Part shown: positions 1-64,000 of the stretch, in pieces
How the letters are laid out: the number at the start of each line of letters is the position of its first letter
Position numbering within the stretch: the stretch's first letter is position 1
NCBI RefSeq assembly: GCF_006175995.1
Contig: NZ_VDMB01000006.1
Coordinates: 35,521 to 99,520 of the forward strand
DNA length: 64,000 nucleotides
Direction: 5' to 3'
From: Desulfobotulus mexicanus
Lineage (GTDB): Bacteria > Desulfobacterota > Desulfobacteria > Desulfobacterales > ASO4-4
The notes under the pieces: generated by a model
What the model was told of the DNA's origin: nothing
The model's input: only the letters and a program-made list of their open reading frames with translations
Database searches by the model: none
Translations under genes and position numbers: made by a program

Positions 1-78
1 TTCGATCTGCTGGACAGCGCGTATACGGATAGCCTCACGGGTCTTATGATCGAGTTTTCTAGCGTCTTGTTTTTTCAT
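1..78 (-). mobile_element. IS630-type transposase, N-terminal fragment at window edge
   Basis: Reading the minus strand from an ATG at 78 gives 26 codons that run off the left edge, beginning MKKQDARKLDHKTREAIR. This basic start, followed by an arginine-rich helix, resembles the helix-turn-helix N-terminus of IS630-family transposases. Only the first residues are visible, so completeness cannot be judged. No terminal inverted repeat or TA target duplication could be assigned in the following 100 bases. The family assignment is from memory of similar proteins. Confidence 0.55.
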
Positions 79-170
79 AAGCAGCAATATACATCATGTC
101 GAGTTGGTTTTGAACTTTTTAGTAAGCACGCTGCCTTTGTGGCGCCTCAGACAGTTTGCCGCTTTTATAG

Positions 171-289
171 CACTCCGGCACTCCGGCACTCAAGCTTGCA
201 AAAGCCCATTGTTTTCATCGCATGCTTTGGGTTTATGGCTTGAGTGCCGGACAAAGCTCTGATCTGAAACGATTGCAACGTCACTCGCA
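171..289 (-). repeat. Dispersed intergenic repeat, copy A
   Basis: Bases 240-289 match the reverse complement of 11521-11570 with three mismatches in 50. Both copies carry the arms CCGGCACTCAAG and CTTGAGTGCCGG facing each other about 40 bases apart (here 183-194 and 239-250). The octamer ACTCCGGC is also repeated in tandem just before the left arm. The element lies between the transposase fragment and the 3' end of aroE. It may be a remnant of a small non-autonomous element or a repeated extragenic palindrome. The rest of 79-375 holds no convincing gene. Confidence 0.75.
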
Positions 290-375
290 AAAAGTCAGGG
301 TGCCTTGCTACGGAACATTATTTTAAAATTATAACAATTAAATCCAATGATATAACGAATAATTACTTTCGTTTT

Positions 376-1185
376 TCATAAAACATCCTCAACGGCTTTC
401 CGCATGCAATCAACGGGAGCTTCCCTGCCCGTCCATAACTCAAACTGCAAAGCCCCCTGACGGATGAACATTTCAAGGCCATCCACCACACGGCATCCAA
501 GGGACTCCGCAGCCCTGATCAGCTTTGTCTTTCTGGGATTGTAAACGATATCCATAACCACCATCCCCCCATGGAGTACGGCAGCCTGAACAGGCATGGT
601 ATCCACATCCGGATGCATGCCAAGGGAGGTTGTATTCACCAGAATATCCATACCTATCCCCGTAAAATTCGAAAGAAGACAGAAATCAGCACCCAGATCA
701 CAGGCCAGCGCCTCCCCCTTTTCCCGGCTGCGGTTCACAATGAGGGGAAAAGCCCCAGCCTCACGAATACCGAAGGCCACAGCCCTGCCAGCCCCTCCTG
801 CACCCAGAATGGCAACCCTTTTCCCATGAAGGGGACCTGCCTCCAGAAGGGCATCCCTGGCTCCGCACCAGTCCGTATTCAGCCCGATAATTCTGCCATC
901 ATCCTTCAGACAAAGAGTATTCACAGCTCCCATTTTCTCTGCCATGGGATCCAGCTCATCCACCAGTGACAAGAGAGCTTCCTTATGGGGCAGGGTCACA
1001 CTCATGCCCCGGATACCAAACGTTCTCATGGCAACGGGAACTCCTGCGGGATCCTTTACATCAAAGGCAAGGTAAACGGCGTTAAGTCCCAGAAAACCAA
1101 AGGCGGCATTGTGCATCACAGGGCTTAGACTATGGGCCACAGGATGACCCATCACTCCGAAAAGAGCAGTCTCGGCATCCATCAT
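376..1185 (-). CDS. aroE: Shikimate dehydrogenase (NADP+)
   Basis: Reduces 3-dehydroshikimate to shikimate with NADPH in the cytoplasm, the fourth step of the shikimate pathway. The 269-residue protein has the family length. The substrate-binding SLSP motif is near residue 20, the catalytic lysine is in VTLPHK, the second substrate site is in NTDWCGA, and a Rossmann GAGGAGRA loop is near residue 128. It is the last gene of the ADTH synthase-DHQS II-pheA-aroE operon and begins a few bases after the pheA stop. The start is ATG 1185 or the next codon at 1182; the second sits better behind AAGGGGGA. No clear terminator follows; a dispersed repeat lies downstream. Confidence 0.95.
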   Translation of the reverse strand: MMDAETALFGVMGHPVAHSLSPVMHNAAFGFLGLNAVYLAFDVKDPAGVPVAMRTFGIRGMSVTLPHKEALLSLVDELDPMAEKMGAVNTLCLKDDGRIIGLNTDWCGARDALLEAGPLHGKRVAILGAGGAGRAVAFGIREAGAFPLIVNRSREKGEALACDLGADFCLLSNFTGIGMDILVNTTSLGMHPDVDTMPVQAAVLHGGMVVMDIVYNPRKTKLIRAAESLGCRVVDGLEMFIRQGALQFELWTGREAPVDCMRKAVEDVL

Positions 1186-1191
1186 TCCCCC

Positions 1192-2301
1192 TTAAAAACT
1201 GCACCGGGCATAGGAGCCCACGGTTTTCAGGAAAAGGCAGTTCGGCCGCATTCTGTCAATGGCCTCCCGGATGAGTTCATCCTCCCGATGGCCTTCAAGG
1301 TCAGCAATGAAAAAATAATTCCAGTTTTCCTGACGGGTGGGTCTTGACTCCAGCTTCACAAGGTTGATGTTCAGATCCGCCAGGGGCTTCAGACCACTGA
1401 ACAAGGCACCGGGTACGTGGGCCGTAACAAACATGATGGTTGTCTTGTCCGATCCCGTGGGCCGAGTCTCGTCCCTCCCGATGACCAGAAAACGGGTGGT
1501 ATTGCGACCACTGTCCTCTATGTGGGATGCCAGCACCTGAAGGTTGTATATGGCCGCAGCCTGGGAACCCGCCACCGCAGCGGCACCCGGCTCCATCGCT
1601 GCCTTTCTTGCCGCCGCCGCAGTACTGGCCATCTCCACAAGACGGGCATGGGGCAGGTTCTGGGCCAGCCAGCGCCTGCTCTGGGCCAGAGCCTGGGGGT
1701 GGGAATACACAACGGAAACTAAAGAAAGATCCGTTTCACGGGATAAAAGATCATGGGAAATGGCAAGGCAGGTTTCCGCACAGATACTCAAGGGAGAGAG
1801 GAACAAAAGATCCAGCGTGTGGTTCACAGCCCCTTCCAGTGAGTTTTCCACGGGCACCACACCATAGTCACAACTTCCCTTTTCCACTTCTTCAAACACA
1901 TCGGCAATGGTGGTTCTGGGAACAAACTGGCCTGCATAATCGAACTGCTGCAACGCAGCAATATGGGTATTGGTGGCCTCCGGCCCAAGATAGGCGATGG
2001 TCCGGGAACGCTGCACCTCACGGGTAGCAGCCATAACAATGCCATATAAATGATGGATCAGGGTATCGGAAACAGGCCGTCCCTCACTGCGGGCCACAAG
2101 GCGGTCAAAAATACTCTTTTCCCGGGACCGGTCCAGCACCTGAAGCCCGGCCTTTTCCTTAACAGCTCCTATCTCCCGCCCAAGTTCCAGCCTTTCATTG
2201 AGAAGATCAAGGATGGTATCATCTATGCTGTCTATGCGGATACGCAGGCGATCCAGCGCCTGTCGCACCCCTTCCATATCTTCAGTCATGTTTTCACCCA
2301 T
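1192..2301 (-). CDS. pheA: Bifunctional chorismate mutase / prephenate dehydratase (P-protein)
   Basis: Converts chorismate to prephenate and then to phenylpyruvate for phenylalanine synthesis. Three domains are visible: an AroQ-type helical chorismate mutase at about residues 10-95, a prephenate dehydratase at about 100-280 with the TRF motif in NTTRFLVIG, and a C-terminal ACT domain with the ESRP motif that binds Phe for feedback inhibition. The length of 369 aa is typical. It sits 2 bases after the DHQS II stop, so it is probably translationally coupled. The start is ATG 2301 with GTAGGG directly before it; ATG 2289 is an alternative. Its presence makes the operon a Phe branch as well as a common-pathway operon. 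Confidence 0.95.
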   Translation of the reverse strand: MGENMTEDMEGVRQALDRLRIRIDSIDDTILDLLNERLELGREIGAVKEKAGLQVLDRSREKSIFDRLVARSEGRPVSDTLIHHLYGIVMAATREVQRSRTIAYLGPEATNTHIAALQQFDYAGQFVPRTTIADVFEEVEKGSCDYGVVPVENSLEGAVNHTLDLLFLSPLSICAETCLAISHDLLSRETDLSLVSVVYSHPQALAQSRRWLAQNLPHARLVEMASTAAAARKAAMEPGAAAVAGSQAAAIYNLQVLASHIEDSGRNTTRFLVIGRDETRPTGSDKTTIMFVTAHVPGALFSGLKPLADLNINLVKLESRPTRQENWNYFFIADLEGHREDELIREAIDRMRPNCLFLKTVGSYARCSF

Positions 2302-2303
2302 CC

Positions 2304-3296
2304 CTACTGTTCCGTAATGGTTTCTTCCACCGCATGACCAAAATGCCTGCCACCCTCTTCCAGACAGACCAGCACACGGTCTCCGGGATTGATGGACACA
2401 ACGGACAACGGCCTGCCTCCCGGTGCCGTCAGGCGGATAGTTTCCGCATTCTGTACAATGGTATGGATACCTCTTCCAGCAACCTCAGCACGGATCAGAA
2501 GGAGGGGTCTTTTTTCTATCTTCACCCTACCCACCACAGCGGGACTGGTGTTTCCGTTACTGTCCACAAGCATCACTGAATCACCGGCCTTAAGCTCGGC
2601 AAGGTAGCGGGTACGCCCCCCGTCCACACGGGTATAGGCATGCACGGCTCCGGCATTCACCCGGAAAGGCCGGGGCGCCACATAGGGATTGGATTCTGTC
2701 TCTGCATGCACAAGGAAAAGAGCCGAAGAACTGTCGCCCACCAGCATACCCTGGCCGGGCAGCATGGATGTACAGGTATCCACACAGACCCGGTCTCCCA
2801 TGCCAAGGGACCTGACCTCCGTCACCACAGCCTCCTCCAGAACTTCACTGCCATGAACCTCCTGCAAGCCGGAAAGGGCCGCCTGAAGGGCCAAAGGATC
2901 CTGAATATCCAGCATCACCCGCCGGACGCCCACCTCAAGGATACCAAAGGCCGTGCGTGCCTCCTCAAAACTCCGCACCACGGGCATAACATCCGCTTTT
3001 TTGGCAATAAGATTTTCAAGGGGAATAATGGTCCAGTCCGTACACTCCAGCACCACAAGACGACTGAGAGACAAAGCAGCCACAGCCTCTTCCTGACTTC
3101 CGTCAGAAATTTTAAAAATTTCAGCCGTTTCTCCGGGAATATAATCTCCATCCGATGCAAGCACAGGAATCCTTGCCAGCTCAGCCACTTCCTGCCCCCT
3201 GCCATCTTCCACCCAGAGCCCGTGGGCTCCGCCCTCAAGGGCAGTGAGCACCAGCTCCTTATTCCAAGGGGCAATTTTCACCCATATTTCCCGCAT
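2304..3296 (-). CDS. 3-dehydroquinate synthase II (archaeal type)
   Basis: Catalyses NAD-dependent oxidative deamination and cyclisation of 2-amino-3,7-dideoxy-D-threo-hept-6-ulosonate (ADTH) to 3-dehydroquinate. It replaces the DAHP-based AroB enzyme in many archaea and some bacteria. The 330-residue protein starts MREIWVKIAPWNK and shows the family's characteristic segments, including the TDWTIIPLENLIA and SSALFLVHAET regions, and it bears no resemblance to AroB. GGAGAGG lies upstream of ATG 3296. Its upstream neighbour encodes the ADTH synthase that supplies its substrate, which supports the assignment strongly. A 169-base spacer without a gene separates the two. Confidence 0.92.
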   Translation of the reverse strand: MREIWVKIAPWNKELVLTALEGGAHGLWVEDGRGQEVAELARIPVLASDGDYIPGETAEIFKISDGSQEEAVAALSLSRLVVLECTDWTIIPLENLIAKKADVMPVVRSFEEARTAFGILEVGVRRVMLDIQDPLALQAALSGLQEVHGSEVLEEAVVTEVRSLGMGDRVCVDTCTSMLPGQGMLVGDSSSALFLVHAETESNPYVAPRPFRVNAGAVHAYTRVDGGRTRYLAELKAGDSVMLVDSNGNTSPAVVGRVKIEKRPLLLIRAEVAGRGIHTIVQNAETIRLTAPGGRPLSVVSINPGDRVLVCLEEGGRHFGHAVEETITEQ

Positions 3297-3465
3297 CTTT
3301 ACCCGCCTCTCCTATAATAATAAAAATCCATACAGTCTTAGGGATTTGAAAAACATCGATATACCACATATATGAAGTTCAAATTCTCTGCCTGAAATGA
3401 AATACCAGGTTCAAAAAGGTATATTGACAACTTTCGTATCCCTTAGGACATGCAAAAAAATACCC

Positions 3466-4269
3466 TCAGACAACCTCTTCCTGCAGAATCATCATGGCCT
3501 CTTCAACGGAGGCACCTTTATTAATGATAGCAGAAAAAGCTCTGACCAGACCGCGGGGATTCTTGTGCTGGAAGACATTGCGCCCCATGGAAACACCGGC
3601 ACCTCCAGCATCCGTTGCCCCCTTCACCATCTCAAGGATATCACGGTCCGAGTCCATTTTAGGGCCTCCGGCAATGACAACGGGCCTGAAACAGCCCTCC
3701 ACCACCTCACGGAAGGACTCTGCGGAACCAGTGTAAGAAACCTTCACAATATCCGCACCCATTTCTGCTCCCACCCTGGCTGCATGCTTGATAGCTTCCT
3801 TGTCGTACTCATCCCGAATTTTTTCCCCTCTGGGGTACATCATGGCAAGGAGCGGCATTCCCCAGTTCCGCGCATCATAGCTGATACGTCCAAAGTCATT
3901 GAGCATCTGCTTTTCATCACCATTGCCGAGATTCACATGGATGCTCACCGCATCAGCTCCCAGACGAATGGCTTCCTCCACGGAGCAGACAATGGTTTTT
4001 GCATTGGGCTTGGGAGAAAGACTGGTGGATGCTGAAAGATGAATGATGAGACCGATATCCGGACCACTGCCCCGAAGGCCATCCTCCACCAGCCCTTTGT
4101 GTTCCACAATGGCATTGGCACCACCTTCAGCCACCTTCTGGATAGTGGCGGTCAGATTACGGATACCGTCAATGGGTCCCACGGATACACCGTGATCCAG
4201 GGGAACAATAATTGTTTTTTTCGTTTCCCGGTTAATGATACGTTCCATACGAATCTGTTTGCCGATCAT
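3466..4269 (-). CDS. 2-amino-3,7-dideoxy-D-threo-hept-6-ulosonate (ADTH) synthase
   Basis: A class I aldolase of the DhnA/FbaB-like family that makes ADTH from 6-deoxy-5-ketofructose 1-phosphate and aspartate semialdehyde, the first step of the alternative shikimate route. The protein has 267 residues. It shows the family's [13 protein letters not shown] start, a lysine-bearing DIVKVSYTG strand (probable Schiff-base lysine) and a phosphate-binding [13 protein letters not shown] end. The frame stays open to 4326, but ATG 4269 is chosen because AGGAGG lies 7 bases before it and the upstream part overlaps a terminator hairpin. It is the first structural gene of the operon, directly behind the attenuator. 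Pairing with DHQS II favours ADTH synthase over a plain FBP aldolase. Confidence 0.9.
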
Positions 4270-4295
4270 GCTGAATGCCTCCTGTATATTAAAAT

Positions 4296-4333
4296 ATGCA
4301 AAAAGGGCCGCAGAGTTTCTCTCCACGGCCCTT
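4296..4333 (-). terminator. Attenuator terminator of the aromatic operon
   Basis: On the minus strand AAGGGCCG (4333-4326) pairs with CGGCCCTT (4310-4303), and GAG/CTC extends the stem around the loop AGAAA. TTTTTGCATATTTT follows. It lies between the leader peptide and ADTH synthase, only about 30 bases before the start codon, so it can only act as an attenuator. CCACGG at 4363-4358 can pair with CCGTGG at 4328-4323 and would prevent this hairpin. A third hairpin, GTGGGTCG (4384-4377) with CGACTCCCCAC (4370-4360), would tie up that CCACGG. This is the usual antiterminator logic, judged by eye. Confidence 0.75.
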
Positions 4334-4404
4334 CTATAAATTATACCTATATTGCCACCGTGGGGAGTCGTTTTGCCGACCCACCCTCGGTACGATTGCT
4401 GTTT

Positions 4405-4500
4405 TTATTTTCTCTGTTCCAGCGCACGTGCAGGCAGGTCGATACTAAAATAGTACCACCAATAATAGCAATAAAAGCTGCCTGCAAAAGTCTGGTTCAC
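4405..4500 (-). CDS. Aromatic amino acid leader peptide (attenuation)
   Basis: A 31-codon frame starting GTG at 4500 encodes a peptide with the run FYCYYWWYYF at residues 9-18 and ends at TAA 4407-4405. Seven of ten consecutive codons are Tyr or Trp and two are Phe, a composition essentially seen only in attenuator leader peptides. AAAGG lies 8 bases before GTG, and an in-frame TGA just upstream excludes any earlier start. The 8-bp arms GCAGGCAG (4485-4478) and CTGCCTGC (4437-4430) flank the aromatic run in the RNA. The natural reading is that ribosome stalling at scarce Tyr/Trp/Phe-tRNA controls readthrough into the shikimate and Phe operon. Confidence 0.85.
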   Translation of the reverse strand: MNQTFAGSFYCYYWWYYFSIDLPARALEQRK

Positions 4501-4543
4501 TATAAAAACCTTTCATTGATTATTCTTTTTTTAAACTTTCTCT

Positions 4544-4572
4544 CATCTACCCGCAAAATGACCTTCGGTCAA
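4544..4572 (-). promoter_or_regulatory. Probable sigma-70 promoter of the aromatic operon
   Basis: TTGACC (4572-4567) and TAGATG (4549-4544) are separated by 17 bases on the minus strand. Transcription would start near 4537, about 25 bases before the leader peptide Shine-Dalgarno. The -35 box is near consensus and the -10 box is weak. The position, just before the leader, is what makes it credible. Confidence 0.45.
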
Positions 4573-5097
4573 GTTTTTTTTGCGCCTGCACCATCTTTTT
4601 CCAAAAGCAGCAGCAAAAGGAATATTTTCTGAAACACAGGGGAAATCAAGGTTGCACAGAATAAAAGTAGCTGCTATATCTTATCCTTAAAGAAACGCTG
4701 TTTACCTGTTTTTTATACTAAAAAATTCAAATGAATGCTTGTGCTGCACAGGAACCACATGCATATATTTCAGATAAAATCAATATAACATTTTAATTTT
4801 CAAACCAAATTTCATAAAAATCTTTCTTGACAGTCTCCAGACAAGCACGTAATTTGTCCAGGCATACGTAAGACTTTCCTAAATACCATGGTTTTTTTTG
4901 AGTATTTCGGTTGTCCCCTGTTGTATTTTCCATAAATATAATTGTAGCTGTTAAAACCCAAAAGATTGATGTCCGAAAGATCGCATTCTTTTCCAGTCAT
5001 TATGGATAAAAAAGCTTTCGTTCAATCACTACCTACGTTTAGTCCTGCCACTATAAAAGCGATGACTATCGAAGATTAACATTCAAGGAGGTTCTGC
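4573..5097. other. AT-rich intergenic region with no convincing gene
   Basis: This region separates the divergent aromatic operon and HU gene. It contains one 62-codon minus-strand frame (4812-5000) without a ribosome binding site or recognisable features, which I do not accept as a gene. It presumably holds the HU promoter, but no clear -35/-10 pair could be picked out. Confidence 0.5.
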
Positions 5098-5367
5098 ATG
5101 AACAAGGGTGATCTGGTCGCAGAAGTTGCAAAGGTTGTCAGTTCCAAAAAAGATGCTCAGGCTGCAGTAGACTGTATATTTGCAACCATTACAAAGGCCA
5201 TGTCCGACAACGAGCCAGTAACCCTCGTTGGTTTCGGAACATTCAAAGCCATGGAGCGTCAGGCAAGAAAGGGCCGCAATCCCCAGACGGGGGAGGAAAT
5301 TGAAATTTCTGCCCGTAAAATTCCAAAATTTATACCAGGGAAAGCCCTTAAAGATGCCATGAAGTAA
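5098..5367 (+). CDS. hup: HU-family nucleoid DNA-binding protein
   Basis: A small histone-like protein that binds and bends DNA as a dimer. The 89 residues match the HU length. The N-terminal helical pair starts MNKGDLVAEVAK, the core has the VTLVGFGTF strand, and the beta arm carries the RKGRNPQTGEEIEI segment with the intercalating Pro, followed by KFIPGKALKDA. AAGGAGG lies 6 bases before the ATG. It is a single-gene unit with its own terminator at about 5480. HU and IHF subunits look alike; the sequence fits HU better, but the alpha or beta type cannot be told. Confidence 0.95.
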   Translation: MNKGDLVAEVAKVVSSKKDAQAAVDCIFATITKAMSDNEPVTLVGFGTFKAMERQARKGRNPQTGEEIEISARKIPKFIPGKALKDAMK

Positions 5368-5479
5368 ATGATGGCAGAAGTTAAGGCCTCACCACGAAAA
5401 CGGATCTGAGATATCAAGATTGAAATCATTCCGTTTTCCGGGGTACCCTGTCATATGGAACCGGATATGCAGCATGAGG

Positions 5480-5520
5480 GGTGTAACGGGGCAAAAGAAA
5501 AACCCCGTTACACCTTATTG
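5480..5520 (+). terminator. Rho-independent terminator of the HU gene
   Basis: GGTGTAACGGGG (5480-5491) and CCCCGTTACACC (5503-5514) form a perfect 12-bp stem followed by TTATTG. It lies about 110 bases after the HU stop. The following 5521-5708 shows no gene or clear regulatory motif. Confidence 0.85.
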
Positions 5521-5708
5521 TATTTAAAGAGATTTTTTTAAAGCACACCCTTTTAACCCCATATCTGTTTCATAATATCACTGCAAGATTCAAACTTGAA
5601 CGTTGCAATCCCCAAAAAAGCGTATACAATCTGACTGCTTTTCTCAGCAGCGGTTTCTTCAAAGAGAAATCCGCACAACCTTTTGATCTTCATGGTTTTA
5701 CACCCAAA

Positions 5709-5972
5709 GTGCATCCAAAAGAACTTACCATTACCAATACATCAGGTATCCACGCCAGACCCGCTGCGGCCATTGCCCGTATTGCCCAGACTGCAAAATC
5801 AGGGGTGTGGATCTGCCATGAAGAAGAACGGGTGGATGCCACCAGCATCATTGATATCCTGACCCTTGCCTGCGGACAAGGCGCCCGGATTACCCTTTAC
5901 GCAGAAGATCCTGAAGATCTTCCCATTATCGACAGCATTGCCATGCTGATCGAAAATGGATTTGGAGAATAA
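5709..5972 (+). CDS. HPr-family phosphocarrier protein
   Basis: The phosphorelay protein that accepts phosphate from PTS enzyme I. The 87-residue protein has the phospho-acceptor His15 in GIHARPAA and Ser46 in VDATSIIDIL, the position used by HPr kinases in other bacteria. The start is GTG 5709; upstream in-frame codons give no better start and the Shine-Dalgarno is weak. It ends 8 bases before enzyme I, so the two form an operon. No sugar-specific EIIB/C genes occur in the window, which points to a regulatory PTS. An EIIA fused to a DNA-binding domain at about 45 kb is a plausible final acceptor. Confidence 0.9.
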   Translation: MHPKELTITNTSGIHARPAAAIARIAQTAKSGVWICHEEERVDATSIIDILTLACGQGARITLYAEDPEDLPIIDSIAMLIENGFGE

Positions 5973-5980
5973 AAGAACCC

Positions 5981-7744
5981 ATGCCTACGGGAGAAAAAAA
6001 AGAAGCCGTTTTTCAGGGAATCAGCGGTGCCCCCGGTATATGTATTGGAAAAGCTTACATGGTCGGCAGAGAGGGTGTGGATGTTATCCCCCAGTACAGC
6101 ATCAGCCAGGATCAGCAGGCCCGGGAAATCACCCGATTTAAAACCGCCGTACGTACCGCTAAAAACGAACTGCTTGAGATTATCGGGGCCACCCCCGAAG
6201 CTCTGAAGGAACATATACAGATTCTCGAAACCCATCTGGTCCTTTTCAAAGATAAAATGCTTTACGGCCGTACCCTGGAAACCATTGAACGGGAAAATGT
6301 AAATGCCGAATGGGCCCTTAAAAATGTTGTAGCTGAAGTCAGGGCCATGTTTCAGGATATTGAAGACCCCTATCTGCAGGGAAGGTCTACGGATATTGTC
6401 CATGTATCGGACCGCATCATGCGCAATCTCATGGGTGCCAAGGAAGAAAGCATCAGCAGTATAAACAAGCGTGTTATCCTTGTAGCCAGTGATATTTCTC
6501 CGGCCCAGACAAGCCAGATTCAGCTGGAGTGGGTTATGGGTTTTGTAACGGACCACGGTGGCACGGCATCCCATACCAGCATCATTGCCCGCACCTTGGG
6601 CATTCCCTGTGTTTTAGGACTGGGCAATGCCACTTCCAACCTGCATAATGACGATATTATTATTGTGGACGGCATTGCAGGCCGTGTTATTGTCCACCCT
6701 GAAGACGATACACTTTTATTGTACGAAGGAAAAAAACGCCGTTTCGAAGAGCACAGAGCTTCCATATCCCGGAGCAGCCATCTGCCTGCCGTCAGTACCG
6801 ACGGAGTGGAGATTCAGGTACTGGGCAATATTGAACTGGCTGAAGAAGTTGTTTCCGTGAGGGATCACGGAGGTGATGGTATCGGGCTCTTAAGAACTGA
6901 ATTTCTTTATCTGAGCCGGAATAACTTCCCCGGTGAAACAGAGCTTTTTGAACAATACAGGGAAGTGCTGGAGCTGATGGCACCCGCACCTGTCACATTC
7001 CGTACTCTGGATATCAACGGAGACAAAGCCATCTCCTACACCCTTACACCGGAAGAAGCCAATCCAGCTCTGGGCCTGCGGGCCATCCGTTTCTGCCTGA
7101 GAAAAAAAGAAGTGTTCAAAACCCAGCTCCGTGCCATCCTAAGAGCTGCAGCTTATGGCAAGGCACAGATTATGTTTCCCATGATTTCCTGTATTGAAGA
7201 AGTCATGGAAGCAAAAGCCCTTCTAAAAGAATGTGCAAATGAACTGGCCGAAGAAGAAAAACGAAATAACCCAGATATCCCTGTGGGCATAATGATAGAG
7301 GTACCCTCAGCAGTTGTGATGGCTGATGTACTCGCCCATGAAGTAGATTTTTTCAGCATCGGCACCAACGATCTGGTACAATACCTTCTGGCCATTGACA
7401 GAGGGAATCCCCAGGTGGCTCACCTGTACAATTCCCTTAATCCTGCTGTTCTGCGTATGCTCAAACGAGTTGTGGATGAAGCGGAGAAGGCAGGGATTTC
7501 TGTTTCCATGTGCGGAGAAATGGCAGGGGACCCTTTTCATCTTCCTGTCCTGATGGGGCTGGGTATCCGGGAGCTTAGCATGAACCCCCAGTCCATTCCG
7601 GCCATCAAGAATATGATACGAAATATGGATAGCCATGATTGTCAGATTTTTACAGAATCTCTTCTTAAAAAAAGCCAGACACAGGACATCATGGACGCCA
7701 TTTCACTTAAATACGGAAAATTCATGCAAACGGATTTTACCTAA
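5981..7744 (+). CDS. ptsI: PTS enzyme I (phosphoenolpyruvate-protein phosphotransferase)
   Basis: Autophosphorylates from phosphoenolpyruvate and passes the phosphate to HPr. At 587 aa it has the standard length without the N-terminal GAF domain of PtsP. It contains the N-terminal HPr-binding domain, the swivelling histidine domain with the active-site His in GGTASHTSIIARTLGIP, and the C-terminal TIM barrel. The barrel carries GLLRTEFLY, the PEP-binding IGTNDLVQYLLAIDRGN segment and the catalytic Cys in VSMCGEMAGDP. All key residues are present, so it should be active. It follows HPr directly and precedes smpB by 28 bases. Confidence 0.96.
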   Translation: MPTGEKKEAVFQGISGAPGICIGKAYMVGREGVDVIPQYSISQDQQAREITRFKTAVRTAKNELLEIIGATPEALKEHIQILETHLVLFKDKMLYGRTLETIERENVNAEWALKNVVAEVRAMFQDIEDPYLQGRSTDIVHVSDRIMRNLMGAKEESISSINKRVILVASDISPAQTSQIQLEWVMGFVTDHGGTASHTSIIARTLGIPCVLGLGNATSNLHNDDIIIVDGIAGRVIVHPEDDTLLLYEGKKRRFEEHRASISRSSHLPAVSTDGVEIQVLGNIELAEEVVSVRDHGGDGIGLLRTEFLYLSRNNFPGETELFEQYREVLELMAPAPVTFRTLDINGDKAISYTLTPEEANPALGLRAIRFCLRKKEVFKTQLRAILRAAAYGKAQIMFPMISCIEEVMEAKALLKECANELAEEEKRNNPDIPVGIMIEVPSAVVMADVLAHEVDFFSIGTNDLVQYLLAIDRGNPQVAHLYNSLNPAVLRMLKRVVDEAEKAGISVSMCGEMAGDPFHLPVLMGLGIRELSMNPQSIPAIKNMIRNMDSHDCQIFTESLLKKSQTQDIMDAISLKYGKFMQTDFT

Positions 7745-7772
7745 GCCTTATTGGTAAAAAAAGGAGACTGAG

Positions 7773-8240
7773 GTGAGTGGTACCAAGATCATCACGGACA
7801 ACCGGAAAGCACGCCATAATTACACCTTTGAAGACGTGATGGAAACAGGCATCGTTCTTACGGGAACAGAGGTCAAATCATTGAGAAACGGCCAGGTCAA
7901 CCTGAAGGATGCATACGCCCAGATAAAAAACGGTGAAGTTTTTCTCATGCAGATGCACATCAGCCCTTATACCCATGCCTATTATAACAACCACGACCCC
8001 CTTCGTACCCGTAAACTGCTTCTGCATAAATACGAGATCGTCAAACTGATTGGCAAAACAAAAGAAAAGGGCTATTCTCTGATTCCTGCCAAGCTCTATT
8101 TCAAGCAGGGAAAAGTGAAAGTAGCTCTGGCTCTTGCACGGGGTAAAAAAACCTATGACAAGCGCCATGCCATCAAAGAAAGGGAGGCCAAAGTTACCAT
8201 GGGCCGACTGAACCGGCAAAAACACGGAAGTGATGACTGA
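7773..8240 (+). CDS. smpB: SsrA-binding protein SmpB
   Basis: Binds tmRNA and brings it to stalled ribosomes for trans-translation. The 155-residue protein has the family's opening [25 protein letters not shown] pattern, the core [15 protein letters not shown], and the basic C-terminal tail ([16 protein letters not shown]) that enters the decoding site. The start is GTG 7773 behind AAAAGGAG. It probably shares the HPr-ptsI transcript. No tmRNA gene was seen nearby. Confidence 0.96.
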
Positions 8241-8303
8241 AATAAAATTTCCAGGGACTTTTTTTTCATCGTCCCTCCTCCTTTTCTATTACAGGCGGCT
8301 TTC

Positions 8304-8813
8304 ATGACTGATAATCAGGAAATCCTGCCCAGCTATCTTTTACGCCCCGGCTTTCTGTTTATTCCGGACGAAGGCACAGTGATATCCGCCGTCCTTGGGT
8401 CCTGTGTTGCCGTGGCTCTCTTTGACCGCAAAAACAAAAAAGGGGGCATGAACCATTTCCTCTACCCCCATGCTCCGGACGCAAAAAATGCCACCACCTT
8501 CTATGGTAACGTGGCAACTTCAACACTCATCCGCATATTTCTCAAAGAACAACCATCAAGAAAACACCTTGAAGCCATGATTTTTGGTGGCGCAGTCCAC
8601 GCTTCCATGCCACAAGCCCAGAAGGTTGCAGAAAAAAATATTAACATTGCCCAGAGTCTCCTGGAAAAAGCCGGAATTACCGTCAGTGTAGCAGATACAG
8701 GCGGCAACAGAGGAAGAAAGGTCATCTTTGATACCTTATCAGGAGAATCCCTTGTTTACAGGGTAGAGCGTCTCCGTTCCGGCGACTGGTACCCCTATGA
8801 AGGTATGCGCTGA
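8304..8813 (+). CDS. cheD: Chemoreceptor glutamine deamidase CheD
   Basis: Deamidates specific glutamines in methyl-accepting chemotaxis proteins and in some species works with CheC. The 169-residue protein shows the catalytic Cys in VLGSCVAVALFD and the catalytic His in GGMNHFLYP, followed by the FGGA and NIG-like core (KNINIAQSLLEKAGI) and GGNRGRKV. The residues needed for activity are present. No cheC or receptor gene is adjacent. The gene ends 20 bases before an HD-GYP phosphodiesterase gene, an association that suggests motility control. Confidence 0.93.
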   Translation: MTDNQEILPSYLLRPGFLFIPDEGTVISAVLGSCVAVALFDRKNKKGGMNHFLYPHAPDAKNATTFYGNVATSTLIRIFLKEQPSRKHLEAMIFGGAVHASMPQAQKVAEKNINIAQSLLEKAGITVSVADTGGNRGRKVIFDTLSGESLVYRVERLRSGDWYPYEGMR

Positions 8814-8832
8814 CAAAGAGAAAGGAGCCGCC

Positions 8833-10056
8833 ATGCATGAAAATGAACAACGGAACAGACTGCTTCAACTGGGTTGCGATCTGGGAGCCATTCAGGATCT
8901 GGACATTCTCATGGAACGCATCCTCACCGAAGCCAGAACCTTTGTCCATGGCGATGCCGGCTCCATCTATATCCGGGAAAAAGACACTCTCCGCTTTGCC
9001 TACACCCAGAATGACACCCTGCAGCGCAAGCTGGCAAAAGATGAAAAGCTATTATATACAAGCTTCACCCTCCCCATAGATGACAGAAGCATTGCAGGCT
9101 ATGTTGCTTTACACAATCAGGCCCTGTGCATTGATGATGTATATCAGATCCCCGAAACAGCCCCCTACCGCTTTTCCCGTTCCTTTGATATCCGGGCACA
9201 TTACAGGAGCCGCTCCATGTATACCCTCCCCCTTCGGGATATCAACCAGAAGGTTCTTGGTGTTCTTCAGATTCTCAACCCCATGGGGCCGGAAAACATG
9301 GTCCGCCCCTTCAAAAATAAAGATACCCGCATACTGAAACATTTTGCATCCATCGCTTCCATGGCTCTGGAGCGGGCCAGCCTAACACGCTCCATCCTCC
9401 TGCGCATGATTCAGATGGCAGAAATGAGGGATCCAAAGGAAACCGGAGCCCATGTCAATCGGGTTGCCAGCTATTCCGTACTGCTATATGAAGCCTGGGC
9501 AAAACGCAGAGGGATGGATAAAACTGTCATTGAACGACAAAGAGATCGTCTCCGTATGGCTGCCATGCTCCATGACGTGGGTAAAGTTGCCATACCTGAC
9601 GGCATCCTGAAAAAACCCGGACGACTGACAGAAGAAGAATTCGAAACCATGAAAACCCATACTTTCCATGGAGCCAGACTTTTTCTTGATGTTCATTCAG
9701 ACTTTGACAATGACGCAGCAGAGGTGGCTCTAACCCACCATGAGAGATGGGATGGCAAAGGATATCCCGGCCATACAGACATTACAACGGGGCTTCCCCT
9801 GCCTGAAAAAACCGACGGAAGCGGAAAAGCTCTGGGGCTCAAGGGAGAAGAAATCCCCATTTTCGGCAGAATTGTTTCACTGGCAGATGTCTATGATGCC
9901 CTGTCCCATCAGCGGGTATACAAAAAAGCCTGGAAAGAAGAGCGTGTACTGGAAGTGATAAGGGAAGGTAAAGGGACCCAGTTCGACCCTGAGCTTGTGG
10001 AAATTTTTTTTGATATACTCGATGGTTTCCAGCAGATCTCCCAACGTTTTCCTTAA
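8833..10056 (+). CDS. GAF domain / HD-GYP c-di-GMP phosphodiesterase
   Basis: A soluble two-domain signalling protein of 407 aa. Residues about 15-180 form a GAF sensor domain. Residues about 190-400 form an HD-GYP domain with intact HDVGK, KTHTFHGA, HHERWDGKGYP and SLADVYDAL motifs, so hydrolysis of cyclic di-GMP is expected. The frame is open from 8797, but ATG 8833 has AAAGGAG directly before it and is preferred. The ligand of the GAF domain cannot be inferred. It is the last gene of the ptsI-smpB-cheD group. It contrasts with the degenerate HD-GYP protein near 48 kb. Confidence 0.93.
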   Translation: MHENEQRNRLLQLGCDLGAIQDLDILMERILTEARTFVHGDAGSIYIREKDTLRFAYTQNDTLQRKLAKDEKLLYTSFTLPIDDRSIAGYVALHNQALCIDDVYQIPETAPYRFSRSFDIRAHYRSRSMYTLPLRDINQKVLGVLQILNPMGPENMVRPFKNKDTRILKHFASIASMALERASLTRSILLRMIQMAEMRDPKETGAHVNRVASYSVLLYEAWAKRRGMDKTVIERQRDRLRMAAMLHDVGKVAIPDGILKKPGRLTEEEFETMKTHTFHGARLFLDVHSDFDNDAAEVALTHHERWDGKGYPGHTDITTGLPLPEKTDGSGKALGLKGEEIPIFGRIVSLADVYDALSHQRVYKKAWKEERVLEVIREGKGTQFDPELVEIFFDILDGFQQISQRFP

Positions 10057-10106
10057 TTTTAAGATTTGTTCTTCCAGTGTATTCAATTAAACTTCGTAGC
10101 CCGGAC

Positions 10107-10131
10107 AAAAAAAGGATGACACGGGTATCCT
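10107..10131 (-). terminator. Terminator downstream of the ParM-like gene
   Basis: On the minus strand AGGAT (10131-10127) pairs with ATCCT across CCCGTGTC-type loop bases, and seven T follow. It lies about 65 bases past the stop of the ParM-like gene. Confidence 0.55.
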
Positions 10132-10196
10132 GCCATAAAGCAGTACCTGCATTATCCTTAAATAAAAAATCCCCATGAAGTCCCCTTACCACCGGA

Positions 10197-11300
10197 CTAT
10201 GATCTTCCAGCAGCACTGGAGGGAGTTGCAGAAGATTCTGCAGCTGCTGAAGCAGGGACAGCAGTAGCAGAAGGCAAAGGAACAGGAGTTTTCCGCCATT
10301 TGCTCTTCCCGAAACGAAGATATCCGTCCACATTATAGAATCTTGGATCTGTAACCTTTTCAAGCGTCGGCAACACGGGAATTTCAAGTTTAGGAGCAAG
10401 AAAAGAAGAAAGTGCCTGACTCCCGCCTCCCGTCAGAATAACCCCGTGCATATCCCATTCATCGGACCAAAGGCGTCCAATTTCACCCGCAAGCTCTTCA
10501 GCCGCCCTTGCAAAAACCCGATCCCTGAGATTAGCAATATGATATTCTTTACCCCGAATCTGTATGGTCCCCTTTTCCACGGCCTCATACAAACGATACA
10601 GTTCCACCTGCACACCGGATTCCCTTTTGAGCTTTTCTGATATGGCCATAAAGCTTCGGGACATGCCCATATCCACCGTTGAGCTGCTGCGTTCGATATA
10701 GCTCATACGATCAAAAACAAGAAAATCCGTAGTTCTGAACCCTATATCCACCACACCTATTTTTTTATCCGCCATTCCCCGGTTGACAAGGCGACCATTT
10801 TCATCCATGAGAAGACCAAAAACCGTACCCAGGGGCTGTGGCATAATCTGTACCCCATTAATAGTCACATCACGGCTTTCACGACTCCCGTCCGGCCAGT
10901 GATACACAAGCTGATGCTTACCGGACATGGCTTTTATCATTTTTTCATAGTCCTGCTTTAAAAAAACAACGGGAAGACCTGTCACGACATTGAGCGTGAT
11001 ACCCTCTTCGGCAAAAAGACCAGCTGCCGTAAGTGAAAGAACCGGCAAAAAATCTTCCAGAAGGCGTTCCTGATCCAGCGTAAATTGCCTGACGGAAGAC
11101 TGGGCAATGGCAAAATCACCAATAAAATACCCCTTACCATCCACACTTACGTGGAGATTATCCACAATCTCCTTGTTGCCAAGACCGGTGGAGAACTGAA
11201 TGTCAGTAGTTTCTCCCAAAACCGATTTAAAACATAAAGACTTGCGGCCGTTGGTAACTTTTGTGAATCCAAATCCAACATCAATACCGATGATCTCCAT
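10197..11300 (-). CDS. ParM/StbA-family actin-like ATPase
   Basis: An actin-fold ATPase of 367 aa of the kind that forms DNA-segregating filaments on plasmids. The phosphate-1 loop is IGIDVGFGFTKV at residues 4-15, the phosphate-2 loop is GVVDIGFRTTDF near 186, and the adenosine motif is VILTGGGSQAL near 300. The last 30 residues are a Pro/Ala/Ser-rich tail outside the fold. No ParR-like adaptor or centromere-type repeat array is adjacent, so it is an orphan. It has its own terminator and a dispersed repeat upstream. A role in chromosome, plasmid-remnant or cell-shape biology is open. Confidence 0.85.
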   Translation of the reverse strand: MEIIGIDVGFGFTKVTNGRKSLCFKSVLGETTDIQFSTGLGNKEIVDNLHVSVDGKGYFIGDFAIAQSSVRQFTLDQERLLEDFLPVLSLTAAGLFAEEGITLNVVTGLPVVFLKQDYEKMIKAMSGKHQLVYHWPDGSRESRDVTINGVQIMPQPLGTVFGLLMDENGRLVNRGMADKKIGVVDIGFRTTDFLVFDRMSYIERSSSTVDMGMSRSFMAISEKLKRESGVQVELYRLYEAVEKGTIQIRGKEYHIANLRDRVFARAAEELAGEIGRLWSDEWDMHGVILTGGGSQALSSFLAPKLEIPVLPTLEKVTDPRFYNVDGYLRFGKSKWRKTPVPLPSATAVPASAAAESSATPSSAAGRS

Positions 11301-11443
11301 GACAGACTTCCTCCTTGGGGCCTCCGTTAAAAGACAGGGTCTTTTTCAAGACCCCTGCAGGTGCCCGGCTGGCCACCTTATTTCCTTTGCCTATCAAAAA
11401 GCAAAAACCGGACCATAGCCTCACTAAAAGTGTATTTGTAATT

Positions 11444-11627
11444 ATTCAGAACAGTTTATTCCGAACTGCCAATGCTATAGTTGCAGCAGCTTCGTACTGT
11501 TGCAAGGCTCCGTGGCTGTTTGCAAGTGACATTGCAATCGTTTCGGATCAGAGCTTTGTCCGGCACTCAAGATCCCTAAGCACTTTTGCTCCCGTAAGGG
11601 GCTTGGGCCTTTCAGCTTGAGTGCCGG
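11444..11627 (+). repeat. Dispersed intergenic repeat, copy B (in gene-free 11301-11768)
   Basis: Bases 11521-11570 match the reverse complement of 240-289 with three mismatches, and 11512-11540 match 23373-23401 with about four mismatches. TTCAGAACAGTTTATT at 11445-11460 also recurs in altered form at 23345-23360. The arms CCGGCACTCAAG (11560-11571) and CTTGAGTGCCGG (11616-11627) face each other. This is the longest of the three copies. Nothing else recognisable lies in 11301-11768. Confidence 0.75.
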
Positions 11628-11768
11628 ATTGCGTCACGGCAAATAGCCTGGGGCCTGTGCACCTATACTCTATGCGGTCCGTCTGAACAGCCAAAAACAG
11701 CGGCACACTGTCAAAAAATCGCCGGTCTGCCAGAAAACAAACAGCCCATAAAGGGTATTCAATCCGGC

Positions 11769-12482
11769 TTAAAGAGGAAAAAGCTCTGTCACCTCTACAC
11801 CTTGCTCCCTGAAAAACCACCGCACCTCATACCCGGCTATCTTTGTTCCAAAAGGGCCGGATCTTCTGGAATAAGCTGGCCGAGGGTCCATGGAGAGAAT
11901 TTCAGAAATCAGAGGCCTTAAATCCCGTCTGCCGGCAAGGACATCGGCCCGGCACTGTGCATGAACGGCCGGACTGAAATATACATCCAGGCAGGATTCC
12001 GGACAATCCACAGCAAAGCCTCCTGATGCCCCCTCAACAGCATCTCCATAGGGAAGATAGGGCTTGATATCTAAAACAGGTGTCCTGTCCACAAAATCTC
12101 CGCCAGAGACAAAAAGCACCACACTACCATCATTTACCGAAACCCTGTCAAGCCTGACCACAGAAAGACCTATGGGATTAGGGCGGAAAGGGCTCCGGGT
12201 GGCATAAACTCCCATACGTCTGTTTCCTCCCAGCCGTGGCGGTCTCACGGTGGGCTTCCAGCCTGCTCCCAGATGGGCATGAAAAATAAAAAGAACCCAG
12301 ATATGGGAAAATTTTTCCAGTCCCCGAACAGCCTCCTCCGAAGCATATTCAGGCCGCAAATGGATTTCAGCAAAGGCAGAAGGCGCAAGGCCAGCCTGCC
12401 TTGGAATCCCGAATTTTTCAAGAAAACAGGAATGAACCTCACCAATGGCATCAAAAGAAAAATTTCCCTGCGTCATTTCCAT
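11769..12482 (-). CDS. trmO: tRNA (adenine(37)-N6)-methyltransferase TrmO
   Basis: Uses S-adenosylmethionine to methylate t6A37 to m6t6A37 in tRNA-Thr. The 237-residue protein begins with the TrmO beta-barrel (FDAIGEVHSCFLEKFGIPRQ) and carries the characteristic WVLFIFHAH, TRSPFRPNPIGLSVV and VLDIKPYLPYGD motifs, with the C-terminal DPRPAYSR segment. The start is ATG 12482 or the second Met; neither has a strong Shine-Dalgarno. It appears to be transcribed alone. Confidence 0.93.
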   Translation of the reverse strand: MEMTQGNFSFDAIGEVHSCFLEKFGIPRQAGLAPSAFAEIHLRPEYASEEAVRGLEKFSHIWVLFIFHAHLGAGWKPTVRPPRLGGNRRMGVYATRSPFRPNPIGLSVVRLDRVSVNDGSVVLFVSGGDFVDRTPVLDIKPYLPYGDAVEGASGGFAVDCPESCLDVYFSPAVHAQCRADVLAGRRDLRPLISEILSMDPRPAYSRRSGPFGTKIAGYEVRWFFREQGVEVTELFPL

Positions 12483-12755
12483 AAAATAATCACGTTTTTT
12501 TTCCTGCGAAAAAGTCTATGTCAGGGGACAGCAAAAGCCAGACGGCCATGATCCAGATTTACTTTTCCTTCATTTCCAGCTATAAAATCCTATCAGAATA
12601 GCCACATGGCCCTGTCCATAGTTGTCATGGCTTGCGCCCTTACTTATACACTCCGGAAAGGCTGACTGAAAAATATATCTCTGGCAGAACACAAACAAAG
12701 AAACCCTTTTCCAACAATTTCCTGCGAGCAGGTTTTCCCACAAGGACCGGATTTC

Positions 12756-13406
12756 ATGCGTTACTCTTTTTTTCTTTTATTTTTTTTCCTTTTCGTCCCA
12801 GGTCTTCCCTCTTCCCTTCACGCAGAGCAGGCCTATGTGACAGACTCCCTTGAAATAAGCGTCCGTAGAGGCCCCACCACCGCTCACAGAATCCTGCGCT
12901 TCATTGAATCCGGACACCCTGTAAAAATACTGGAAGAAAATGATGGATGGTCCCATATTCAGACCCTTGACTCAGCCTCCACAAAGGGATGGGTATTAAG
13001 CAGATACCTGACCCGGAAACTTCCGCTCAGAATACAGGTTCTTCAACTTGAAGATGAAAACCGTAACCTGACAGAACGGTTTACCAGCACCTTCGATGCA
13101 CTGGAAAAAGTGGAACAGGAGCGCATGCATCTTAAAGAAGCCCTTGCCCAAAGCACTGATCTTCTAGATGAAACCCAAAAAAAACTTGAAGAGATTATCA
13201 GAGACTCCGCAGGCTACCTTAACCTCAAAGAAAAAGCAGAACACCTCGAAAAAGAAAGAGATACTCTGCTCCATGAAAATATAGCCCTACGTACACAAAC
13301 CCGTAACCAGGCCCTGCTCATTGGAGGAAGCCTCGTGTTTGGCGGACTTTTCCTCGGTTTTTTCTGGGGCCGCAGGCAGAAAAGATACTCAAGCCGCCTT
13401 CTCTGA
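12756..13406 (+). CDS. TIGR04211-type SH3-domain envelope protein
   Basis: A 216-residue protein with an N-terminal signal peptide (to about residue 24), a bacterial SH3 domain at about 26-90 (YVTDSLEISVRRGPTTAHRIL, then GW-containing strands), a long coiled coil at about 95-180, and a C-terminal membrane helix at about 187-203 followed by GRRQKRY. This order matches the TIGR04211/YgiM family. The SH3 domain probably lies in the periplasm and may bind peptidoglycan; the function is not established. Its stop codon abuts the stop of the convergent next gene with no spacer. Confidence 0.85.
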   Translation: MRYSFFLLFFFLFVPGLPSSLHAEQAYVTDSLEISVRRGPTTAHRILRFIESGHPVKILEENDGWSHIQTLDSASTKGWVLSRYLTRKLPLRIQVLQLEDENRNLTERFTSTFDALEKVEQERMHLKEALAQSTDLLDETQKKLEEIIRDSAGYLNLKEKAEHLEKERDTLLHENIALRTQTRNQALLIGGSLVFGGLFLGFFWGRRQKRYSSRLL

Positions 13407-13799
13407 TCAGGCCTGAATCCGCAGATATCTGCGAACCGTAAGAATCCTTTTTTCCATATGTTCAGGAGTACGGATTCCGGATAGTGTCATCATTTCAGAA
13501 GCCGCTTCAAGGGGATTTTCATTCTGCCTTTCAAGGGAAAGCCTGAACCAGAGTGGAAGCACAAGCTCCATCTGATGGATAAGGACTTTAGCATGCAACC
13601 GCAGTCCGTCTATCCTTGAAATATCCACCTTGTTTAAAACATCTTTTCTTGAACTTCTCTCAATAATTTTAAGATCCGCAGCTATCTTTTTTTTGAGTTT
13701 TCTATACTGAAATACAGGAGATATAATGAACCGGGTTAGAATATAACCGAAACTTCCCAGAAAAAAACCAACTAAAACACCCCAGACAACACTATCCAT
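13407..13799 (-). CDS. Small membrane-anchored protein of unknown function
   Basis: Not recognised. The 130-residue form starts at ATG 13799 (MDSVVWGVLVGFF) and has one N-terminal membrane helix at about 4-24, followed by a basic soluble region with two probable helices. AGGAAAGG lies 12 bases upstream; an in-frame ATG at 13835 would add 12 residues. It is convergent with the SH3 protein with no intergenic base. The coding pattern and helix content look real, but no domain could be named. Confidence 0.6.
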   Translation of the reverse strand: MDSVVWGVLVGFFLGSFGYILTRFIISPVFQYRKLKKKIAADLKIIERSSRKDVLNKVDISRIDGLRLHAKVLIHQMELVLPLWFRLSLERQNENPLEAASEMMTLSGIRTPEHMEKRILTVRRYLRIQA

Positions 13800-13901
13800 A
13801 CTTAAAACAAACCTTTCCTGAACTATAGCATGCAAGACATTTAATTAATATACACCTTAATTATAAGGTGTGTCCATCTTCCGTTAACATAAATCGATTG
13901 T

Positions 13902-13960
13902 AATCAATGTTTTCGAACTCGTTTTACAATCCCGGCTAAAAACTCAGCAAGACATTGATT
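13902..13960. repeat. Inverted repeat downstream of the ParA-like gene
   Basis: AATCAATGT (13902-13910) and ACATTGATT (13952-13960) are perfect 9-bp inverted arms 41 bases apart in an AT-rich spacer. No T-tract follows as in a terminator. It could be a protein-binding site or chance. Confidence 0.35.
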
Positions 13961-14035
13961 TTGTAAATCATTAACCAAACCATACCAGCAATACCTGTAC
14001 ACGACCAAAAATATAAACACTGAAAAAAACTTTTT

Positions 14036-14797
14036 TTAAGAAAGACAACAGTATAAAGCTTCAAACTCCTGGCTCAGCTTATGCTTTGGATCGAAATATA
14101 CCATAGGCTGCCCTGCAAAATGAGACTCACGAATTTTTATGGATGAAGAAATATATGCGGGAAAAACAGGATACCCCTCTTCCTTTACCATAGCCACGGC
14201 CTTTGCCGGAAAACTTGCCCTCGCCTGAAAATGATTGATAACCACGCCCTCAATATGAAGACTCTCGTTATGATCTGCCCGTATTTCCTCAATACCCCGG
14301 GCAAGGGTCTGCAAGGCATACTGGCTGAAAGTGTCACAATCAAAGGGAACAAGGCAGGCATCCGCAGCAATCAGAGCAGATCGGCTGAAAAAATTCAAAG
14401 CAGGCGGTGTATCCACATAAATCTCATCAAATCCTTCCAGACGCCGTAATGCTTCCTTTAATTTGAACATTTTATACCGACTTTCCAGCTTAGGTCCCAT
14501 CTCCTCCAGATCCGGACTGGCAGCGGCAAGGAAAAGGCCATCAAAGGGAGTGGCATGGATTACGGATTCAAAATTTTTCGAAGGAAAAAAACTCACATAA
14601 AGATGATCTTTAAAAAAGTCGGCAATTCCTGTATTCGGAACACCACTGCTTCCCGAAAGATACTGGGAAGCATTACACTGACTGTCCAGGTCCACCACAA
14701 GAACCTGTTTTCCCCTGCTTGCGGCCACAGCGGCCAGATTACAGGCAATGGTGGACTTCCCCACTCCCCCCTTCTGGTTAAAAACCACACGGATCAT
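14036..14797 (-). CDS. ParA-family P-loop ATPase (orphan)
   Basis: A deviant Walker ATPase of 253 aa. The N-terminus MIRVVFNQKGGVGKSTIA holds the deviant Walker A box with the signature lysine, followed by LVVDLDSQCNAS (A'), and YVDTPPALNFFSRSAL (Walker B) near residue 115. The start is ATG 14797 because AGGAGG lies 4 bases before it, although the frame is open to 14893. No parB gene or parS-like site is adjacent, so it differs from a chromosomal parAB pair. Positioning of a membrane, motility or shape complex is possible. It lies 2.7 kb from the ParM-like gene. Confidence 0.88.
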   Translation of the reverse strand: MIRVVFNQKGGVGKSTIACNLAAVAASRGKQVLVVDLDSQCNASQYLSGSSGVPNTGIADFFKDHLYVSFFPSKNFESVIHATPFDGLFLAAASPDLEEMGPKLESRYKMFKLKEALRRLEGFDEIYVDTPPALNFFSRSALIAADACLVPFDCDTFSQYALQTLARGIEEIRADHNESLHIEGVVINHFQARASFPAKAVAMVKEEGYPVFPAYISSSIKIRESHFAGQPMVYFDPKHKLSQEFEALYCCLS

Positions 14798-14995
14798 CAG
14801 GCCTCCTGATTTCAGGGACACAATCTCAATTTTCCCTAGATTATATCCCGGATAATTTCGTAACCATAAAATACCTGTCCTGCCCCTGCACAATATACTG
14901 AATTCTTAGCTCCTACACTGAGCAGCAGCTCCTTTCAACCAGACGATGCCCTGACAGCGCTCTCTCAGTATATTCATTTTTCATTACAAAATAAA

Positions 14996-15271
14996 TCATA
15001 GAATACCTTCCCTGCGAATCCACTCCCTGTCTCTCTCCAAAAATACTGGATCTGCCTTACGCTGCCATTGTTCATCCCTCGTAAAAAAAGAGCGGTCATT
15101 TTGTCTCCACCGGACCTCAGGGTTCTTATCTTTCTTCTGCCAGTTTTTATCTTCCCCGTGAAAGGCCCTGTCCCGCAAACGCCATGCAGGCGGTTCCTCA
15201 GCATATAAAGAAACAGGCGCAAGCAGTCCCACCAGAAAGACTACCAGTATGGCGGATTTCCACAGTGTCAT
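14996..15271 (-). CDS. Small exported protein of unknown function
   Basis: Not recognised. It has 91 residues with a clear signal peptide ending near VSLYAEE at about 24. The mature part is short and highly charged, with WRLRDR, RWRQNDRSF and DEQWQRK segments that look like an imperfect W/R/D-rich repeat. AGGACGG lies upstream of the ATG. It is probably cotranscribed with the upstream exported protein at 15354-15869, 82 bases away. Expected location: periplasm. Confidence 0.6.
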   Translation of the reverse strand: MTLWKSAILVVFLVGLLAPVSLYAEEPPAWRLRDRAFHGEDKNWQKKDKNPEVRWRQNDRSFFTRDEQWQRKADPVFLERDREWIRREGIL

Positions 15272-15353
15272 ATGTCCGTCCTAGCATAATGCCTGATCCG
15301 TTTTACCAGCCCGCCCCGCAACAGCGGATGCATGTCCTTAAAAAACCATGGGT

Positions 15354-15869
15354 TCAAAACATATCCAGAATCTTTGCCTTCTCTTCCTGCAAACGGTTTT
15401 GCTGACGATCATTAAACCAGAGGGCCATCTCCTTGCCTGTATACAAAACCCTGGGATAGCCCTCATCGGTTTTATCCATCAGAATTTTTGTTCTTTCCGT
15501 CTCCCAAATCCATCGAGACTGATCTTCTGATTCTGTTTTTCCAGCCCCATATTTACTTTCCAGTACCTGCCTGATTTTTTCTTCTCCGTAGGAAGAGTTT
15601 TGTGTAAAAACGTATCTTGCTTCCAGCAGCCTGTTTTCCACAAAACGATACCTCAAAAAAACTTCCTGATCCAGCAGCCAGATCCTATAAGCCAGATATG
15701 GACCTGACACCGGCTCCGGAACATTTTTCTCTGCCGCCATTACGGCAATTTTTCCCATTCCCCAGCGTACCAGACGAAAATCAGGAGGCCCAGCCATAGA
15801 CTCCTGAGTCAGCATCAAGGCAGAGATAAAAATAATCATCAGTAAATATGGAGTTCGAAGCATGGGCAA
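15354..15869 (-). CDS. Exported protein of unknown function
   Basis: Not recognised. The 171 residues start with a signal peptide (cleavage probably after SMAG near residue 27). The mature part opens with FRLVRWGMGKIAVMAAEKN, a pattern seen in periplasmic proteins with a WGM-type repeat, and continues with alternating strands such as AYRIWLLDQEVFLRYRFVENRLLEARYVF. No membrane anchor or lipobox Cys is present. It is located between the ParA orphan and epd. Confidence 0.65.
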   Translation of the reverse strand: MPMLRTPYLLMIIFISALMLTQESMAGPPDFRLVRWGMGKIAVMAAEKNVPEPVSGPYLAYRIWLLDQEVFLRYRFVENRLLEARYVFTQNSSYGEEKIRQVLESKYGAGKTESEDQSRWIWETERTKILMDKTDEGYPRVLYTGKEMALWFNDRQQNRLQEEKAKILDMF

Positions 15870-15989
15870 TTCCCGGCATCGCTGGTAGAATAAATCCGGA
15901 TAAGAACATCCGGTACAAACGATTCATGGGAAATATATCGGACAAAACTAAAAAAACTAAAGTACAGCCAAAGAGCAGACAATCCTGTT

Positions 15990-17012
15990 TCAGCCAGGAT
16001 CAGTTCCTTGCCCAAGAACAGCAGCTGTGTCCAGCATACGATTGGCATATCCCCACTCATTATCAAACCATGCCATGACCGTTACGAGATGTCCTCCTGC
16101 CACGCGGGTCTGTGTCCCATCCACAATGGCAGAACGGGCATCATGATTGTAGTCACAGGAAACCAGCATATCCTCCCCATATCCCATCACATGGGGCTTT
16201 TTACATGCAGCCTCTTTTAAAATTACATTGACACCTTCTCTGTCCACAGTCTTTTCGACCCTTGCGGTCAACTGCATCAAAGAAACATTCATGGTAGGTA
16301 CTCGAAGACTGACCGCCTGAAAACGGCCTTTCAGATGGGGGAAAATCCGGTCAAGGCCACGGGCAAGACCAGTTTCCACCGGAAGAATGGAATAACCAGC
16401 ACTTCTTGTACGTCGAAGATCCCCATGGTGATAAGCATCAATCACAGGCTGGTCATTCATCATGGCATGGGTTGTCGTAATAACACCGGAAACAATACCC
16501 AGAGACTGATCCAGAGCATGGATCAGATGACAGATACAATTTGTAGTGCAGGATGCATTGGAAACAACAGTTTCATATCCGGACAGGCTTTTCTCATTCA
16601 GACCAAAAACCACGGTGGCATCCACATCCGGAGCTGCTGGACAGGAAAAAAGCACTTTCTTTGCGCCACAGGCCTTATGGGCTTCTGCATCCTGCCTGCT
16701 AATCCAGTGCCCCGTGCATTCCATTACAAGATCCACCCCCAGCCTGCCCCATGGCAAACCTTCTATGGTGGATTGTCGGGTCACTGTAATGATATCATCT
16801 TCGACAAAAAGCGCATCTTCATCAAAGCCCACTGTACCTGAAAACCGGCCATGGGTGGAATCATAACGGGTAAGGTGAGCCATAACGGAAATATCCGCAG
16901 GCTCGTTAATGGCCACAATACGCAATGATCTATCACCGGAAGACTCATAAAGGGCACGGAGTACACATCGCCCGATTCGGCCATATCCATTGATTGCAAT
17001 CCTTATGGTCAT
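15990..17012 (-). CDS. epd: Erythrose-4-phosphate dehydrogenase-like enzyme (GAPDH superfamily)
   Basis: A 340-residue dehydrogenase of the GAPDH fold with the NAD loop INGYGRIGRCVLRAL and the catalytic Cys in NASCTTNC. The segment MMNDQPVIDAYHHGDLRRTRSAG is typical of Epd; GAPDH proper has GDQ and DASH/DLRRAR here. VRVPTMNVS-like and SAIVDGTQTRVAGGHLV motifs also match Epd. Epd oxidises D-erythrose 4-phosphate to 4-phosphoerythronate for pyridoxal phosphate synthesis, but a secondary GAPDH activity is possible. It lies downstream of rpsI, separated by a terminator. Confidence 0.82.
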   Translation of the reverse strand: MTIRIAINGYGRIGRCVLRALYESSGDRSLRIVAINEPADISVMAHLTRYDSTHGRFSGTVGFDEDALFVEDDIITVTRQSTIEGLPWGRLGVDLVMECTGHWISRQDAEAHKACGAKKVLFSCPAAPDVDATVVFGLNEKSLSGYETVVSNASCTTNCICHLIHALDQSLGIVSGVITTTHAMMNDQPVIDAYHHGDLRRTRSAGYSILPVETGLARGLDRIFPHLKGRFQAVSLRVPTMNVSLMQLTARVEKTVDREGVNVILKEAACKKPHVMGYGEDMLVSCDYNHDARSAIVDGTQTRVAGGHLVTVMAWFDNEWGYANRMLDTAAVLGQGTDPG

Positions 17013-17069
17013 GGTTTCTCTACACCTTGAAAAGGTTCAGGGCAGGGACCTGAGCACCTGCCCCAAAAT

Positions 17070-17103
17070 CAAAAAAGGCAGACCTGATGGCCCGCCTTTT
17101 TTA
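17070..17103 (-). terminator. Bidirectional-type terminator after rplM-rpsI
   Basis: AAAAAAGGC (17071-17079) and GCCTTTTTT (17094-17102) form a stem with internal GACC/GGCC-type pairing around a short loop. The flanking A and T runs let it act on either strand. It lies about 30 bases past the rpsI stop. Confidence 0.75.
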
Positions 17104-17132
17104 AGTAAAACAACAATTGCTGAAATATAAAA

Positions 17133-17525
17133 TTAGCGCTTGGAAAACTGAAAACGTGCACGGGCAGCGCGCTGACCATACTTTTTACGTTCTTTGGCCC
17201 GGGCATCACGGGTAATAAAGCCGGCTTTTTTCAAAATAGCCCGAAGCTCTGGTTCCGCCTCCACAAGGGCCTTGGTAATACCATGCCGGACAGCACCAGC
17301 CTGACCGGAAATACCACCACCCTTAACGGTTACCGTAACATCATAGCGATCCGTTCTTTCCGTAATGGAAAGGGGCTGGCCAAGAATCAGACGGTGGGTA
17401 TCAATTCTGAAATAATTCTCAACTTCCATGCCGTTGACCACAATTTTACCGGATCCTGGACGAATCCAAGTGCGGGCCATGGAGGTTTTACGTTTTCCAG
17501 TAGCGTAAAAACTGTTTTGTTCCAT
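17133..17525 (-). CDS. rpsI: 30S ribosomal protein S9
   Basis: A component of the small-subunit head whose C-terminal tail reaches the P-site tRNA. The 130-residue protein begins [20 protein letters not shown] and contains [20 protein letters not shown] and the basic end [12 protein letters not shown], with the invariant final KR. It follows rplM by 24 bases, the usual L13-S9 operon. Confidence 0.98.
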
Positions 17526-17549
17526 ATGAATACTCCGGATATCTTCGGG

Positions 17550-17996
17550 TTACTGCAGTTTAAGTTCTTCCGGCTGCTGCGCCGCATGGGGATGCGTCGG
17601 ACCGGCATATACATGCAATTTCTTACGGAGCGTACGGCCCAGACTGTTTTTGGGCAGCATACCCCGGACAGCAAAACGCAGAAGATCTTCAGGTCGTTTT
17701 TCCCGAAGCTTTTCTGCGGTTATGGATTTGAGATTACCCGTATAGCCGCTGTGACGGTAATAGGTCTTATCTGCCCATTTTCTACCCGTCAGACGGACCT
17801 TTTCAATGTTCACAACCACAATGGAATCCCCAGTATCCACATGGGGAGTATAAAGGGGATTGTGCTTCCCACGGATGCGGGCCGCCACCAGAGATGCCAG
17901 ACGACCAAGGACCATATCCTCTGCGTCAATGACCCACCACTTTCCCTGGTTGTCTTCTTTTTTTGCACTGTAGGTATATTTTTTCACCGCTGTCAC
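17550..17996 (-). CDS. rplM: 50S ribosomal protein L13
   Basis: An early-assembly large-subunit protein. The 148-residue sequence contains WWVIDAEDMVLGRLAS, the KVRLTGRKWADKTYYRHSGY segment and RGMLPKNSLGR, all characteristic of L13. It is the first gene of the rplM-rpsI operon. A possible promoter (TTGACG 18046-18041, TATAGG 18025-18020) lies upstream, but its 15-base spacing is poor. A GCAGG/CCTGC hairpin with seven T (about 18125-18148, minus strand) lies further upstream and is of unclear use. Confidence 0.98.
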   Translation of the reverse strand: MTAVKKYTYSAKKEDNQGKWWVIDAEDMVLGRLASLVAARIRGKHNPLYTPHVDTGDSIVVVNIEKVRLTGRKWADKTYYRHSGYTGNLKSITAEKLREKRPEDLLRFAVRGMLPKNSLGRTLRKKLHVYAGPTHPHAAQQPEELKLQ

Positions 17997-18188
17997 TCCC
18001 GATTAAAATAACAAAATTTCCTATACATTTTAAGGAATTCCGTCAATGGAAAAAACCATTTATCTTCGGAAACGGGGCAATCCAAAGATTGACGAAAGAC
18101 CCGTGCCCGGTTAAACAGGCACATAAAAAAAGCAGGTCACCGGCCTGCCCATAACTGCTGTATTAACCCGATTCACGGAGAGCATCTT

Positions 18189-18791
18189 TTGGAAAATGAC
18201 CTCGAAATCGAAGTGAAATTCTATATATCAGAGCCTTTGGAGTTCCGCAACCGGATTCTTTCAAAAAATTCCATCTCCCAAGGCAGGGCCTTTGAAAAAA
18301 ATATTCTTCTGGATACACCGGATCTGCAATTAAGAAAAAAAGGGGTGCTGCTGCGTCTGAGACAGACTGACACCTGTACCCTAACCGTCAAAAGCACTCC
18401 CCGTATAAGACAGGATGGAGAATTCAAAGTGCTCAGGGAAACAGAAACCAGCATTGGAGATTTTGATAACGCAGAAAAAGCCTTTACAACCCTAGGCTTT
18501 ACACACAAAACAATCTATGAAAAATTCAGGGAAACCTTTCTGCTCCAACAGGTGGAAATCTGTCTGGACGAACTGCCCTTTGGTTTTTTTGTAGAACTCG
18601 AAGGGGAAAAAACAGCCATCCGGGAAGCTGCAGACATCCTGGGACTTCAATGGGATCAGCGTATTACCCTCAGCTATCGCGCCCTTTTTGAAAGTCTGGC
18701 TCAGCACCACGGATACAACTTTTCTGATATTACCTTTGCCGCCTTTGCCAATGCAGATGCAGATATCAATGCAATTCTCAATGGCCCATAA
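18189..18791 (+). CDS. CYTH-domain protein (class IV adenylate cyclase / triphosphatase family)
   Basis: A 200-residue protein with the signature ExExK in LEIEVKFY at the N-terminus, then charged strands (KGVLLRLRQT, CTLTVKSTP, KVLRETET, VEICLDEL, FVELEG) that line a triphosphate tunnel in CYTH enzymes. Members hydrolyse thiamine triphosphate or inorganic triphosphate or make cyclic AMP; the substrate cannot be told from sequence. The start is TTG 18189 with GGAG about 12 bases before. It is a single gene, convergent with the bactofilin operon. Confidence 0.85.
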   Translation: MENDLEIEVKFYISEPLEFRNRILSKNSISQGRAFEKNILLDTPDLQLRKKGVLLRLRQTDTCTLTVKSTPRIRQDGEFKVLRETETSIGDFDNAEKAFTTLGFTHKTIYEKFRETFLLQQVEICLDELPFGFFVELEGEKTAIREAADILGLQWDQRITLSYRALFESLAQHHGYNFSDITFAAFANADADINAILNGP

Positions 18792-18934
18792 GCATTCAGC
18801 ATATTTTATTTCAACTTCCAATAACTGCCTGACAGATGCACAGACACCTTACAACAGCACAAAGATGCTGCAATTACAGCATTGGAATTTCAAAATAAAT
18901 TGCGCTGAATACTTACGTAAAAAGGAGAAACAGT

Positions 18935-19498
18935 TCAAAGAACCTGTCGGATTTTATCGTCTTTCTCCTTAGGCTTATCTTCCTGCATCTTTCCATGCTT
19001 GTTTTCCTTTGGCTTTTCTTCCAGCAACCCTCTCTCATCTTTTCTTTCCCGGGTACAGGTCACTTCGGCATTAAGAATGCCTCCGCTCTCCACCACAAGA
19101 TCCTTGCAGGTCACAGTCCCGGCACATTTACCCGTGGCAAGGATCACCACCCGCTCCCGGGCCTGAATATTTCCTTCGAAAATACCACCAATGGTCAACT
19201 CTTCCACGGTGGCATCACAATAAACCCTTCCCTCTTCAGCAATAACAACGCTTGCTCCGGCGATGGTACCCTTCACCATCCCTTTAATCACCAGCCGTCC
19301 CTTTGCATTGAGAACGCCTTCCACCCGAAGGTCACTGTCAATAATTGATAAATTTTTTACCTTGCCCACCTGTATTCTCCTTTGATTCCCGGCTGAAAGG
19401 GAGGGCACCAAGGCCCCGGAAACAGAGCTGGCCCCTTCTCCATCCTTCTGGTCCCGGGCCATATTCTTAACAAACAAACGATGCCACATCTCTTTCAT
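18935..19498 (-). CDS. Bactofilin-family cytoskeletal protein
   Basis: A polymer-forming protein of 187 aa. A disordered N-terminal region of about 55 residues is followed by a beta-helix bactofilin domain (about 55-145) with the repeating pattern DLRVEGVLNAKGRLVIKG, GTIAGASVVIAEEG and ATVEELTIGGIFEGN. The C-terminal tail of about 40 residues is rich in Lys and Glu. The start is ATG 19498 because AGGAGGG lies 5 bases upstream. Bactofilins form filaments without nucleotide and recruit cell-wall enzymes; CcmA of Helicobacter is the model. It is the last gene of an operon with Csd4- and Csd6-like genes. Confidence 0.93.
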   Translation of the reverse strand: MKEMWHRLFVKNMARDQKDGEGASSVSGALVPSLSAGNQRRIQVGKVKNLSIIDSDLRVEGVLNAKGRLVIKGMVKGTIAGASVVIAEEGRVYCDATVEELTIGGIFEGNIQARERVVILATGKCAGTVTCKDLVVESGGILNAEVTCTRERKDERGLLEEKPKENKHGKMQEDKPKEKDDKIRQVL

Positions 19499-19611
19499 GG
19501 TGCCCTCCTCATCGTCCTGCAGCAAATTCTGACATGGCAGAATCCGGTACAAGGGCGACCAGATACAAAAAGATTTCCGTTGACCGTTCTTGATCCATTA
19601 TAAACAGACCT

Positions 19612-21132
19612 TTAAGGATCTACAGCATCCTGTCCGGAAACAGCTCCTGTAACCAGACGAATCCTGAAGCCACCAATTCTTTCTCCCTTAAGTGAAGTCT
19701 CCACCGGATAAATTTTCCCCCCGTGACCTTCGGAGTAGCGAATCCAGAGATCCTTTGCCGTGTCAATGGGATACCCCCGGTCCTCCCCTGTATTCACATC
19801 TACATCCGGCGGCACAAAACCCTTAAAATTCACCACAAGGTCCACAGGATCAATAACACCGGATTCAACCTTAACAATTTCAAAAACAGCGCCATGGGGC
19901 ACATCCAGAAGGCTGCCATCTTCGATCCACATCAGGTCTCTGTTTATACGGACCTGATAATAAAGGCCTTCTCCTTCGGGCTTACTGACGGCATAATCCG
20001 GCTTAACTTTTTTTTCTACGGGCAAAACAGCCACTGAACCACAGGGCTCGTGATCCTTAAAAACACGAATCCGTGCAGGCTTTTCAATCACAAGTGCTTC
20101 ACCCAAAAGGTTTTTACCCTCAAAACCGTCCATGCGTACGGAAAAACCCCTGGAATAATTTGCCGCGACATGGGAAACACGAATGACAGTCCCTAAGGGA
20201 ACCTCAAGAACCTCATTCTTACCCACCACAATGGGAGGTGAGCCTTCCATCTCAATAATCAGATAATCCAGTACCGGAGACTCCGTCCGCACATAAGGAT
20301 ATTCCGGAATAATATCAAGATATTCCATAAAGGCATTAATTGCATAAATATGGTGTTTTATTTTTTCTTCAAGCACAAGGGACTTGCTGGTCTCCACACC
20401 AAAGGCAGGAATACCATGCCGGGTCAAGGCATAAAAAGTTGCTGAACTCCGCTGTTCTTTGTGGGGTGAGTCCTCTTCAAGGGTTCGGTGGTTATTGAAA
20501 TGAAAATGATGCAGATCATTTGCAATCTGCAGGTTAATTTTATCCACAACAAACCCTGCGATGGAAGCAAGATCCAGAAGAGCCCCGTCTTTTCCAGGGT
20601 AAAGGGCAGCGTCGGCAATCAGAGACTGTCCATATCTCAAAGGATTCCGTTCCTGAGAAATCCACACCGGCGAATAAAAACCTGATCCGTCATGAAGATT
20701 TAAGAGAAGATCACTTTCTCCCATCAGAGCCTTTAGAATTTCCGCCACCCTGATCTCATAGGTATCCTGCCTCACTGCTTCTCCAAAACTGCGATTCATG
20801 TCCATATGTATCTGTCTGCGGTATTCCAGAATGGCAGAGAAGTTGGCCCTTGGAACAAGAATAAGATTGCCCTTTTCAAGGGCCATGTCCACATAATGGT
20901 CCGCAGCAAGAAAAGCTCCTGGCTCATCTCCCTGGATACCACCGATAACCATCAGGGTTTTTCCTTCTTTTTTCCCGCAGATACGGTAAACATCCAGAGG
21001 ATATTCCGTGTCTGCGAACCAGGTCCGCACCCCACAATTGGCAGCAGCAACCTGAACCCATAATACAAAAAGAAAGAACATACCAAAAAACAGACAATTA
21101 CGGATTATCGACAACTTCAAAGTCTTCAACAT
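19612..21132 (-). CDS. M99-family peptidoglycan carboxypeptidase (Csd4-like)
   Basis: A periplasmic zinc carboxypeptidase of 506 aa related to Helicobacter Csd4, which trims peptidoglycan tripeptide to dipeptide. A signal peptide or membrane helix spans about 10-31. The catalytic domain shows the atypical Gln ligand in IGGIQGDEPG (Gln67, Glu70), the His ligand in LLNLHDGSGFY (His147) and the catalytic Glu in FGVETSK (Glu246). The Gln in place of the usual His is the hallmark of Csd4. About 230 C-terminal residues form beta-rich repeats resembling those of Csd4. The start overlaps the upstream gene's 3' end by 35 bases. Confidence 0.9.
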   Translation of the reverse strand: MLKTLKLSIIRNCLFFGMFFLFVLWVQVAAANCGVRTWFADTEYPLDVYRICGKKEGKTLMVIGGIQGDEPGAFLAADHYVDMALEKGNLILVPRANFSAILEYRRQIHMDMNRSFGEAVRQDTYEIRVAEILKALMGESDLLLNLHDGSGFYSPVWISQERNPLRYGQSLIADAALYPGKDGALLDLASIAGFVVDKINLQIANDLHHFHFNNHRTLEEDSPHKEQRSSATFYALTRHGIPAFGVETSKSLVLEEKIKHHIYAINAFMEYLDIIPEYPYVRTESPVLDYLIIEMEGSPPIVVGKNEVLEVPLGTVIRVSHVAANYSRGFSVRMDGFEGKNLLGEALVIEKPARIRVFKDHEPCGSVAVLPVEKKVKPDYAVSKPEGEGLYYQVRINRDLMWIEDGSLLDVPHGAVFEIVKVESGVIDPVDLVVNFKGFVPPDVDVNTGEDRGYPIDTAKDLWIRYSEGHGGKIYPVETSLKGERIGGFRIRLVTGAVSGQDAVDP

Positions 21133-21943
21133 GCATCAGTGCTCCGGCTTCATTAAATACAAAAATACGATTAGCCTGAAAGAGATCAGGGTCCAGATGC
21201 CCGAAACGCAAGCGGACGTCCTTAAAATTGCGGATGGAAAAAAACTGACCCCGCTTAGGATCCATGGGCCTTCCATTCTGCACTTCCATGGCAGGCGATG
21301 CAGGATAAAGGAAAGAGGGCTCCTTTGGTATCAGAACCGATACAATGTAGCCTGAAACAACGGCATCGTTACGGATATTCCGGATGTTAAAAGAAGCACC
21401 ATAGGTCTCACCCCGGATACCTGCCCGATAACTGTCAAGGGTCACCATGGGAAAGGCTATATCAACTTCGGGAACCGGAGGAGCGCCGGTTAGTTCCGGG
21501 GGCATTTTCTTCGGCTGTATAACTTCAGGAATCGATACCTCCCCTTGCTCCGAAACACCCCATACCTTAGACCAGCTGTCCTCTTCCCCAAAGTAGGTGT
21601 CAGGATTTTCCAGGGTAATTTCAAGGGAAGCCACCCTGGCCATCAATCGTTTATTTTCCCGTTGTAAAGCCTGTATTTCCTGCTCAAGCCCGCCATAAAA
21701 AGCATATTTATCACCAAAATCCCATTCCCATTTGAACAGATACAAGGCTCCGGAAATCATCAGCAGCATGAAAAAAACAAAGCCGACAGCCATGGCCAGC
21801 CCCCACCCAAGGTGCAGGCGCAGCACACGTCCCCGACTTCCCACCAGAAGAAAGCTCCACTTTTCCCGCGGCGAACTTTCCATGGATGGCAGTTTCGAAT
21901 GCTCGTTTTTCAACCTTCCCAAATCTCTCTGTAAATCTTCCAT
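21098..21943 (-). CDS. Bitopic membrane protein of the bactofilin/Csd operon
   Basis: No named family recognised. The 281 residues comprise a basic cytoplasmic tail of about 48 residues, one membrane helix at about 49-71 (GLAMAVGFVFFMLLMISGALYLF), a coiled coil at about 80-110, a Pro/Glu-rich linker and a periplasmic beta domain from about 165. GAGG lies before ATG 21943. It overlaps the Csd6-like gene by 34 bases and the Csd4-like gene by 35, so the three are coupled. The architecture fits a linker between a cytoplasmic bactofilin and periplasmic wall enzymes, like Csd5 or Csd7 in Helicobacter, but I see no SH3 domain. Confidence 0.75.
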   Translation of the reverse strand: MEDLQRDLGRLKNEHSKLPSMESSPREKWSFLLVGSRGRVLRLHLGWGLAMAVGFVFFMLLMISGALYLFKWEWDFGDKYAFYGGLEQEIQALQRENKRLMARVASLEITLENPDTYFGEEDSWSKVWGVSEQGEVSIPEVIQPKKMPPELTGAPPVPEVDIAFPMVTLDSYRAGIRGETYGASFNIRNIRNDAVVSGYIVSVLIPKEPSFLYPASPAMEVQNGRPMDPKRGQFFSIRNFKDVRLRFGHLDPDLFQANRIFVFNEAGALMHVEDFEVVDNP

Positions 21944-23217
21944 CGCCCGTCCTCACGTATCAGGTCAAGCCGCTTACGGCCCCGGGTTTCAAAACCACTG
22001 GACTCGTACTTCTGTACAAAACGTACTTCCGCCCTTCCTGCTCCCCGCATGCGGATATCCAGAGGCCCTTCCCGTTTTACACGGATATAATCATACTGGC
22101 GGTTCAAGCCATCCTTATATCGAAGCCATGCCCGTCGATTCCGGCCCTGAGAACGGAAACCTTCTGCATAGAACGCACCATAAGGTTCTATTTTCTGGCT
22201 GGACCAGGCCGTAAGCCAGTCATCCACCATGCTTGCAATAAGAACCTCTGCATTCCAGTCCTTCCCAAAAGAGCTCAGGCCTGCCATTAAAGGGTCACCC
22301 ACAGGTATGAACGATTCGGGGGCTGCCAACCAGGGATCCCCGACTATCTTCATATCACCCCTTGAATCCGGCTCCAGATAAAGAAGCCTTGTCCCAAGAT
22401 TTTTACTTGTTTCTCCTGCCTTTACAAAAAGATCAAATATTCCCGTAACCCGGTTATCCACACGGAAAAGATCCAGCTTCTGAACAGAAAAAGTAAAATC
22501 CATGCTCTGAGCTTCAAGCTCTTCCCTTAACAGCATCCAGTCAGGCCACCAGGAAATATCCGGGAGAAAATCTACAGAATACACAGAAAGATAGGCATGG
22601 TAGGATTCTCCTCTGAGCGCATTTTTCCAGTCATGAATCAGCTTCTTTAAATTTTCAGCTTCCTTTTCCTGTGGATATGCCCCATGGAAACCAAGATTTT
22701 CGACGATAATCATGGGAGTCCTGAGAAGCCTTATGTCCCTTTTCATGGCATCCAGGTTATGGTTTTCAAGGGCCACACAGCCATTGCTGTCCATGGGTCG
22801 CAGGGCTTTATTGGTTCCATGGAGCCAAATGGCATTGCCGGTTCTGCCTTCCCTCTGATCCATAAAATTTGGATAATCAATGGGAAAGGCACCTGTTCCA
22901 TAAATCGGAGCCAGAAAGCGCTCTTCATACTCAGTCAGAAAAAAATAAACCCCTTCCGGAGTTTTTCTGTCCCCTTCAAGACGTTTATCCCCTGCAGCCT
23001 CACCGGTGGAGCATGGAAAGTTGTGCCTTGAATAAAGAAGATCATTTTCATCTTTACCATACACCCACAACCGCTGTGTCGCCTTTTCTACCACAACAGC
23101 CGTAAAGGGACGTGACTCTGTATAGATAAAAACATCCGGAACCTGTGCATGAACAAAAAAATTTACTGCAAAAAAAACGGAGCATAATCCCAGAAAAAAC
23201 ACCTTCACGTACCGCAT
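21910..23217 (-). CDS. YkuD-type L,D-transpeptidase/carboxypeptidase with NTF2-like domain (Csd6-like)
   Basis: A 435-residue exported protein. A signal peptide covers about 1-24 from ATG 23217; the frame is open to 23325, but this start gives a clean signal sequence. The YkuD domain (about 35-190) has the active-site His in IWLHGTNKALRP (His133) and Cys in MDSNGCVAL (Cys147). The C-terminal part (about 320-435) looks like an NTF2-like fold (DDWLTAWSSQKIEPYGAFYAEGF). This combination is that of Helicobacter Csd6, a peptidoglycan L,D-carboxypeptidase needed for helical shape. It is the first gene of the shape operon. Confidence 0.87.
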   Translation of the reverse strand: MRYVKVFFLGLCSVFFAVNFFVHAQVPDVFIYTESRPFTAVVVEKATQRLWVYGKDENDLLYSRHNFPCSTGEAAGDKRLEGDRKTPEGVYFFLTEYEERFLAPIYGTGAFPIDYPNFMDQREGRTGNAIWLHGTNKALRPMDSNGCVALENHNLDAMKRDIRLLRTPMIIVENLGFHGAYPQEKEAENLKKLIHDWKNALRGESYHAYLSVYSVDFLPDISWWPDWMLLREELEAQSMDFTFSVQKLDLFRVDNRVTGIFDLFVKAGETSKNLGTRLLYLEPDSRGDMKIVGDPWLAAPESFIPVGDPLMAGLSSFGKDWNAEVLIASMVDDWLTAWSSQKIEPYGAFYAEGFRSQGRNRRAWLRYKDGLNRQYDYIRVKREGPLDIRMRGAGRAEVRFVQKYESSGFETRGRKRLDLIREDGRWKIYREIWEG

Positions 23218-23343
23218 AGAATATATGTTTCCCCACCACCTATGGTATTTATTCCAAGTCATGGGCACAAAACCCTGACACCTCACCGATAACAACTTCC
23301 GTCTTACATCAAACCAGTGCGACATTGTTTAAAAAACGTAACT

Positions 23344-23401
23344 GTTCAGCACAGTTTCTTTTAAAACTCCAAGGCTGTTTGCAAGTGACGTTACAATAGT
23401 T
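23344..23401 (+). repeat. Dispersed intergenic repeat, copy C
   Basis: Bases 23373-23401 match 11512-11540 with about four mismatches in 29, and 23345-23360 resemble 11445-11460, with a shorter stretch between. It lacks the CCGGCACTCAAG arms. It fills the short gap between the ruvB 3' end and the Csd6-like gene. Confidence 0.55.
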
Positions 23402-23416
23402 AGTGCCTGTGCATCT

Positions 23417-24457
23417 TTAACAGGGTTCGCCAAGCCCTAGATGAGCATAGGCTGGAGCCCCCAGACGTCGCCCCGCAGATGTCCGGATCACAAATCCTGT
23501 CTTGAGCAGATAAGGTTCCACTACATCCACCAGCGTATCACTTTCTTCCTGCAAAGTTGCAGCAATGGCTTCAATCCCCACGGGACCTCCGGCATAAAAA
23601 TCCAGTATGGTCCGCAGATAGCGCCGGTCCAGAGGCGTCAGTCCCATGGCATCAATTCCTTCCAGAGCCAGGGCCTCATGCACCGTGACGGCACGAATTT
23701 TACCATCTCCACGAACCTCGGCATAATCCCGTACCCGCTTCAGAAGACGGTTAACAATCCGTGGCGTCCCACGACTGCGTTTTGCCAGCATTTCAGCACC
23801 TTCACGAAGTACCGGAATTCCCAGAAGAGTTGCAGAGCGCAGGGCAATACGTACCAGATCCGCTTCATTATAAAAATCAAGGCTTCTGAAAATTCCAAAC
23901 CGATCCCGCAAGGGAGCAGACAGAAGGCCCACCCTTGTGGTTGCCCCCACCAGAACAAATCGGTTCAGGCGGTATCTGTGACTACGCGCATGCACACCCT
24001 TGTCAAAGACAAAATCTATGGCAAAATCTTCCATGGCAGAATAAAGAAACTCTTCCACAGTCCTTGGCAGCCTGTGTATTTCATCAATGAAAAGAAGGTC
24101 TCCATCGGCAAGATGGGTAAGAATTCCCACAAGGTCTCCGGCCTTTTCCAGGGCAGGTCCCGAAGTAAGGGTCAGGCGTCCAGCCATCTCATTGGCAATA
24201 ATATGGGCAAGGGTTGTTTTTCCAAGGCCGGGGGGCCCATGCAAAAGAACATGTTCCAGGGGTTCTCCCCTTTTTTGGGCCGCAGTAATGGCAATTTCAA
24301 GGGTTTCTACGGTTTCAGACTGACCTACATATTCCTGAAGACGGGTTGGACGCAGGGAAAGATGTGCTTCCATCTCTTCTTCGGGTTTTTCTTCCGGACT
24401 CATCACACCCCGAACGCCAGATGAATACAGAAGGGGGGAACCGGATTCATCTGCCAT
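23417..24457 (-). CDS. ruvB: Holliday junction branch migration DNA helicase RuvB
   Basis: The AAA+ motor that drives branch migration with RuvA. The 346-residue protein has Walker [13 protein letters not shown], Walker [11 protein letters not shown], sensor 1 VGATTR and a C-terminal winged helix with [16 protein letters not shown] slightly longer N-terminus than usual precedes the [13 protein letters not shown] segment. It overlaps ruvA by 11 bases and is the last gene of the tol-ruv cluster. Confidence 0.97.
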
Positions 24458-25094
24458 TACTGCCTCCCGGCATATTGCCCCTAAGAATTTCTTCCAGCAG
24501 ATCCTCAGGGCTGCTTATCTCAGGGCAACGCTTCAAAGCCGAATGAATCAGTTTCTCCGCTTCCATGGCTTTATAACCCAGCTGATCCGTCATCACATGA
24601 ATTACAACTGGAATCAGATCCTTTGCGTAAACCTCTGAAGCAGCGACTGTTTTATCCTCTTTGGTAACAGCAAAATCGAGAAAACGTTCCGCCTTTCCCC
24701 CCAATGTTGCGACAATTTTCTGGGCTGTTCGTTTTCCAATACCCTTAAGGGTAGAAAGACCTTTTACATCTCCTGCTTCAATCAGACGGGCAATCTCTGA
24801 AACAGGTTGGGTAAAAGCCTTGGCAGCTTTAACTGGTCCTATGTCTTCCACAGTAAGAAACATCTGAAAGAACTCTTTTTCTTTTTCAGCATGAAAACCT
24901 ATAAGGACAGGACGGGGCTGGCGTTCTGTCTGATAATAGTAGACATGAAGAGCCAAGGGCGTACCTGCTTCCTTCTCCTTCAAGGCTTCCAGAACTACAG
25001 CCGGAAGAAATATTTCATACCCCACCTGCTGCACAAGCAAAAGAATACGATCTTCTTCCTTTTTAAAAAGGGTGCCTTCCAGATAGGCAATCAT
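24447..25094 (-). CDS. ruvA: Holliday junction branch migration protein RuvA
   Basis: Binds the four-way junction as a tetramer and loads RuvB. The 215 residues show the N-terminal OB fold (MIAYLEGTL...GYEIFLP), the two helix-hairpin-helix motifs ([15 protein letters not shown] and [15 protein letters not shown]) and the C-terminal RuvB-binding domain. GGAG lies before ATG 25094. Gene order ruvC-ruvA-ruvB is standard. Confidence 0.96.
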
Positions 25095-25121
25095 AGAACT
25101 CCAAATTATTTTTTCCCGTTA

Positions 25122-25598
25122 TCATGAAAAACGGAACAGGCCAATAAGGGCAAGGGCAAGAGCATCGGAAGCATGATCGGGACGAATGGCGCCTTCATGG
25201 CCCAGGGCATGACGCACAGCCCTTTCAAGTTGATTTTTAGAGGCACTGCCACTGCCAGTCAGCACCTTTTTAGCTTCCCGCACAGCCACCTCCCGCACCA
25301 GAACTCCCTGCTGACATCCAGCCAGCAGTAAAACCCCTGTCACCTTACCCAGCATAATACCGGAACGGGGATACTCCCTCAGGGAAAAAATATCTTCCAC
25401 AACCATCAGATCAGGTTTTTCTCCTGTCAAAAGTTCCGATACCTGCCCATAGATTTTATTCAGCCGCTCAGGAAGAGCTGCTTCCTTGGATGTTTCTATA
25501 CAGCCAAAGGAATAACTTGATATAGTGGTTCCCCTCCCCCGGACCAGACCGATGCCTGTCCTTGCAAGGCCAGGATCCAATCCCAGAATCGTTACCAT
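25122..25598 (-). CDS. ruvC: Holliday junction resolvase RuvC
   Basis: The endonuclease that resolves Holliday junctions. The 158-residue protein carries the acidic active site: Asp in ILGLDPGLARTG, Glu in LMVVEDIF and Asp in HASDALALAL. ATG 25598 lies one base after the TGA of cpoB, so translation is probably coupled. The frame extends further upstream but that part overlaps cpoB. Confidence 0.96.
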   Translation of the reverse strand: MVTILGLDPGLARTGIGLVRGRGTTISSYSFGCIETSKEAALPERLNKIYGQVSELLTGEKPDLMVVEDIFSLREYPRSGIMLGKVTGVLLLAGCQQGVLVREVAVREAKKVLTGSGSASKNQLERAVRHALGHEGAIRPDHASDALALALIGLFRFS

Positions 25599-25599
25599 C

Positions 25600-26463
25600 T
25601 CATAATTGCCGAAGCTTTCTCTGGGCAATAAGGGACTCACTGGAACCCGGATATTTACGAAGCAGTTCTTCCAGAATCAAACGTGCATTGGCCTTTTGTC
25701 CCAGCTTTTCAAAGGCAAAACCCTGCTTGAGAAGTGCCGAAGCCACCTTATTGCCTTTGGGATAATTATCAATGACTTTCTGGTATTCCAGAATTGCCTT
25801 TTCATACCAGTTTTCACGATAATAAATGTCACCTATCCAGAACTGTGCATTATCCGCCAGCTTTGCATCGGGAAAACGTGCCAGAATTTCATGAAATCCA
25901 TCACGGGCTTTTTCCAGCAGACCATTGTCAAAAGCCTGTTTTGCCTCAGCATAAAGGGTATCCAGATCCGCAGGTGCATCGGGTTTATCCCCTTTTTTTT
26001 CAACGATTGCAGCTTTTTTACCCTCCACAGCCTCCGCTGAAGATTCAAATCCCACATAATCTGCCATATGCTGCATCCGGCCGGAGAGGGTCATCAGGCT
26101 GTCCTTTAAAAAGGCAAGCTCCTCCGCAATAAGATTCCGTTTTTCCGTAACACCCTGCGTCCGGAAAGAGCTTTCTTCCATACTCCCCTGTAGTTCCTGA
26201 ATGGCAAGCCTCATATGATCCATTTCCGAACGCATACGGGCAAAGGAGGATCTAAGATCCTGCTCCTGAGCTGTCATCCTTGCTTCCAGCTCTCCCATGC
26301 GGCCAACAACATCATCCTCCATATGCAGCCTGGATTCACGATATTCTTCCATCTTCCGGATGCGGTCATCCATGTCGATCATCTCATGCCGTGTCGCACA
26401 ACCGACAAAAAATAAGGCCGCAGCAACAAAAATCCAGATACTGCACCCATTGGCTTTTATCAT
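25600..26463 (-). CDS. cpoB: Cell division coordinator CpoB (YbgF), Tol-Pal associated
   Basis: A periplasmic protein that links peptidoglycan synthesis with outer membrane constriction through TolA. The 287 residues begin with a signal sequence that has a lipobox-like FFVGC near residue 21, suggesting a lipoprotein form, unlike soluble E. coli CpoB. A coiled coil covers about 30-130 and three tetratricopeptide repeats cover about 165-285 (AKQAFDNGLLEKARDGF, AQFWIGDIYYRENWYEKAI, ALLKQGFAFEKLGQKANA). It follows pal by about 70 bases. Confidence 0.93.
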   Translation of the reverse strand: MIKANGCSIWIFVAAALFFVGCATRHEMIDMDDRIRKMEEYRESRLHMEDDVVGRMGELEARMTAQEQDLRSSFARMRSEMDHMRLAIQELQGSMEESSFRTQGVTEKRNLIAEELAFLKDSLMTLSGRMQHMADYVGFESSAEAVEGKKAAIVEKKGDKPDAPADLDTLYAEAKQAFDNGLLEKARDGFHEILARFPDAKLADNAQFWIGDIYYRENWYEKAILEYQKVIDNYPKGNKVASALLKQGFAFEKLGQKANARLILEELLRKYPGSSESLIAQRKLRQL

Positions 26464-26532
26464 AGATTTTTCCCCAAAAAAACATCCGGAGCTACCCTGT
26501 CAGGGATAGCCCGGATGCCTGAGAGTCATGCT

Positions 26533-27120
26533 TTATCGGATAACAAACTGAGCCCGACGATTTTTTGACCATGCGGCTTCATTCTGAGCAGGATCCAGGG
26601 GACGCTCTTCTCCATAGCTGATGGTGGCAATACGGGCATCAGCAATGCCACTGTCCACCAGATACTGCTTTACACTACGGGCGCGTCTGTCTCCCAGGGC
26701 AAGGTTATACTCCCTTGTTCCCCTCTCATCACAGTGACCCTCAACGCTGATTTTTACTCCGGGATTATTCCTCAGCCATGCCACCTTGGCATCCAGCACC
26801 TTCATGGCTTCTGAAGTCAATGCGAAGCTGTCAAATTCAAAATGAACATGCTGATTAAGAAAGGCAGCCTTTTCTTCCGCCTTTTTCTTTGCTTCGGCCT
26901 TTTCCCTTTCAAGGCGCTCTGCTGCAATGCGTGCTTCCTCGGCTTTCCTTGCTTCTGCTTCAGCAGCAAGGCGCGCAGCTTCTTCTTCCTGTCTCAGCTG
27001 CTCAGCCATTTCCTGCTCCGCCAGATCAGCACCTCCGGTTTTACCGGCACAGGATGCCAGCACCATCACACAGGGAACCGCCAGAACCAGGCCAAAACGA
27101 ACCCACGATTTCACAGACAT
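26533..27120 (-). CDS. pal: Peptidoglycan-associated lipoprotein Pal
   Basis: An outer membrane lipoprotein that anchors the Tol complex to peptidoglycan. The 195-residue form starts at ATG 27120 with AGGAGG 4 bases upstream. It has a lipobox LASC near residue 24, a Glu/Ala/Lys-rich helical linker at about 37-85, and an OmpA-like domain with VEGHCDERGTREYNLALGDRRA and the ISYGEERPLDPAQNEAAWSKNRR end. Asp and Arg residues for diaminopimelate binding are present. Confidence 0.96.
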   Translation of the reverse strand: MSVKSWVRFGLVLAVPCVMVLASCAGKTGGADLAEQEMAEQLRQEEEAARLAAEAEARKAEEARIAAERLEREKAEAKKKAEEKAAFLNQHVHFEFDSFALTSEAMKVLDAKVAWLRNNPGVKISVEGHCDERGTREYNLALGDRRARSVKQYLVDSGIADARIATISYGEERPLDPAQNEAAWSKNRRAQFVIR

Positions 27121-27136
27121 ACATCCTCCTTTATTA

Positions 27137-28498
27137 CTATTCAAAGCGTACAGGTTTCAACGACCATCTCGGCGTAGTCTGAGCGCCGGGCATGGACAAC
27201 AAACGACGCTGATCTGTTCCGTAGGCAGTCATGACATAAAGATTGAACACACCTTCTCTGGAAGATGTAAACGCAATCAGGCTGCCATCTGGTGACCAGG
27301 TCGGATCTTCATTATCTCTGGAATTCTGTGTCAGCTGAACAACCCTCTGCCCATCAAGATCCATGCGGTAAATATTGATTCCCTCGCCCCTGCGCATCCC
27401 CACAAAGGCCAGATTCCTGCCATCGGGTGAAAAAGCAGGCGAGGTATTATAGTTACCCTCAAAGGTCAGCCTTTGAACCCTTCCGGATTCCATATTCTTC
27501 AAATAAATCTGGGGAGATCCCGATCGCCTGGACACAAAAGCCATTTGTTTTCCATCGGGAGAAAAGGCGGGAGATACATCAATATCCCAACTATGGGTTA
27601 ATTTCTTAATAACTTTCCCATGACCGGTCAACAAATAAATATTCTGATGCCCTTCAAAGGAGAGGGTAGCAGCCAACTGAAAAGCACCCGGAACCCAGGC
27701 CGGAGTAATGTTCAAGCCGGGCTTGGAAACATGAACACCGCGCCCTCCATCCAGATGCTTAATGAAAAGATCCGGATTGCCTTCTCTGTAGGAAGTGTAG
27801 GCCAGCCAGTTCCCGTCGGAAGACCATGCCGGTGAAAGGGCTATACTCTGATCCCTTGTAATCTGCCGCACCCCTGTGCAATCATAATCACAGATATAAA
27901 TTTCTTTATGCCCTGTGGTATCCGACACAAAAGCCAGACGGCTTTCATAAAGACCCTGACGTCCGGTTACCTGAAACAGAACCTCACTGGCAAAAAGCCT
28001 GAACATCCTGCGGAAATCCGATACCGGCCCCCGATAACGCTTACCCACCACAAGACTTTCCTGAATCACATCAAAAAGCCTGCACTCCATTTCCAGTTGA
28101 CCATCCCCGGCCAGGACAAGACCTATACTGGTAAGAAGTTCCACTCCCTGTTTTTTCCAAATGGAAAAATCGATTTTAGATGCCACAATACCATCCAGCG
28201 TTGGAAAACCCGGCTTATCATGGGCTGACTGCACCATAAAATAACCTGAAAAATCCACAGCACCGGCAAAGTATTCCCCACCTTTTTCACCCACATCCCG
28301 CAGAGTTTCCTGTTCTCCGGAAAATACAAAAGCCGGTATGGCAATGGGAATTTTACGCAAAAAAGGAGCCTGAATATCAATAATGGGAATTTCATCCATG
28401 GAAAATGAAGGACATGGAAATATAATCAGAAGACCCAGAATCAAAGTAAAAGCTGCCGCACAACTCCAGTTTTTCTTTTTCATGCCATTCCCTGTCAC
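27137..28498 (-). CDS. tolB: Tol-Pal system beta-propeller protein TolB
   Basis: A periplasmic protein that interacts with Pal and TolA. The 453-residue protein has a signal peptide, an N-terminal alpha/beta domain (IPIAIPAFVFSG...) and a six-bladed propeller with repeated SPAWSSDGNWLAYTS and SPAFSPDGKQMAFVS type blades. The GTG start at 28498 overlaps the tolA stop as GTGA, which suggests coupling; ATG 28483 with AGGG is an alternative that also keeps the signal peptide. Confidence 0.96.
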   Translation of the reverse strand: MTGNGMKKKNWSCAAAFTLILGLLIIFPCPSFSMDEIPIIDIQAPFLRKIPIAIPAFVFSGEQETLRDVGEKGGEYFAGAVDFSGYFMVQSAHDKPGFPTLDGIVASKIDFSIWKKQGVELLTSIGLVLAGDGQLEMECRLFDVIQESLVVGKRYRGPVSDFRRMFRLFASEVLFQVTGRQGLYESRLAFVSDTTGHKEIYICDYDCTGVRQITRDQSIALSPAWSSDGNWLAYTSYREGNPDLFIKHLDGGRGVHVSKPGLNITPAWVPGAFQLAATLSFEGHQNIYLLTGHGKVIKKLTHSWDIDVSPAFSPDGKQMAFVSRRSGSPQIYLKNMESGRVQRLTFEGNYNTSPAFSPDGRNLAFVGMRRGEGINIYRMDLDGQRVVQLTQNSRDNEDPTWSPDGSLIAFTSSREGVFNLYVMTAYGTDQRRLLSMPGAQTTPRWSLKPVRFE

Positions 28499-29367
28499 AG
28501 ATCCACCCCTTTATCCGTAAAACGAAAACCAATGGCTATACGCTCATCGGACAGGGCCTCGGGAAAAGGCTGAAAAGGCTCAGCCTTCAGTATGGCCCTG
28601 CGTGCTGACTCATCAATGTGCCTGTTTCCGGAAGATTGCTGTAACCTGAGGTTTCTTACACGACCTTCCCGGCTAATTTCAAAAACCACAACAGCTCCCT
28701 GATCAGAACGGCCTGAACCTGCATAGGCCCAATTCTGCTGAACCCTATGTGCAGCAAGGGAAATATATAAATCCCTGGCTCGCCCAGCTGCTGCCCCACC
28801 TGAACCTTGTGTACCAGCTGGCCCTGCACCTCTGCCCGAAGGGGCTTCTGCAACCTGACGTTCAAGATTCTCAAGAGCTTCCTGTAAAGCCACTGGTCTT
28901 CCTTCTTCCACCTTCCTTGCCATATCTCCCAAAGCAGAATCCAACAGGCTCCGATGGACTTCTTCCGCCGAGGGACGGGATCTCTGGGGTACACTGGGTC
29001 GCTTCAGTGGAATGGGGTCCTCGGTATGTTTTTTTGAAACCGTTTCCCTCGGCTTTTCTTCAGAAGGCAGACGAAGGGTTTCCGGAGACTTTACCGGCAA
29101 AGGCTCAGGCGGAGAAGATGGTCTTGAAACAGCAGGTGATTTCTCAGGAACCGCAGCAGCAGGAGCCTGCGCTGTAACAGGTCCCGAAGAAGAAACCGGG
29201 GCCACAAGATCCACCAGCATAGGACTGATCTTCTGGGGAACGGCAACACCAAACCATCTGGGAAACAAAATAGTAGACCCAAAAAAAATAATATGGGCTG
29301 CCAGAGATACAGCAAGAAAGAGTCCGAAACGATTTTCCAGACCGGACACCATGCCTGCAACCATCAT
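28495..29367 (-). CDS. tolA: TolA / TonB-family energy transducer
   Basis: The inner membrane protein that transmits proton-motive force from TolQR to the outer membrane. The 290 residues have an N-terminal membrane helix at about 13-34, a Pro/Ser/Glu-rich periplasmic linker, and a C-terminal TonB-like domain (AVVVFEISREGRVRNLRLQQSSGNRHID). The long Ala-rich helix of E. coli TolA is replaced by a proline-rich linker, so the protein looks intermediate between TolA and TonB. Position in the tol operon favours TolA. Its start overlaps the tolR stop as ATGA. Confidence 0.9.
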   Translation of the reverse strand: MMVAGMVSGLENRFGLFLAVSLAAHIIFFGSTILFPRWFGVAVPQKISPMLVDLVAPVSSSGPVTAQAPAAAVPEKSPAVSRPSSPPEPLPVKSPETLRLPSEEKPRETVSKKHTEDPIPLKRPSVPQRSRPSAEEVHRSLLDSALGDMARKVEEGRPVALQEALENLERQVAEAPSGRGAGPAGTQGSGGAAAGRARDLYISLAAHRVQQNWAYAGSGRSDQGAVVVFEISREGRVRNLRLQQSSGNRHIDESARRAILKAEPFQPFPEALSDERIAIGFRFTDKGVDL

Positions 29368-29780
29368 TTAACCTTATCTCCAATGGGTTGGGTCAACATG
29401 CCCAGCCGCGTGACCCCCGCCTTACGCACTCCATTCATCACTTCCACAACCCTGCCGTAGGGCACTTCTGCATCAGCCTTTAAAAGAACCTGGACATCGG
29501 GATCCCCGCGAAGAAGGTCTGCCATGCGGTTTTCCAGAAAGCCGGGAGCAATGCGAACATCCTGAATCCATACGACTCCATCCCTGTCCACCACAAGGAC
29601 GAGAGGATCAGCAGATTCTTCCAATGCCGCAGAATCCACCTGGGGCAGATTAACTTCTTCGCCCTGCTGCAGCATGGGAACCGTAACCATGAACATAATC
29701 AGCAATACCAGCATGACATCCACAAAGGGAGTCACGTTGATATCACTCATCATCTCACCATTCTTAAGGCCTCCGGCCAT
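29364..29780 (-). CDS. tolR: Tol-Pal proton channel subunit TolR (ExbD family)
   Basis: A 138-residue ExbD/TolR protein with a single N-terminal helix. The channel Asp lies in [18 protein letters not shown]. The periplasmic domain contains [21 protein letters not shown]. It overlaps both tolQ and tolA by one to four bases. The position between tolQ and tolA favours TolR over ExbD. Confidence 0.95.
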
Positions 29781-30478
29781 CAGGATTCTCCCGGGATACG
29801 GTGAAGATCACGCTCCACCACATTTAAAAAATCCGCAGAAAAATTTTCAAGCTCCGAGCCAATGGTACGTATCCTGTGTAAAAAGGTATTATAGGCAACC
29901 ACGGCAGGTATAGCCACGCCAAGTCCAATGGCCGTTGCAACAAGGGCCTCTGAAATACCCGGAGCCACCACAGCCAGACTGGCTGACCCCTTTAACCCTA
30001 TACCGTGAAAAGCCTCCATAATTCCCCATACGGTTCCAAGAAGGCCAATGAAGGGAGCCGTATTTCCACATGTGGCAAGAAAAGACACCAGCTGACCCAT
30101 CCTGGTAACCTCTGCAGAACAGGTACGGTCCAGCGTTCTCTTTAAAGTATCCAGACCTGCAACACCTGTGCCGCCACCCTGCCCTCCCCCAGCCCTTCCC
30201 ATGGCATTCAATTCTTTATATCCAGCCCGGAAAAGGCGGGCAGCAGGACTTTCACCCATATGCTTCATTTTTGCATAGACATCCGAAAGACTGGAGCTTT
30301 TCCAGAAAAACTCCTGAAAACGAAGGGATTCCTGATAATCACGGCGCAATGAAAAAAATTTTATAAAAATAATCGCCCATGAAACCACAGAGAATAAAAG
30401 AAGAACCAGAAGAACAAGCTTTACAACAATACCTGCAGAACCAAGAACAGTCAGCAAATCCAGAGAATCGTGGGCCAT
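29780..30478 (-). CDS. tolQ: Tol-Pal proton channel subunit TolQ (ExbB/MotA family)
   Basis: The proton channel scaffold of the Tol system. The 232 residues from ATG 30478 (AGGGAG 5-6 bases upstream; an in-frame GTG at 30484 is an alternative) contain three membrane helices, with the conserved [17 protein letters not shown] and [24 protein letters not shown] channel helices. A Gly-rich insert ([12 protein letters not shown]) occurs in the cytoplasmic loop. It is the first gene of the tol-pal-ruv group. Confidence 0.95.
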
Positions 30479-30599
30479 AATCACTCCCTAAAAAAAAACG
30501 GGGTATCTGCAAAAAAACTGAATACCTCCCAAAATAATGCAATCCAATACCTATAGGACACCGTATGCGCTGTCAAGAAAAGGAGAATCCAGCCCGTGT

Positions 30600-30650
30600 A
30601 ATCAAAACAACAAAACCCCTGATATGCACAAAATTACACATCAGGGGTTT
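30600..30650 (-). terminator. Terminator of groESL
   Basis: On the minus strand AAACCCCTGAT (30650-30640) pairs with ATCAGGGGTTTT (30623-30612) and TGTTGTTTT follows. It lies about 40 bases after the groEL stop, before the tolQ promoter region. Confidence 0.7.
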
Positions 30651-30688
30651 AAAAAACAGGTACTCATAAAAGACAAAATATCAGACCA

Positions 30689-32359
<1,671 letters not shown>

Positions 32360-32468
32360 TCAAATATGTTTTTTATTGAAGAATCAAAACAGAACCTGAG
32401 CAACAGGTCTTGATGGACAAAAACAATGTCAGCATATGTTTTTTAAGTCACCTACAGCTTTTAAAGCC

Positions 32469-32762
32469 TCAGGCCTCATCCACAATGGCGTACACATCAT
32501 CCTGGGACATCATCAGAAATTCTTCACCGCCCATTTTCACTTCATTTCCGCCATATTTACTGAAAAGCACCCGGTCTCCCACCTTGATATCCATGGGGAT
32601 GCGCTCTCCCTTATCATTCATGCGACCGGCACCTACGGCAATAACCGTTCCTTCTGCGGGTTTTTCCTTAACAGTATCCGGAATAATAATGCCACCCTTA
32701 GTGGTTTTAGCCTCTTCGGTACGCTTGACAACAATACGGTCAAACAAAGGTCTGATGTTCAT
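32469..32762 (-). CDS. groES: Co-chaperonin GroES
   Basis: The lid of the GroEL cage. The 97-residue form starts at ATG 32762 with AGGAGA 9 bases upstream; the frame extends further but without support. MNIRPLFDRIVVKRTEE opens the beta barrel, the mobile loop is around EEAKTTKGGIIIPDTVKEKP, and VGDRVLFSKYGGNEVK is present. No CIRCE inverted repeat (TTAGCACTC/GAGTGCTAA) was found upstream, so regulation by HrcA is not supported by the sequence. Confidence 0.97.
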   Translation of the reverse strand: MNIRPLFDRIVVKRTEEAKTTKGGIIIPDTVKEKPAEGTVIAVGAGRMNDKGERIPMDIKVGDRVLFSKYGGNEVKMGGEEFLMMSQDDVYAIVDEA

Positions 32763-33015
32763 TTTGAAATCTCTCCTTTTTAAAAAAAATGGGCAAAAAG
32801 TTGATTCATTTGGATTACTCCGGAATCCGGTCATTACTTTAATCACGACCAAAGACTTGTAAAGTGCCATGAAAAAAAAGTACTCTTTTTTTCATCCGTC
32901 AGAACAGGAAACAGGCACCATAAAGCCCGACTCCGGGAAATATTAAGACAAAAAAACCGTCACCATTCGATGCAGAACCCTAAAGATTCTCTTAAGGAAG
33001 GTCAGACACAGAATT

Positions 33016-33261
33016 TCATTCCGTATCCGATACAGCGGAAGAAGCACCGGAATCCGATACTGGTGCCGAAGAAGGTGCTTTGTTTCCACCATAATCCGTT
33101 ACATACCAGCCCCCTCCCTTAAGATGGAAAGTCGTCTGGGACATAACCTTGCGAACAGATCCGCCACAGCCCTGACATGTCGTCAGAGGAGGATCGGATA
33201 TCTTCTGCAATACATCCATCACCTGTCCACACTGGGCACATTCATACTCATAAATAGGCAT
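33016..33261 (-). CDS. FmdB-family zinc ribbon protein
   Basis: An 81-residue protein starting MPIYEYECAQCGQVMDVLQK, with two CxxC pairs (CAQC and CQGC) that form a zinc ribbon, followed by VRKVMSQTTFHLKGGGWYVTDYG and a Ser/Ala-rich tail. FmdB-like proteins were named as possible regulators of formamidase/amidase genes, but most are of unknown function. The start ATG 33261 has AGGAG 8 bases upstream. It is located just upstream of groES on the same strand. Confidence 0.9.
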   Translation of the reverse strand: MPIYEYECAQCGQVMDVLQKISDPPLTTCQGCGGSVRKVMSQTTFHLKGGGWYVTDYGGNKAPSSAPVSDSGASSAVSDTE

Positions 33262-33411
33262 GCCACAATCTCCTGATCTAAAAAAAGACACAAAACTTTA
33301 AGAAAAAAAGCAGGTATCCCAAAGACAGCTAAAGATAGTCAGTTCTCAGCCCTTGTCAAGAATACATACCGAATAGACAACAAAAGAAATCAAAGAAGCA
33401 AGCATTTGAAA

Positions 33412-33975
33412 TCAAAAGACATCCAAGCCAGACCCGCCATTGTCATAAAAAAAAGACCGCACAAGATCCATCCCGGAGACCATAATTTCCGAGGCGATTC
33501 TGTCCGTAACCTCCTGAACCTTTTTTTCTTCCTGCATTCGCACTTCCGAAGAAGCTTCAAACAATTGCAGATGCCTTGAAAAACGGACCACATGAACCAG
33601 TTCATGCACAAGAATATAAACCAGAAATGGCAATTCAGAGATCTGCCTGTTCTCCCGCAGACAGCGCAGAATGGAACCATCCTGAAGACAGATCCGGTAG
33701 GCCGTAAAAACAGAAGCCTGGGTACTCCGTTGCCATGGAATACCTACATAGCGCAACACCTGGGCATAGGCGTGACCTGCATGTTCATGGTCAAAAAGAT
33801 CCTTTGCCGTCTTCACATCATAGCGCAGGCGCCCCCAGCCCGACGTACTCATTTTATAAAAACCAGCAACGGACTCTTCGGCAACGGGCAGTGCCATATC
33901 CAGAACTTCCAGCATCTCACCGGAAAAAAACACTGTTCCTTCACAAAGTTTCATCAACACCTCCCGGGCTGCCAT
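33412..33975 (-). CDS. Putative HExxH zinc metalloprotein of unknown function
   Basis: A 187-residue soluble protein with VYILVHELVHVVRFSRHLQLFEAS at about 119-142; the HELVH at 124-128 is a zinc-peptidase-type HExxH motif, with Glu140 or Glu144 as a possible third ligand. No signal peptide is seen. The N-terminal half is helical (SGEMLEVLDMALPVAEESVAGFYKM). I recognise no named family. A peptidase function is inferred from the motif only. Confidence 0.7.
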   Translation of the reverse strand: MAAREVLMKLCEGTVFFSGEMLEVLDMALPVAEESVAGFYKMSTSGWGRLRYDVKTAKDLFDHEHAGHAYAQVLRYVGIPWQRSTQASVFTAYRICLQDGSILRCLRENRQISELPFLVYILVHELVHVVRFSRHLQLFEASSEVRMQEEKKVQEVTDRIASEIMVSGMDLVRSFFYDNGGSGLDVF

Positions 33976-34095
33976 GGTTTTTCCAGAAAATCATATGGAC
34001 AAGAAGAGCAGCCGCATGCTACTAAAGCAACTTATCGATTCGCCAGAAAGATCGATGAACAAGATTTTTTTTCCTTTCAGACTGGAGGTGATATT

Positions 34096-34191
34096 TTGGG
34101 TAGTGTTATTAAAAAACGCAGAAAAAAAATGCGGCGCCACAAGCACCGGAAACTTTTGGCACGTACACGCCATCAGCGTAGAAAAAAATAA
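34096..34191 (+). CDS. AURKAIP1/COX24-domain small basic protein
   Basis: A 31-residue protein, MGSVIKKRRKKM at the start and RTRHQRRKK at the end, with almost half Lys/Arg. This matches the short COX24-like proteins found in many bacteria, relatives of a mitochondrial small-subunit ribosomal protein. The start is TTG 34096 behind a strong GGAGGTG with 5-base spacing. It is followed at once by a strong terminator, so it is a single-gene unit. A ribosomal role is likely but not shown by the sequence. Confidence 0.82.
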   Translation: MGSVIKKRRKKMRRHKHRKLLARTRHQRRKK

Positions 34192-34211
34192 TTTTCATGC
34201 CTTTTTCCGGC

Positions 34212-34247
34212 AAAAAAAAAGCACCCGTTTCCGGGTGCTTTTTTTTA
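34212..34247. terminator. Bidirectional terminator
   Basis: AAAAAAAAAGCACCCG, loop TTT, CGGGTGCTTTTTTTT forms a perfect stem flanked by A and T runs. It serves the COX24-like gene on the plus strand and hflKC on the minus strand. Confidence 0.9.
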
Positions 34248-34258
34248 TACGTCTGCAG

Positions 34259-35245
34259 TTAACGCTGATTCACGCCCTGCCTGTTCAAAAACCTCATAAA
34301 ATCTGAATCCGTGGAAAAAACCACAGAGCTGCCTTCCAGGGCTTCCCTGTAAGTCTCAAGTGTTTTCTGATAGGTATAAAAGTTTGGATCCACACCATAG
34401 GTATCTCCAAGCAGGCGAACCACCTTTGCATCCGCTGTACCCCGGATCTTCTGGGCTGTCCTGTATGCCTCGGATTCTATAAGCTGCAGCTCCCTTTCCT
34501 TATCACCCCGGATCTTGCGGGCTTCCCCCACACCCTCGGAACGGTATTTCTCGGCAATCTGCCTGCGTTCAGCAATCATACGCTTATATACGGATTCACG
34601 AACCTGCTCCACGTAGTTGATTCTCTTGATCTTCACATCCACAAGCTCAATACCGAAAACATCCAGCCTGGGCTGGGCCTGAGCCAGAATCTGCTCTGTA
34701 ATTTTCTCTCTGCCCACACGGATTTCACGGGCTCTTTCATCCCTGGCAAAAGCGGTTCTGTCCCGTTCTTCTTCAATGGTTTCCACTTCACCAAAGGCAT
34801 CCAGTTCCACCCATGGGTCCATCTCACGGTTAGTCCATCTAACGGATTCCACAAGGGCATTGGATGTCACAAGGTTGCGGATGGCAGGATCAATAATTTC
34901 ATCCAGACGACCTTTGGCAAGGGAAAAACTGCCAATGGACTGAAAGAATTTCACAGGATCCACAATGCGCCAGCGGGCAAAGGCATCCACATAAATATAA
35001 GTTTTATCAAGCGTTGGGATCTGTCCCGGATCTCCGTCCCATGCCTGAAGATTCTTCGGGAAAAAAGTTGCTACCTGCACAAAGGGAACCTTGAACTTCA
35101 AACCCGGCTCCACAATGGGATCCCCCACAAGACGGCCAAACTGTGTTATGACAGCCTGCTCCGTTTCATCCACAACAAAAGCCGCAGAATAGGCCAGCAG
35201 CAGAACCGCCACCAGAACTGCGCCAATGAGACCTTTCATATTCAT
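34259..35245 (-). CDS. hflC: FtsH protease modulator HflC
   Basis: A membrane-anchored SPFH/Band-7 protein of 328 aa that forms a cage around FtsH together with HflK. It has an N-terminal membrane helix at about 5-23 and a large periplasmic SPFH domain with QAVITQFGRLVGDPIVEPGLKFKVPF, the R-rich DERAREIRVGREKIT segment, IELVDVKIKRINYVEQVRESVYKRM and the AQKIRGTADAKVVRLL helix. It overlaps hflK by four bases (ATGA). Confidence 0.95.
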   Translation of the reverse strand: MNMKGLIGAVLVAVLLLAYSAAFVVDETEQAVITQFGRLVGDPIVEPGLKFKVPFVQVATFFPKNLQAWDGDPGQIPTLDKTYIYVDAFARWRIVDPVKFFQSIGSFSLAKGRLDEIIDPAIRNLVTSNALVESVRWTNREMDPWVELDAFGEVETIEEERDRTAFARDERAREIRVGREKITEQILAQAQPRLDVFGIELVDVKIKRINYVEQVRESVYKRMIAERRQIAEKYRSEGVGEARKIRGDKERELQLIESEAYRTAQKIRGTADAKVVRLLGDTYGVDPNFYTYQKTLETYREALEGSSVVFSTDSDFMRFLNRQGVNQR

Positions 35246-36294
35246 TGCTTCACCCCGAGTTCTTTTCCAAGGTTCAGGAAGGGCAGCACATTGCCCTGAT
35301 CCGAATCGATGATGTACTTATCCTTCAGTGTCGGCAGCAGTTCCCGCATCATTTCAAGATACATGCGACGCTCCGTAACATCCTTTGCACTGACATACTC
35401 TGCGTATATACTGTTGAATCTCGCCGCATCACCCTCAGCACGGTTAACCCTGTTCAGGGCATAACCTTCCGCCTCACGAATGACACGTTCCGCTTCACCC
35501 CTGGCTGCGGGAACGGCCCGGTTATACTCTTCCTTGGCCTTGTAGATCATCTGCTCCCTTTCCTGGGTAGCCTGATTCACCTCGTTAAAGGAAGGCTGAA
35601 CAGGTTCAGGAACGTTAGTACGCTTCATCTCTACGGTGACCACATGTATCCCGGATTCCGCCTTGTCCAGCTCCCGCTGAAGAATCTCCCGGGCAGCAAT
35701 GGCAATCTCCTCACGGGCACTTATAACCTCATTGATACTTCTGTCACCCACCACAAGGCGCATACATGCCTCGGAAAGATCCCTCAGAAGCTGCCTTGGG
35801 TCCTGAACCTTAAACATGAAATTGTAAGGATCCCGGATCTGATACTGCACAATCCAGGGAACCAGCGCCACATTGAGATCTCCGGTCAGCATAAGGGCAG
35901 CATTTTCCATATCACTGCCAGCAAACCGGCTGCGGGCATCCATATTTTCCCTGTACCCGAATTCTTCCTTGTAAACCAGCCGGACCCTCACCTTGTTTAC
36001 GGTTTCAATTCCCGCAGGCAGCTTGAAGTTCAAGCCGGGTTCCGTGATCCTTGCAAATTTTCCAAAGCGCTGAACAACCCCAACCTCGGAAACACCAATG
36101 GTGTAAAACATGGTAGACCCCATGAGAACAGCAATGGCCACCAGAACAATAAGCCACAGACTTCCGGGTACCTTCATGTTTTTCAACTGTTCCACCATTT
36201 CATCCACCTGAGGTGGCTTTCCTGCGCCACCACCACCAGAACGACGCTCGTTCTGCTGCTGTTTGTCCCTGAGCTTATCCCAATCCCAATTCAT
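35242..36294 (-). CDS. hflK: FtsH protease modulator HflK
   Basis: The partner of HflC, 350 aa. A cytoplasmic Gly/Gln-rich tail (RRSGGGGAGKPPQ) precedes a membrane helix at about 46-66. The SPFH domain follows (TIGVSEVGVVQRFGKFARITEPGLNFKLP), with the VEMKRTNVPEPVQPSFNEVNQATQER segment typical of HflK. No hfq-hflX-type neighbours are present. GGAAGG lies upstream of the ATG. Confidence 0.95.
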   Translation of the reverse strand: MNWDWDKLRDKQQQNERRSGGGGAGKPPQVDEMVEQLKNMKVPGSLWLIVLVAIAVLMGSTMFYTIGVSEVGVVQRFGKFARITEPGLNFKLPAGIETVNKVRVRLVYKEEFGYRENMDARSRFAGSDMENAALMLTGDLNVALVPWIVQYQIRDPYNFMFKVQDPRQLLRDLSEACMRLVVGDRSINEVISAREEIAIAAREILQRELDKAESGIHVVTVEMKRTNVPEPVQPSFNEVNQATQEREQMIYKAKEEYNRAVPAARGEAERVIREAEGYALNRVNRAEGDAARFNSIYAEYVSAKDVTERRMYLEMMRELLPTLKDKYIIDSDQGNVLPFLNLGKELGVKQ

Positions 36295-36718
36295 ATGTGC
36301 ATCTTCCTTCCAAAAGGTTTAAATATCCCCAAAGGGGGCACAACCCTTAACCGTTTCCAACCAAAAAAACCATCCTTAAATTCAAATGGTTAAAAAAACC
36401 AACTTTCATTTCACCATCAAAAAAACACTCTTGTTTTAATTGCTTTTTCCAAATTCAGAACAAAAGACCACATCCTCCCTTCTAATTATTTCCTGCCTGC
36501 TTTCTTCATGTGGTTCAAGAAAAAAGCAGTTATGGGTATGAGCAAACAGATTTAATTTATGAATATTAAAAATAGCGGAAGATAAAAGCAAAAAGTACAT
36601 TATTACAAAATAAAATGCAAAGGTTTCCAAGTCAAGAAAAATACAAAATACATCCACTGACCCCTTACAGACATCCAATGGATTGACAAGCAGCTTTTTT
36701 ACAAATAAATTTTATAAA
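36295..36718. other. AT-rich divergent intergenic region
   Basis: It lies between the starts of hflK and the DciA-like gene, so promoters for both strands are expected here. An 80-codon minus-strand frame (36436-36678) is AT-rich, lacks a ribosome binding site and shows no known features. I see no clear promoter, RNA or repeat. Confidence 0.5.
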
Positions 36719-37039
36719 ATGATAAATCAAAGACCAAAAAATAAACGTTTCACCCACATCAGCACAGCACTCAACACAACACTGGAACCCTTCCGCTCCC
36801 GCTATGCAAAGGGAGATTTTCAGGAAATATGGGCATCATGGGAAGCTGCCGTAGGACCTGAGATTGCAAAAAACGCAAAACCTGCTGGTTTCCGTGACGG
36901 CTGCCTTCTGGTTTCCGTCAGCTGTTCTGTATGGATGCAGCATCTGCAGTTCTTAAAATCCGATATTACAGAACGCATCAATACAGCATACGGATCTCCC
37001 ATAATCCGGGATATCCGCCTTCGCATCGGACAGCAGTGA
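36719..37039 (+). CDS. DUF721 / DciA-like protein
   Basis: A 106-residue protein with the DUF721 pattern: the helical start, then IWASWEAAVGPEIAKNAKPAGFRDGCLLVSVSCSVWMQHLQFLKSD in pieces, ending IRLRIGQ. DUF721 includes DciA, the ancestral loader of the replicative helicase DnaB. ATG 36719 is preferred over TTG 36683, but neither has a good Shine-Dalgarno. Its TGA overlaps the GTG of the next gene. Confidence 0.78.
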   Translation: MINQRPKNKRFTHISTALNTTLEPFRSRYAKGDFQEIWASWEAAVGPEIAKNAKPAGFRDGCLLVSVSCSVWMQHLQFLKSDITERINTAYGSPIIRDIRLRIGQQ

Positions 37040-37758
37040 ATAATTTAACCACAGACAGCCTCGGAAACCTTCATATACAGCAGCACAGCAGAGGCTACCG
37101 CTTCTCCATAGATCCCCTGCTGCTGGCCTGGCATACCCATCCCCGTGCAGGAGAACACATACTTGATCTTGGAACAGGATGCGGCATCCTTTCCCTGCTG
37201 ATGGCACAAAAACAACCGGATCTGAGAATCACTGCCGTTGAGATCCAACCGGAGCTTGCATCTCTGGCCCGGCGCAATGTACTTGCAAACCAAATGCAAG
37301 ATACCATAAATATCTTTGAAATGGACATGCGGTTTCTCAGTCAGAAAAAACTCTGCGGCCCAGTTGACCGCATTCTCATCAATCCTCCCTATTACCGAAA
37401 AGACTGTGGCCGTACCAATCCGGGCAGCGAGAAAGCCGCAGCCCGCCATGAAATATATATAAATCTTGAAGAATGGACAAAACTGGCTGCCTCTCTTCTG
37501 AAAACCGGAGGCAGACTCCATTGCGTTTTTCCAGCTGAACGCTGCGCAGAAGTGCTTTATGCCATGACCATAAGCAGGATAATCCCGAAAAATATCCGGA
37601 ACGTCCACTCCACAGCCCAAAGCCCGGCATCCCTTATCCTTGCGGAAGGAGCCCTGGGTGCCGGACAAGGATGCACTCTCGCCCCCCCGCTTATCCTTTA
37701 CAAGGCCCCGGATGTATACAGTGATGAGGCGCGACAGATACTCTGGCCGCAAATTTGA
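37036..37758 (+). CDS. TrmN6-like tRNA1(Val) (adenine(37)-N6)-methyltransferase family protein
   Basis: A class I SAM-dependent methyltransferase of 240 aa. ILDLGTGCGILSLLMAQ is the SAM-binding motif I, AVEIQPELASLARRN is motif II, and ILINPPYY is the NPPY motif of N6-adenine methylation. YRFSIDPLLLAWH at the start is typical of the YfiC/TrmN6 family. GTG 37036 overlaps the upstream stop as GTGA and is chosen over an earlier ATG inside the DciA-like gene. The exact substrate is inferred from family. Confidence 0.85.
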   Translation: MNNLTTDSLGNLHIQQHSRGYRFSIDPLLLAWHTHPRAGEHILDLGTGCGILSLLMAQKQPDLRITAVEIQPELASLARRNVLANQMQDTINIFEMDMRFLSQKKLCGPVDRILINPPYYRKDCGRTNPGSEKAAARHEIYINLEEWTKLAASLLKTGGRLHCVFPAERCAEVLYAMTISRIIPKNIRNVHSTAQSPASLILAEGALGAGQGCTLAPPLILYKAPDVYSDEARQILWPQI

Positions 37759-37842
37759 ACTTTTTTCCATTCTCCTGTTGACAGAGGAGCCAAAAGCAAG
37801 TAATCACTCACTCCTGTCTGACACGCATATGTGTTCAAACAA

Positions 37843-37934
<92 letters not shown>

Positions 37935-37956
37935 CAAAAATACTGCCGTTAAAATT

Positions 37957-37990
37957 AAACCCTGCCCTGCGGCGGGGTTTCTTTATTTAA
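37957..37990 (+). terminator. Terminator after tRNA-Ser
   Basis: AAACCCTGCC, loop CTGC, GGCGGGGTTT, then CTTTATTT. It lies between tRNA-Ser and the dnaX Shine-Dalgarno, so dnaX needs its own promoter or readthrough. Confidence 0.65.
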
Positions 37991-38031
37991 GAGCCTCCAC
38001 CCCAAAATACATCTACGGCAAGGAGTTCACC

Positions 38032-40005
38032 ATGTCCTACCTGGTACTGGCCCGCAAATACAGATCCCAGTCTTTTTCGGAAATCATTGCCCAGGAACAT
38101 GTAACCCGGACCCTGCAGAACGCCATCCTTGCCGGCCGGGTTGCCCATGCCATTCTTTTCTGCGGTCCCAGAGGCACCGGAAAAACCTCCATCGCCCGTA
38201 TTCTTGCCAAAACCATGAACTGCTCTGAAGGTCCGGCCCCCTCCCCCTGCAATCAATGCCGGTCCTGCAAAGAAATCACTTCAGGAAACGGCGTGGATGT
38301 AATGGAAATAGACGGTGCTTCCAATAATTCCGTGGATCAGATCCGGGATCTGAGGGAAAGCCTTGGCTACATGCCTGCCCACAGCCGTTACAGAATCTAC
38401 ATCATAGATGAAGTTCACATGCTTTCCACGGCAGCCTTCAATGCCCTGCTCAAAACCCTTGAAGAACCACCAGCCCATGTACTGTTTTTCTTTGCCACCA
38501 CAGAGCCCCATAAGATTCCCCTGACCATTCTTTCCCGGTGCCAGCGCCACGACCTCCGCAGGGTAGCCACACCGGCGTTGACCGCCCATCTCGCCATGCT
38601 CTGTGCATCGGAATCCGTATCCATAGAGGAAGAAGGCTTAGACATGATAGCAAGGGAGGCGGACGGATCCGTCAGGGATGCCCTGAGCCTTCTGGACCGT
38701 GTCATCGCAGGGCTGCATGGAGCACCGGCTGCAAGGGAAGACGTTGCCGCCATTCTGGGGCTTGCTGCCCGCAGTCAGTCCTTTCGTATGGCAGAAGCTC
38801 TTTTTAAGGGAGATACGGCAGACACCCTTTCCATCATAAGGGATCTCCATGATTCCGGCGTGGATTTAAAAAAATTTCACACAGACCTTTCCACCCACAT
38901 CCGCAACCTTCTGGTGGTTAAGGTGGAACCAGCAAAATGCAGGGAGATTCTGGACCTGCCGGAGACTGCCGTAAAAGCTCTTCTGGATCAGGCATCCCCC
39001 CTGACCGGGCACTATCTTTCAAGGCTCATGGATATACTAATGACAGAAGAGGGAACCATGCGCCACGCAGCCCACCCGAGGCTTGCCATGGAAACACTGA
39101 TGCTTCGCTGTCTTCGCATTCAGCCTGCCCTTTCCATTGACCGCCTTGTGGAAAGACTGGATGCCCTGCGCAATGACATGCTTCAGGAAACGGAAAAAAC
39201 CTCCACTTTTTTGAATCCGGTTCTCCTTTCCCCCGCCCCGGCAAATCACTCCCTTCCTGCATCCGGATCAGGGCATAATAAGCCCCATGACGTCCTCGAA
39301 GAAGACAAAAAAAACATAAAGCCGGAACCCGGACCCGCTGCACACGCCATGGGCACAAAACCAGCAGCAGAACTTCCACCCGCCATTCCCCATGCGCAAA
39401 AAAATACTTCTGCCCCGGCACAAAAGAAAATCAGCCCCCCCATTGCCACCGGAACACCAGTTAAAAATAATGCTCCGCCCTCCACAAAAAACTCCACGGC
39501 TTCCATGGCATCCTCTATACCACCTGCCATGGATTCTGACTTTATGGACATGCCCGAAGAGGCCCCATGGCCCGACACACTGGCAGAACAACCTGAACAC
39601 GAACCCCTTGCTCCACCCAGCAGAACCATGGCTCCGGAACAGGCATGGAAACTTCTTGTGGCAGATATCAGAAAAAAGAACCCATCCCTTGGAGAACTTT
39701 TTGCCACCAAAACAACCTTGAAAAAGGTTTCTGATCAGAGTATTCACATTGAGGTTCAGGGATCAGGCTTCTCCGCGGCAAGGCTTGGCAATGACAAAAC
39801 CCGCCATCTGTTGGAATCCCTTACCGGAAAATTTTTCGGCAGGTCCCTGAAACCCGAAATCACCACATTGGAAAGTGATTCTTCAGAATCCCTTCGAAAT
39901 CAATCCGAAAAAGAACATTTACGCAACGATGCCACAACCCACCCACTGGTACATGATGCCCTTGAAATCTTCAAAGGCAGGGTTGCGGACATCACATTCC
40001 TTTAA
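38032..40005 (+). CDS. dnaX: DNA polymerase III subunits tau/gamma
   Basis: The clamp-loader ATPase. The 657-residue protein starts at ATG 38032 behind AAGGAG. It has MSYLVLARKYRSQSFSEI, Walker A GPRGTGKTS near residue 44, a zinc module (CSEG..CNQCRSC), the DEVHML box and the gamma-type domain III up to about residue 390. A Pro/Ala/Lys-rich linker spans about 395-545, and the tau-specific C-terminal domain follows (EQAWKLLVADIRKKNPSLGELF). An A8 tract at codons 426-428 is followed by a +1-frame TAA; see the separate entry. Confidence 0.96.
   Translation: MSYLVLARKYRSQSFSEIIAQEHVTRTLQNAILAGRVAHAILFCGPRGTGKTSIARILAKTMNCSEGPAPSPCNQCRSCKEITSGNGVDVMEIDGASNNSVDQIRDLRESLGYMPAHSRYRIYIIDEVHMLSTAAFNALLKTLEEPPAHVLFFFATTEPHKIPLTILSRCQRHDLRRVATPALTAHLAMLCASESVSIEEEGLDMIAREADGSVRDALSLLDRVIAGLHGAPAAREDVAAILGLAARSQSFRMAEALFKGDTADTLSIIRDLHDSGVDLKKFHTDLSTHIRNLLVVKVEPAKCREILDLPETAVKALLDQASPLTGHYLSRLMDILMTEEGTMRHAAHPRLAMETLMLRCLRIQPALSIDRLVERLDALRNDMLQETEKTSTFLNPVLLSPAPANHSLPASGSGHNKPHDVLEEDKKNIKPEPGPAAHAMGTKPAAELPPAIPHAQKNTSAPAQKKISPPIATGTPVKNNAPPSTKNSTASMASSIPPAMDSDFMDMPEEAPWPDTLAEQPEHEPLAPPSRTMAPEQAWKLLVADIRKKNPSLGELFATKTTLKKVSDQSIHIEVQGSGFSAARLGNDKTRHLLESLTGKFFGRSLKPEITTLESDSSESLRNQSEKEHLRNDATTHPLVHDALEIFKGRVADITFL
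39307..39319 (+). promoter_or_regulatory. Possible dnaX slippage site (A8 then +1-frame TAA)
   Basis: Eight A (39307-39314) are read AAA AAA AAC in frame. Loss of one A in the transcript, or a +1 ribosomal shift, gives AAA AAA ACA TAA, stopping at 39317-39319 after 428 residues. That is the size of E. coli gamma (431 aa). It lies exactly at the start of the proline-rich linker. Known dnaX genes use ribosomal -1 shifts or transcriptional slippage on A runs; use here is inferred. Confidence 0.5.
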
Positions 40006-40014
40006 GGAGGCAAA

Positions 40015-40335
40015 ATGAAAGGCATGGGCAACATGGGCCAGATGATGAAGCAGGCCCAGAAAATGCAGCAGCAAATGGAAAAAATGCAGGCGGAAATGGC
40101 AGATAAAACCGTAGAAGCTTCTGCAGGTGGTGGGATGGTAAGGGTTGTGGCCAACGGAAAGCAGCAGATCCTTTCCATTCATATGGAAAAGGAAGTAGTA
40201 GACCCTGAAGATGTTGAAATGCTGCAGGATCTTGTTCAGGCAGCAGTCAATGATGCCCTTCAGAAATCCCAGGAAATGATGGCTGCAGCCATGGGCCAGC
40301 TTACGGGCGGCATGAAAATTCCGGGGCTTTTCTGA
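40015..40335 (+). CDS. ybaB: YbaB/EbfC-family nucleoid-associated protein
   Basis: A 106-residue DNA-binding protein found between dnaX and recR in many bacteria. A Met/Gln-rich helical start ([22 protein letters not shown]) leads into the central sheet ([23 protein letters not shown]) and the Met-rich C-terminus. TAAGGAGG lies 5 bases upstream. The gene is 9 bases after dnaX. Confidence 0.96.
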
Positions 40336-40390
40336 TTATTCTTTTCAAAAAAACAGCTTACAGGCTGCCGTGCTTCAGCCAGAGGTATCC

Positions 40391-40993
40391 ATGCAGCATT
40401 ATCCGCCTTCGGTCATTCAGGTTATACGACAGCTTGCAACCCTCCCCGGAATCGGCCCCAAAACCGCCGAACGCCTGGCTTTGCACCTTCTCAAGGCTTC
40501 CGGGGATGAGGTCAGGGGGCTGGCCCAGAGTATTCTGGCCCTGAAAGCCAATGTACGCCTGTGTTCACGCTGCTTTGCCTTAAGTGAAAGCAGCATCTGC
40601 CCCGTATGCCGTGACCCTGCAAGGGACACGGGGCTCATATGCGTTGTGGAGAGGCCTGCTGATATGATGGCCGTGGAGGCTGCTTCCGGCTTCAAGGGCG
40701 TTTATCACATACTTCAGGGAGTTCTTTCTCCCATGGATGGCATCGGGCCGGAAGACATCCGGATACGGGAGCTGATCCTGCGCATCCGTACTGAAGAGGT
40801 AAGGGAAGTCATCCTTGCCACAGGAACGGCCGTGGAAGGAGAAGCCACCGCAGCCTATATTGCTGAACAGCTCTCAGGTCTGCCCATCCGGGTCACCCGT
40901 ATCGCATCGGGCATTCCCATGGGGGGGGATCTTAAATACATTGACCAGGTAACCCTGAAAAGGGCATTGGAGTCCAGGCGTCATGTCCCATGA
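40391..40993 (+). CDS. recR: Recombination mediator protein RecR
   Basis: Works with RecF/RecO to load RecA at gaps. The 200-residue protein has the helix-hairpin-helix LATLPGIGPKTAERLALHLL, a Cys4 zinc finger (CSRCF...CPVC), and the Toprim domain starting LICVVERPADMMAVE with the Walker-like VILATGTAVEGEATAAYI segment. ATG 40391 has AGAGGT upstream; an earlier GTG (40370) is less likely. Its last 11 bases overlap the next gene. Confidence 0.96.
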   Translation: MQHYPPSVIQVIRQLATLPGIGPKTAERLALHLLKASGDEVRGLAQSILALKANVRLCSRCFALSESSICPVCRDPARDTGLICVVERPADMMAVEAASGFKGVYHILQGVLSPMDGIGPEDIRIRELILRIRTEEVREVILATGTAVEGEATAAYIAEQLSGLPIRVTRIASGIPMGGDLKYIDQVTLKRALESRRHVP

Positions 40994-41456
40994 AAATCCT
41001 GTATTTGATTGCAAGCAGTGCGGCGAATGCTGCGTTGGCTTTGGCGGCACCTATGTAAGCAGTGAAGACATCCTTGCCATTGCCGCCTTTACCGGAATGC
41101 CCGAAGACACCCTGCGCAGCGGCAGCTGTCAGGAATCGGCAAACGGGACAGTCCTTGCGGTGGACAATGAAAACCGCTGTGTTTTCCAGAAACAAAAAAT
41201 CTGCAGCATCCATCCCGTCAAGCCCAGAATGTGCCGTGAATGGCCCTTTATACCTGCGGTTCTGCGTCAGCCCGGCAACTGGCGGCTCATGGGAGATGCC
41301 TGTCCGGGAATCATTAAAGATGCGCCTCCCGAAACCGTATATGAGCAGACCCTTGCGGAGCTGCAAAAAACACGGCCCGGATTCACACCGGAGAAAGCCA
41401 CTGCTCCGGCGGATGCACCTGATAAAAAGCCTCTCCATTCCGGACAAAAGGGGTGA
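40983..41456 (+). CDS. YkgJ-family cysteine cluster protein
   Basis: A 157-residue protein with CKQCGECCVGFGGTYVS at the N-terminus and further Cys in RCVFQ, KICSIHPVKPRMCREWP and DACPG, the pattern of the UPF0153/YkgJ family thought to bind zinc or an iron-sulfur cluster. The function of the family is not established. It overlaps recR at its start, and its last 74 bases overlap the minus-strand gene at 41383. Confidence 0.85.
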   Translation: MSHENPVFDCKQCGECCVGFGGTYVSSEDILAIAAFTGMPEDTLRSGSCQESANGTVLAVDNENRCVFQKQKICSIHPVKPRMCREWPFIPAVLRQPGNWRLMGDACPGIIKDAPPETVYEQTLAELQKTRPGFTPEKATAPADAPDKKPLHSGQKG

Positions 41457-41655
41457 TAATATTCTGTGTTTCCAAAACCTGCAGGGCCCTGTTCAAAACG
41501 TCTTCTCCCTGATTCCACACGACCAGCAGGCGTTCCAAAGACATGGTTCCCTCTTCTACGGCAAGGCCGCAGCAGCACAGATAAGCAGAAATGGTATCCA
41601 CATCCAGCCCCCTTGTAAAAATCTTCTGACTCATGGGGTTGGTATCAAATTTCAT
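41383..41655 (-). CDS. Small conserved-looking protein of unknown function
   Basis: A 90-residue soluble protein, MKFDTNPMSQKIFTRGL at the start, with a helical core (VDTISAYLCCCGLAVEEG, LERLLVVWNQGEDVLNRALQVLE) that could be a winged-helix-like fold. AAAGGA lies 8 bases before the ATG. It fills an otherwise gene-free gap before murI and overlaps the 3' end of the YkgJ gene in antisense. I recall similar short proteins in Desulfobacterota but cannot name a family. Confidence 0.62.
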   Translation of the reverse strand: MKFDTNPMSQKIFTRGLDVDTISAYLCCCGLAVEEGTMSLERLLVVWNQGEDVLNRALQVLETQNIITPFVRNGEAFYQVHPPEQWLSPV

Positions 41656-41722
41656 CAGACATTCCTTTCCAGCCCGCAGCTCCCCATCTTAAAAAAGGAC
41701 AGGGCCACTGAAAGCAGCATCC

Positions 41723-42508
41723 ATGATTGGTATTTTTGACTCCGGCATCGGAGGCCTGACCACAGTCCGGGCCATTATGCAGAAACTTCCCGGTTACGAT
41801 ATTCTTTATTATGGCGACACTGCCCGTATGCCCTATGGCTCCAAAAGCCCTGCAACGGTTCAGCAGTATGCCATGGAAAACTCCCGTTTTCTTGTGGAAA
41901 ACGGGGCTAAAATAATTATCATTGCCTGCAACTCCGCAGCAAGTATTGCCGTCGATGCAGTGAAAGCATCCTTTGATCTTCCGGTTTTTGAAGTAGTGGA
42001 CCCGGCAGTAGAGGCCGCCCTTGCCTATCCCCTGCCCCATCGCATCGGCGTTATCGGTACCCGTGCCACCATCGCATCGGGCATCTATGAAAAAAAAATC
42101 AAGGCCCTGAACCCCGATGCCACAGTGCATTCCCTCCCCTGCCCCCTGCTGGTCCCCCTTGTGGAAGAGGGCTGGCTGGATACGCCGGAAACAACGCGAA
42201 TCATAAAAAAATACCTCCACCCGCTGAAAACCAGACAGATCAGAAGCCTCATCCTCGGATGCACCCACTACCCCATTCTCGAAAAACCCATAGCCAAAAA
42301 AATCGGTAAAGGGGTCCGCATCATAGATTCAGGAAGCTGTGTGGCCGATACCGTGGCACGTTACCTGAAAGAGCATCCAGAGACAGACAATCTGCTGACA
42401 AAAAACCACAAGCACCGTTTTTATGTTTCAGATATTACGGAGCAGTTTGAAAAAACTGCAAGAACCATGCTTCAGGAATCCATATCCCTTTCCCACATCC
42501 GCATGTAA
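41723..42508 (+). CDS. murI: Glutamate racemase
   Basis: Makes D-glutamate for peptidoglycan. The 261-residue protein has IGIFDSGIGGLTTVRAI, YYGDTARMPYGSKSP, the first catalytic Cys in IIACNSAASIAVD and the second in LILGCTHYPIL. Both Cys residues are present. The Shine-Dalgarno is weak. The 3' end overlaps the convergent USP-like gene by 37 bases. Confidence 0.95.
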   Translation: MIGIFDSGIGGLTTVRAIMQKLPGYDILYYGDTARMPYGSKSPATVQQYAMENSRFLVENGAKIIIIACNSAASIAVDAVKASFDLPVFEVVDPAVEAALAYPLPHRIGVIGTRATIASGIYEKKIKALNPDATVHSLPCPLLVPLVEEGWLDTPETTRIIKKYLHPLKTRQIRSLILGCTHYPILEKPIAKKIGKGVRIIDSGSCVADTVARYLKEHPETDNLLTKNHKHRFYVSDITEQFEKTARTMLQESISLSHIRM

Positions 42509-43299
42509 ACCTTCTGCGCCTGCGGCCCCACAAAGATGCAGGCGCCGGGCAGCCTTCTGCGCAGTTCTTTTTTAAAGGTGGAAAAAACACTTTCCCGAAA
42601 CCAGCCCTTTCCTGAAGCACCCATAATCATAAGAGCTTCAGGAGGAACATCCATCCAGAAGTCATTTCCTTTATTACCCGCAACCATATGACGGACATGC
42701 TCCTTAAACGATGCGGACTGTATTACAGGAATGGAACCCTTAGTAAAAACATCGAGAGGCAGCCCCGTATTTTTGGCAATTGCAAGCCCTGCAGCCAGCA
42801 CTCCTTCATTTTTTCCATCTCCTGCATAAAAAACCGCCAGGCTTTTCCAGTCTCTGCACACAAGGGAAGGTATCAGAACAGAAAAGGGAGCCACAGCTGG
42901 CAATCTTCTCATCCCGAGATCCGAATATACAAAATGCCGTGCAGAAGACGGAACCGGGCAACTCATATAATCAAAATCCACAGGCACATCGGGCAGATCC
43001 GGCGTTGTCCTGTGGTGAATTTGAATAAAATGGGCATCCAGCCCTGAGCTGGCCAGTATTTCCGATGCCCTTGCCTTACAGAGTTCCCTTTTTCTGAGAT
43101 CTGAAACATCAATATCAAGATCAAGATCCACCTGAACCACCCGCTTTTCAAAATACATAAGAAATCTGGGGGTCTCCGGAATATACACCACAGGTGCAGC
43201 GCCCAGCATCCGGCAAAATAAAGCCGTCTGCAAAAGAGCCTCCCTGCCCACGGGTGTGTCCTGATAAACATGAAAAAAACGTGGATTCACAACCGTCAC
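42472..43299 (-). CDS. Universal-stress-protein-like protein
   Basis: A 275-residue cytoplasmic protein with two alpha/beta halves. The second ends LMIMGASGKGWFRESVFST, close to the USP nucleotide-binding signature G-x2-G-x9-GS. The first half (about 1-125) has the ARASEILASSGLDAHFIQIHH helix-strand pattern of USP folds. It is 6 bases downstream of the ClC channel gene and is the last gene of the EIIA-ClC-USP operon. A stress-sensing role is inferred from family and context. Confidence 0.7.
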   Translation of the reverse strand: MTVVNPRFFHVYQDTPVGREALLQTALFCRMLGAAPVVYIPETPRFLMYFEKRVVQVDLDLDIDVSDLRKRELCKARASEILASSGLDAHFIQIHHRTTPDLPDVPVDFDYMSCPVPSSARHFVYSDLGMRRLPAVAPFSVLIPSLVCRDWKSLAVFYAGDGKNEGVLAAGLAIAKNTGLPLDVFTKGSIPVIQSASFKEHVRHMVAGNKGNDFWMDVPPEALMIMGASGKGWFRESVFSTFKKELRRRLPGACIFVGPQAQKVYMRMWERDMDS

Positions 43300-43305
43300 C
43301 AGCCT

Positions 43306-45045
43306 TTACTCATCGCTTGTCTGTACCCGCAACTCCTTGCGATAATGATCCAGAAGGGTTGCCTTTGAAATCATCCCCATAAAACGATGGTCAGCCACCA
43401 CAGGCATACTGAAAAGCCCCTGCCTGTCCATGATTTCCAGAGCATCCTTAAGCTCATCATCCGGATGCACCACCATTACATTTCTGTGCATCAGCTGCTC
43501 CATGAGAATGGTATCGTAAAGCATCTGATCCATCAGATAGGGCCGCACATCATCCAGATGAACCATACCAACAAAACGGCCCGTTGCCGCATCTTCCACG
43601 GGAAAATAATTTCTCCTGGAATTTTTCAGAAGATGAACAAAATCCCGCAGAAGCATACTTCTCTGAACAGGAATGCAGTCCTTTTCCATAACTTCAAAGA
43701 TGCGCAGATCCAGAAGCACACGGCCATCGGTTCCCGGCCTCAGAAGCTCATTCCTTGCCACAAGATCTTTGAGATAAATGGAGTGCGGCTCACCGTAGCG
43801 ACAGAGAATGGTGGAAAAGGCAGACACCACCATCAGGGGCAGCACCACCTCATATCCACCGGTAATTTCAAAAATCAGAAAAATTGCCGTTAAAGGTGCC
43901 TGCAACACCCCGGCCAGAAGCCCTGCCATACCCAGCAGGGCAAAGCATCCCTCATTCACCCAGGACACGGCAGGAAAAAGAAAAACTAGAATTCTGTGAT
44001 ACAAAAGGCCGGCCATGGCACCCATGACAAGGCTTGGCGCAAAAATCCCCCCTACACCACCCCATCCCAGGGTGAATGCCGTAGCAAGCATTTTGGCTAA
44101 AAGTATCAGCAGCACAAAACTAATTCCGGCGGAAAACTCCCCTGCTATCATTTCCCTCACAGCATGGTATCCTTCCCCAAGAACCACAGGGAAAAAAATA
44201 CCGATAATTCCCACAAAAAGCCCTCCCATACCGGCTTTGGCCCACAAAGACAGACGAAGGCGGGAAGCCACGGAAATGGAAAGTCCATGCATCCTGCGCA
44301 TGCCCCGCATCAGAATAATGGCAACAACCGCCGTTACCAGGGCCAGACCTGCGGAAGCCAGGGTATCATGCAGCTGAATACCGAAAATGGCACTTTCAAA
44401 GGGAATCTGATTTCCCTGTAGCCTGCGGCTGAGCTGGGTTCCAGTAACCGCTGCAAGGGTAATGGGCAGAAGATGACTGCTGCGCCACTGGCCCAGAAGC
44501 ACTTCCATGGTAAAAACCATGCCAGCCACCGGGGCATTGAAAATAGATCCAATGGCACTGGCGGCTCCGCAGCCCACCAGCACAACCCTTTGCCTTTCAT
44601 TAAGCCCAAGCACCCTTGCTATATTGGAACCAATGGCTGCACCACTCATCACCACCGGGGCTTCCGGCCCTGCGGAACCTCCGCTGCCTATGGTCATGCT
44701 GCTGGCAAAAATCCGGGAAAAGGTGGAACGCAGCCGGATAAGTCCCCCATGGCGGCTTACGGCGTAGATCACCTCAGGCACTCCGTGCCCTCCGCCTTCC
44801 CGGACAATTTTTTCCATGAAATAAACAGCCGCAGCAGCACCAATGGCAGGCAGAAGAAAGGACCAGGCCCTCTGCCGGTATCCTGAAAAAAGGCCTGCCA
44901 CCATTTCTATCATATGATGCAGCAGCACCGCAGCCAGCCCGCCAAAGATCCCCACAACTATGGCCATCAGCATCATAAAGAGGCGCGGATCCATGTGAGT
45001 TCTCAGCCATGACCATCCTTTTTTCATCCATGCCGTCATATTCAT
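43306..45045 (-). CDS. ClC-family chloride channel/antiporter with CBS pair
   Basis: A 579-residue membrane protein with ten or more helices. It has the ClC signatures HGVPEVIYAV, GSGGSAGPEAPVVMSG (with the gating Glu), GWGGVGGIFAPSLVMGA, and a C-terminal pair of CBS domains from about residue 450 (EVMEKDCIPVQRS and MHRNVMVVHPDDELKDAL). CBS pairs usually bind adenine nucleotides. Whether it is a channel or a proton antiporter cannot be fixed. Its ATG overlaps the TGA of the HTH-EIIA gene (ATGA). Confidence 0.92.
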   Translation of the reverse strand: MNMTAWMKKGWSWLRTHMDPRLFMMLMAIVVGIFGGLAAVLLHHMIEMVAGLFSGYRQRAWSFLLPAIGAAAAVYFMEKIVREGGGHGVPEVIYAVSRHGGLIRLRSTFSRIFASSMTIGSGGSAGPEAPVVMSGAAIGSNIARVLGLNERQRVVLVGCGAASAIGSIFNAPVAGMVFTMEVLLGQWRSSHLLPITLAAVTGTQLSRRLQGNQIPFESAIFGIQLHDTLASAGLALVTAVVAIILMRGMRRMHGLSISVASRLRLSLWAKAGMGGLFVGIIGIFFPVVLGEGYHAVREMIAGEFSAGISFVLLILLAKMLATAFTLGWGGVGGIFAPSLVMGAMAGLLYHRILVFLFPAVSWVNEGCFALLGMAGLLAGVLQAPLTAIFLIFEITGGYEVVLPLMVVSAFSTILCRYGEPHSIYLKDLVARNELLRPGTDGRVLLDLRIFEVMEKDCIPVQRSMLLRDFVHLLKNSRRNYFPVEDAATGRFVGMVHLDDVRPYLMDQMLYDTILMEQLMHRNVMVVHPDDELKDALEIMDRQGLFSMPVVADHRFMGMISKATLLDHYRKELRVQTSDE

Positions 45046-45740
45046 GGACGGTTCACCTGTTTTCCCGCAAACACCTTCTCCTTCGCCACCAGCATTTCCA
45101 GCAAGGTATTTTTTTCGGGTTTTTCCATAAGAAGCCCATACACTTCCTCATCCCGAAGGCAATGGGAAAGGCGTGAAAGCAGATGCAGATGCGTCTTAAC
45201 ATCCCTTGCCAGCAGCAGAAAAAATACAAAAACCCGATGACCGTCTATGGCTCCGTAATCCATGGGATCTTGAGGGAAAGCTGTGATGATGCAGGATTTT
45301 TCAGGAAAATTATCCAGCGGCACCCTCGGGTGGGGGAGGGCAATACCCCTTCCAACCCCTGTGGACACCATGGCTTCCCTTTCCAGCAGTCTTTCCAGCA
45401 GAATCCCTTCCATGGCCTGGGGAAGAAGGGGAACTCCCCTTACCATCTGCCTTAAAAGATCTTCTTTTCCCTCACATTGAAGATGATGCATGACAGATCC
45501 CCGCTGAAGGGCAGCCCCCAGACCTTCGGAGCAGAAAAGCCCTTCGCATACACCATCCTTCTCCCTGATCCTGAAAGAGATATTGTGCTGCCTTGCCCAG
45601 CGGGCAAGGGTTTCCTGCCGGAAAACACAGAAATTATCCATAAGTACAACGGGAATACGTCCCTGACGAATCCAGCGTTCCAAAGTATGTACAGGCAGAT
45701 CAAGGCTTGCTGCCGTTTCCTGAAGACTGATGCGTTTCAT
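45042..45740 (-). CDS. HTH domain fused to PTS EIIA (fructose/nitrogen-type)
   Basis: A 232-residue two-domain protein. Residues about 1-55 form a MerR/excisionase-type helix-turn-helix (SLQETAASLDLPVHTLERWIRQGRIPVV). Residues about 75-225 form a PTS EIIA type-2 domain with the phosphorylatable His in GRGIALPHPR. It resembles PtsN with a DNA-binding arm. The enzyme I and HPr at 5.7-7.7 kb could phosphorylate it. It is the first gene of an operon with a ClC channel and a USP-like protein, so it may control ion transport in response to PEP status (inference). Confidence 0.85.
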   Translation of the reverse strand: MKRISLQETAASLDLPVHTLERWIRQGRIPVVLMDNFCVFRQETLARWARQHNISFRIREKDGVCEGLFCSEGLGAALQRGSVMHHLQCEGKEDLLRQMVRGVPLLPQAMEGILLERLLEREAMVSTGVGRGIALPHPRVPLDNFPEKSCIITAFPQDPMDYGAIDGHRVFVFFLLLARDVKTHLHLLSRLSHCLRDEEVYGLLMEKPEKNTLLEMLVAKEKVFAGKQVNRP

Positions 45741-45883
45741 TTTTTTCTTCCATTTATGTCAAGGGGGCTTAACAAAGAAAACGGCAACAGACCATGCCGT
45801 TGCCGGTATTGCATTTCTTATCCACTGGAGCCGTTTTCTGGTGCTGAGCTTTCCCGTAAAAAAGCTGAATAATCAGGCTTTTT

Positions 45884-46699
45884 CTACTGCTGCCGCAGCA
45901 CATCACCAATACTGGCCCGTTCATAGATGATTTCCACCCGGCGGTTCTTCGCCCGCCCCTGGGCATTGTCGTTGGTATCTAAGGGCCTGTATTCACCAAA
46001 ACCCTGAGCTGTAAGCATAAGGGGATTCAAGCCTCTGTTAATGAGAAAGCGAACCACCTGGGAAGCCCTTGCCGTGGACAACTCCCAGTTGGAAGGGAAA
46101 AATGCCGTGGTAATGGGAATATTGTCCGTATGCCCCACCACTCGGATGGGATAACGAAACTGCTTCAGTACCTCCGCAAGCTTACCCATAATTTCGGCCC
46201 CCTCCGGAACCATGGTGGCCTCACCGGAGCGAAAAAGAACCATATCTGAAATGGTTATCACAGCCCCAACATCACTTTCACGCACCTCCACCATGCCCCC
46301 CAGCCGGTTAAACAGCACAAGCTCCCGCACATCGGAAACAATCTCCTCCAGCTCCTTCTGAACCATGGCTCCCAGCTCATCCACGGCTTCCCGCTGCTTT
46401 TCACGGGGTTCCGGGCTGCTGGGGTCCATAATCAGTCCCTCACGGGTTCCGGCTTCGGGTATGGTCTGCACGCCAAGGGCCGTGCGCAGAGACTGGATGA
46501 TTTCCTTGAACACCTCATCCTGTATGGTACTCATGGCAAAGAGCAGAACAAAAAAGCACAAAAGAAGGGTCATGAGATCGGCAAAGGTTGTCATCCAGCG
46601 GGGGGAGCCGGACCCTCCCTCTTCCTCTTCTTCATCGGATTCAGGCTGGACCAGGGCAGAAGAATCCTCCTTTTCTGATGCAGCTTTTTCTTCTGCCAT
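45884..46699 (-). CDS. motB: Flagellar motor stator protein MotB
   Basis: The peptidoglycan-binding stator subunit, 271 aa. A Glu-rich cytoplasmic tail precedes the membrane helix TTFADLMTLLLCFFVLLFAMS, whose Asp is the proton (or ion) site. The OmpA-like domain (about 140-265) contains VVGHTDNIPITT and NWELSTARASQVVRFL. AAAGGAG lies before the ATG. It is cotranscribed with motA. No other flagellar genes are in the window. Confidence 0.94.
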   Translation of the reverse strand: MAEEKAASEKEDSSALVQPESDEEEEEGGSGSPRWMTTFADLMTLLLCFFVLLFAMSTIQDEVFKEIIQSLRTALGVQTIPEAGTREGLIMDPSSPEPREKQREAVDELGAMVQKELEEIVSDVRELVLFNRLGGMVEVRESDVGAVITISDMVLFRSGEATMVPEGAEIMGKLAEVLKQFRYPIRVVGHTDNIPITTAFFPSNWELSTARASQVVRFLINRGLNPLMLTAQGFGEYRPLDTNDNAQGRAKNRRVEIIYERASIGDVLRQQ

Positions 46700-46794
46700 G
46701 TCGGCTCCTTTTTCCGGTAGCCCCCCATGAACCCTCTATGTTCACTAATAAAAAAAGGGGGGATGGACTTTAAAATAAACAACTATCCTGACTT

Positions 46795-47559
46795 CTATTT
46801 TTTATCCTGAGCGGGCTTTGTGTTCACAAGAAAAATAGTAAGCTTATCTTCCATGAGTCTGGGGTGCTCCCCTTCCCGTATGGAAAGTACACCTTCATAT
46901 ATAAGCTTCATGTTGAGAATTTCCTCGGCTCCGCGTACCTTCAGCTTATCCGCCATGGGCAGAAAAAAAAGATTGGCCATGACAGCACCATAAAAGGTGG
47001 TGATCATGGCAACAGCCATTTTAGGACCTATGGTTGCCGGATCATCCAGGGTCGCCAGCATCTGCACAAGACCAATGAGGGTACCTATCATACCAAAGGC
47101 CGGTGCATAAGTACCCATAACCGTAAAAAGGGTGGCACCGCTTTTGTTATCCTTGGTCACCATGGTCATTTTCTTCTGCATTATGGATGCAATATCTCCT
47201 GTTTTCACACCATCCACCGTCATCTGCAGGGCAGAGGCAAAATAAGGATCTTCTATGGACTTAATATCCCCTTCTATGGAAAGAAGCCCCCCCTTCCTTG
47301 CCTTGTTGGAGATCTCAACCAGACGCACAACCAGATCTTCGGGCTTTTCCAGCTTAAACATGAAAATCCGCTTCATGGCCTTGCCCACCTTGGCAAAATC
47401 CTTCATGGGAAAAGCCACCAGGGTGGCCCCAATGGTTCCGCCGATGACAATGGCCATGGAAGGGGCGTTAACAAAAAGCCCGATGCCGCTTCCCAGAAGA
47501 ATACCCATGAGAATAAAACCCAAGCCCGCCACAAGACCGACAATGGAAGCAATATCCAT
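46795..47559 (-). CDS. motA: Flagellar motor stator protein MotA
   Basis: The channel-forming stator subunit, 254 aa with four membrane helices. MDIASIVGLVAGLGFILMGILLG opens the protein; GGTIGATLVAFPMKDF, the cytoplasmic domain and the pair GTYAPAFGMIGTLIGLVQML and VAMITTFYGAVMANLFFLPMADKLK follow. It resembles the PomA-like short form. The 278 bases upstream contain no clear sigma-28 or sigma-54 promoter. Confidence 0.95.
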   Translation of the reverse strand: MDIASIVGLVAGLGFILMGILLGSGIGLFVNAPSMAIVIGGTIGATLVAFPMKDFAKVGKAMKRIFMFKLEKPEDLVVRLVEISNKARKGGLLSIEGDIKSIEDPYFASALQMTVDGVKTGDIASIMQKKMTMVTKDNKSGATLFTVMGTYAPAFGMIGTLIGLVQMLATLDDPATIGPKMAVAMITTFYGAVMANLFFLPMADKLKVRGAEEILNMKLIYEGVLSIREGEHPRLMEDKLTIFLVNTKPAQDKK

Positions 47560-47837
47560 AGAAAAACGCCCCTTGATTTGTAATCAGAACGAAAAAAATC
47601 CGATACACCATTCCAATGCATCTTTAAAGAATATACTCTGCACGGCAATTTTTAAAGCACCCGGCTTCATTGAATAATCATGGAAAAACTGTTGGACTCG
47701 CGGTTCAAATTTTCAAATGGTACACGGGTGACCGTTAAGAGTATAAGATCCTGCATTTTAATGGATACCCGGACACATAAATTCCGTGTCAAACGCATCC
47801 CCTTGATGCACTTATACTTACAGAATTTCATAAAAAT

Positions 47838-48821
47838 TCAAAGCAGATTTCCACGAATTACCTGCAATTCTTCTTTATAAACACGGACCATATCATCCAG
47901 AGGCCCTGCACCGCTGTATGCTGCAAGCCACTCCAGATGCCTTGAGGTCACAGCCGTTCCTTCGGGCAACAGCATGGCTCCAGCCCTTGCATGAACGGGT
48001 GCCGCCAGTATCATACCGGGTTTAAGATCCCATATCCGGATACGAAGGCTTTCTCTTTTCTGCTCATTATTATCACCTGCAAAAACACGCAGGCCTTCAA
48101 TCACTGCCGGATCCCACAGGGCCTGACTGCCAAGGACCAGAAGCACATCCTCAGGACTTCTGCCTTCCTGCAGCATCTCTTTGTATGCCAGCACCGCAGA
48201 AAGAATCCGGCTTTCAAGGGGTATGGCCTTTTTTTTCAAACAAAGGGGGCCGCCACTGCCATCCCAGCGCTCGCCCATGCAGCGGAGAATCCGGGCCACC
48301 CCGGAAAGCCCGTCCATCTGCTCCAGCATACGGGCCGAAGCCAGGGGAACCTGAACCATGCAGTTTTCTGCCGTGGCCTTATAACAGAGATCCGACCTTT
48401 GCCTGTGAACCTCAGGCACATGAAAAAGACCCAGCCTGTAAAGCCTTGCCGCCTGATGCAGCCTCCAATTCTGACCTGCATCAAGCTCCAGAGTTGCGGC
48501 AAGGGCCTGGCAATGATCCGGCACAAAGCTCCCTGCCTCACCCAAATGGAGATCCTGAAGAAAAACAAGAAGTGCCAGGGTATTTTCTATGGATATCCGT
48601 CGTTTTTTTCGAAAACTGCGGATCTCTTCCTGCAGGGAAGCCCTTTCTTCAAGGAGCAGCCGGTTGCGGTCAAGGGCATTATCCAGAAGAGCCTGCACCT
48701 GTCCGAAATGCTTTAAAAGGCGCAGATGCTTTTCCTTCAAATTTCCAAAGGCCTGCTTTGCTTCCACAAGCTCTCCGAACAGGGCCTTCATTTTTTTTCT
48801 CTCTTCGGAAATTTCTTGCAT
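47838..48821 (-). CDS. Degenerate HD-GYP-type protein with coiled coil
   Basis: A 327-residue protein: a coiled coil at about 5-75, then an HD-GYP-like domain. The metal-binding motifs are altered: the HDIGK position reads LYRLGLFHVPE, and the HHE..GYP motif reads MGERWDGSGGP. The fold-defining WDGSG and LESRILSAVLAYKEM helix remain. It is therefore probably a catalytically dead c-di-GMP binding or signalling protein. The C-terminal 60 residues (LRIRIWDLKPGMILAAPVHA) match the segment that follows HD-GYP domains in some response regulators. ATG 48821 has GGGAG upstream. It is adjacent to motAB. Confidence 0.75.
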   Translation of the reverse strand: MQEISEERKKMKALFGELVEAKQAFGNLKEKHLRLLKHFGQVQALLDNALDRNRLLLEERASLQEEIRSFRKKRRISIENTLALLVFLQDLHLGEAGSFVPDHCQALAATLELDAGQNWRLHQAARLYRLGLFHVPEVHRQRSDLCYKATAENCMVQVPLASARMLEQMDGLSGVARILRCMGERWDGSGGPLCLKKKAIPLESRILSAVLAYKEMLQEGRSPEDVLLVLGSQALWDPAVIEGLRVFAGDNNEQKRESLRIRIWDLKPGMILAAPVHARAGAMLLPEGTAVTSRHLEWLAAYSGAGPLDDMVRVYKEELQVIRGNLL

Positions 48822-48925
48822 AGTCTCCCGGCTGAACCCGCAAGGCCAAATAACGTCAAATAAAGACAAATAATGTCAGTGAAGCCACAAGGGAACTTAC
48901 AACAGATCCAAAATAAGGCTGCAAT

Positions 48926-49495
48926 TCACTCGGAAACCTTAGAAGGCTCCACATATTTTTCCAGCCACCAGGCATCCCAGTCCGTACCCATCAAACTTTT
49001 GGCAAGGCTTATGCCCGTTTCCGTGAGAATTCTTTTTTCCACAACCCCCATCCACTTGGCAGGTCCCCTCCGACCTGTATCCGCAAGGGCTTTGAGATCC
49101 ACCAGAAAAGCCAGCTGGTCCGCATCCCTTGCCAGCCGGGCCTCAAGGCTTTCACCCTTTGCAAATTCCTCAAGGAGATTTTCCATTTCCTCACCAAAGG
49201 GAAGCCCCCGCACCAGATCCTTCACCGCTTTTTTTTCATCGGCACGGACATAATTTTTCTGAACATAATTCAGATCCCCCATGCGTGCTTCGGGCAGATC
49301 ATGCAAAATACACATGGCCATGAGCTTTCCCTTATCCGCCTCCGGTGTCATCTGGCCCATCACATAGGCAATGAGACTTATCATAAAGGAGTGCTCCGCC
49401 ACACTTTCACTGCCTGAACCAAGAAAATGATAGCCTGAGCGGGGCAGGCGTTTCAGCATAAGGGCCTCAAAAAAAAGATGCACTATCCTTTGCAT
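48926..49495 (-). CDS. HD-domain protein, HDDC2/YfbR-like nucleotidase
   Basis: A 189-residue HD-domain phosphohydrolase. The metal ligands are His in SVAEHSFM, HD in CILHDLPEARMGD, and Asp in ARDADQLAFLVDLKAL. The family includes E. coli YfbR, a 5'-deoxynucleotidase; the substrate here is not determinable. ATG 49495 is preferred, giving MQRIVHLFFEALMLKRLPRSGY, although the ribosome binding site is weak and the frame is open to 49567. Confidence 0.82.
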   Translation of the reverse strand: MQRIVHLFFEALMLKRLPRSGYHFLGSGSESVAEHSFMISLIAYVMGQMTPEADKGKLMAMCILHDLPEARMGDLNYVQKNYVRADEKKAVKDLVRGLPFGEEMENLLEEFAKGESLEARLARDADQLAFLVDLKALADTGRRGPAKWMGVVEKRILTETGISLAKSLMGTDWDAWWLEKYVEPSKVSE

Positions 49496-49810
49496 TGTCT
49501 TTACTCTTTCTTTTCCACCTACAGTTTCTGATATATGATAATAAAGGTGAGCATTGTACAGTCTCAAGCTTAGCGTTTCCAGTTCAACCTTGACAAAACT
49601 TCTATAATACCATTAAAAATAATAACTTCTTTTCTATTACAAGGCTGCCATTAAAACCATATTTTTTTATCCTGAACATCTTCCGCTGCCTTTTCATGCA
49701 GAATACCAAAAACCCGATAACCTGCAGGACCGGAATTTGCATTAAAAAATAAGGTCAGTCATTAATACTTCTTGCCTTAAACCTTATCACCCTTACAGGA
49801 AAGTATAATC

Positions 49811-50866
49811 ATGATTAAGAGACTTTGCCTTTATTTAATCCTCACCTCTTTTCTGATATGCCAGCCTGCCTTATCAACAGAAGAGCATAAGCCGCTTCCG
49901 GATGGCATTTTAAAACTAGATGACGGTTATTACTACATCGTGCAGAAAGGCGACACCCTCTGGGATATTTCCGCCAGATTTTTCAATACGGCCTGGTACT
50001 GGCCGGGACTCTGGGCAGAAAACGACGTGCAGATCACAAGCCACAATCCCCACTGGATTTATCCCGGTCAAAAGCTTCATCTGGCCCTGAGGGAAACTCC
50101 GGTTCCCGTACAAAAACCGGCCCCCCTGCCCGTGGTGGAAAAAACAAGCCCGCCACCTCCGGCACCTGAACCCGAACCGCCCTCCTATCATTTTGCCTCC
50201 ATACACAGGGTTGGTTTTGTAAAACCTGAGCCAGCTGAAGCATCGGGGAAAATTATTTCCGCCACGGAAAGCCGGGAGATGATCAGTGCCAGCGACAGAA
50301 TCTATATCCAGCCAGCCCCGGACAGAACCCTGCCCATAGCAGGCCGCTACATTGTTTACGGAAAGCCGGAAAGAATCAGGGAGCCCGGCGGAAGGTGGCG
50401 GCAGTACGCCGGATACCTTCACCACATTTCCGGTATCATTGAAATTACAGAGTACAGAAATGAGCTGACCATCGGCAATGTCATTTCCGCCTTCCGGCCC
50501 ATCGAAGAAGGAGACATGCTTTTACCTATGCCCCAGCGCAAAGCTTCCATCCCCATGCAGCCCCACACAGAAGGCCTTGAAGGAAAAATCATTGCGGGTT
50601 ATCTGGGTCAGGTCATGTTTGGCCAGGGAGACATCCTGTATATCAACCGGGGAGAAAAGGACGGTGTTCGTGCGGGTCAGACCTACCACCTGATTGAGGA
50701 AAAGGAAATCAGCCCCACAGGCTCCCGCCGGGACAGACGCATTGACCGCATTCCTTTTGGTGCCATCTTTATTCTGGACACAAGGGAAGGGGCTTCTGCG
50801 GCCTTTGTGATTGATTCAAGGAAGGATGCAAAGATTGGTACACTGGTGGCAAGTCCGGACCGCTGA
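49811..50866 (+). CDS. Exported LysM-domain protein
   Basis: A 351-residue periplasmic protein. A signal peptide ends near LSTEEHKP (about 22-27). The LysM domain follows at about 43-95 (YYIVQKGDTLWDISARFF, WIYPGQKLHL), then a Pro-rich linker and a C-terminal beta domain of about 220 residues. In that domain GQGDILYINRGEKDGVRAGQTYHL resembles modules seen after LysM in Desulfobacterota proteins. It probably binds peptidoglycan. AGGAAAG lies before the ATG. It starts the pilus region and is followed by a FimT-like gene. Confidence 0.85.
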   Translation: MIKRLCLYLILTSFLICQPALSTEEHKPLPDGILKLDDGYYYIVQKGDTLWDISARFFNTAWYWPGLWAENDVQITSHNPHWIYPGQKLHLALRETPVPVQKPAPLPVVEKTSPPPPAPEPEPPSYHFASIHRVGFVKPEPAEASGKIISATESREMISASDRIYIQPAPDRTLPIAGRYIVYGKPERIREPGGRWRQYAGYLHHISGIIEITEYRNELTIGNVISAFRPIEEGDMLLPMPQRKASIPMQPHTEGLEGKIIAGYLGQVMFGQGDILYINRGEKDGVRAGQTYHLIEEKEISPTGSRRDRRIDRIPFGAIFILDTREGASAAFVIDSRKDAKIGTLVASPDR

Positions 50867-50933
50867 AAAAAACTTATTTTACAAGAATACAATGTTTTAG
50901 CTAAGGGCAGAAAGCTGCCAGAAAGGTAGCGAA

Positions 50934-51509
50934 ATGTATAACAATAAAGGTTTCACACTGATTGAAGTAATTATTATCATGGCATTAATAGCCATCATAG
51001 CAGCCATTGCCACGCCCACGTTCCGGGAAGTAAGGGAAAACAACCAGAAAAAAACCACCGCTTTCACCCTGGGAACAGCCTTGAGCTATGCCAGAAATGA
51101 GGCAGTTACACGGGGAGTAAATGTTACCGTGTGCAGATCTGACAATCCCAATGCCGCCGATGATGAAACCACACCCGTTCCTGCATGCAGCACAGCAACA
51201 ACCGCGGGATGGGAAACGGGCTACATTGTTTTTGTGGACGACAATGACAGCGGAACACTTGGAACAAGGGATGCTGACGAAGAGCTGCTCAGGGTATTTC
51301 CCCCCGCAAGGGGTGGAATTGTCATACCGGGGGATGGCAATGCTGTAAACAGAATCATCTATAATCCAACGGGTTTTAGCCGCAATGCCGCTGGAACAAT
51401 TACGGTGGGATCAGACTCCGGAAGCGGTGTTGAAACATCCAAAACATACTATGAAGTTGACATTACGGCCAATGGTCGTTTTTCCACCAAAGGGCCCAAA
51501 AAAGATTAA
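50934..51509 (+). CDS. FimT/GspH-like minor pseudopilin
   Basis: A 191-residue type IV pilin-like protein. A short leader and the class III cleavage site NNKGFTLIEVIIIMALIAII (Glu5 present) are followed by a beta domain with the FimT-type KKTTAFTLGTALSYARNEAVTRG helix. AAAGG lies 7 bases before the ATG, and a small hairpin GGCAG/CTGCC lies just before it. It would take part in priming or the tip of a type IV pilus. It is convergent with pilE. Confidence 0.88.
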   Translation: MYNNKGFTLIEVIIIMALIAIIAAIATPTFREVRENNQKKTTAFTLGTALSYARNEAVTRGVNVTVCRSDNPNAADDETTPVPACSTATTAGWETGYIVFVDDNDSGTLGTRDADEELLRVFPPARGGIVIPGDGNAVNRIIYNPTGFSRNAAGTITVGSDSGSGVETSKTYYEVDITANGRFSTKGPKKD

Positions 51510-51536
51510 AGCCAAACTAAATCAGACAAAGAAAGC

Positions 51537-51580
51537 AAAAGACCGGATTGGGCAAAACCCAGCCCGGTCTTTTAATTTTT
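51537..51580. terminator. Bidirectional terminator between FimT-like and pilE
   Basis: AAAAGACCGG (51537-51546) pairs with CCGGTCTTTT (51564-51573), with an inner GGG/CCC pair around CAAAA, and TTTTAATTTTT follows. It can serve both convergent genes. Confidence 0.8.
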
Positions 51581-51603
51581 CCTTTCCCACAAACCAAAGG
51601 CAA

Positions 51604-52014
51604 TCACCAACAGACATCCGTTGTATCGCTACTATCTTTATTCTTTGCTGTTCTCTGCCCTAAATGATTGACCACCATTGTATGGCAAAGGGGATCATTT
51701 CTCTGGGAAGTGGCTGTCAGGGTAAAGCCCGTTGCCGTTCCCGCATAAACAATTTCGTAGCGGCCCTCGGCTGAAGGAAATGTATTATCACCTTCATTGG
51801 AACCAAAGGCATTGACATAGGTGTTGTTTCTAACAAAAAAACGTTCTGCCTGCTGGGCAGCCTCCATCAGGCTGGTTCTGGCATCGGAGCGGCCAGCACG
51901 CAGTACATGGTTGTTGTACTGGGGCAAGGCAATGGCCGAAAGAATACCGATGATGGCGATAACGATCATCAGCTCTATCAGGGTAAAGCCCTTTTCTTTC
52001 TGACATTCTTCCAT
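51604..52014 (-). CDS. PilE-like type IV minor pilin
   Basis: A 136-residue pilin. [27 protein letters not shown] has the prepilin cleavage site and Glu5. The mature part has [22 protein letters not shown]-type helix residues and a C-terminal disulfide pair (PLCHTM...DVCW). The start is ATG 52014, because GGAG lies 7 bases before it; ATG 52026 is also possible. It is the last gene of the pilV-pilW-pilX-(small)-pilY1-pilE locus. Confidence 0.9.
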
Positions 52015-52089
52015 AGAGGACTCCATTTTTTCAAATCAGGCCTTTCCTCAGGCAAAAAGATTACTGAGAAAAGGCCTTTACATGAAACA

Positions 52090-55000
52090 TCACTGAATCT
52101 GCCGCCATGACCGCCTGTGGGGAGCATCCGCATCACTGCCAGCCCCTGTGACCTTGCCCATCTCTCCGCTGGAGCCTCCCAGAAATCTGAACTCCAGACC
52201 ATCAAGCCCGGTAATTACCGCAGGGGTGCTGGTGATGCCGATACCGATGTCAATACCTGCAGCAGACACCCATTCACCATCAACAAGTACCATGTCATCT
52301 CCATCAACCTTACCATCACCATCAATATCAAAGACAGGATTATCCGTCCTGCCGCAGGTCAGGGCATCCAGCTCCATCAACCAGCTTGAACCACCGGGTT
52401 CGCAGGGATCATCAGATGGAATAAGAGTTGAAAAAATTACACGACCATGGCGGAGAAGGGGAGCTGATACCACACGTTCTCCACGCCCTCCAACATTTGT
52501 ATCTGGAGATTCCAGATCAAGATAACAACCATAATAACTACCTTCTCCTGCAACATGATTGCTTACAACCCGCAATGGATCAGAAGAATCCTCTTCATTT
52601 TTTTTTGTTTTAAGAAGACCTTCATGACTGATCTCCTGCTTAAGAAGCTTGATATCATCACGCTTATTAGAAACTGGTACAGGCTCCCCTTTATCTATGA
52701 TAGAATAAAAAGATTGTACTGGCGGAGAGCTGACTACAGAATTATCCCCAACTTCAAAATACTTTCCTGTGCCAAAAAGTATCTGCAAATGTCCTTCTTC
52801 ATGACTTTTTCTAATTTCAACGGGTGCTGTAATGGGCTGAGCATTACCGCTATCATCCTTTGCCCTAAACAAAGGAAGCCGGCTATTAGGTTGTCCATAG
52901 GCTATTTTCCACTGGTTTCCACCTGTAGCTGTAAGATCAAACTTCCATAAATTTCCCTGAAGGTCTCCAGCATAGGCATATTTCATTATGCGGTCATCCC
53001 CAGCCAGCAGGGTCACGGGAGAAAGGCCATTGGCGCTGCTGTTGTCACCAGGGAGTTCCAGCTTTCCAATAATATCATTATTACGTTCCATCAATTTTCC
53101 TGTTTCAAGATCAACGATGAGAAGAGATGCCTTATTGTTTTTAGAATGGTAACCATTACCAAGAATTACGGCCCACTTACCATTTTTCATCTTTCCGATT
53201 ACAGGCTGCCCCATGACATATCCCAGATCATCGTGCTGAAATTCCCAGAGGACTTTGCTTTCATCAAAATCATCAGGATCTGTGATATCCAGAGCAAAAA
53301 TACCTTTACCACCGGCACCCAGGGTACCAACGAGGATGGTTTTCCAATCATCATCAATGTAGGCATCACCCACAACAGGAGGCCCATCCACATAATACTG
53401 ATGCTGATATTCTGGTTGTGTAAGTTTCGCCAGATCACCAAAAACAAGATTGGGAACATAGGCAAAAAGTTCCTCACCTGTCATGGCATCAAAGGCATGG
53501 AGCATACCATCGTTGGCTCCCACATACAAAACCTGTTTCCGGTTCCTGTTGTCATTCCTAAAGGCCGTATAACCAGTCATTTTATCGTAACCAAAATTCA
53601 AACTACCCACCACAAGGGGATCGGAATTCACAATATCCCCCAGCACCCAGGGCTGGTTGTAACCATCAATGCGATTCCTTAAAGCTCCATCATTGCGCTC
53701 TTCCTTGCTGTGATCTCCCCGAAGCCAGTTCAGAACATCCTCGCTGCCCAAGGCAGTCTGCTGAGTTGAGGAAATATTATTATTCCAGAGAAACTCCACA
53801 CCACTACCAGTGGTTTCATTCCAAGTAAAAATGTTCCGCTCGTTATGAACAGGGATTTTGCCAGTATCAGAGGTACTCCATGCAGGCTTGTTCTCATTGT
53901 TTTCCTGCTCAAGGGAACCATCCCGCTTCACACGGTAGGCAATGATATCCCCGTTCCAGTAATTTGAATCAAAACGGGCCTGATACACATAGGTATTGCC
54001 TATGGTCCGGGTGGAGTTGGTGGCGATGGATGCGGCGGTGCCCATGCCACGATTTACTATATCATCAAGAATACCACTGAGCTCCTCAGAAAAAACCTGT
54101 GGATTGGTGGTACTGAAAAAACCACCACGACTATTGACCGCAGCATGGAGCAAATCATCAATTTTTGCCTGATTAACATCTGTAACTTCAGGATCAGGAT
54201 CAGGATCAGGGTTAGAATCAGGATCAGGATCAGGCCAAGCTATTGCTTCATCTGCACGGGCTTTTGCCCATACATCATCGGGATTCATACTACCTGTAAC
54301 ACCCAGCCCCACACCAAAGGTAACCATGTGCTGCCATGTGGCAGGATTATCAATTTCTCTACCTTGACTAGGGGGCACATTGTTATCTAAGGTTTTATGT
54401 AAATCATTTTTCCAATAATACATGGCAACATCGGCAAGGGTATTGCTATAATTATCACTGAAAGGAGGCCCCATGTCAGAATCCACATTGCCTAAAGACG
54501 GTGCCCACCCATTCCAGTAACCATCCGTCATGAGAATTGTATAACTGGTGCGACAGGAAATCTGATCCTGGCCATCATCTTTACCGGGGGTGCCACCCCA
54601 GGGGCCTTTATTGCATGTCTCGGAAAAATAAGTACCCGCATCCATCAATGCCCGACGCAAAGGTGTGCCTGCTGCCGGAATATTATCCCCGTATAAATGC
54701 TCAAAAAATTTTTCCCTGTCAGAACCAGAAAAAGGTCTTATGCCTCTCTTGATGGTACCAATAGAAAAATCATCTACAGTAGTTACTGCTTTATCTGGGC
54801 CCTTGAGGTGAGGATTGTTTCCGCTATAACCATGATTAATAGCCCCATAGCCAACCCGCATTCTCTCACCTTGCTGAGCAAAACCAGCACCAATGGCTGC
54901 GCGGGAAGCAAGTATCCTTGATCGGTAATAGGAGTACCAGTTGGCAAAGTTCTGGATTTCCTCGGCATAGCTACATTTTGCATTGGCTCTGTCTGCACAG

Positions 55001-55761
55001 TCCGTTCGCTTTTCACGGCCATGCCCCGTATATGTTGTCTGGGTATCCCTGATCTCCACCTTATGATAATGATCAAAATTCCAGGCATCCCATGCAACGC
55101 CCTCCCCAAGTTCTTCTTGGGTTTTAGGCCAAAAATATACGGCAGGCCAGAATGTTTCTCTATGGACCCATATATGCCAAAAGAATCCTATATTTGTTTG
55201 CTCACCCAAGTAGCAAGTTGCTGAATCATGACATTTTATCCAGCCATGGCTTACATCTTCCGTTGTTTCTTGTGTTAAATTTCTGGTGCCTCTATTTTTG
55301 TGAAAAGGGTTGTTCCATGCGGCATCCACAGGCGCATCAGCAAAACTATCACCTTCGGAATCAACACCATACCAGGGTTTATAAGTTATGGAAGGATTAT
55401 AATACACAGTGTTATTGGCTGGAGACCTGTAAAAGGAATTGTAAGGGTTATCGCTAAATGTTGGCACATACCCATCATAATAACTACCACCATACACACC
55501 ACTATCTCTGGGATAGGCATATCTTGCCCTAAACCTTTGCCATGGGTTTTCAGGTTCATCTGGCATAATTTCAAAATGCATGGAACCGGAATCATCAATA
55601 ATAAATAAAATATTGGGGTCTACACTGGCACTGATAAACAAAGGTACCTGGGCAACCTCTGCCTCCGACTCCTGAGCAGCAGCACTACCCGCCGAAAGCA
55701 TAAAAAACGCCATCGGCAGACATACACAAAATATCTTAATTTTTTTCTTTAAATTGTCCAT
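52090..55761 (-). CDS. PilY1-type pilus tip/adhesin protein (first copy)
   Basis: A 1223-residue exported protein. After the signal peptide (about 1-30), an N-terminal von Willebrand A-like domain has the MIDAS DDSGS at 56-60 and a TDGYWNG segment. A C-terminal PilY1 beta-propeller follows (VLYVGANDGMLHAFDAMTGEELFAYVPN, then GYVMGQPVIGKMKNGKWAVILGNGYH). A calcium-type loop DIDGDGKVDGDD lies near the C-terminus. Residues about 509-524 are an Asp-Pro repeat coded by a hexanucleotide tract. PilY1 proteins control pilus retraction, adhesion and surface sensing. It lies in an operon with pilV, pilW, pilX, a small exported protein and pilE. Confidence 0.92.
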   Translation of the reverse strand: MDNLKKKIKIFCVCLPMAFFMLSAGSAAAQESEAEVAQVPLFISASVDPNILFIIDDSGSMHFEIMPDEPENPWQRFRARYAYPRDSGVYGGSYYDGYVPTFSDNPYNSFYRSPANNTVYYNPSITYKPWYGVDSEGDSFADAPVDAAWNNPFHKNRGTRNLTQETTEDVSHGWIKCHDSATCYLGEQTNIGFFWHIWVHRETFWPAVYFWPKTQEELGEGVAWDAWNFDHYHKVEIRDTQTTYTGHGREKRTDCADRANAKCSYAEEIQNFANWYSYYRSRILASRAAIGAGFAQQGERMRVGYGAINHGYSGNNPHLKGPDKAVTTVDDFSIGTIKRGIRPFSGSDREKFFEHLYGDNIPAAGTPLRRALMDAGTYFSETCNKGPWGGTPGKDDGQDQISCRTSYTILMTDGYWNGWAPSLGNVDSDMGPPFSDNYSNTLADVAMYYWKNDLHKTLDNNVPPSQGREIDNPATWQHMVTFGVGLGVTGSMNPDDVWAKARADEAIAWPDPDPDSNPDPDPDPEVTDVNQAKIDDLLHAAVNSRGGFFSTTNPQVFSEELSGILDDIVNRGMGTAASIATNSTRTIGNTYVYQARFDSNYWNGDIIAYRVKRDGSLEQENNENKPAWSTSDTGKIPVHNERNIFTWNETTGSGVEFLWNNNISSTQQTALGSEDVLNWLRGDHSKEERNDGALRNRIDGYNQPWVLGDIVNSDPLVVGSLNFGYDKMTGYTAFRNDNRNRKQVLYVGANDGMLHAFDAMTGEELFAYVPNLVFGDLAKLTQPEYQHQYYVDGPPVVGDAYIDDDWKTILVGTLGAGGKGIFALDITDPDDFDESKVLWEFQHDDLGYVMGQPVIGKMKNGKWAVILGNGYHSKNNKASLLIVDLETGKLMERNNDIIGKLELPGDNSSANGLSPVTLLAGDDRIMKYAYAGDLQGNLWKFDLTATGGNQWKIAYGQPNSRLPLFRAKDDSGNAQPITAPVEIRKSHEEGHLQILFGTGKYFEVGDNSVVSSPPVQSFYSIIDKGEPVPVSNKRDDIKLLKQEISHEGLLKTKKNEEDSSDPLRVVSNHVAGEGSYYGCYLDLESPDTNVGGRGERVVSAPLLRHGRVIFSTLIPSDDPCEPGGSSWLMELDALTCGRTDNPVFDIDGDGKVDGDDMVLVDGEWVSAAGIDIGIGITSTPAVITGLDGLEFRFLGGSSGEMGKVTGAGSDADAPHRRSWRQIQ
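54189..54234 (-). repeat. GGATCA hexanucleotide tract coding Asp-Pro repeats in pilY1
   Basis: The plus strand shows about seven units of GGATCA-like hexamers (with one GGGTTA and one GAATCA variant). They encode an alternating Asp-Pro stretch with one Asp-Ser-Asn break. The unit is a multiple of three, so length changes would not break the frame. It lies in the linker between the vWA-like domain and the propeller of the first PilY1. Confidence 0.8.
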
Positions 55762-55781
55762 ACCCTCCTCCCCATATTATA

Positions 55782-56084
55782 CTACTGCGGTTCCACAAAC
55801 CAGATCAGTTTTGTTATTTGCTCATCATGAATACTGCTGTTTTTCTCCAGTTCAAAAAGCACAATGGTCCCTTCTTGCAAATCCCATACAGTCAGGGTTT
55901 CATAAGGCTGCCTGTACCCCTTATAAATACGAATATTATTTGCAAGCCGGTATTTTTTACCATCAATAGTTGCCGTATATGCATGGGGATCAATACTATT
56001 CAGATTACCATGATTAAGCTCAGCCCATGCAAATGTTGCAAAAAGAAAAATAACAAAAAAACATATCATTATTTTTATACGCAT
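55782..56084 (-). CDS. Small exported protein in the pilus operon
   Basis: No family recognised. The 100 residues start with a signal peptide ending at AWAE (about 21), then a small beta domain (HAYTATIDGKKYRLANNIRIYKG, LQEGTIVLFELEKN). It lies between pilX and pilY1, with 20 bases to pilY1, so it is in the same transcript. A role as a periplasmic accessory to PilY1 or minor pilin export is an inference from position. Confidence 0.72.
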   Translation of the reverse strand: MRIKIMICFFVIFLFATFAWAELNHGNLNSIDPHAYTATIDGKKYRLANNIRIYKGYRQPYETLTVWDLQEGTIVLFELEKNSSIHDEQITKLIWFVEPQ

Positions 56085-56121
56085 AGATCATTACTCCTTT
56101 TTCATAATCTTTGGGGAAAAA

Positions 56122-56613
56122 TCAAAACTGAAAGGTTGTCTGCAGCATCACCACAGCCCGCCCGCTCTCAGCCCGGCTGGTAATGCGGTACATGGCCGCA
56201 TCAAAGATTTCCGGAGCAAAGGCCATGGAATCACTGCTTGTGCTTCCAGTACTGATTTCAGTTATAAACTCAATGACATACCTTGCTCCGCTGTCTGCTT
56301 CAGCCGAATCTTCGTCACCCACCCACCACGCCGCAGGCGGAGCGAGGGTAGCATGACCTGCGATATAAACACCTTCGGTACCAAAATCTGGCAGGAGACC
56401 GCTTAAAAAAATATCCTCCGCCTCCCTTAGGCCCGCCTCGGCCATCTGAAAGGCAATATCCCTTTGTTCCATATTACCTGCCATACGCTCCTGCAGAGTG
56501 GAAGACTGCATGGCTGATATGCCAATGAGGGTGAGAACAACCAGAAGAACCAGGGCTGTAATGAGAATCATGCCTTCTTCATTTTCTGTGACAGACTGAA
56601 TCTGTTTTTTCAT
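56122..56613 (-). CDS. PilX-like minor pilin
   Basis: A 163-residue protein from ATG 56613 (AAGGAT 8 bases upstream; ATG 56622 is also in frame). EEGMILITALVLLVVLTLIGISAMQSS is the PilX N-terminal helix; position 5 of the mature form is Thr, not Glu, as in GspK/PilX-type tip subunits. QERMAGNMEQRDIAFQMAEAGLREAE follows, the PilX N-terminal domain signature. It is 7 bases after pilW. Confidence 0.88.
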   Translation of the reverse strand: MKKQIQSVTENEEGMILITALVLLVVLTLIGISAMQSSTLQERMAGNMEQRDIAFQMAEAGLREAEDIFLSGLLPDFGTEGVYIAGHATLAPPAAWWVGDEDSAEADSGARYVIEFITEISTGSTSSDSMAFAPEIFDAAMYRITSRAESGRAVVMLQTTFQF

Positions 56614-56628
56614 AGGATTCATCCTTGG

Positions 56629-57804
56629 CTATCGGATACGGTTACGCAGACCAACGGTTCCGGAAAAAACCATACGCATACGCCTGTCCCCCGGAGCAGT
56701 AAAATCCGTAGTACCATCTCCGGAAACATCGTACTCAGCGGTATCAACAGGCGCTGTAGGGTCACGGCTTTCCGGGGTGCGGAGAAGAAGGCCGATGCGG
56801 ACACTGAGTACATTCTCCCAATTATTTACCGTTGAACTAATTTCTATTTCATCGGCATCCGCATATCGATTAACCATGCCATCACCCGTTGTATCCTCAC
56901 CGTATCTCACCTGAAAGTTTTCAACTCCAGAAATAATTGCCTGAGCCTGAGTACTTCCTGGTCTGGATTGCGTAAAAAGGGTGGGTTCGCTAGTTACAGG
57001 GTCTTCACCTACATAATAAATAGCTGTGTGATATAAAAAAACCTCTGCGGGAAGACCATTATCAACGATATTTCTAAGGGCTGAAAATTTATCTTTGTCA
57101 TTTCTAGGTTGATTCCCTCCACTATTATAAACAATTGTACCAGCATTATCATTGTGGCGGTGAATTTTTAAAACCGCCGCTGCACTGCAATCACTTATGA
57201 AAATAATTGAATCATTTTCCAACTGAAAACCTAAATTGTCTGAGGTTAAATGAAATGTTGGAGAACCTTTACTGCTGTCATCCGGATCAGGATCACTAGC
57301 ACTGTTACCACTGGAATGTGGCTTAATTTCCATACTTGGCAAATCTGAACGCACGCCTCTGATGACTAAAATGTCACTACCATGCAAAGGCTCCGGATTT
57401 AACCCCATACCGTTCAATCCAGAAGTTGTTGGATCTATATCGCTGTTAGCATTATCCTTCCATTTATTATTATCGGCTTCTAATCCATAAATCGCACTAC
57501 CTGTAAAGTTTACAGTAAAATTATCTGGATTCTGCAAAACATTTACTACAGAGTTTACATCCTGCAGACAGCCAAGATAACCTGCTCCCCGTATTTCTGT
57601 ACGCAGAAAGTTCATGGCCATGCGACCGTCTTCCTGCAGTCTTGCCAGCTCTTCATTCAGGGAGTAGGATCGGGTGGTACCCACAAAAACCTGATAGATG
57701 CCCGTACCAAGAACAAGGGAAAGGGCAAGCACGATAAGAAGCTCCACAAGGGTAATGCCCTCATTGGACCCATACATTCTCTCTACACGCCTTAAATATT
57801 TCAT
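56629..57804 (-). CDS. PilW-like minor pilin
   Basis: A 391-residue minor pilin with the cleavage site and helix NEGITLVELLIVLALSLVLGTGIYQVF (Glu5 present) and LQEDGRMAMNFLRTEIRGAGYLGC, the PilW/GspJ signature with its Cys. The large C-terminal part is beta-rich and contains a short SDPDPDD stretch. It lies in an operon between pilV and pilX. Confidence 0.9.
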   Translation of the reverse strand: MKYLRRVERMYGSNEGITLVELLIVLALSLVLGTGIYQVFVGTTRSYSLNEELARLQEDGRMAMNFLRTEIRGAGYLGCLQDVNSVVNVLQNPDNFTVNFTGSAIYGLEADNNKWKDNANSDIDPTTSGLNGMGLNPEPLHGSDILVIRGVRSDLPSMEIKPHSSGNSASDPDPDDSSKGSPTFHLTSDNLGFQLENDSIIFISDCSAAAVLKIHRHNDNAGTIVYNSGGNQPRNDKDKFSALRNIVDNGLPAEVFLYHTAIYYVGEDPVTSEPTLFTQSRPGSTQAQAIISGVENFQVRYGEDTTGDGMVNRYADADEIEISSTVNNWENVLSVRIGLLLRTPESRDPTAPVDTAEYDVSGDGTTDFTAPGDRRMRMVFSGTVGLRNRIR

Positions 57805-57884
57805 TTTTTTATTCCTATATTTTAGAGCAATCTTTCTTCAGCCTAGGAACAAATGCCACAAAAAATAGGCTGGCAAAATCCACA

Positions 57885-58391
57885 TTATGGTCGTGTAGAG
57901 ATACTTATCTGCCTACTGATACTCCCATCAACGACTGTCCAATACTCATCATCCGACTCTCCATCCTCACCCCTCACAGACTCCCGCCACTGCACCACAA
58001 CGGTGACAACACCCGTTGCGGCATCCACTGCAACGGAACCGTCTCCACCGGGCAGGCTCAGGGCCAGACCCCGCCGCCATTCCGTCAAATCAGTTCCTGC
58101 CATCCCACCAACCGCAGGAGTCGCCCCAATGGCAATCACATAGTCTCCAAGATTGTTTCTGTTCGCCCGGATCCTGTCTAAAATATCCTCTGCCTGCTGC
58201 ACTGCTCTGGAGCGCAAAAGGGCGTTATGGTTATCCTTTAAGGCCATATTCTGCAAAACAGCAAGACCCAGAAGACCAATGGACAAAATCACAAGAACCA
58301 GCAGAACCTCCATCAGGGTAAAACCCGATGAAGATTGAGGAGCAGGCTCCTCCATCTGTCTTGTTTTCTTTTGGTATATTTCCAAAGCCAT
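57885..58391 (-). CDS. PilV-like minor pilin
   Basis: A 168-residue minor pilin. SSSGFTLMEVLLVLVILSIGLLGLAVLQ has the cleavage site and Glu5, followed by RSRAVQQAEDILDRIRANRNNL, the PilV/GspI pattern. The leader before the Gly is long at about 23 residues. It is the first gene of the first minor-pilin operon. Confidence 0.9.
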   Translation of the reverse strand: MALEIYQKKTRQMEEPAPQSSSGFTLMEVLLVLVILSIGLLGLAVLQNMALKDNHNALLRSRAVQQAEDILDRIRANRNNLGDYVIAIGATPAVGGMAGTDLTEWRRGLALSLPGGDGSVAVDAATGVVTVVVQWRESVRGEDGESDDEYWTVVDGSISRQISISTRP

Positions 58392-58624
58392 GAAAGCTCC
58401 CTCTTATTTCCAAATAATTAAATCAAGCCAATATGCCTGCCAAAATCCGCCGCATCTTTCTTGATTTTTATACTACAATACACAAAACACCGTTTACAAG
58501 AACCAAAAACAAAAGCTGCTGAAAAGCCCTGAAAAAAGAGTAGCAAGGATTACACCACCGCATAAGAAAAATGAAAATCCGCCCATGGCAAGGCTTTCAT
58601 CCTTCCCTCTTTTCATAGCCTTTC

Positions 58625-58680
58625 TAAAAAAAACAAAAACCCCGACATTAATTGTCTTTTTCGGACAAATAACGTCAGGG
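58625..58680 (-). terminator. Terminator of the second pilY1 locus (in gene-free 58392-58793)
   Basis: On the minus strand CCCTGACGTTATTTGTC (58680-58664) pairs with GACAATTAATGTCGGGG (58656-58640), and a T-rich tract follows. It lies about 115 bases after the second pilY1 stop. A 78-codon frame across it (58494-58730) is therefore unlikely to be a gene. The rest of 58392-58624 should contain the pilV promoter, which I could not identify. Confidence 0.8.
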
Positions 58681-58793
58681 TTGAGTTTGCCATTGGCACA
58701 ACAGCCCCCATTCAAACAAGTTATGGGCAAGGATCAGCCCAAAGGGAGGTGGGGACAAAGCTTATTACTATTTCAGGTAATCACCTGAACCGG

Positions 58794-61700
58794 CTACCGA
58801 AGCCGCCAGTAGAAAAGCCCGTCTCCTTCTTTAATAACTGTTTTGGCTTCGGGTAATTCATTATCGGATGTGGGATAAACAATCACATCCACATCTTCAC
58901 CGGATACCACTGCCGGAGTAAACATCATCCCCTCCACACGGGTTCTGGATACAACATAAGCCTCATCTCCTGCCACCAGCCCGTCATTATGCTCCCACTC
59001 ACCTTCTTTGTTTTTTCTTGCCCCTTCAAGTTTTCCATCTCCATCCACATCAAAAACAACCTTTACGGCACGACCACTGCAACTTTGAAGAGCATTGAGC
59101 CATGAATATCCTCCGGAGTCACAGGAAGAAACACTGCCTTCCGGCACAAAGGAGCTGGCAAACACATGGGAGCCATGAATCACAGCATCCTGCACCATAC
59201 GCTCTCCCATGTCGGGCAAATCAAAAAACCAGCCCACGGGACTGTTTTCTTTCAACTCCAGAGGCACAATTAATTTATCATTACTATCCTTTTTAAAAGC
59301 ATAGCTTTGCTTATGATCCGTATGGGATTCCGCAAAAACATTATTTCCAGGCCCAGTCGCACCATGAATTTCCCCATCCCGATGGGAGTGGGAGCTGACA
59401 CGAACCCGCTGCTCCACCAAATGGAAGGTGCTTCCATCCAGCCCAAACAATATAACCCCGTCCTCATTTTTTACATCCGATCTCTTCAATTCACCCAACC
59501 AGCCACTTGCTCTATTTGAGGCACTTCCTCGATTCAAGCCATGATCCCAGACTCCATAAAGGGTCTGCTGGTCAAAATCCGAAATATCCGACTCATGCAG
59601 ATACTTCCCCGTTCCCCAGACCACCATATATCCGACACCTGAACAGTGGCGTGCTATGCCCGGTTTTGTTGTTACAGGCTGCGCATGGGTGAGATTGCTT
59701 CCATCCCCACTCCAGGAACCTCCCCTGCCGGTAAAAAGGGGTTTTGATTCTGTCCCGCTTTTAAAATATACGTCCCAAAGATCTTTTCTGCCTGAAGATA
59801 TATCAAACTTCCACAAATTTCCCTTTAAGTCTCCGGCATAAACCCAGTCCGCAGTTCCATTGTTATCCATATCCACAACAGCAGGTGTGGAAAGACCATT
59901 GCCACCGCTGGCACCGGTTTTTATTTTTCGAATTTTTTCACCGGTGAGGGCATTGACAATGATCAACACGGCCTCGCCTGATGTGGCATTATACCCATTA
60001 CCAAAAATGGCAATCCAGGGATGATCTGTAAGATTGGACTTCACAATGGCGGCGGAACTGAAGGAATAGCCCATGTCATTATCGGGCCTGTCCTCCTTTG
60101 CCGGAAACTCCCAGGGAGAGAGCTTATCCACAAGGTCATTCTCTGTACTGCCCCTTTTTACTTCCCAACTCCCCTTTGAATCACGAAGTGTCAGGCCATA
60201 ATAGCCCTTGCCCCCCTTACGAAGTCCTCCCACAAGAACATCCTTCAAACCTCCATCATCCACAAGGGTTCGTATGCTGATGGGGCCATCCACAAAATAT
60301 CTGTGATTATCCATATAATCGGGCCGCATCAGCTCCCATAAATTTGAATGCACAAAGGAAGGAATATAGCCAAATACCTCATCCCCGGTACTGGCATCAA
60401 AGGCATGGAGCATGCCGCCATTGGAGCCGGCATAGACAAGCCCCCTGTGATAAACCGGCGCAGAATGCACAAAATCACCCGTCATGTAATGTTCTTCCTG
60501 TGCACCTTCATGCCCTGCTTTCCGTTGACGGAAACCTGCCTTATCTTCTCCCCGCACATAGGAAACAATATCTGCCGCCGTTGGCGCAGGAGACAAATGC
60601 ATATCCGATACAAGGTCATTTTTTAGGTCATCGGGCAAAGTTCGTGGCCAAAATGAAAAAGAAGCACTGCCTGAACGGGTAATCAGGCTTCTCCTGTCTG
60701 TTCCCATCTTATTAAGCTGTGCCGCAGCACTCCATTTTTTATCCCCTATCTGGACCCTAGCATTAACCATCCGGAGACTTCTTGCACTCAGATCTCCCAG
60801 CCAGTTTTTAGGATAGTATTCTGTCTGATAGATATTCGTCCCTTCCCTGAGTCGATAACCGTTCACAGCAAGGGATGCACCGGTGGCCTGTGTGCGCTTA
60901 ATGATGTCTTCAATAATTTCCCGCAGGGCAAAAATCATGGTGGCAGGCGTTGCAGCATTCAGATACAACCCCTTTCCCTGAACTGTGGCATGGAAGAGAT
61001 CGTCCATCTTTTCTTTATCACCCCAGGAAGCTTCAGAACCAGACGGCCAGTTGGGGGGCGTATCGGATTCCCAGTGACGGTAGCTGTCCGGATCAATATT
61101 CCCTGCATTGCCGAAAGCCATGGCGTAGGTCACCATGTGCTGCTTTCTGTTGTCATCATACATATTGACAGGAACAAGATCCGAAAGGTCTGGCCCGAGA
61201 TCCGTTTCATAGAAATACTTTGCTATTTCACCAAGATTTTTACCATAGACAGGGGAATCCGTAGCGGTCCAGAGTCCGTCCGTTGTCATAATCACAAAAG
61301 CCTGCTGACACCCCCCTCCCTTTTCTTCACTTTCATAGGCTCTGGGACAGTTGGGAGTACTGAGATCCCTGTCTGAAGGATTTTTATCCGCATGATAATA
61401 AAGCCCGATGGTCTCCAGACCTGAACGAAGGGGCTTGTTCAGGCTCATTTCCACCTTAATCTTATACAGCAGGTTTAGCAGGGTTTCCGTATTATCCTCT
61501 TTACTGGAATCCACATCTCTACGCACAAGCCTGATGGCATCAGCACTGGTGGGCCTGGTAGCTAACCAAGACCCTCTTTTAACTTCCACAACCACTTCCT
61601 TATCATCATGGACATTGTCCACAGTGATGGTGGTGAGAAGGTTCCAGCGATTGGGAGGCCCGATGTTATCACCATCTCTACGAGATATTTTGCGGGAGCC

Positions 61701-63542
61701 GTTCTGGTTTACGACTCTTTTACTTCCCCAGCTTATCGTACCCTCTTTCTGAGACCGGACACCAACCCTGTACTCTGCCCTGTTATCCCGGATGCCCGGA
61801 ATAATACTCAAAAAATCATACTGGCTCCAGCGCACATACACATCATACTGGGCAGGGACAGGTACATCCGCATGCCACCTTGCAGTGGCATCACCAATCG
61901 TGCTTGTATAGCGGGAATTTGAGTTATAATCCACGGCCGCATTGGAATCCGTCCATAGCCTGCCAGATTCCTCATATTGACCGGCACCATCCCTGTCATC
62001 CACAATAATGGTGGAAGCATCGCCTTTATTATTCACCCTCAAAAGATGCTGGGTCACATCTTTATGGATTGTATGATAACCGATATTCACATTATTCAGA
62101 TCGTGGATGCTGTTGGAGATTGCAGCCTTGGTAGCCAAAAGCTTGGTACGGTAATATTGAAACCAGTTAGTGAAATTCTGCAGATCCGACTCGGGCGTTA
62201 TATAATTGGCATTTTCGCCATCATCCGTAGCCCCCTCATCGGTATAGCCGAGATCATAAAGCCTGCGCAAACCATCAGGCAATGCAGATGGCTCCATGGC
62301 TTTCAAAGATCCCGTCTCAAGCCGCCTGTCACGAACTCTTGCCCCTCCGGGAAGTTCATAAATCTGGCGGTACAGCTCTTCTCCTCCACCAAAATCACCC
62401 CATGCAAAATTAACAAGAAAGAGCCTTTCCCCTTCATCTACACGGGTGTTTCCGTTTACATCATCAAAAACAACATAATGGGCGTTAGAAATGGAAATAC
62501 GGCTGTCTTGATTCTTCTTTTTGACCTCAACATGATCGGCCACAATCCATGAGTTGCCACCGGGATGGGAGAGTTCCACATAAAGATCAGGCCCATGGGA
62601 AGAGATTTCAGGAATAGTTACGGTAAATTTCTTTGACCGCCGATTCTGCTCTACCGCAATGCCTTCAACAGGATCTTCACCCTGCCCGACCTCTTTGTTC
62701 TTCAAACTATTTTTTGCATGATCCAGTATCCTTACCCTGACATTGCCCTTGGATACATAGCTACCATCCACACGGGGAAACCTTGGCCAAAAAACCTTAA
62801 TCTCATATTCACCGGTTTCTCTTAACTCAAAAGGGTAGATTATTTTTGCACTTGTATCGTTGGAGGCATGATAGGCACCGTTAAAGATCAGATTTGTAAA
62901 ACCATCCCTGTCATCATACAGACCAGAACGACTCCAGGTACCAGATCTATCCGCCATATCATCATCAAGCTTCATATCATTGCCAATACTTCGGATTCTG
63001 ATATATTCTTCCTTCATGGAAACGCTTGCTGATCCGATTGGATTTAATTTAGGATTTAACAGATCCGCATCCTTTAAATCCGGATATTCCTTTGTGGCAA
63101 TCCATGGAAAATAATTGGCAAAGGGATTGTAGTACAGACGATTATATCCGTTACAGCGGGTTTCCCAATACCGTTTTGATTCATAAGCTCGCTTTCTCAG
63201 GTATCTTTTCCGGGAACTTTCCAACACATCATGCAAAGAATCAATATCCTCATCCACATTAAAAGTATCATTACCAAAAAGATAAGCGTAGCCCCATACA
63301 TTGAAAGGATCTGAGTCCCGATAAAAAAGACCACGCCGTCTTGTACCTTCCATCAGAATCTCAAAATTCATAGTCTGAGAATTGTCTATGAGAAACATAA
63401 TATTGGCAGGCGGCGGTTTGATAATATTCAAGATGGGCTGATCACTGATCTCCACAGCCCGGGCGGACCAGAAAATTCCGGATAAAATGAAAAGGGCAAA
63501 AACAGTGCAGGCCTTTTTCCACATCGTCTGTTTTACAGCCAT
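58794..63542 (-). CDS. PilY1-type pilus tip/adhesin protein (second, larger copy)
   Basis: A 1582-residue exported protein from ATG 63542 (GGGAG upstream). The signal peptide covers about 1-29. The MIDAS-like site is DNSQT at 53-57, with Thr in place of the second Ser. Two inserted beta-domain stretches with similar DHAK/WVADHVEVKKK and TARWHADVPVPAQYDVYVRW patterns (about 190-320 and 520-680) look like carbohydrate-binding-type jelly rolls and are absent from the first copy. The C-terminal propeller has GLVYAGSNGGMLHAFDASTGDEVFGYIPS. Calcium-type loops DVNGNTRVDEGE, DMDNNGTADW and DVDGDGKLEG are present. It belongs to a second locus. Confidence 0.9.
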   Translation of the reverse strand: MAVKQTMWKKACTVFALFILSGIFWSARAVEISDQPILNIIKPPPANIMFLIDNSQTMNFEILMEGTRRRGLFYRDSDPFNVWGYAYLFGNDTFNVDEDIDSLHDVLESSRKRYLRKRAYESKRYWETRCNGYNRLYYNPFANYFPWIATKEYPDLKDADLLNPKLNPIGSASVSMKEEYIRIRSIGNDMKLDDDMADRSGTWSRSGLYDDRDGFTNLIFNGAYHASNDTSAKIIYPFELRETGEYEIKVFWPRFPRVDGSYVSKGNVRVRILDHAKNSLKNKEVGQGEDPVEGIAVEQNRRSKKFTVTIPEISSHGPDLYVELSHPGGNSWIVADHVEVKKKNQDSRISISNAHYVVFDDVNGNTRVDEGERLFLVNFAWGDFGGGEELYRQIYELPGGARVRDRRLETGSLKAMEPSALPDGLRRLYDLGYTDEGATDDGENANYITPESDLQNFTNWFQYYRTKLLATKAAISNSIHDLNNVNIGYHTIHKDVTQHLLRVNNKGDASTIIVDDRDGAGQYEESGRLWTDSNAAVDYNSNSRYTSTIGDATARWHADVPVPAQYDVYVRWSQYDFLSIIPGIRDNRAEYRVGVRSQKEGTISWGSKRVVNQNGSRKISRRDGDNIGPPNRWNLLTTITVDNVHDDKEVVVEVKRGSWLATRPTSADAIRLVRRDVDSSKEDNTETLLNLLYKIKVEMSLNKPLRSGLETIGLYYHADKNPSDRDLSTPNCPRAYESEEKGGGCQQAFVIMTTDGLWTATDSPVYGKNLGEIAKYFYETDLGPDLSDLVPVNMYDDNRKQHMVTYAMAFGNAGNIDPDSYRHWESDTPPNWPSGSEASWGDKEKMDDLFHATVQGKGLYLNAATPATMIFALREIIEDIIKRTQATGASLAVNGYRLREGTNIYQTEYYPKNWLGDLSARSLRMVNARVQIGDKKWSAAAQLNKMGTDRRSLITRSGSASFSFWPRTLPDDLKNDLVSDMHLSPAPTAADIVSYVRGEDKAGFRQRKAGHEGAQEEHYMTGDFVHSAPVYHRGLVYAGSNGGMLHAFDASTGDEVFGYIPSFVHSNLWELMRPDYMDNHRYFVDGPISIRTLVDDGGLKDVLVGGLRKGGKGYYGLTLRDSKGSWEVKRGSTENDLVDKLSPWEFPAKEDRPDNDMGYSFSSAAIVKSNLTDHPWIAIFGNGYNATSGEAVLIIVNALTGEKIRKIKTGASGGNGLSTPAVVDMDNNGTADWVYAGDLKGNLWKFDISSGRKDLWDVYFKSGTESKPLFTGRGGSWSGDGSNLTHAQPVTTKPGIARHCSGVGYMVVWGTGKYLHESDISDFDQQTLYGVWDHGLNRGSASNRASGWLGELKRSDVKNEDGVILFGLDGSTFHLVEQRVRVSSHSHRDGEIHGATGPGNNVFAESHTDHKQSYAFKKDSNDKLIVPLELKENSPVGWFFDLPDMGERMVQDAVIHGSHVFASSFVPEGSVSSCDSGGYSWLNALQSCSGRAVKVVFDVDGDGKLEGARKNKEGEWEHNDGLVAGDEAYVVSRTRVEGMMFTPAVVSGEDVDVIVYPTSDNELPEAKTVIKEGDGLFYWRLR

Positions 63543-63628
63543 AGGACTTCTCCCGATAAACAATTCAAATTTTATCAAAAATTACCTGCCATAAGGAGGC
63601 AGATTCCGAATTAAAATCAAAAGTTTTT

Positions 63629-64000
63629 CTACTGCTTTCTGCGAAGGCCGGTTTCCAGAAAACGGACATTACCTCTGCCATCGTCATATTCAGAAAAAAC
63701 AATATATTCATGGAGAACTGCGCCACCAATATCCTGAGAACCCACTCCGGAGGGCCCAAGATCCACCACCAGCACCCTGCCGCTGCCATCACCAAGAAAG
63801 GGCAGGGAGACAGAATCATCTGAAAAAAAAACTTCACCTGAATTTTTTTCAGGCCACTTGGCAACAAAGGAATTAAACTCTTTATCCGTAAGAGCATTAA
63901 AGCTTTTACCCGTGCCCAACTCCGCCAGATTGGCTGCCTCCGCCTCGGTCTGCAACCAGAGTTCACGCTGAGGACTCCCCCGAAGCAGATAATCGGGATC
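63629..64000 (-). CDS. C-terminal part of a protein upstream of the second pilY1 (runs off window)
   Basis: The minus-strand frame enters at the right edge with DPDYLLRGSPQREL and continues to a stop at 63629, giving 123 residues. It is beta-rich (FFSDDSVSLPFLGDGSGRVLVVDLGPSG) with no recognisable motif, like the C-terminal domain of a minor pilin such as PilX. It ends 86 bases before the second pilY1 and is probably in the same operon. The identity is not determinable without the N-terminus. Confidence 0.6.
   Translation of the reverse strand, partial: DPDYLLRGSPQRELWLQTEAEAANLAELGTGKSFNALTDKEFNSFVAKWPEKNSGEVFFSDDSVSLPFLGDGSGRVLVVDLGPSGVGSQDIGGAVLHEYIVFSEYDDGRGNVRFLETGLRRKQ

Follow-up and report, generated by a model that had tools for sequence, protein, structure and literature searches.

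In the his attenuator of E. coli and Salmonella, as presented in the account of PMC10989985, the stems AB, CD and EF are set against the alternative stems BC and DE. For the ADTH synthase operon of Desulfovibrio vulgaris (aroA'>aroB'>aroQ-pheA>aroF>tyrA>[trp operon]), a putative attenuator ahead of the genes was listed in 2005 (PMC1173090, Table 7), and a passage of PMC4833913 mentions, through a reference, chains of RNA helices in attenuation. The locus described here belongs to the window, the 64,000-nucleotide stretch of Desulfobotulus mexicanus DNA that was analysed, and lies upstream of an operon for ADTH synthase, 3-dehydroquinate synthase II (DHQS II), PheA and AroE. It is very probably a ribosome-mediated transcription attenuator in which six RNA segments act in relay. 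As expected of such attenuators, it combines clustered end-product codons in a predicted leader with an intrinsic terminator and, by computation, an antiterminator exclusive of it.

The genes of the operon are assigned by protein family models (Table 1). The ADTH synthase encoded by the first gene exhibits 97% identity to that of Desulfobotulus alkaliphilus ASO4-4, the closest named genome. Chorismate mutase models match the N-terminal part of the PheA-type protein, with scores below their cut-offs. No DAHP synthase of the PF00793 family was found in the genome, since the only PF00793 protein found there is a KDO8P synthase. To note, a frame resembling a transposase helix-turn-helix by eye (L130:8180-8608) is located downstream of aroE, just beyond the window edge.

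Table 1. Operon, leader and RNA segments in the window (S1-S6, the six segments in order of transcription)
Feature	Position	Strand	Basis
ADTH synthase (2-amino-3,7-dideoxy-D-threo-hept-6-ulosonate synthase), first gene of the operon	3466..4269	-	TIGR01949 366.9 bits, cut-off 299.45
3-dehydroquinate synthase II	2304..3296	-	NF002627 440.2 bits, cut-off 392
Chorismate mutase / prephenate dehydratase (PheA type)	1192..2301	-	NF008865 272.7 bits, cut-off 219
Shikimate dehydrogenase AroE	376..1185	-	TIGR00507 and NF001319 above cut-off
Putative promoter: -35 TTGACC (4572-4567), 17-nt spacer, weak -10 TAGATG (4549-4544)	4544..4572	-	sequence
Shine-Dalgarno-like GAAAGG of the leader, 8 nt before GTG	4509..4514	-	sequence
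Leader peptide frame, GTG start, 31 codons, predicted product MNQTFAGSFYCYYWWYYFSIDLPARALEQRK	4405..4500	-	kept in relatives
Regulatory codons FYCYYWWYYF	4447..4476	-	sequence
S1, arm 5' of the aromatic run, partner S2	4478..4485	-	fold; S1:S2 swap test
S2, CUGCC core, partner S1 or S3	4432..4442	-	covariation, folds
S3, arm; 4386-4376 with S2, 4392-4377 with S4	4377..4392	-	covariation, folds
S4; CCACGGU 4363-4357 with S5	4356..4370	-	covariation, folds
S5, terminator 5' arm, alternative partner S4	4321..4334	-	terminator scan, covariation
S6, terminator 3' arm and U-tract	4300..4315	-	terminator scan, covariation

An earlier note, made from the letters of the window, had pointed to the leader frame and its aromatic run, the Shine-Dalgarno sequence, the near-consensus -35 hexamer with its 17-base spacer, an 8-bp stem flanking the aromatic codons and two hairpins; all are present. 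The stem pairs 4485-4478 with 4437-4430, the first hairpin, noted near 4384-4360, spans 4392-4356, and the terminator hairpin (4335-4301) stands 31 nt ahead of the ATG of ADTH synthase at 4269. Across three Desulfobotulus genomes (the window and two congeners) the -35 hexamer is retained and the weak -10 has changed. An inverted repeat, TGACC-N3-GGTCA (4571-4559), overlaps the -35 hexamer and may be an operator; its arms are constant and its loop varies in the three genomes, and when the plus strand is read, the repeat is picked up as terminator-like too.

The 500-nt region upstream of the operon reaches 9 aromatics in 12 codons, a value met by none of 500 dinucleotide shuffles, 16 of which reach 6, and the RNA from 4510 to 4295 folds with a z of -6.1 relative to shuffles. 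In the genome as a whole, a pattern search for five Phe/Tyr codons gave 103 matches vs 203 for the reversed control and is uninformative.

The leader is conserved among orthologues of this ADTH synthase. Relatives of the enzyme were collected from 40 of 58 related genomes and from a class-wide search of 291 genomes, 130 of which have a match at E<=1e-90; in the class-wide set a leader was called where a start codon and a stretch of 12 codons with at least 6 aromatics precede a stop. An aromatic-run frame lies upstream in all 30 loci returned from the related genomes (L001-L030), in 18 of 19 class-wide orthologues (L111-L129) and in 55 of a further 60 chosen for fetching (L178-L237), that is, in 103 of the 109 orthologous upstream regions read in the class. 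Three of the six regions lacking it are near contig ends (L112, L189, L192), in L191 the frame is broken in a T run, and in L210 and L236 none was found. The leader frame of L044 is likewise interrupted in a long T run; in both loci the remaining element is intact, and the break may be a sequencing error or real. Among 80 named loci, three of which have less than 200 nt upstream, at least 6 aromatics are reached by 44 of 47 in L031-L079 and by 9 of 30 in L080-L110. In the latter group L082, L084, L086, L094, L097 and L106 are regarded as real leaders, and L088-L090 are taken to belong to a coding frame; among the named loci, those labelled Sedimentisphaerales or archaea display no leader.

Removal of L036, L088, L089, L090 and L106 from 128 rows leaves 123 distinct leaders, each selected for holding at least 6 aromatics in 12 codons; of the dropped rows, L106 (Humidesulfovibrio) resembles by inspection a real Phe-rich leader with a terminator, which makes its removal too strict, and L036 is doubtful. 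On average the 12 codons hold 3.2 Phe, 4.5 Tyr and 0.8 Trp; both Phe and Tyr occur in the run of every leader, and Trp in 78 of the 123. A chance aromatic frame next to an unrelated terminator could in principle pass the threshold, as 6 of 12 is reached by 4.9% of 615 dinucleotide shuffles and by 11% of the 123 reverse strands; nevertheless, 79% of the leaders, in this set chosen at 6 or more, hold at least 8 of 12, a level attained by no shuffle and no reverse strand, and the presence of the frame in nearly all orthologues contradicts chance, an explanation whose probability we regard as negligible. The earlier note had looked to orthologous operons of close relatives for loss of the leader or of the terminator; besides the conserved leader, a U-tailed hairpin follows every one of the 123 leaders, the terminator scan finding two in 84, one in 39 and none in 0. 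In these 84 leaders S3:S4 is itself U-tailed, and two terminators stand in series. A separate hairpin scan counts two hairpins in 96 of the 123 and one in 27, an undercount as L121, L179 and L234, which have two, were scored as one.

The segments of the leader RNA offer two exclusive sets of pairs. The alternative pairing of CCACGG (4363-4358) proposed in the earlier note is borne out, the hexamer being part of S4, which covaries with both of its partners; a further choice, S1:S2 vs S2:S3, had been missed. The latter resolves the difficulty, raised in the same note, of the ~60 nt separating the aromatic run from the first hairpin, because S2, located just 3' of the run, pairs with either S1 or S3. 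In the relatives the S2 CUGCC core follows the last aromatic codon at a median of 9 nt, as measured in the 105 of 123 where it was located. Thinning of the 96 two-hairpin sequences at 88% identity left the 74 that make up alignment A2. In it, the antitermination conformer (S2:S3 with S4:S5) has 89.9% of its cells paired, falling to 37-55% when the partners are slid, and the termination conformer (S3:S4 with S5:S6) has 93.2%, a pairing that sliding destroys. Shuffle and swap tests, the figures of which are inflated by kinship among the sequences, give 60 double changes vs 16.5 in shuffles for the antitermination conformer and 141 vs 36.7 for the termination conformer (0/500 in both cases), and own partners that are on average stronger than those swapped between species for S1:S2 (z -12.2, n=123), S2:S3 (z -14.9, n=123) and S4:S5 (z -9.5, n=96). 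Both conformers, S3:S4/S5:S6 and S2:S3/S4:S5, thus covary in 74 distinct sequences. In two distant loci, L078 and L074, the S2:S3 duplexes are long and differ widely in sequence.

A simpler arrangement would be a four-segment attenuator of the trp type, with S3:S4 as a bystander and a single antiterminator that matters. The window S3:S4 hairpin has no U-tract, as is also the case for the first hairpin in Desulfobotulus, at most 27 of the 123 relatives are scored as single-hairpin (at least three of which show two), and the Phe-leader paralogue described below has such a form, with a pairing parity that works there too. Two hairpins are nevertheless present in the window and in 95 other rows, and the S4:S5 helix (A2 columns 106-115/151-160) is 93.1% paired with double changes at 7 of its 10 pairs, which makes a bystander S3:S4 improbable.

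The check by RNA folding with alternative structures, suggested in the earlier note, places free RNA in the termination conformer and masked prefixes to the end of S3 or of S5 mostly in the alternative. For the complete window RNA with S1 masked, the terminator conformer is at -58.8 vs -43.8 kcal/mol for the read-through conformer. When everything 5' of S2 is masked in imitation of a ribosome, window RNA ending with S3 forms S2:S3, that with S4 out but not S5 has S3:S4 and not S2:S3 as its minimum, and that with S5 added forms S2:S3 and S4:S5. Among 96 leaders, when all that precedes S2 is masked, prefixes to the end of S3 form S2:S3 in all 96 cases and prefixes to the end of S5 form S2:S3 with S4:S5 in 89; at this S5 stage S3:S4 is nonetheless seen in 7 with S1 masked. 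At equilibrium, masking S1 in the complete RNA still leaves the terminator conformer preferred (73/96, vs 5/96 for read-through), and the model therefore needs kinetic trapping; switching by attenuators is in general kinetic. With a ribosome at the stop codon, S3:S4 and S5:S6 form in 90 of 96 complete RNAs, and S4:S5 is still seen in 32 of 96 at the S5 stage. In the window the S2 core ends 25 nt short of the stop codon, whereas the median distance is 10 nt where a core was found (105 of 123 leaders), so a terminating ribosome may not mask S2 here, and S1:S2 would have to do so.

From the parts, their conservation and the covariation of both sets of pairs, we infer ribosome stalling, kinetic trapping and read-through along the following lines. 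When charged tRNA-Tyr, tRNA-Phe and tRNA-Trp are plentiful, the ribosome would clear the run, and S2 would either be covered by it on arrival at the stop codon or return to S1; with S2 occupied, S3:S4 and then S5:S6 would form and transcription would end ahead of the operon. Under a shortage of one aromatic tRNA, the ribosome would stall within the run and cover S1, leaving S2 to join S3 once the latter emerges. S4 would then stay free to capture S5 before S6 emerges, no terminator would form, and the operon would be transcribed. Untranslated RNA would be expected to terminate as well. A ribosome held up at the final codons of the run would itself cover part of S2, and the response may therefore be graded. 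The conserved leader and the covarying conformers argue in this way for the proposal of the earlier note that a shortage of tRNA-Tyr, tRNA-Trp or tRNA-Phe lets transcription continue into the operon.

The same genome holds two first-step isoenzymes whose leaders differ in composition. A single terminator and a leader rich in Phe, MNMNAFHTFFFYFKNFFGGFTCAWGSCEGGMA, precede the second ADTH synthase (L131, G000:C18:3684-4457; 60% identity). Taken over the final 38 residues of each frame, 12 Phe-leader paralogue loci contain 79 Phe, 22 Tyr and 13 Trp, and own S2:S3 partners pair better than swapped ones (0/5000); no such leader frame was found in sixteen further paralogues (L242-L257) or in L139 and L140. 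Upstream of trpE (L259, G000:C4:175441), a leader frame with WWW, ending in ILWWWPASSGHHGTGL, is followed by a terminator-like hairpin recognised by eye. Judging from the codon composition of the three leaders, the genome seems to divide aromatic sensing among a Tyr/Phe/Trp, a Phe and a Trp leader.

How far the scaffold extends was assessed with R1, a covariance model of A2 that begins at the last aromatic codon and hence does not include the codon run. The window element scores 65.6 bits against a window background of 19.6; the Phe-paralogue leader (18.8 bits) and the trpE leader stretch (12.6, the locus best of 22.7 being off the leader) score low and are therefore not recognised as the same scaffold. 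A weak match in the same genome (28.8 bits; L332, G000:C31:353-501), with a YYRAGYFF stretch, precedes an AMP-binding gene that we take to be phenylacetate-CoA-ligase-like, and may be due to chance.

In a search of 297 genomes of the phylum, the 30 loci returned as best match per genome precede ADTH synthase (16, called by NCBIfam in 4 and by sequence or coordinates in 12), aroFGH-type DAHP synthase (4), B. subtilis-type DAHP synthase (8) and trpE (1), with one locus unreadable. One aroFGH case (L274) belongs to a genome of the same order in which ADTH synthase has no match. ADTH synthase (PF01791) and DAHP synthase (PF00793) belong to separate Pfam families. A further 39 matches, hand-picked, precede trpE (10), DAHP synthase (10), trpB-like PALP genes (5), ADTH synthase-type genes (2), a trpD-like gene, an acetolactate-synthase-like gene and a PAS protein gene (1 each), genes of no family (4), and, with Tyr/Phe-run leaders, periplasmic binding protein genes (L303, L323, L299) and aminotransferase genes (L326, L331). 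The last five are candidate genes for aromatic uptake and transamination.

A lenient scan for an aromatic run, which has no null of its own, is positive at 65 of the 67 R1 loci read (L271 and L290 left out) and negative at L304 and L325. At L304 (G538:C30) the match precedes the acetolactate-synthase-like gene and may represent a branched-chain leader that uses this scaffold. Trp makes up 37 of 41 aromatics in the runs before trpE and 18 of 20 before trpB-like genes; runs before other genes are mostly Tyr and Phe, with Trp at three DAHP synthases (L283, L291, L327).

These loci also bear on the possibility that the leader encodes a functional small peptide, acting for instance in trans like peTrpL, the hairpins being an ordinary terminator. 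A trans-acting leader peptide has reportedly been found in another system (PMC7298713), and a GLPG(V)R peptide end recurs within the class. Conversely, the S2 core, found in 45 of the 67 loci, lies in leader reading frames 0, 1 and 2 in 12, 11 and 22 cases, which indicates that the RNA and not the peptide is held; S2 belongs to R1, by which the loci were picked, so the presence of the core is partly selected, and its frame is not. As the alternative RNA conformers both covary in addition, a functional peptide is highly improbable.

A match to R1 at E<=0.01 occurs in 229 of the 297 genomes, a number unusable as a distribution, given that this level is also reached by 8 of 16 control genomes, drawn from loci where no leader was recognised; of the 16, 14 carry labels of other groups, one has no label and one is named Deltaproteobacteria. 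Weak R1 matches are thus not evidence. The best control match, at 53 bits, is in the Deltaproteobacteria-named genome, which has a second match on the opposite strand, and its coordinates are those of the run-less L325. Against this background, it is possible, and we take it seriously without quite favouring it, that the phylum has retained one homologous S2-S6 scaffold through replacement of the enzymes behind it and rewriting of the codon run, the regulator being older than the enzyme and the tandem relay having arisen by duplication of a terminator hairpin. The enzymes replaced would be ADTH synthase and the aroFGH-type and B. subtilis-type DAHP synthases, and the amino acids sensed Tyr/Phe/Trp or Trp.

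The RNA families in Rfam do not account for the element. No T-box, riboswitch or known leader family matches at threshold: the sole Rfam match in the whole window is a tRNA, and 20 related loci gave 0 matches. At E<=5, the region 4900-4200 brings up the trpB motif RF04312 (23.2 of the 59 bits of its gathering score), tpke11 (25.3 of 43) and two more sub-threshold models; the account in PMC11109978 describes the trpB motif from Firmicutes and Fusobacteria. The element is a candidate RNA family absent from Rfam 15.

The earlier note knew of no description of a Tyr-dominated run with Trp and Phe on the ADTH/DHQS II pathway. This appears to stand for the leader peptide and its segments; it does not for attenuation as such, given the D. 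vulgaris entry of 2005. The latter likewise predicts attenuation of an ADTH synthase operon in a related group, and differs in coming from a database of predicted attenuators; in the table cited and the text on attenuation no leader peptide, segments or conservation are reported for it. Searches of the open-licence PMC literature turned up no account of the leader, of its segments or of the way it recurs across the phylum, and in the searchable text of PMC2965389, on premature terminators, the words Desulfo and aromatic are absent. The six-segment logic is known from the his attenuator; the leader, its segments and the phylum-wide recurrence are apparently undescribed. They provide a logic by which the archaeal-type (ADTH) route into the bacterial shikimate pathway would be regulated. 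The wider scaffold is more interesting than the single leader, and two questions can be tested now: whether a regulator persists longer than the enzymes under its control, and what is gained from a second serial terminator.

Compared with the E. coli trp and phe attenuators, the locus shares aromatic codons and the opposition of terminator and antiterminator, and differs in its Tyr-dominated mixed run and its ADTH synthase/DHQS II gene set; R1 finds no match at E<=5 in the E. coli trp and phe leader loci. The resemblance to the his attenuator, as the source cited above presents it, extends to a leader peptide with regulatory codons, a chain of six segments and a last hairpin that is the terminator, with the same pairing parity: S1:S2, S3:S4 and S5:S6 vs S2:S3 and S4:S5 correspond to A:B, C:D and E:F vs B:C and D:E. 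Unlike the his system, the codons here are aromatic and the genes those of the shikimate pathway, the middle hairpin is U-tailed in 84 of 123 relatives, and several sensors and genes share one scaffold; with R1, the E. coli his leader itself scores 19.2 bits, at background level. The four-segment form of E. coli trp and phe is shared by the single-hairpin relatives and the Phe-leader ADTH synthase paralogue. Four- and six-segment attenuators occur here as a natural series, with one scaffold, different amino acids and first-step enzymes of different families.
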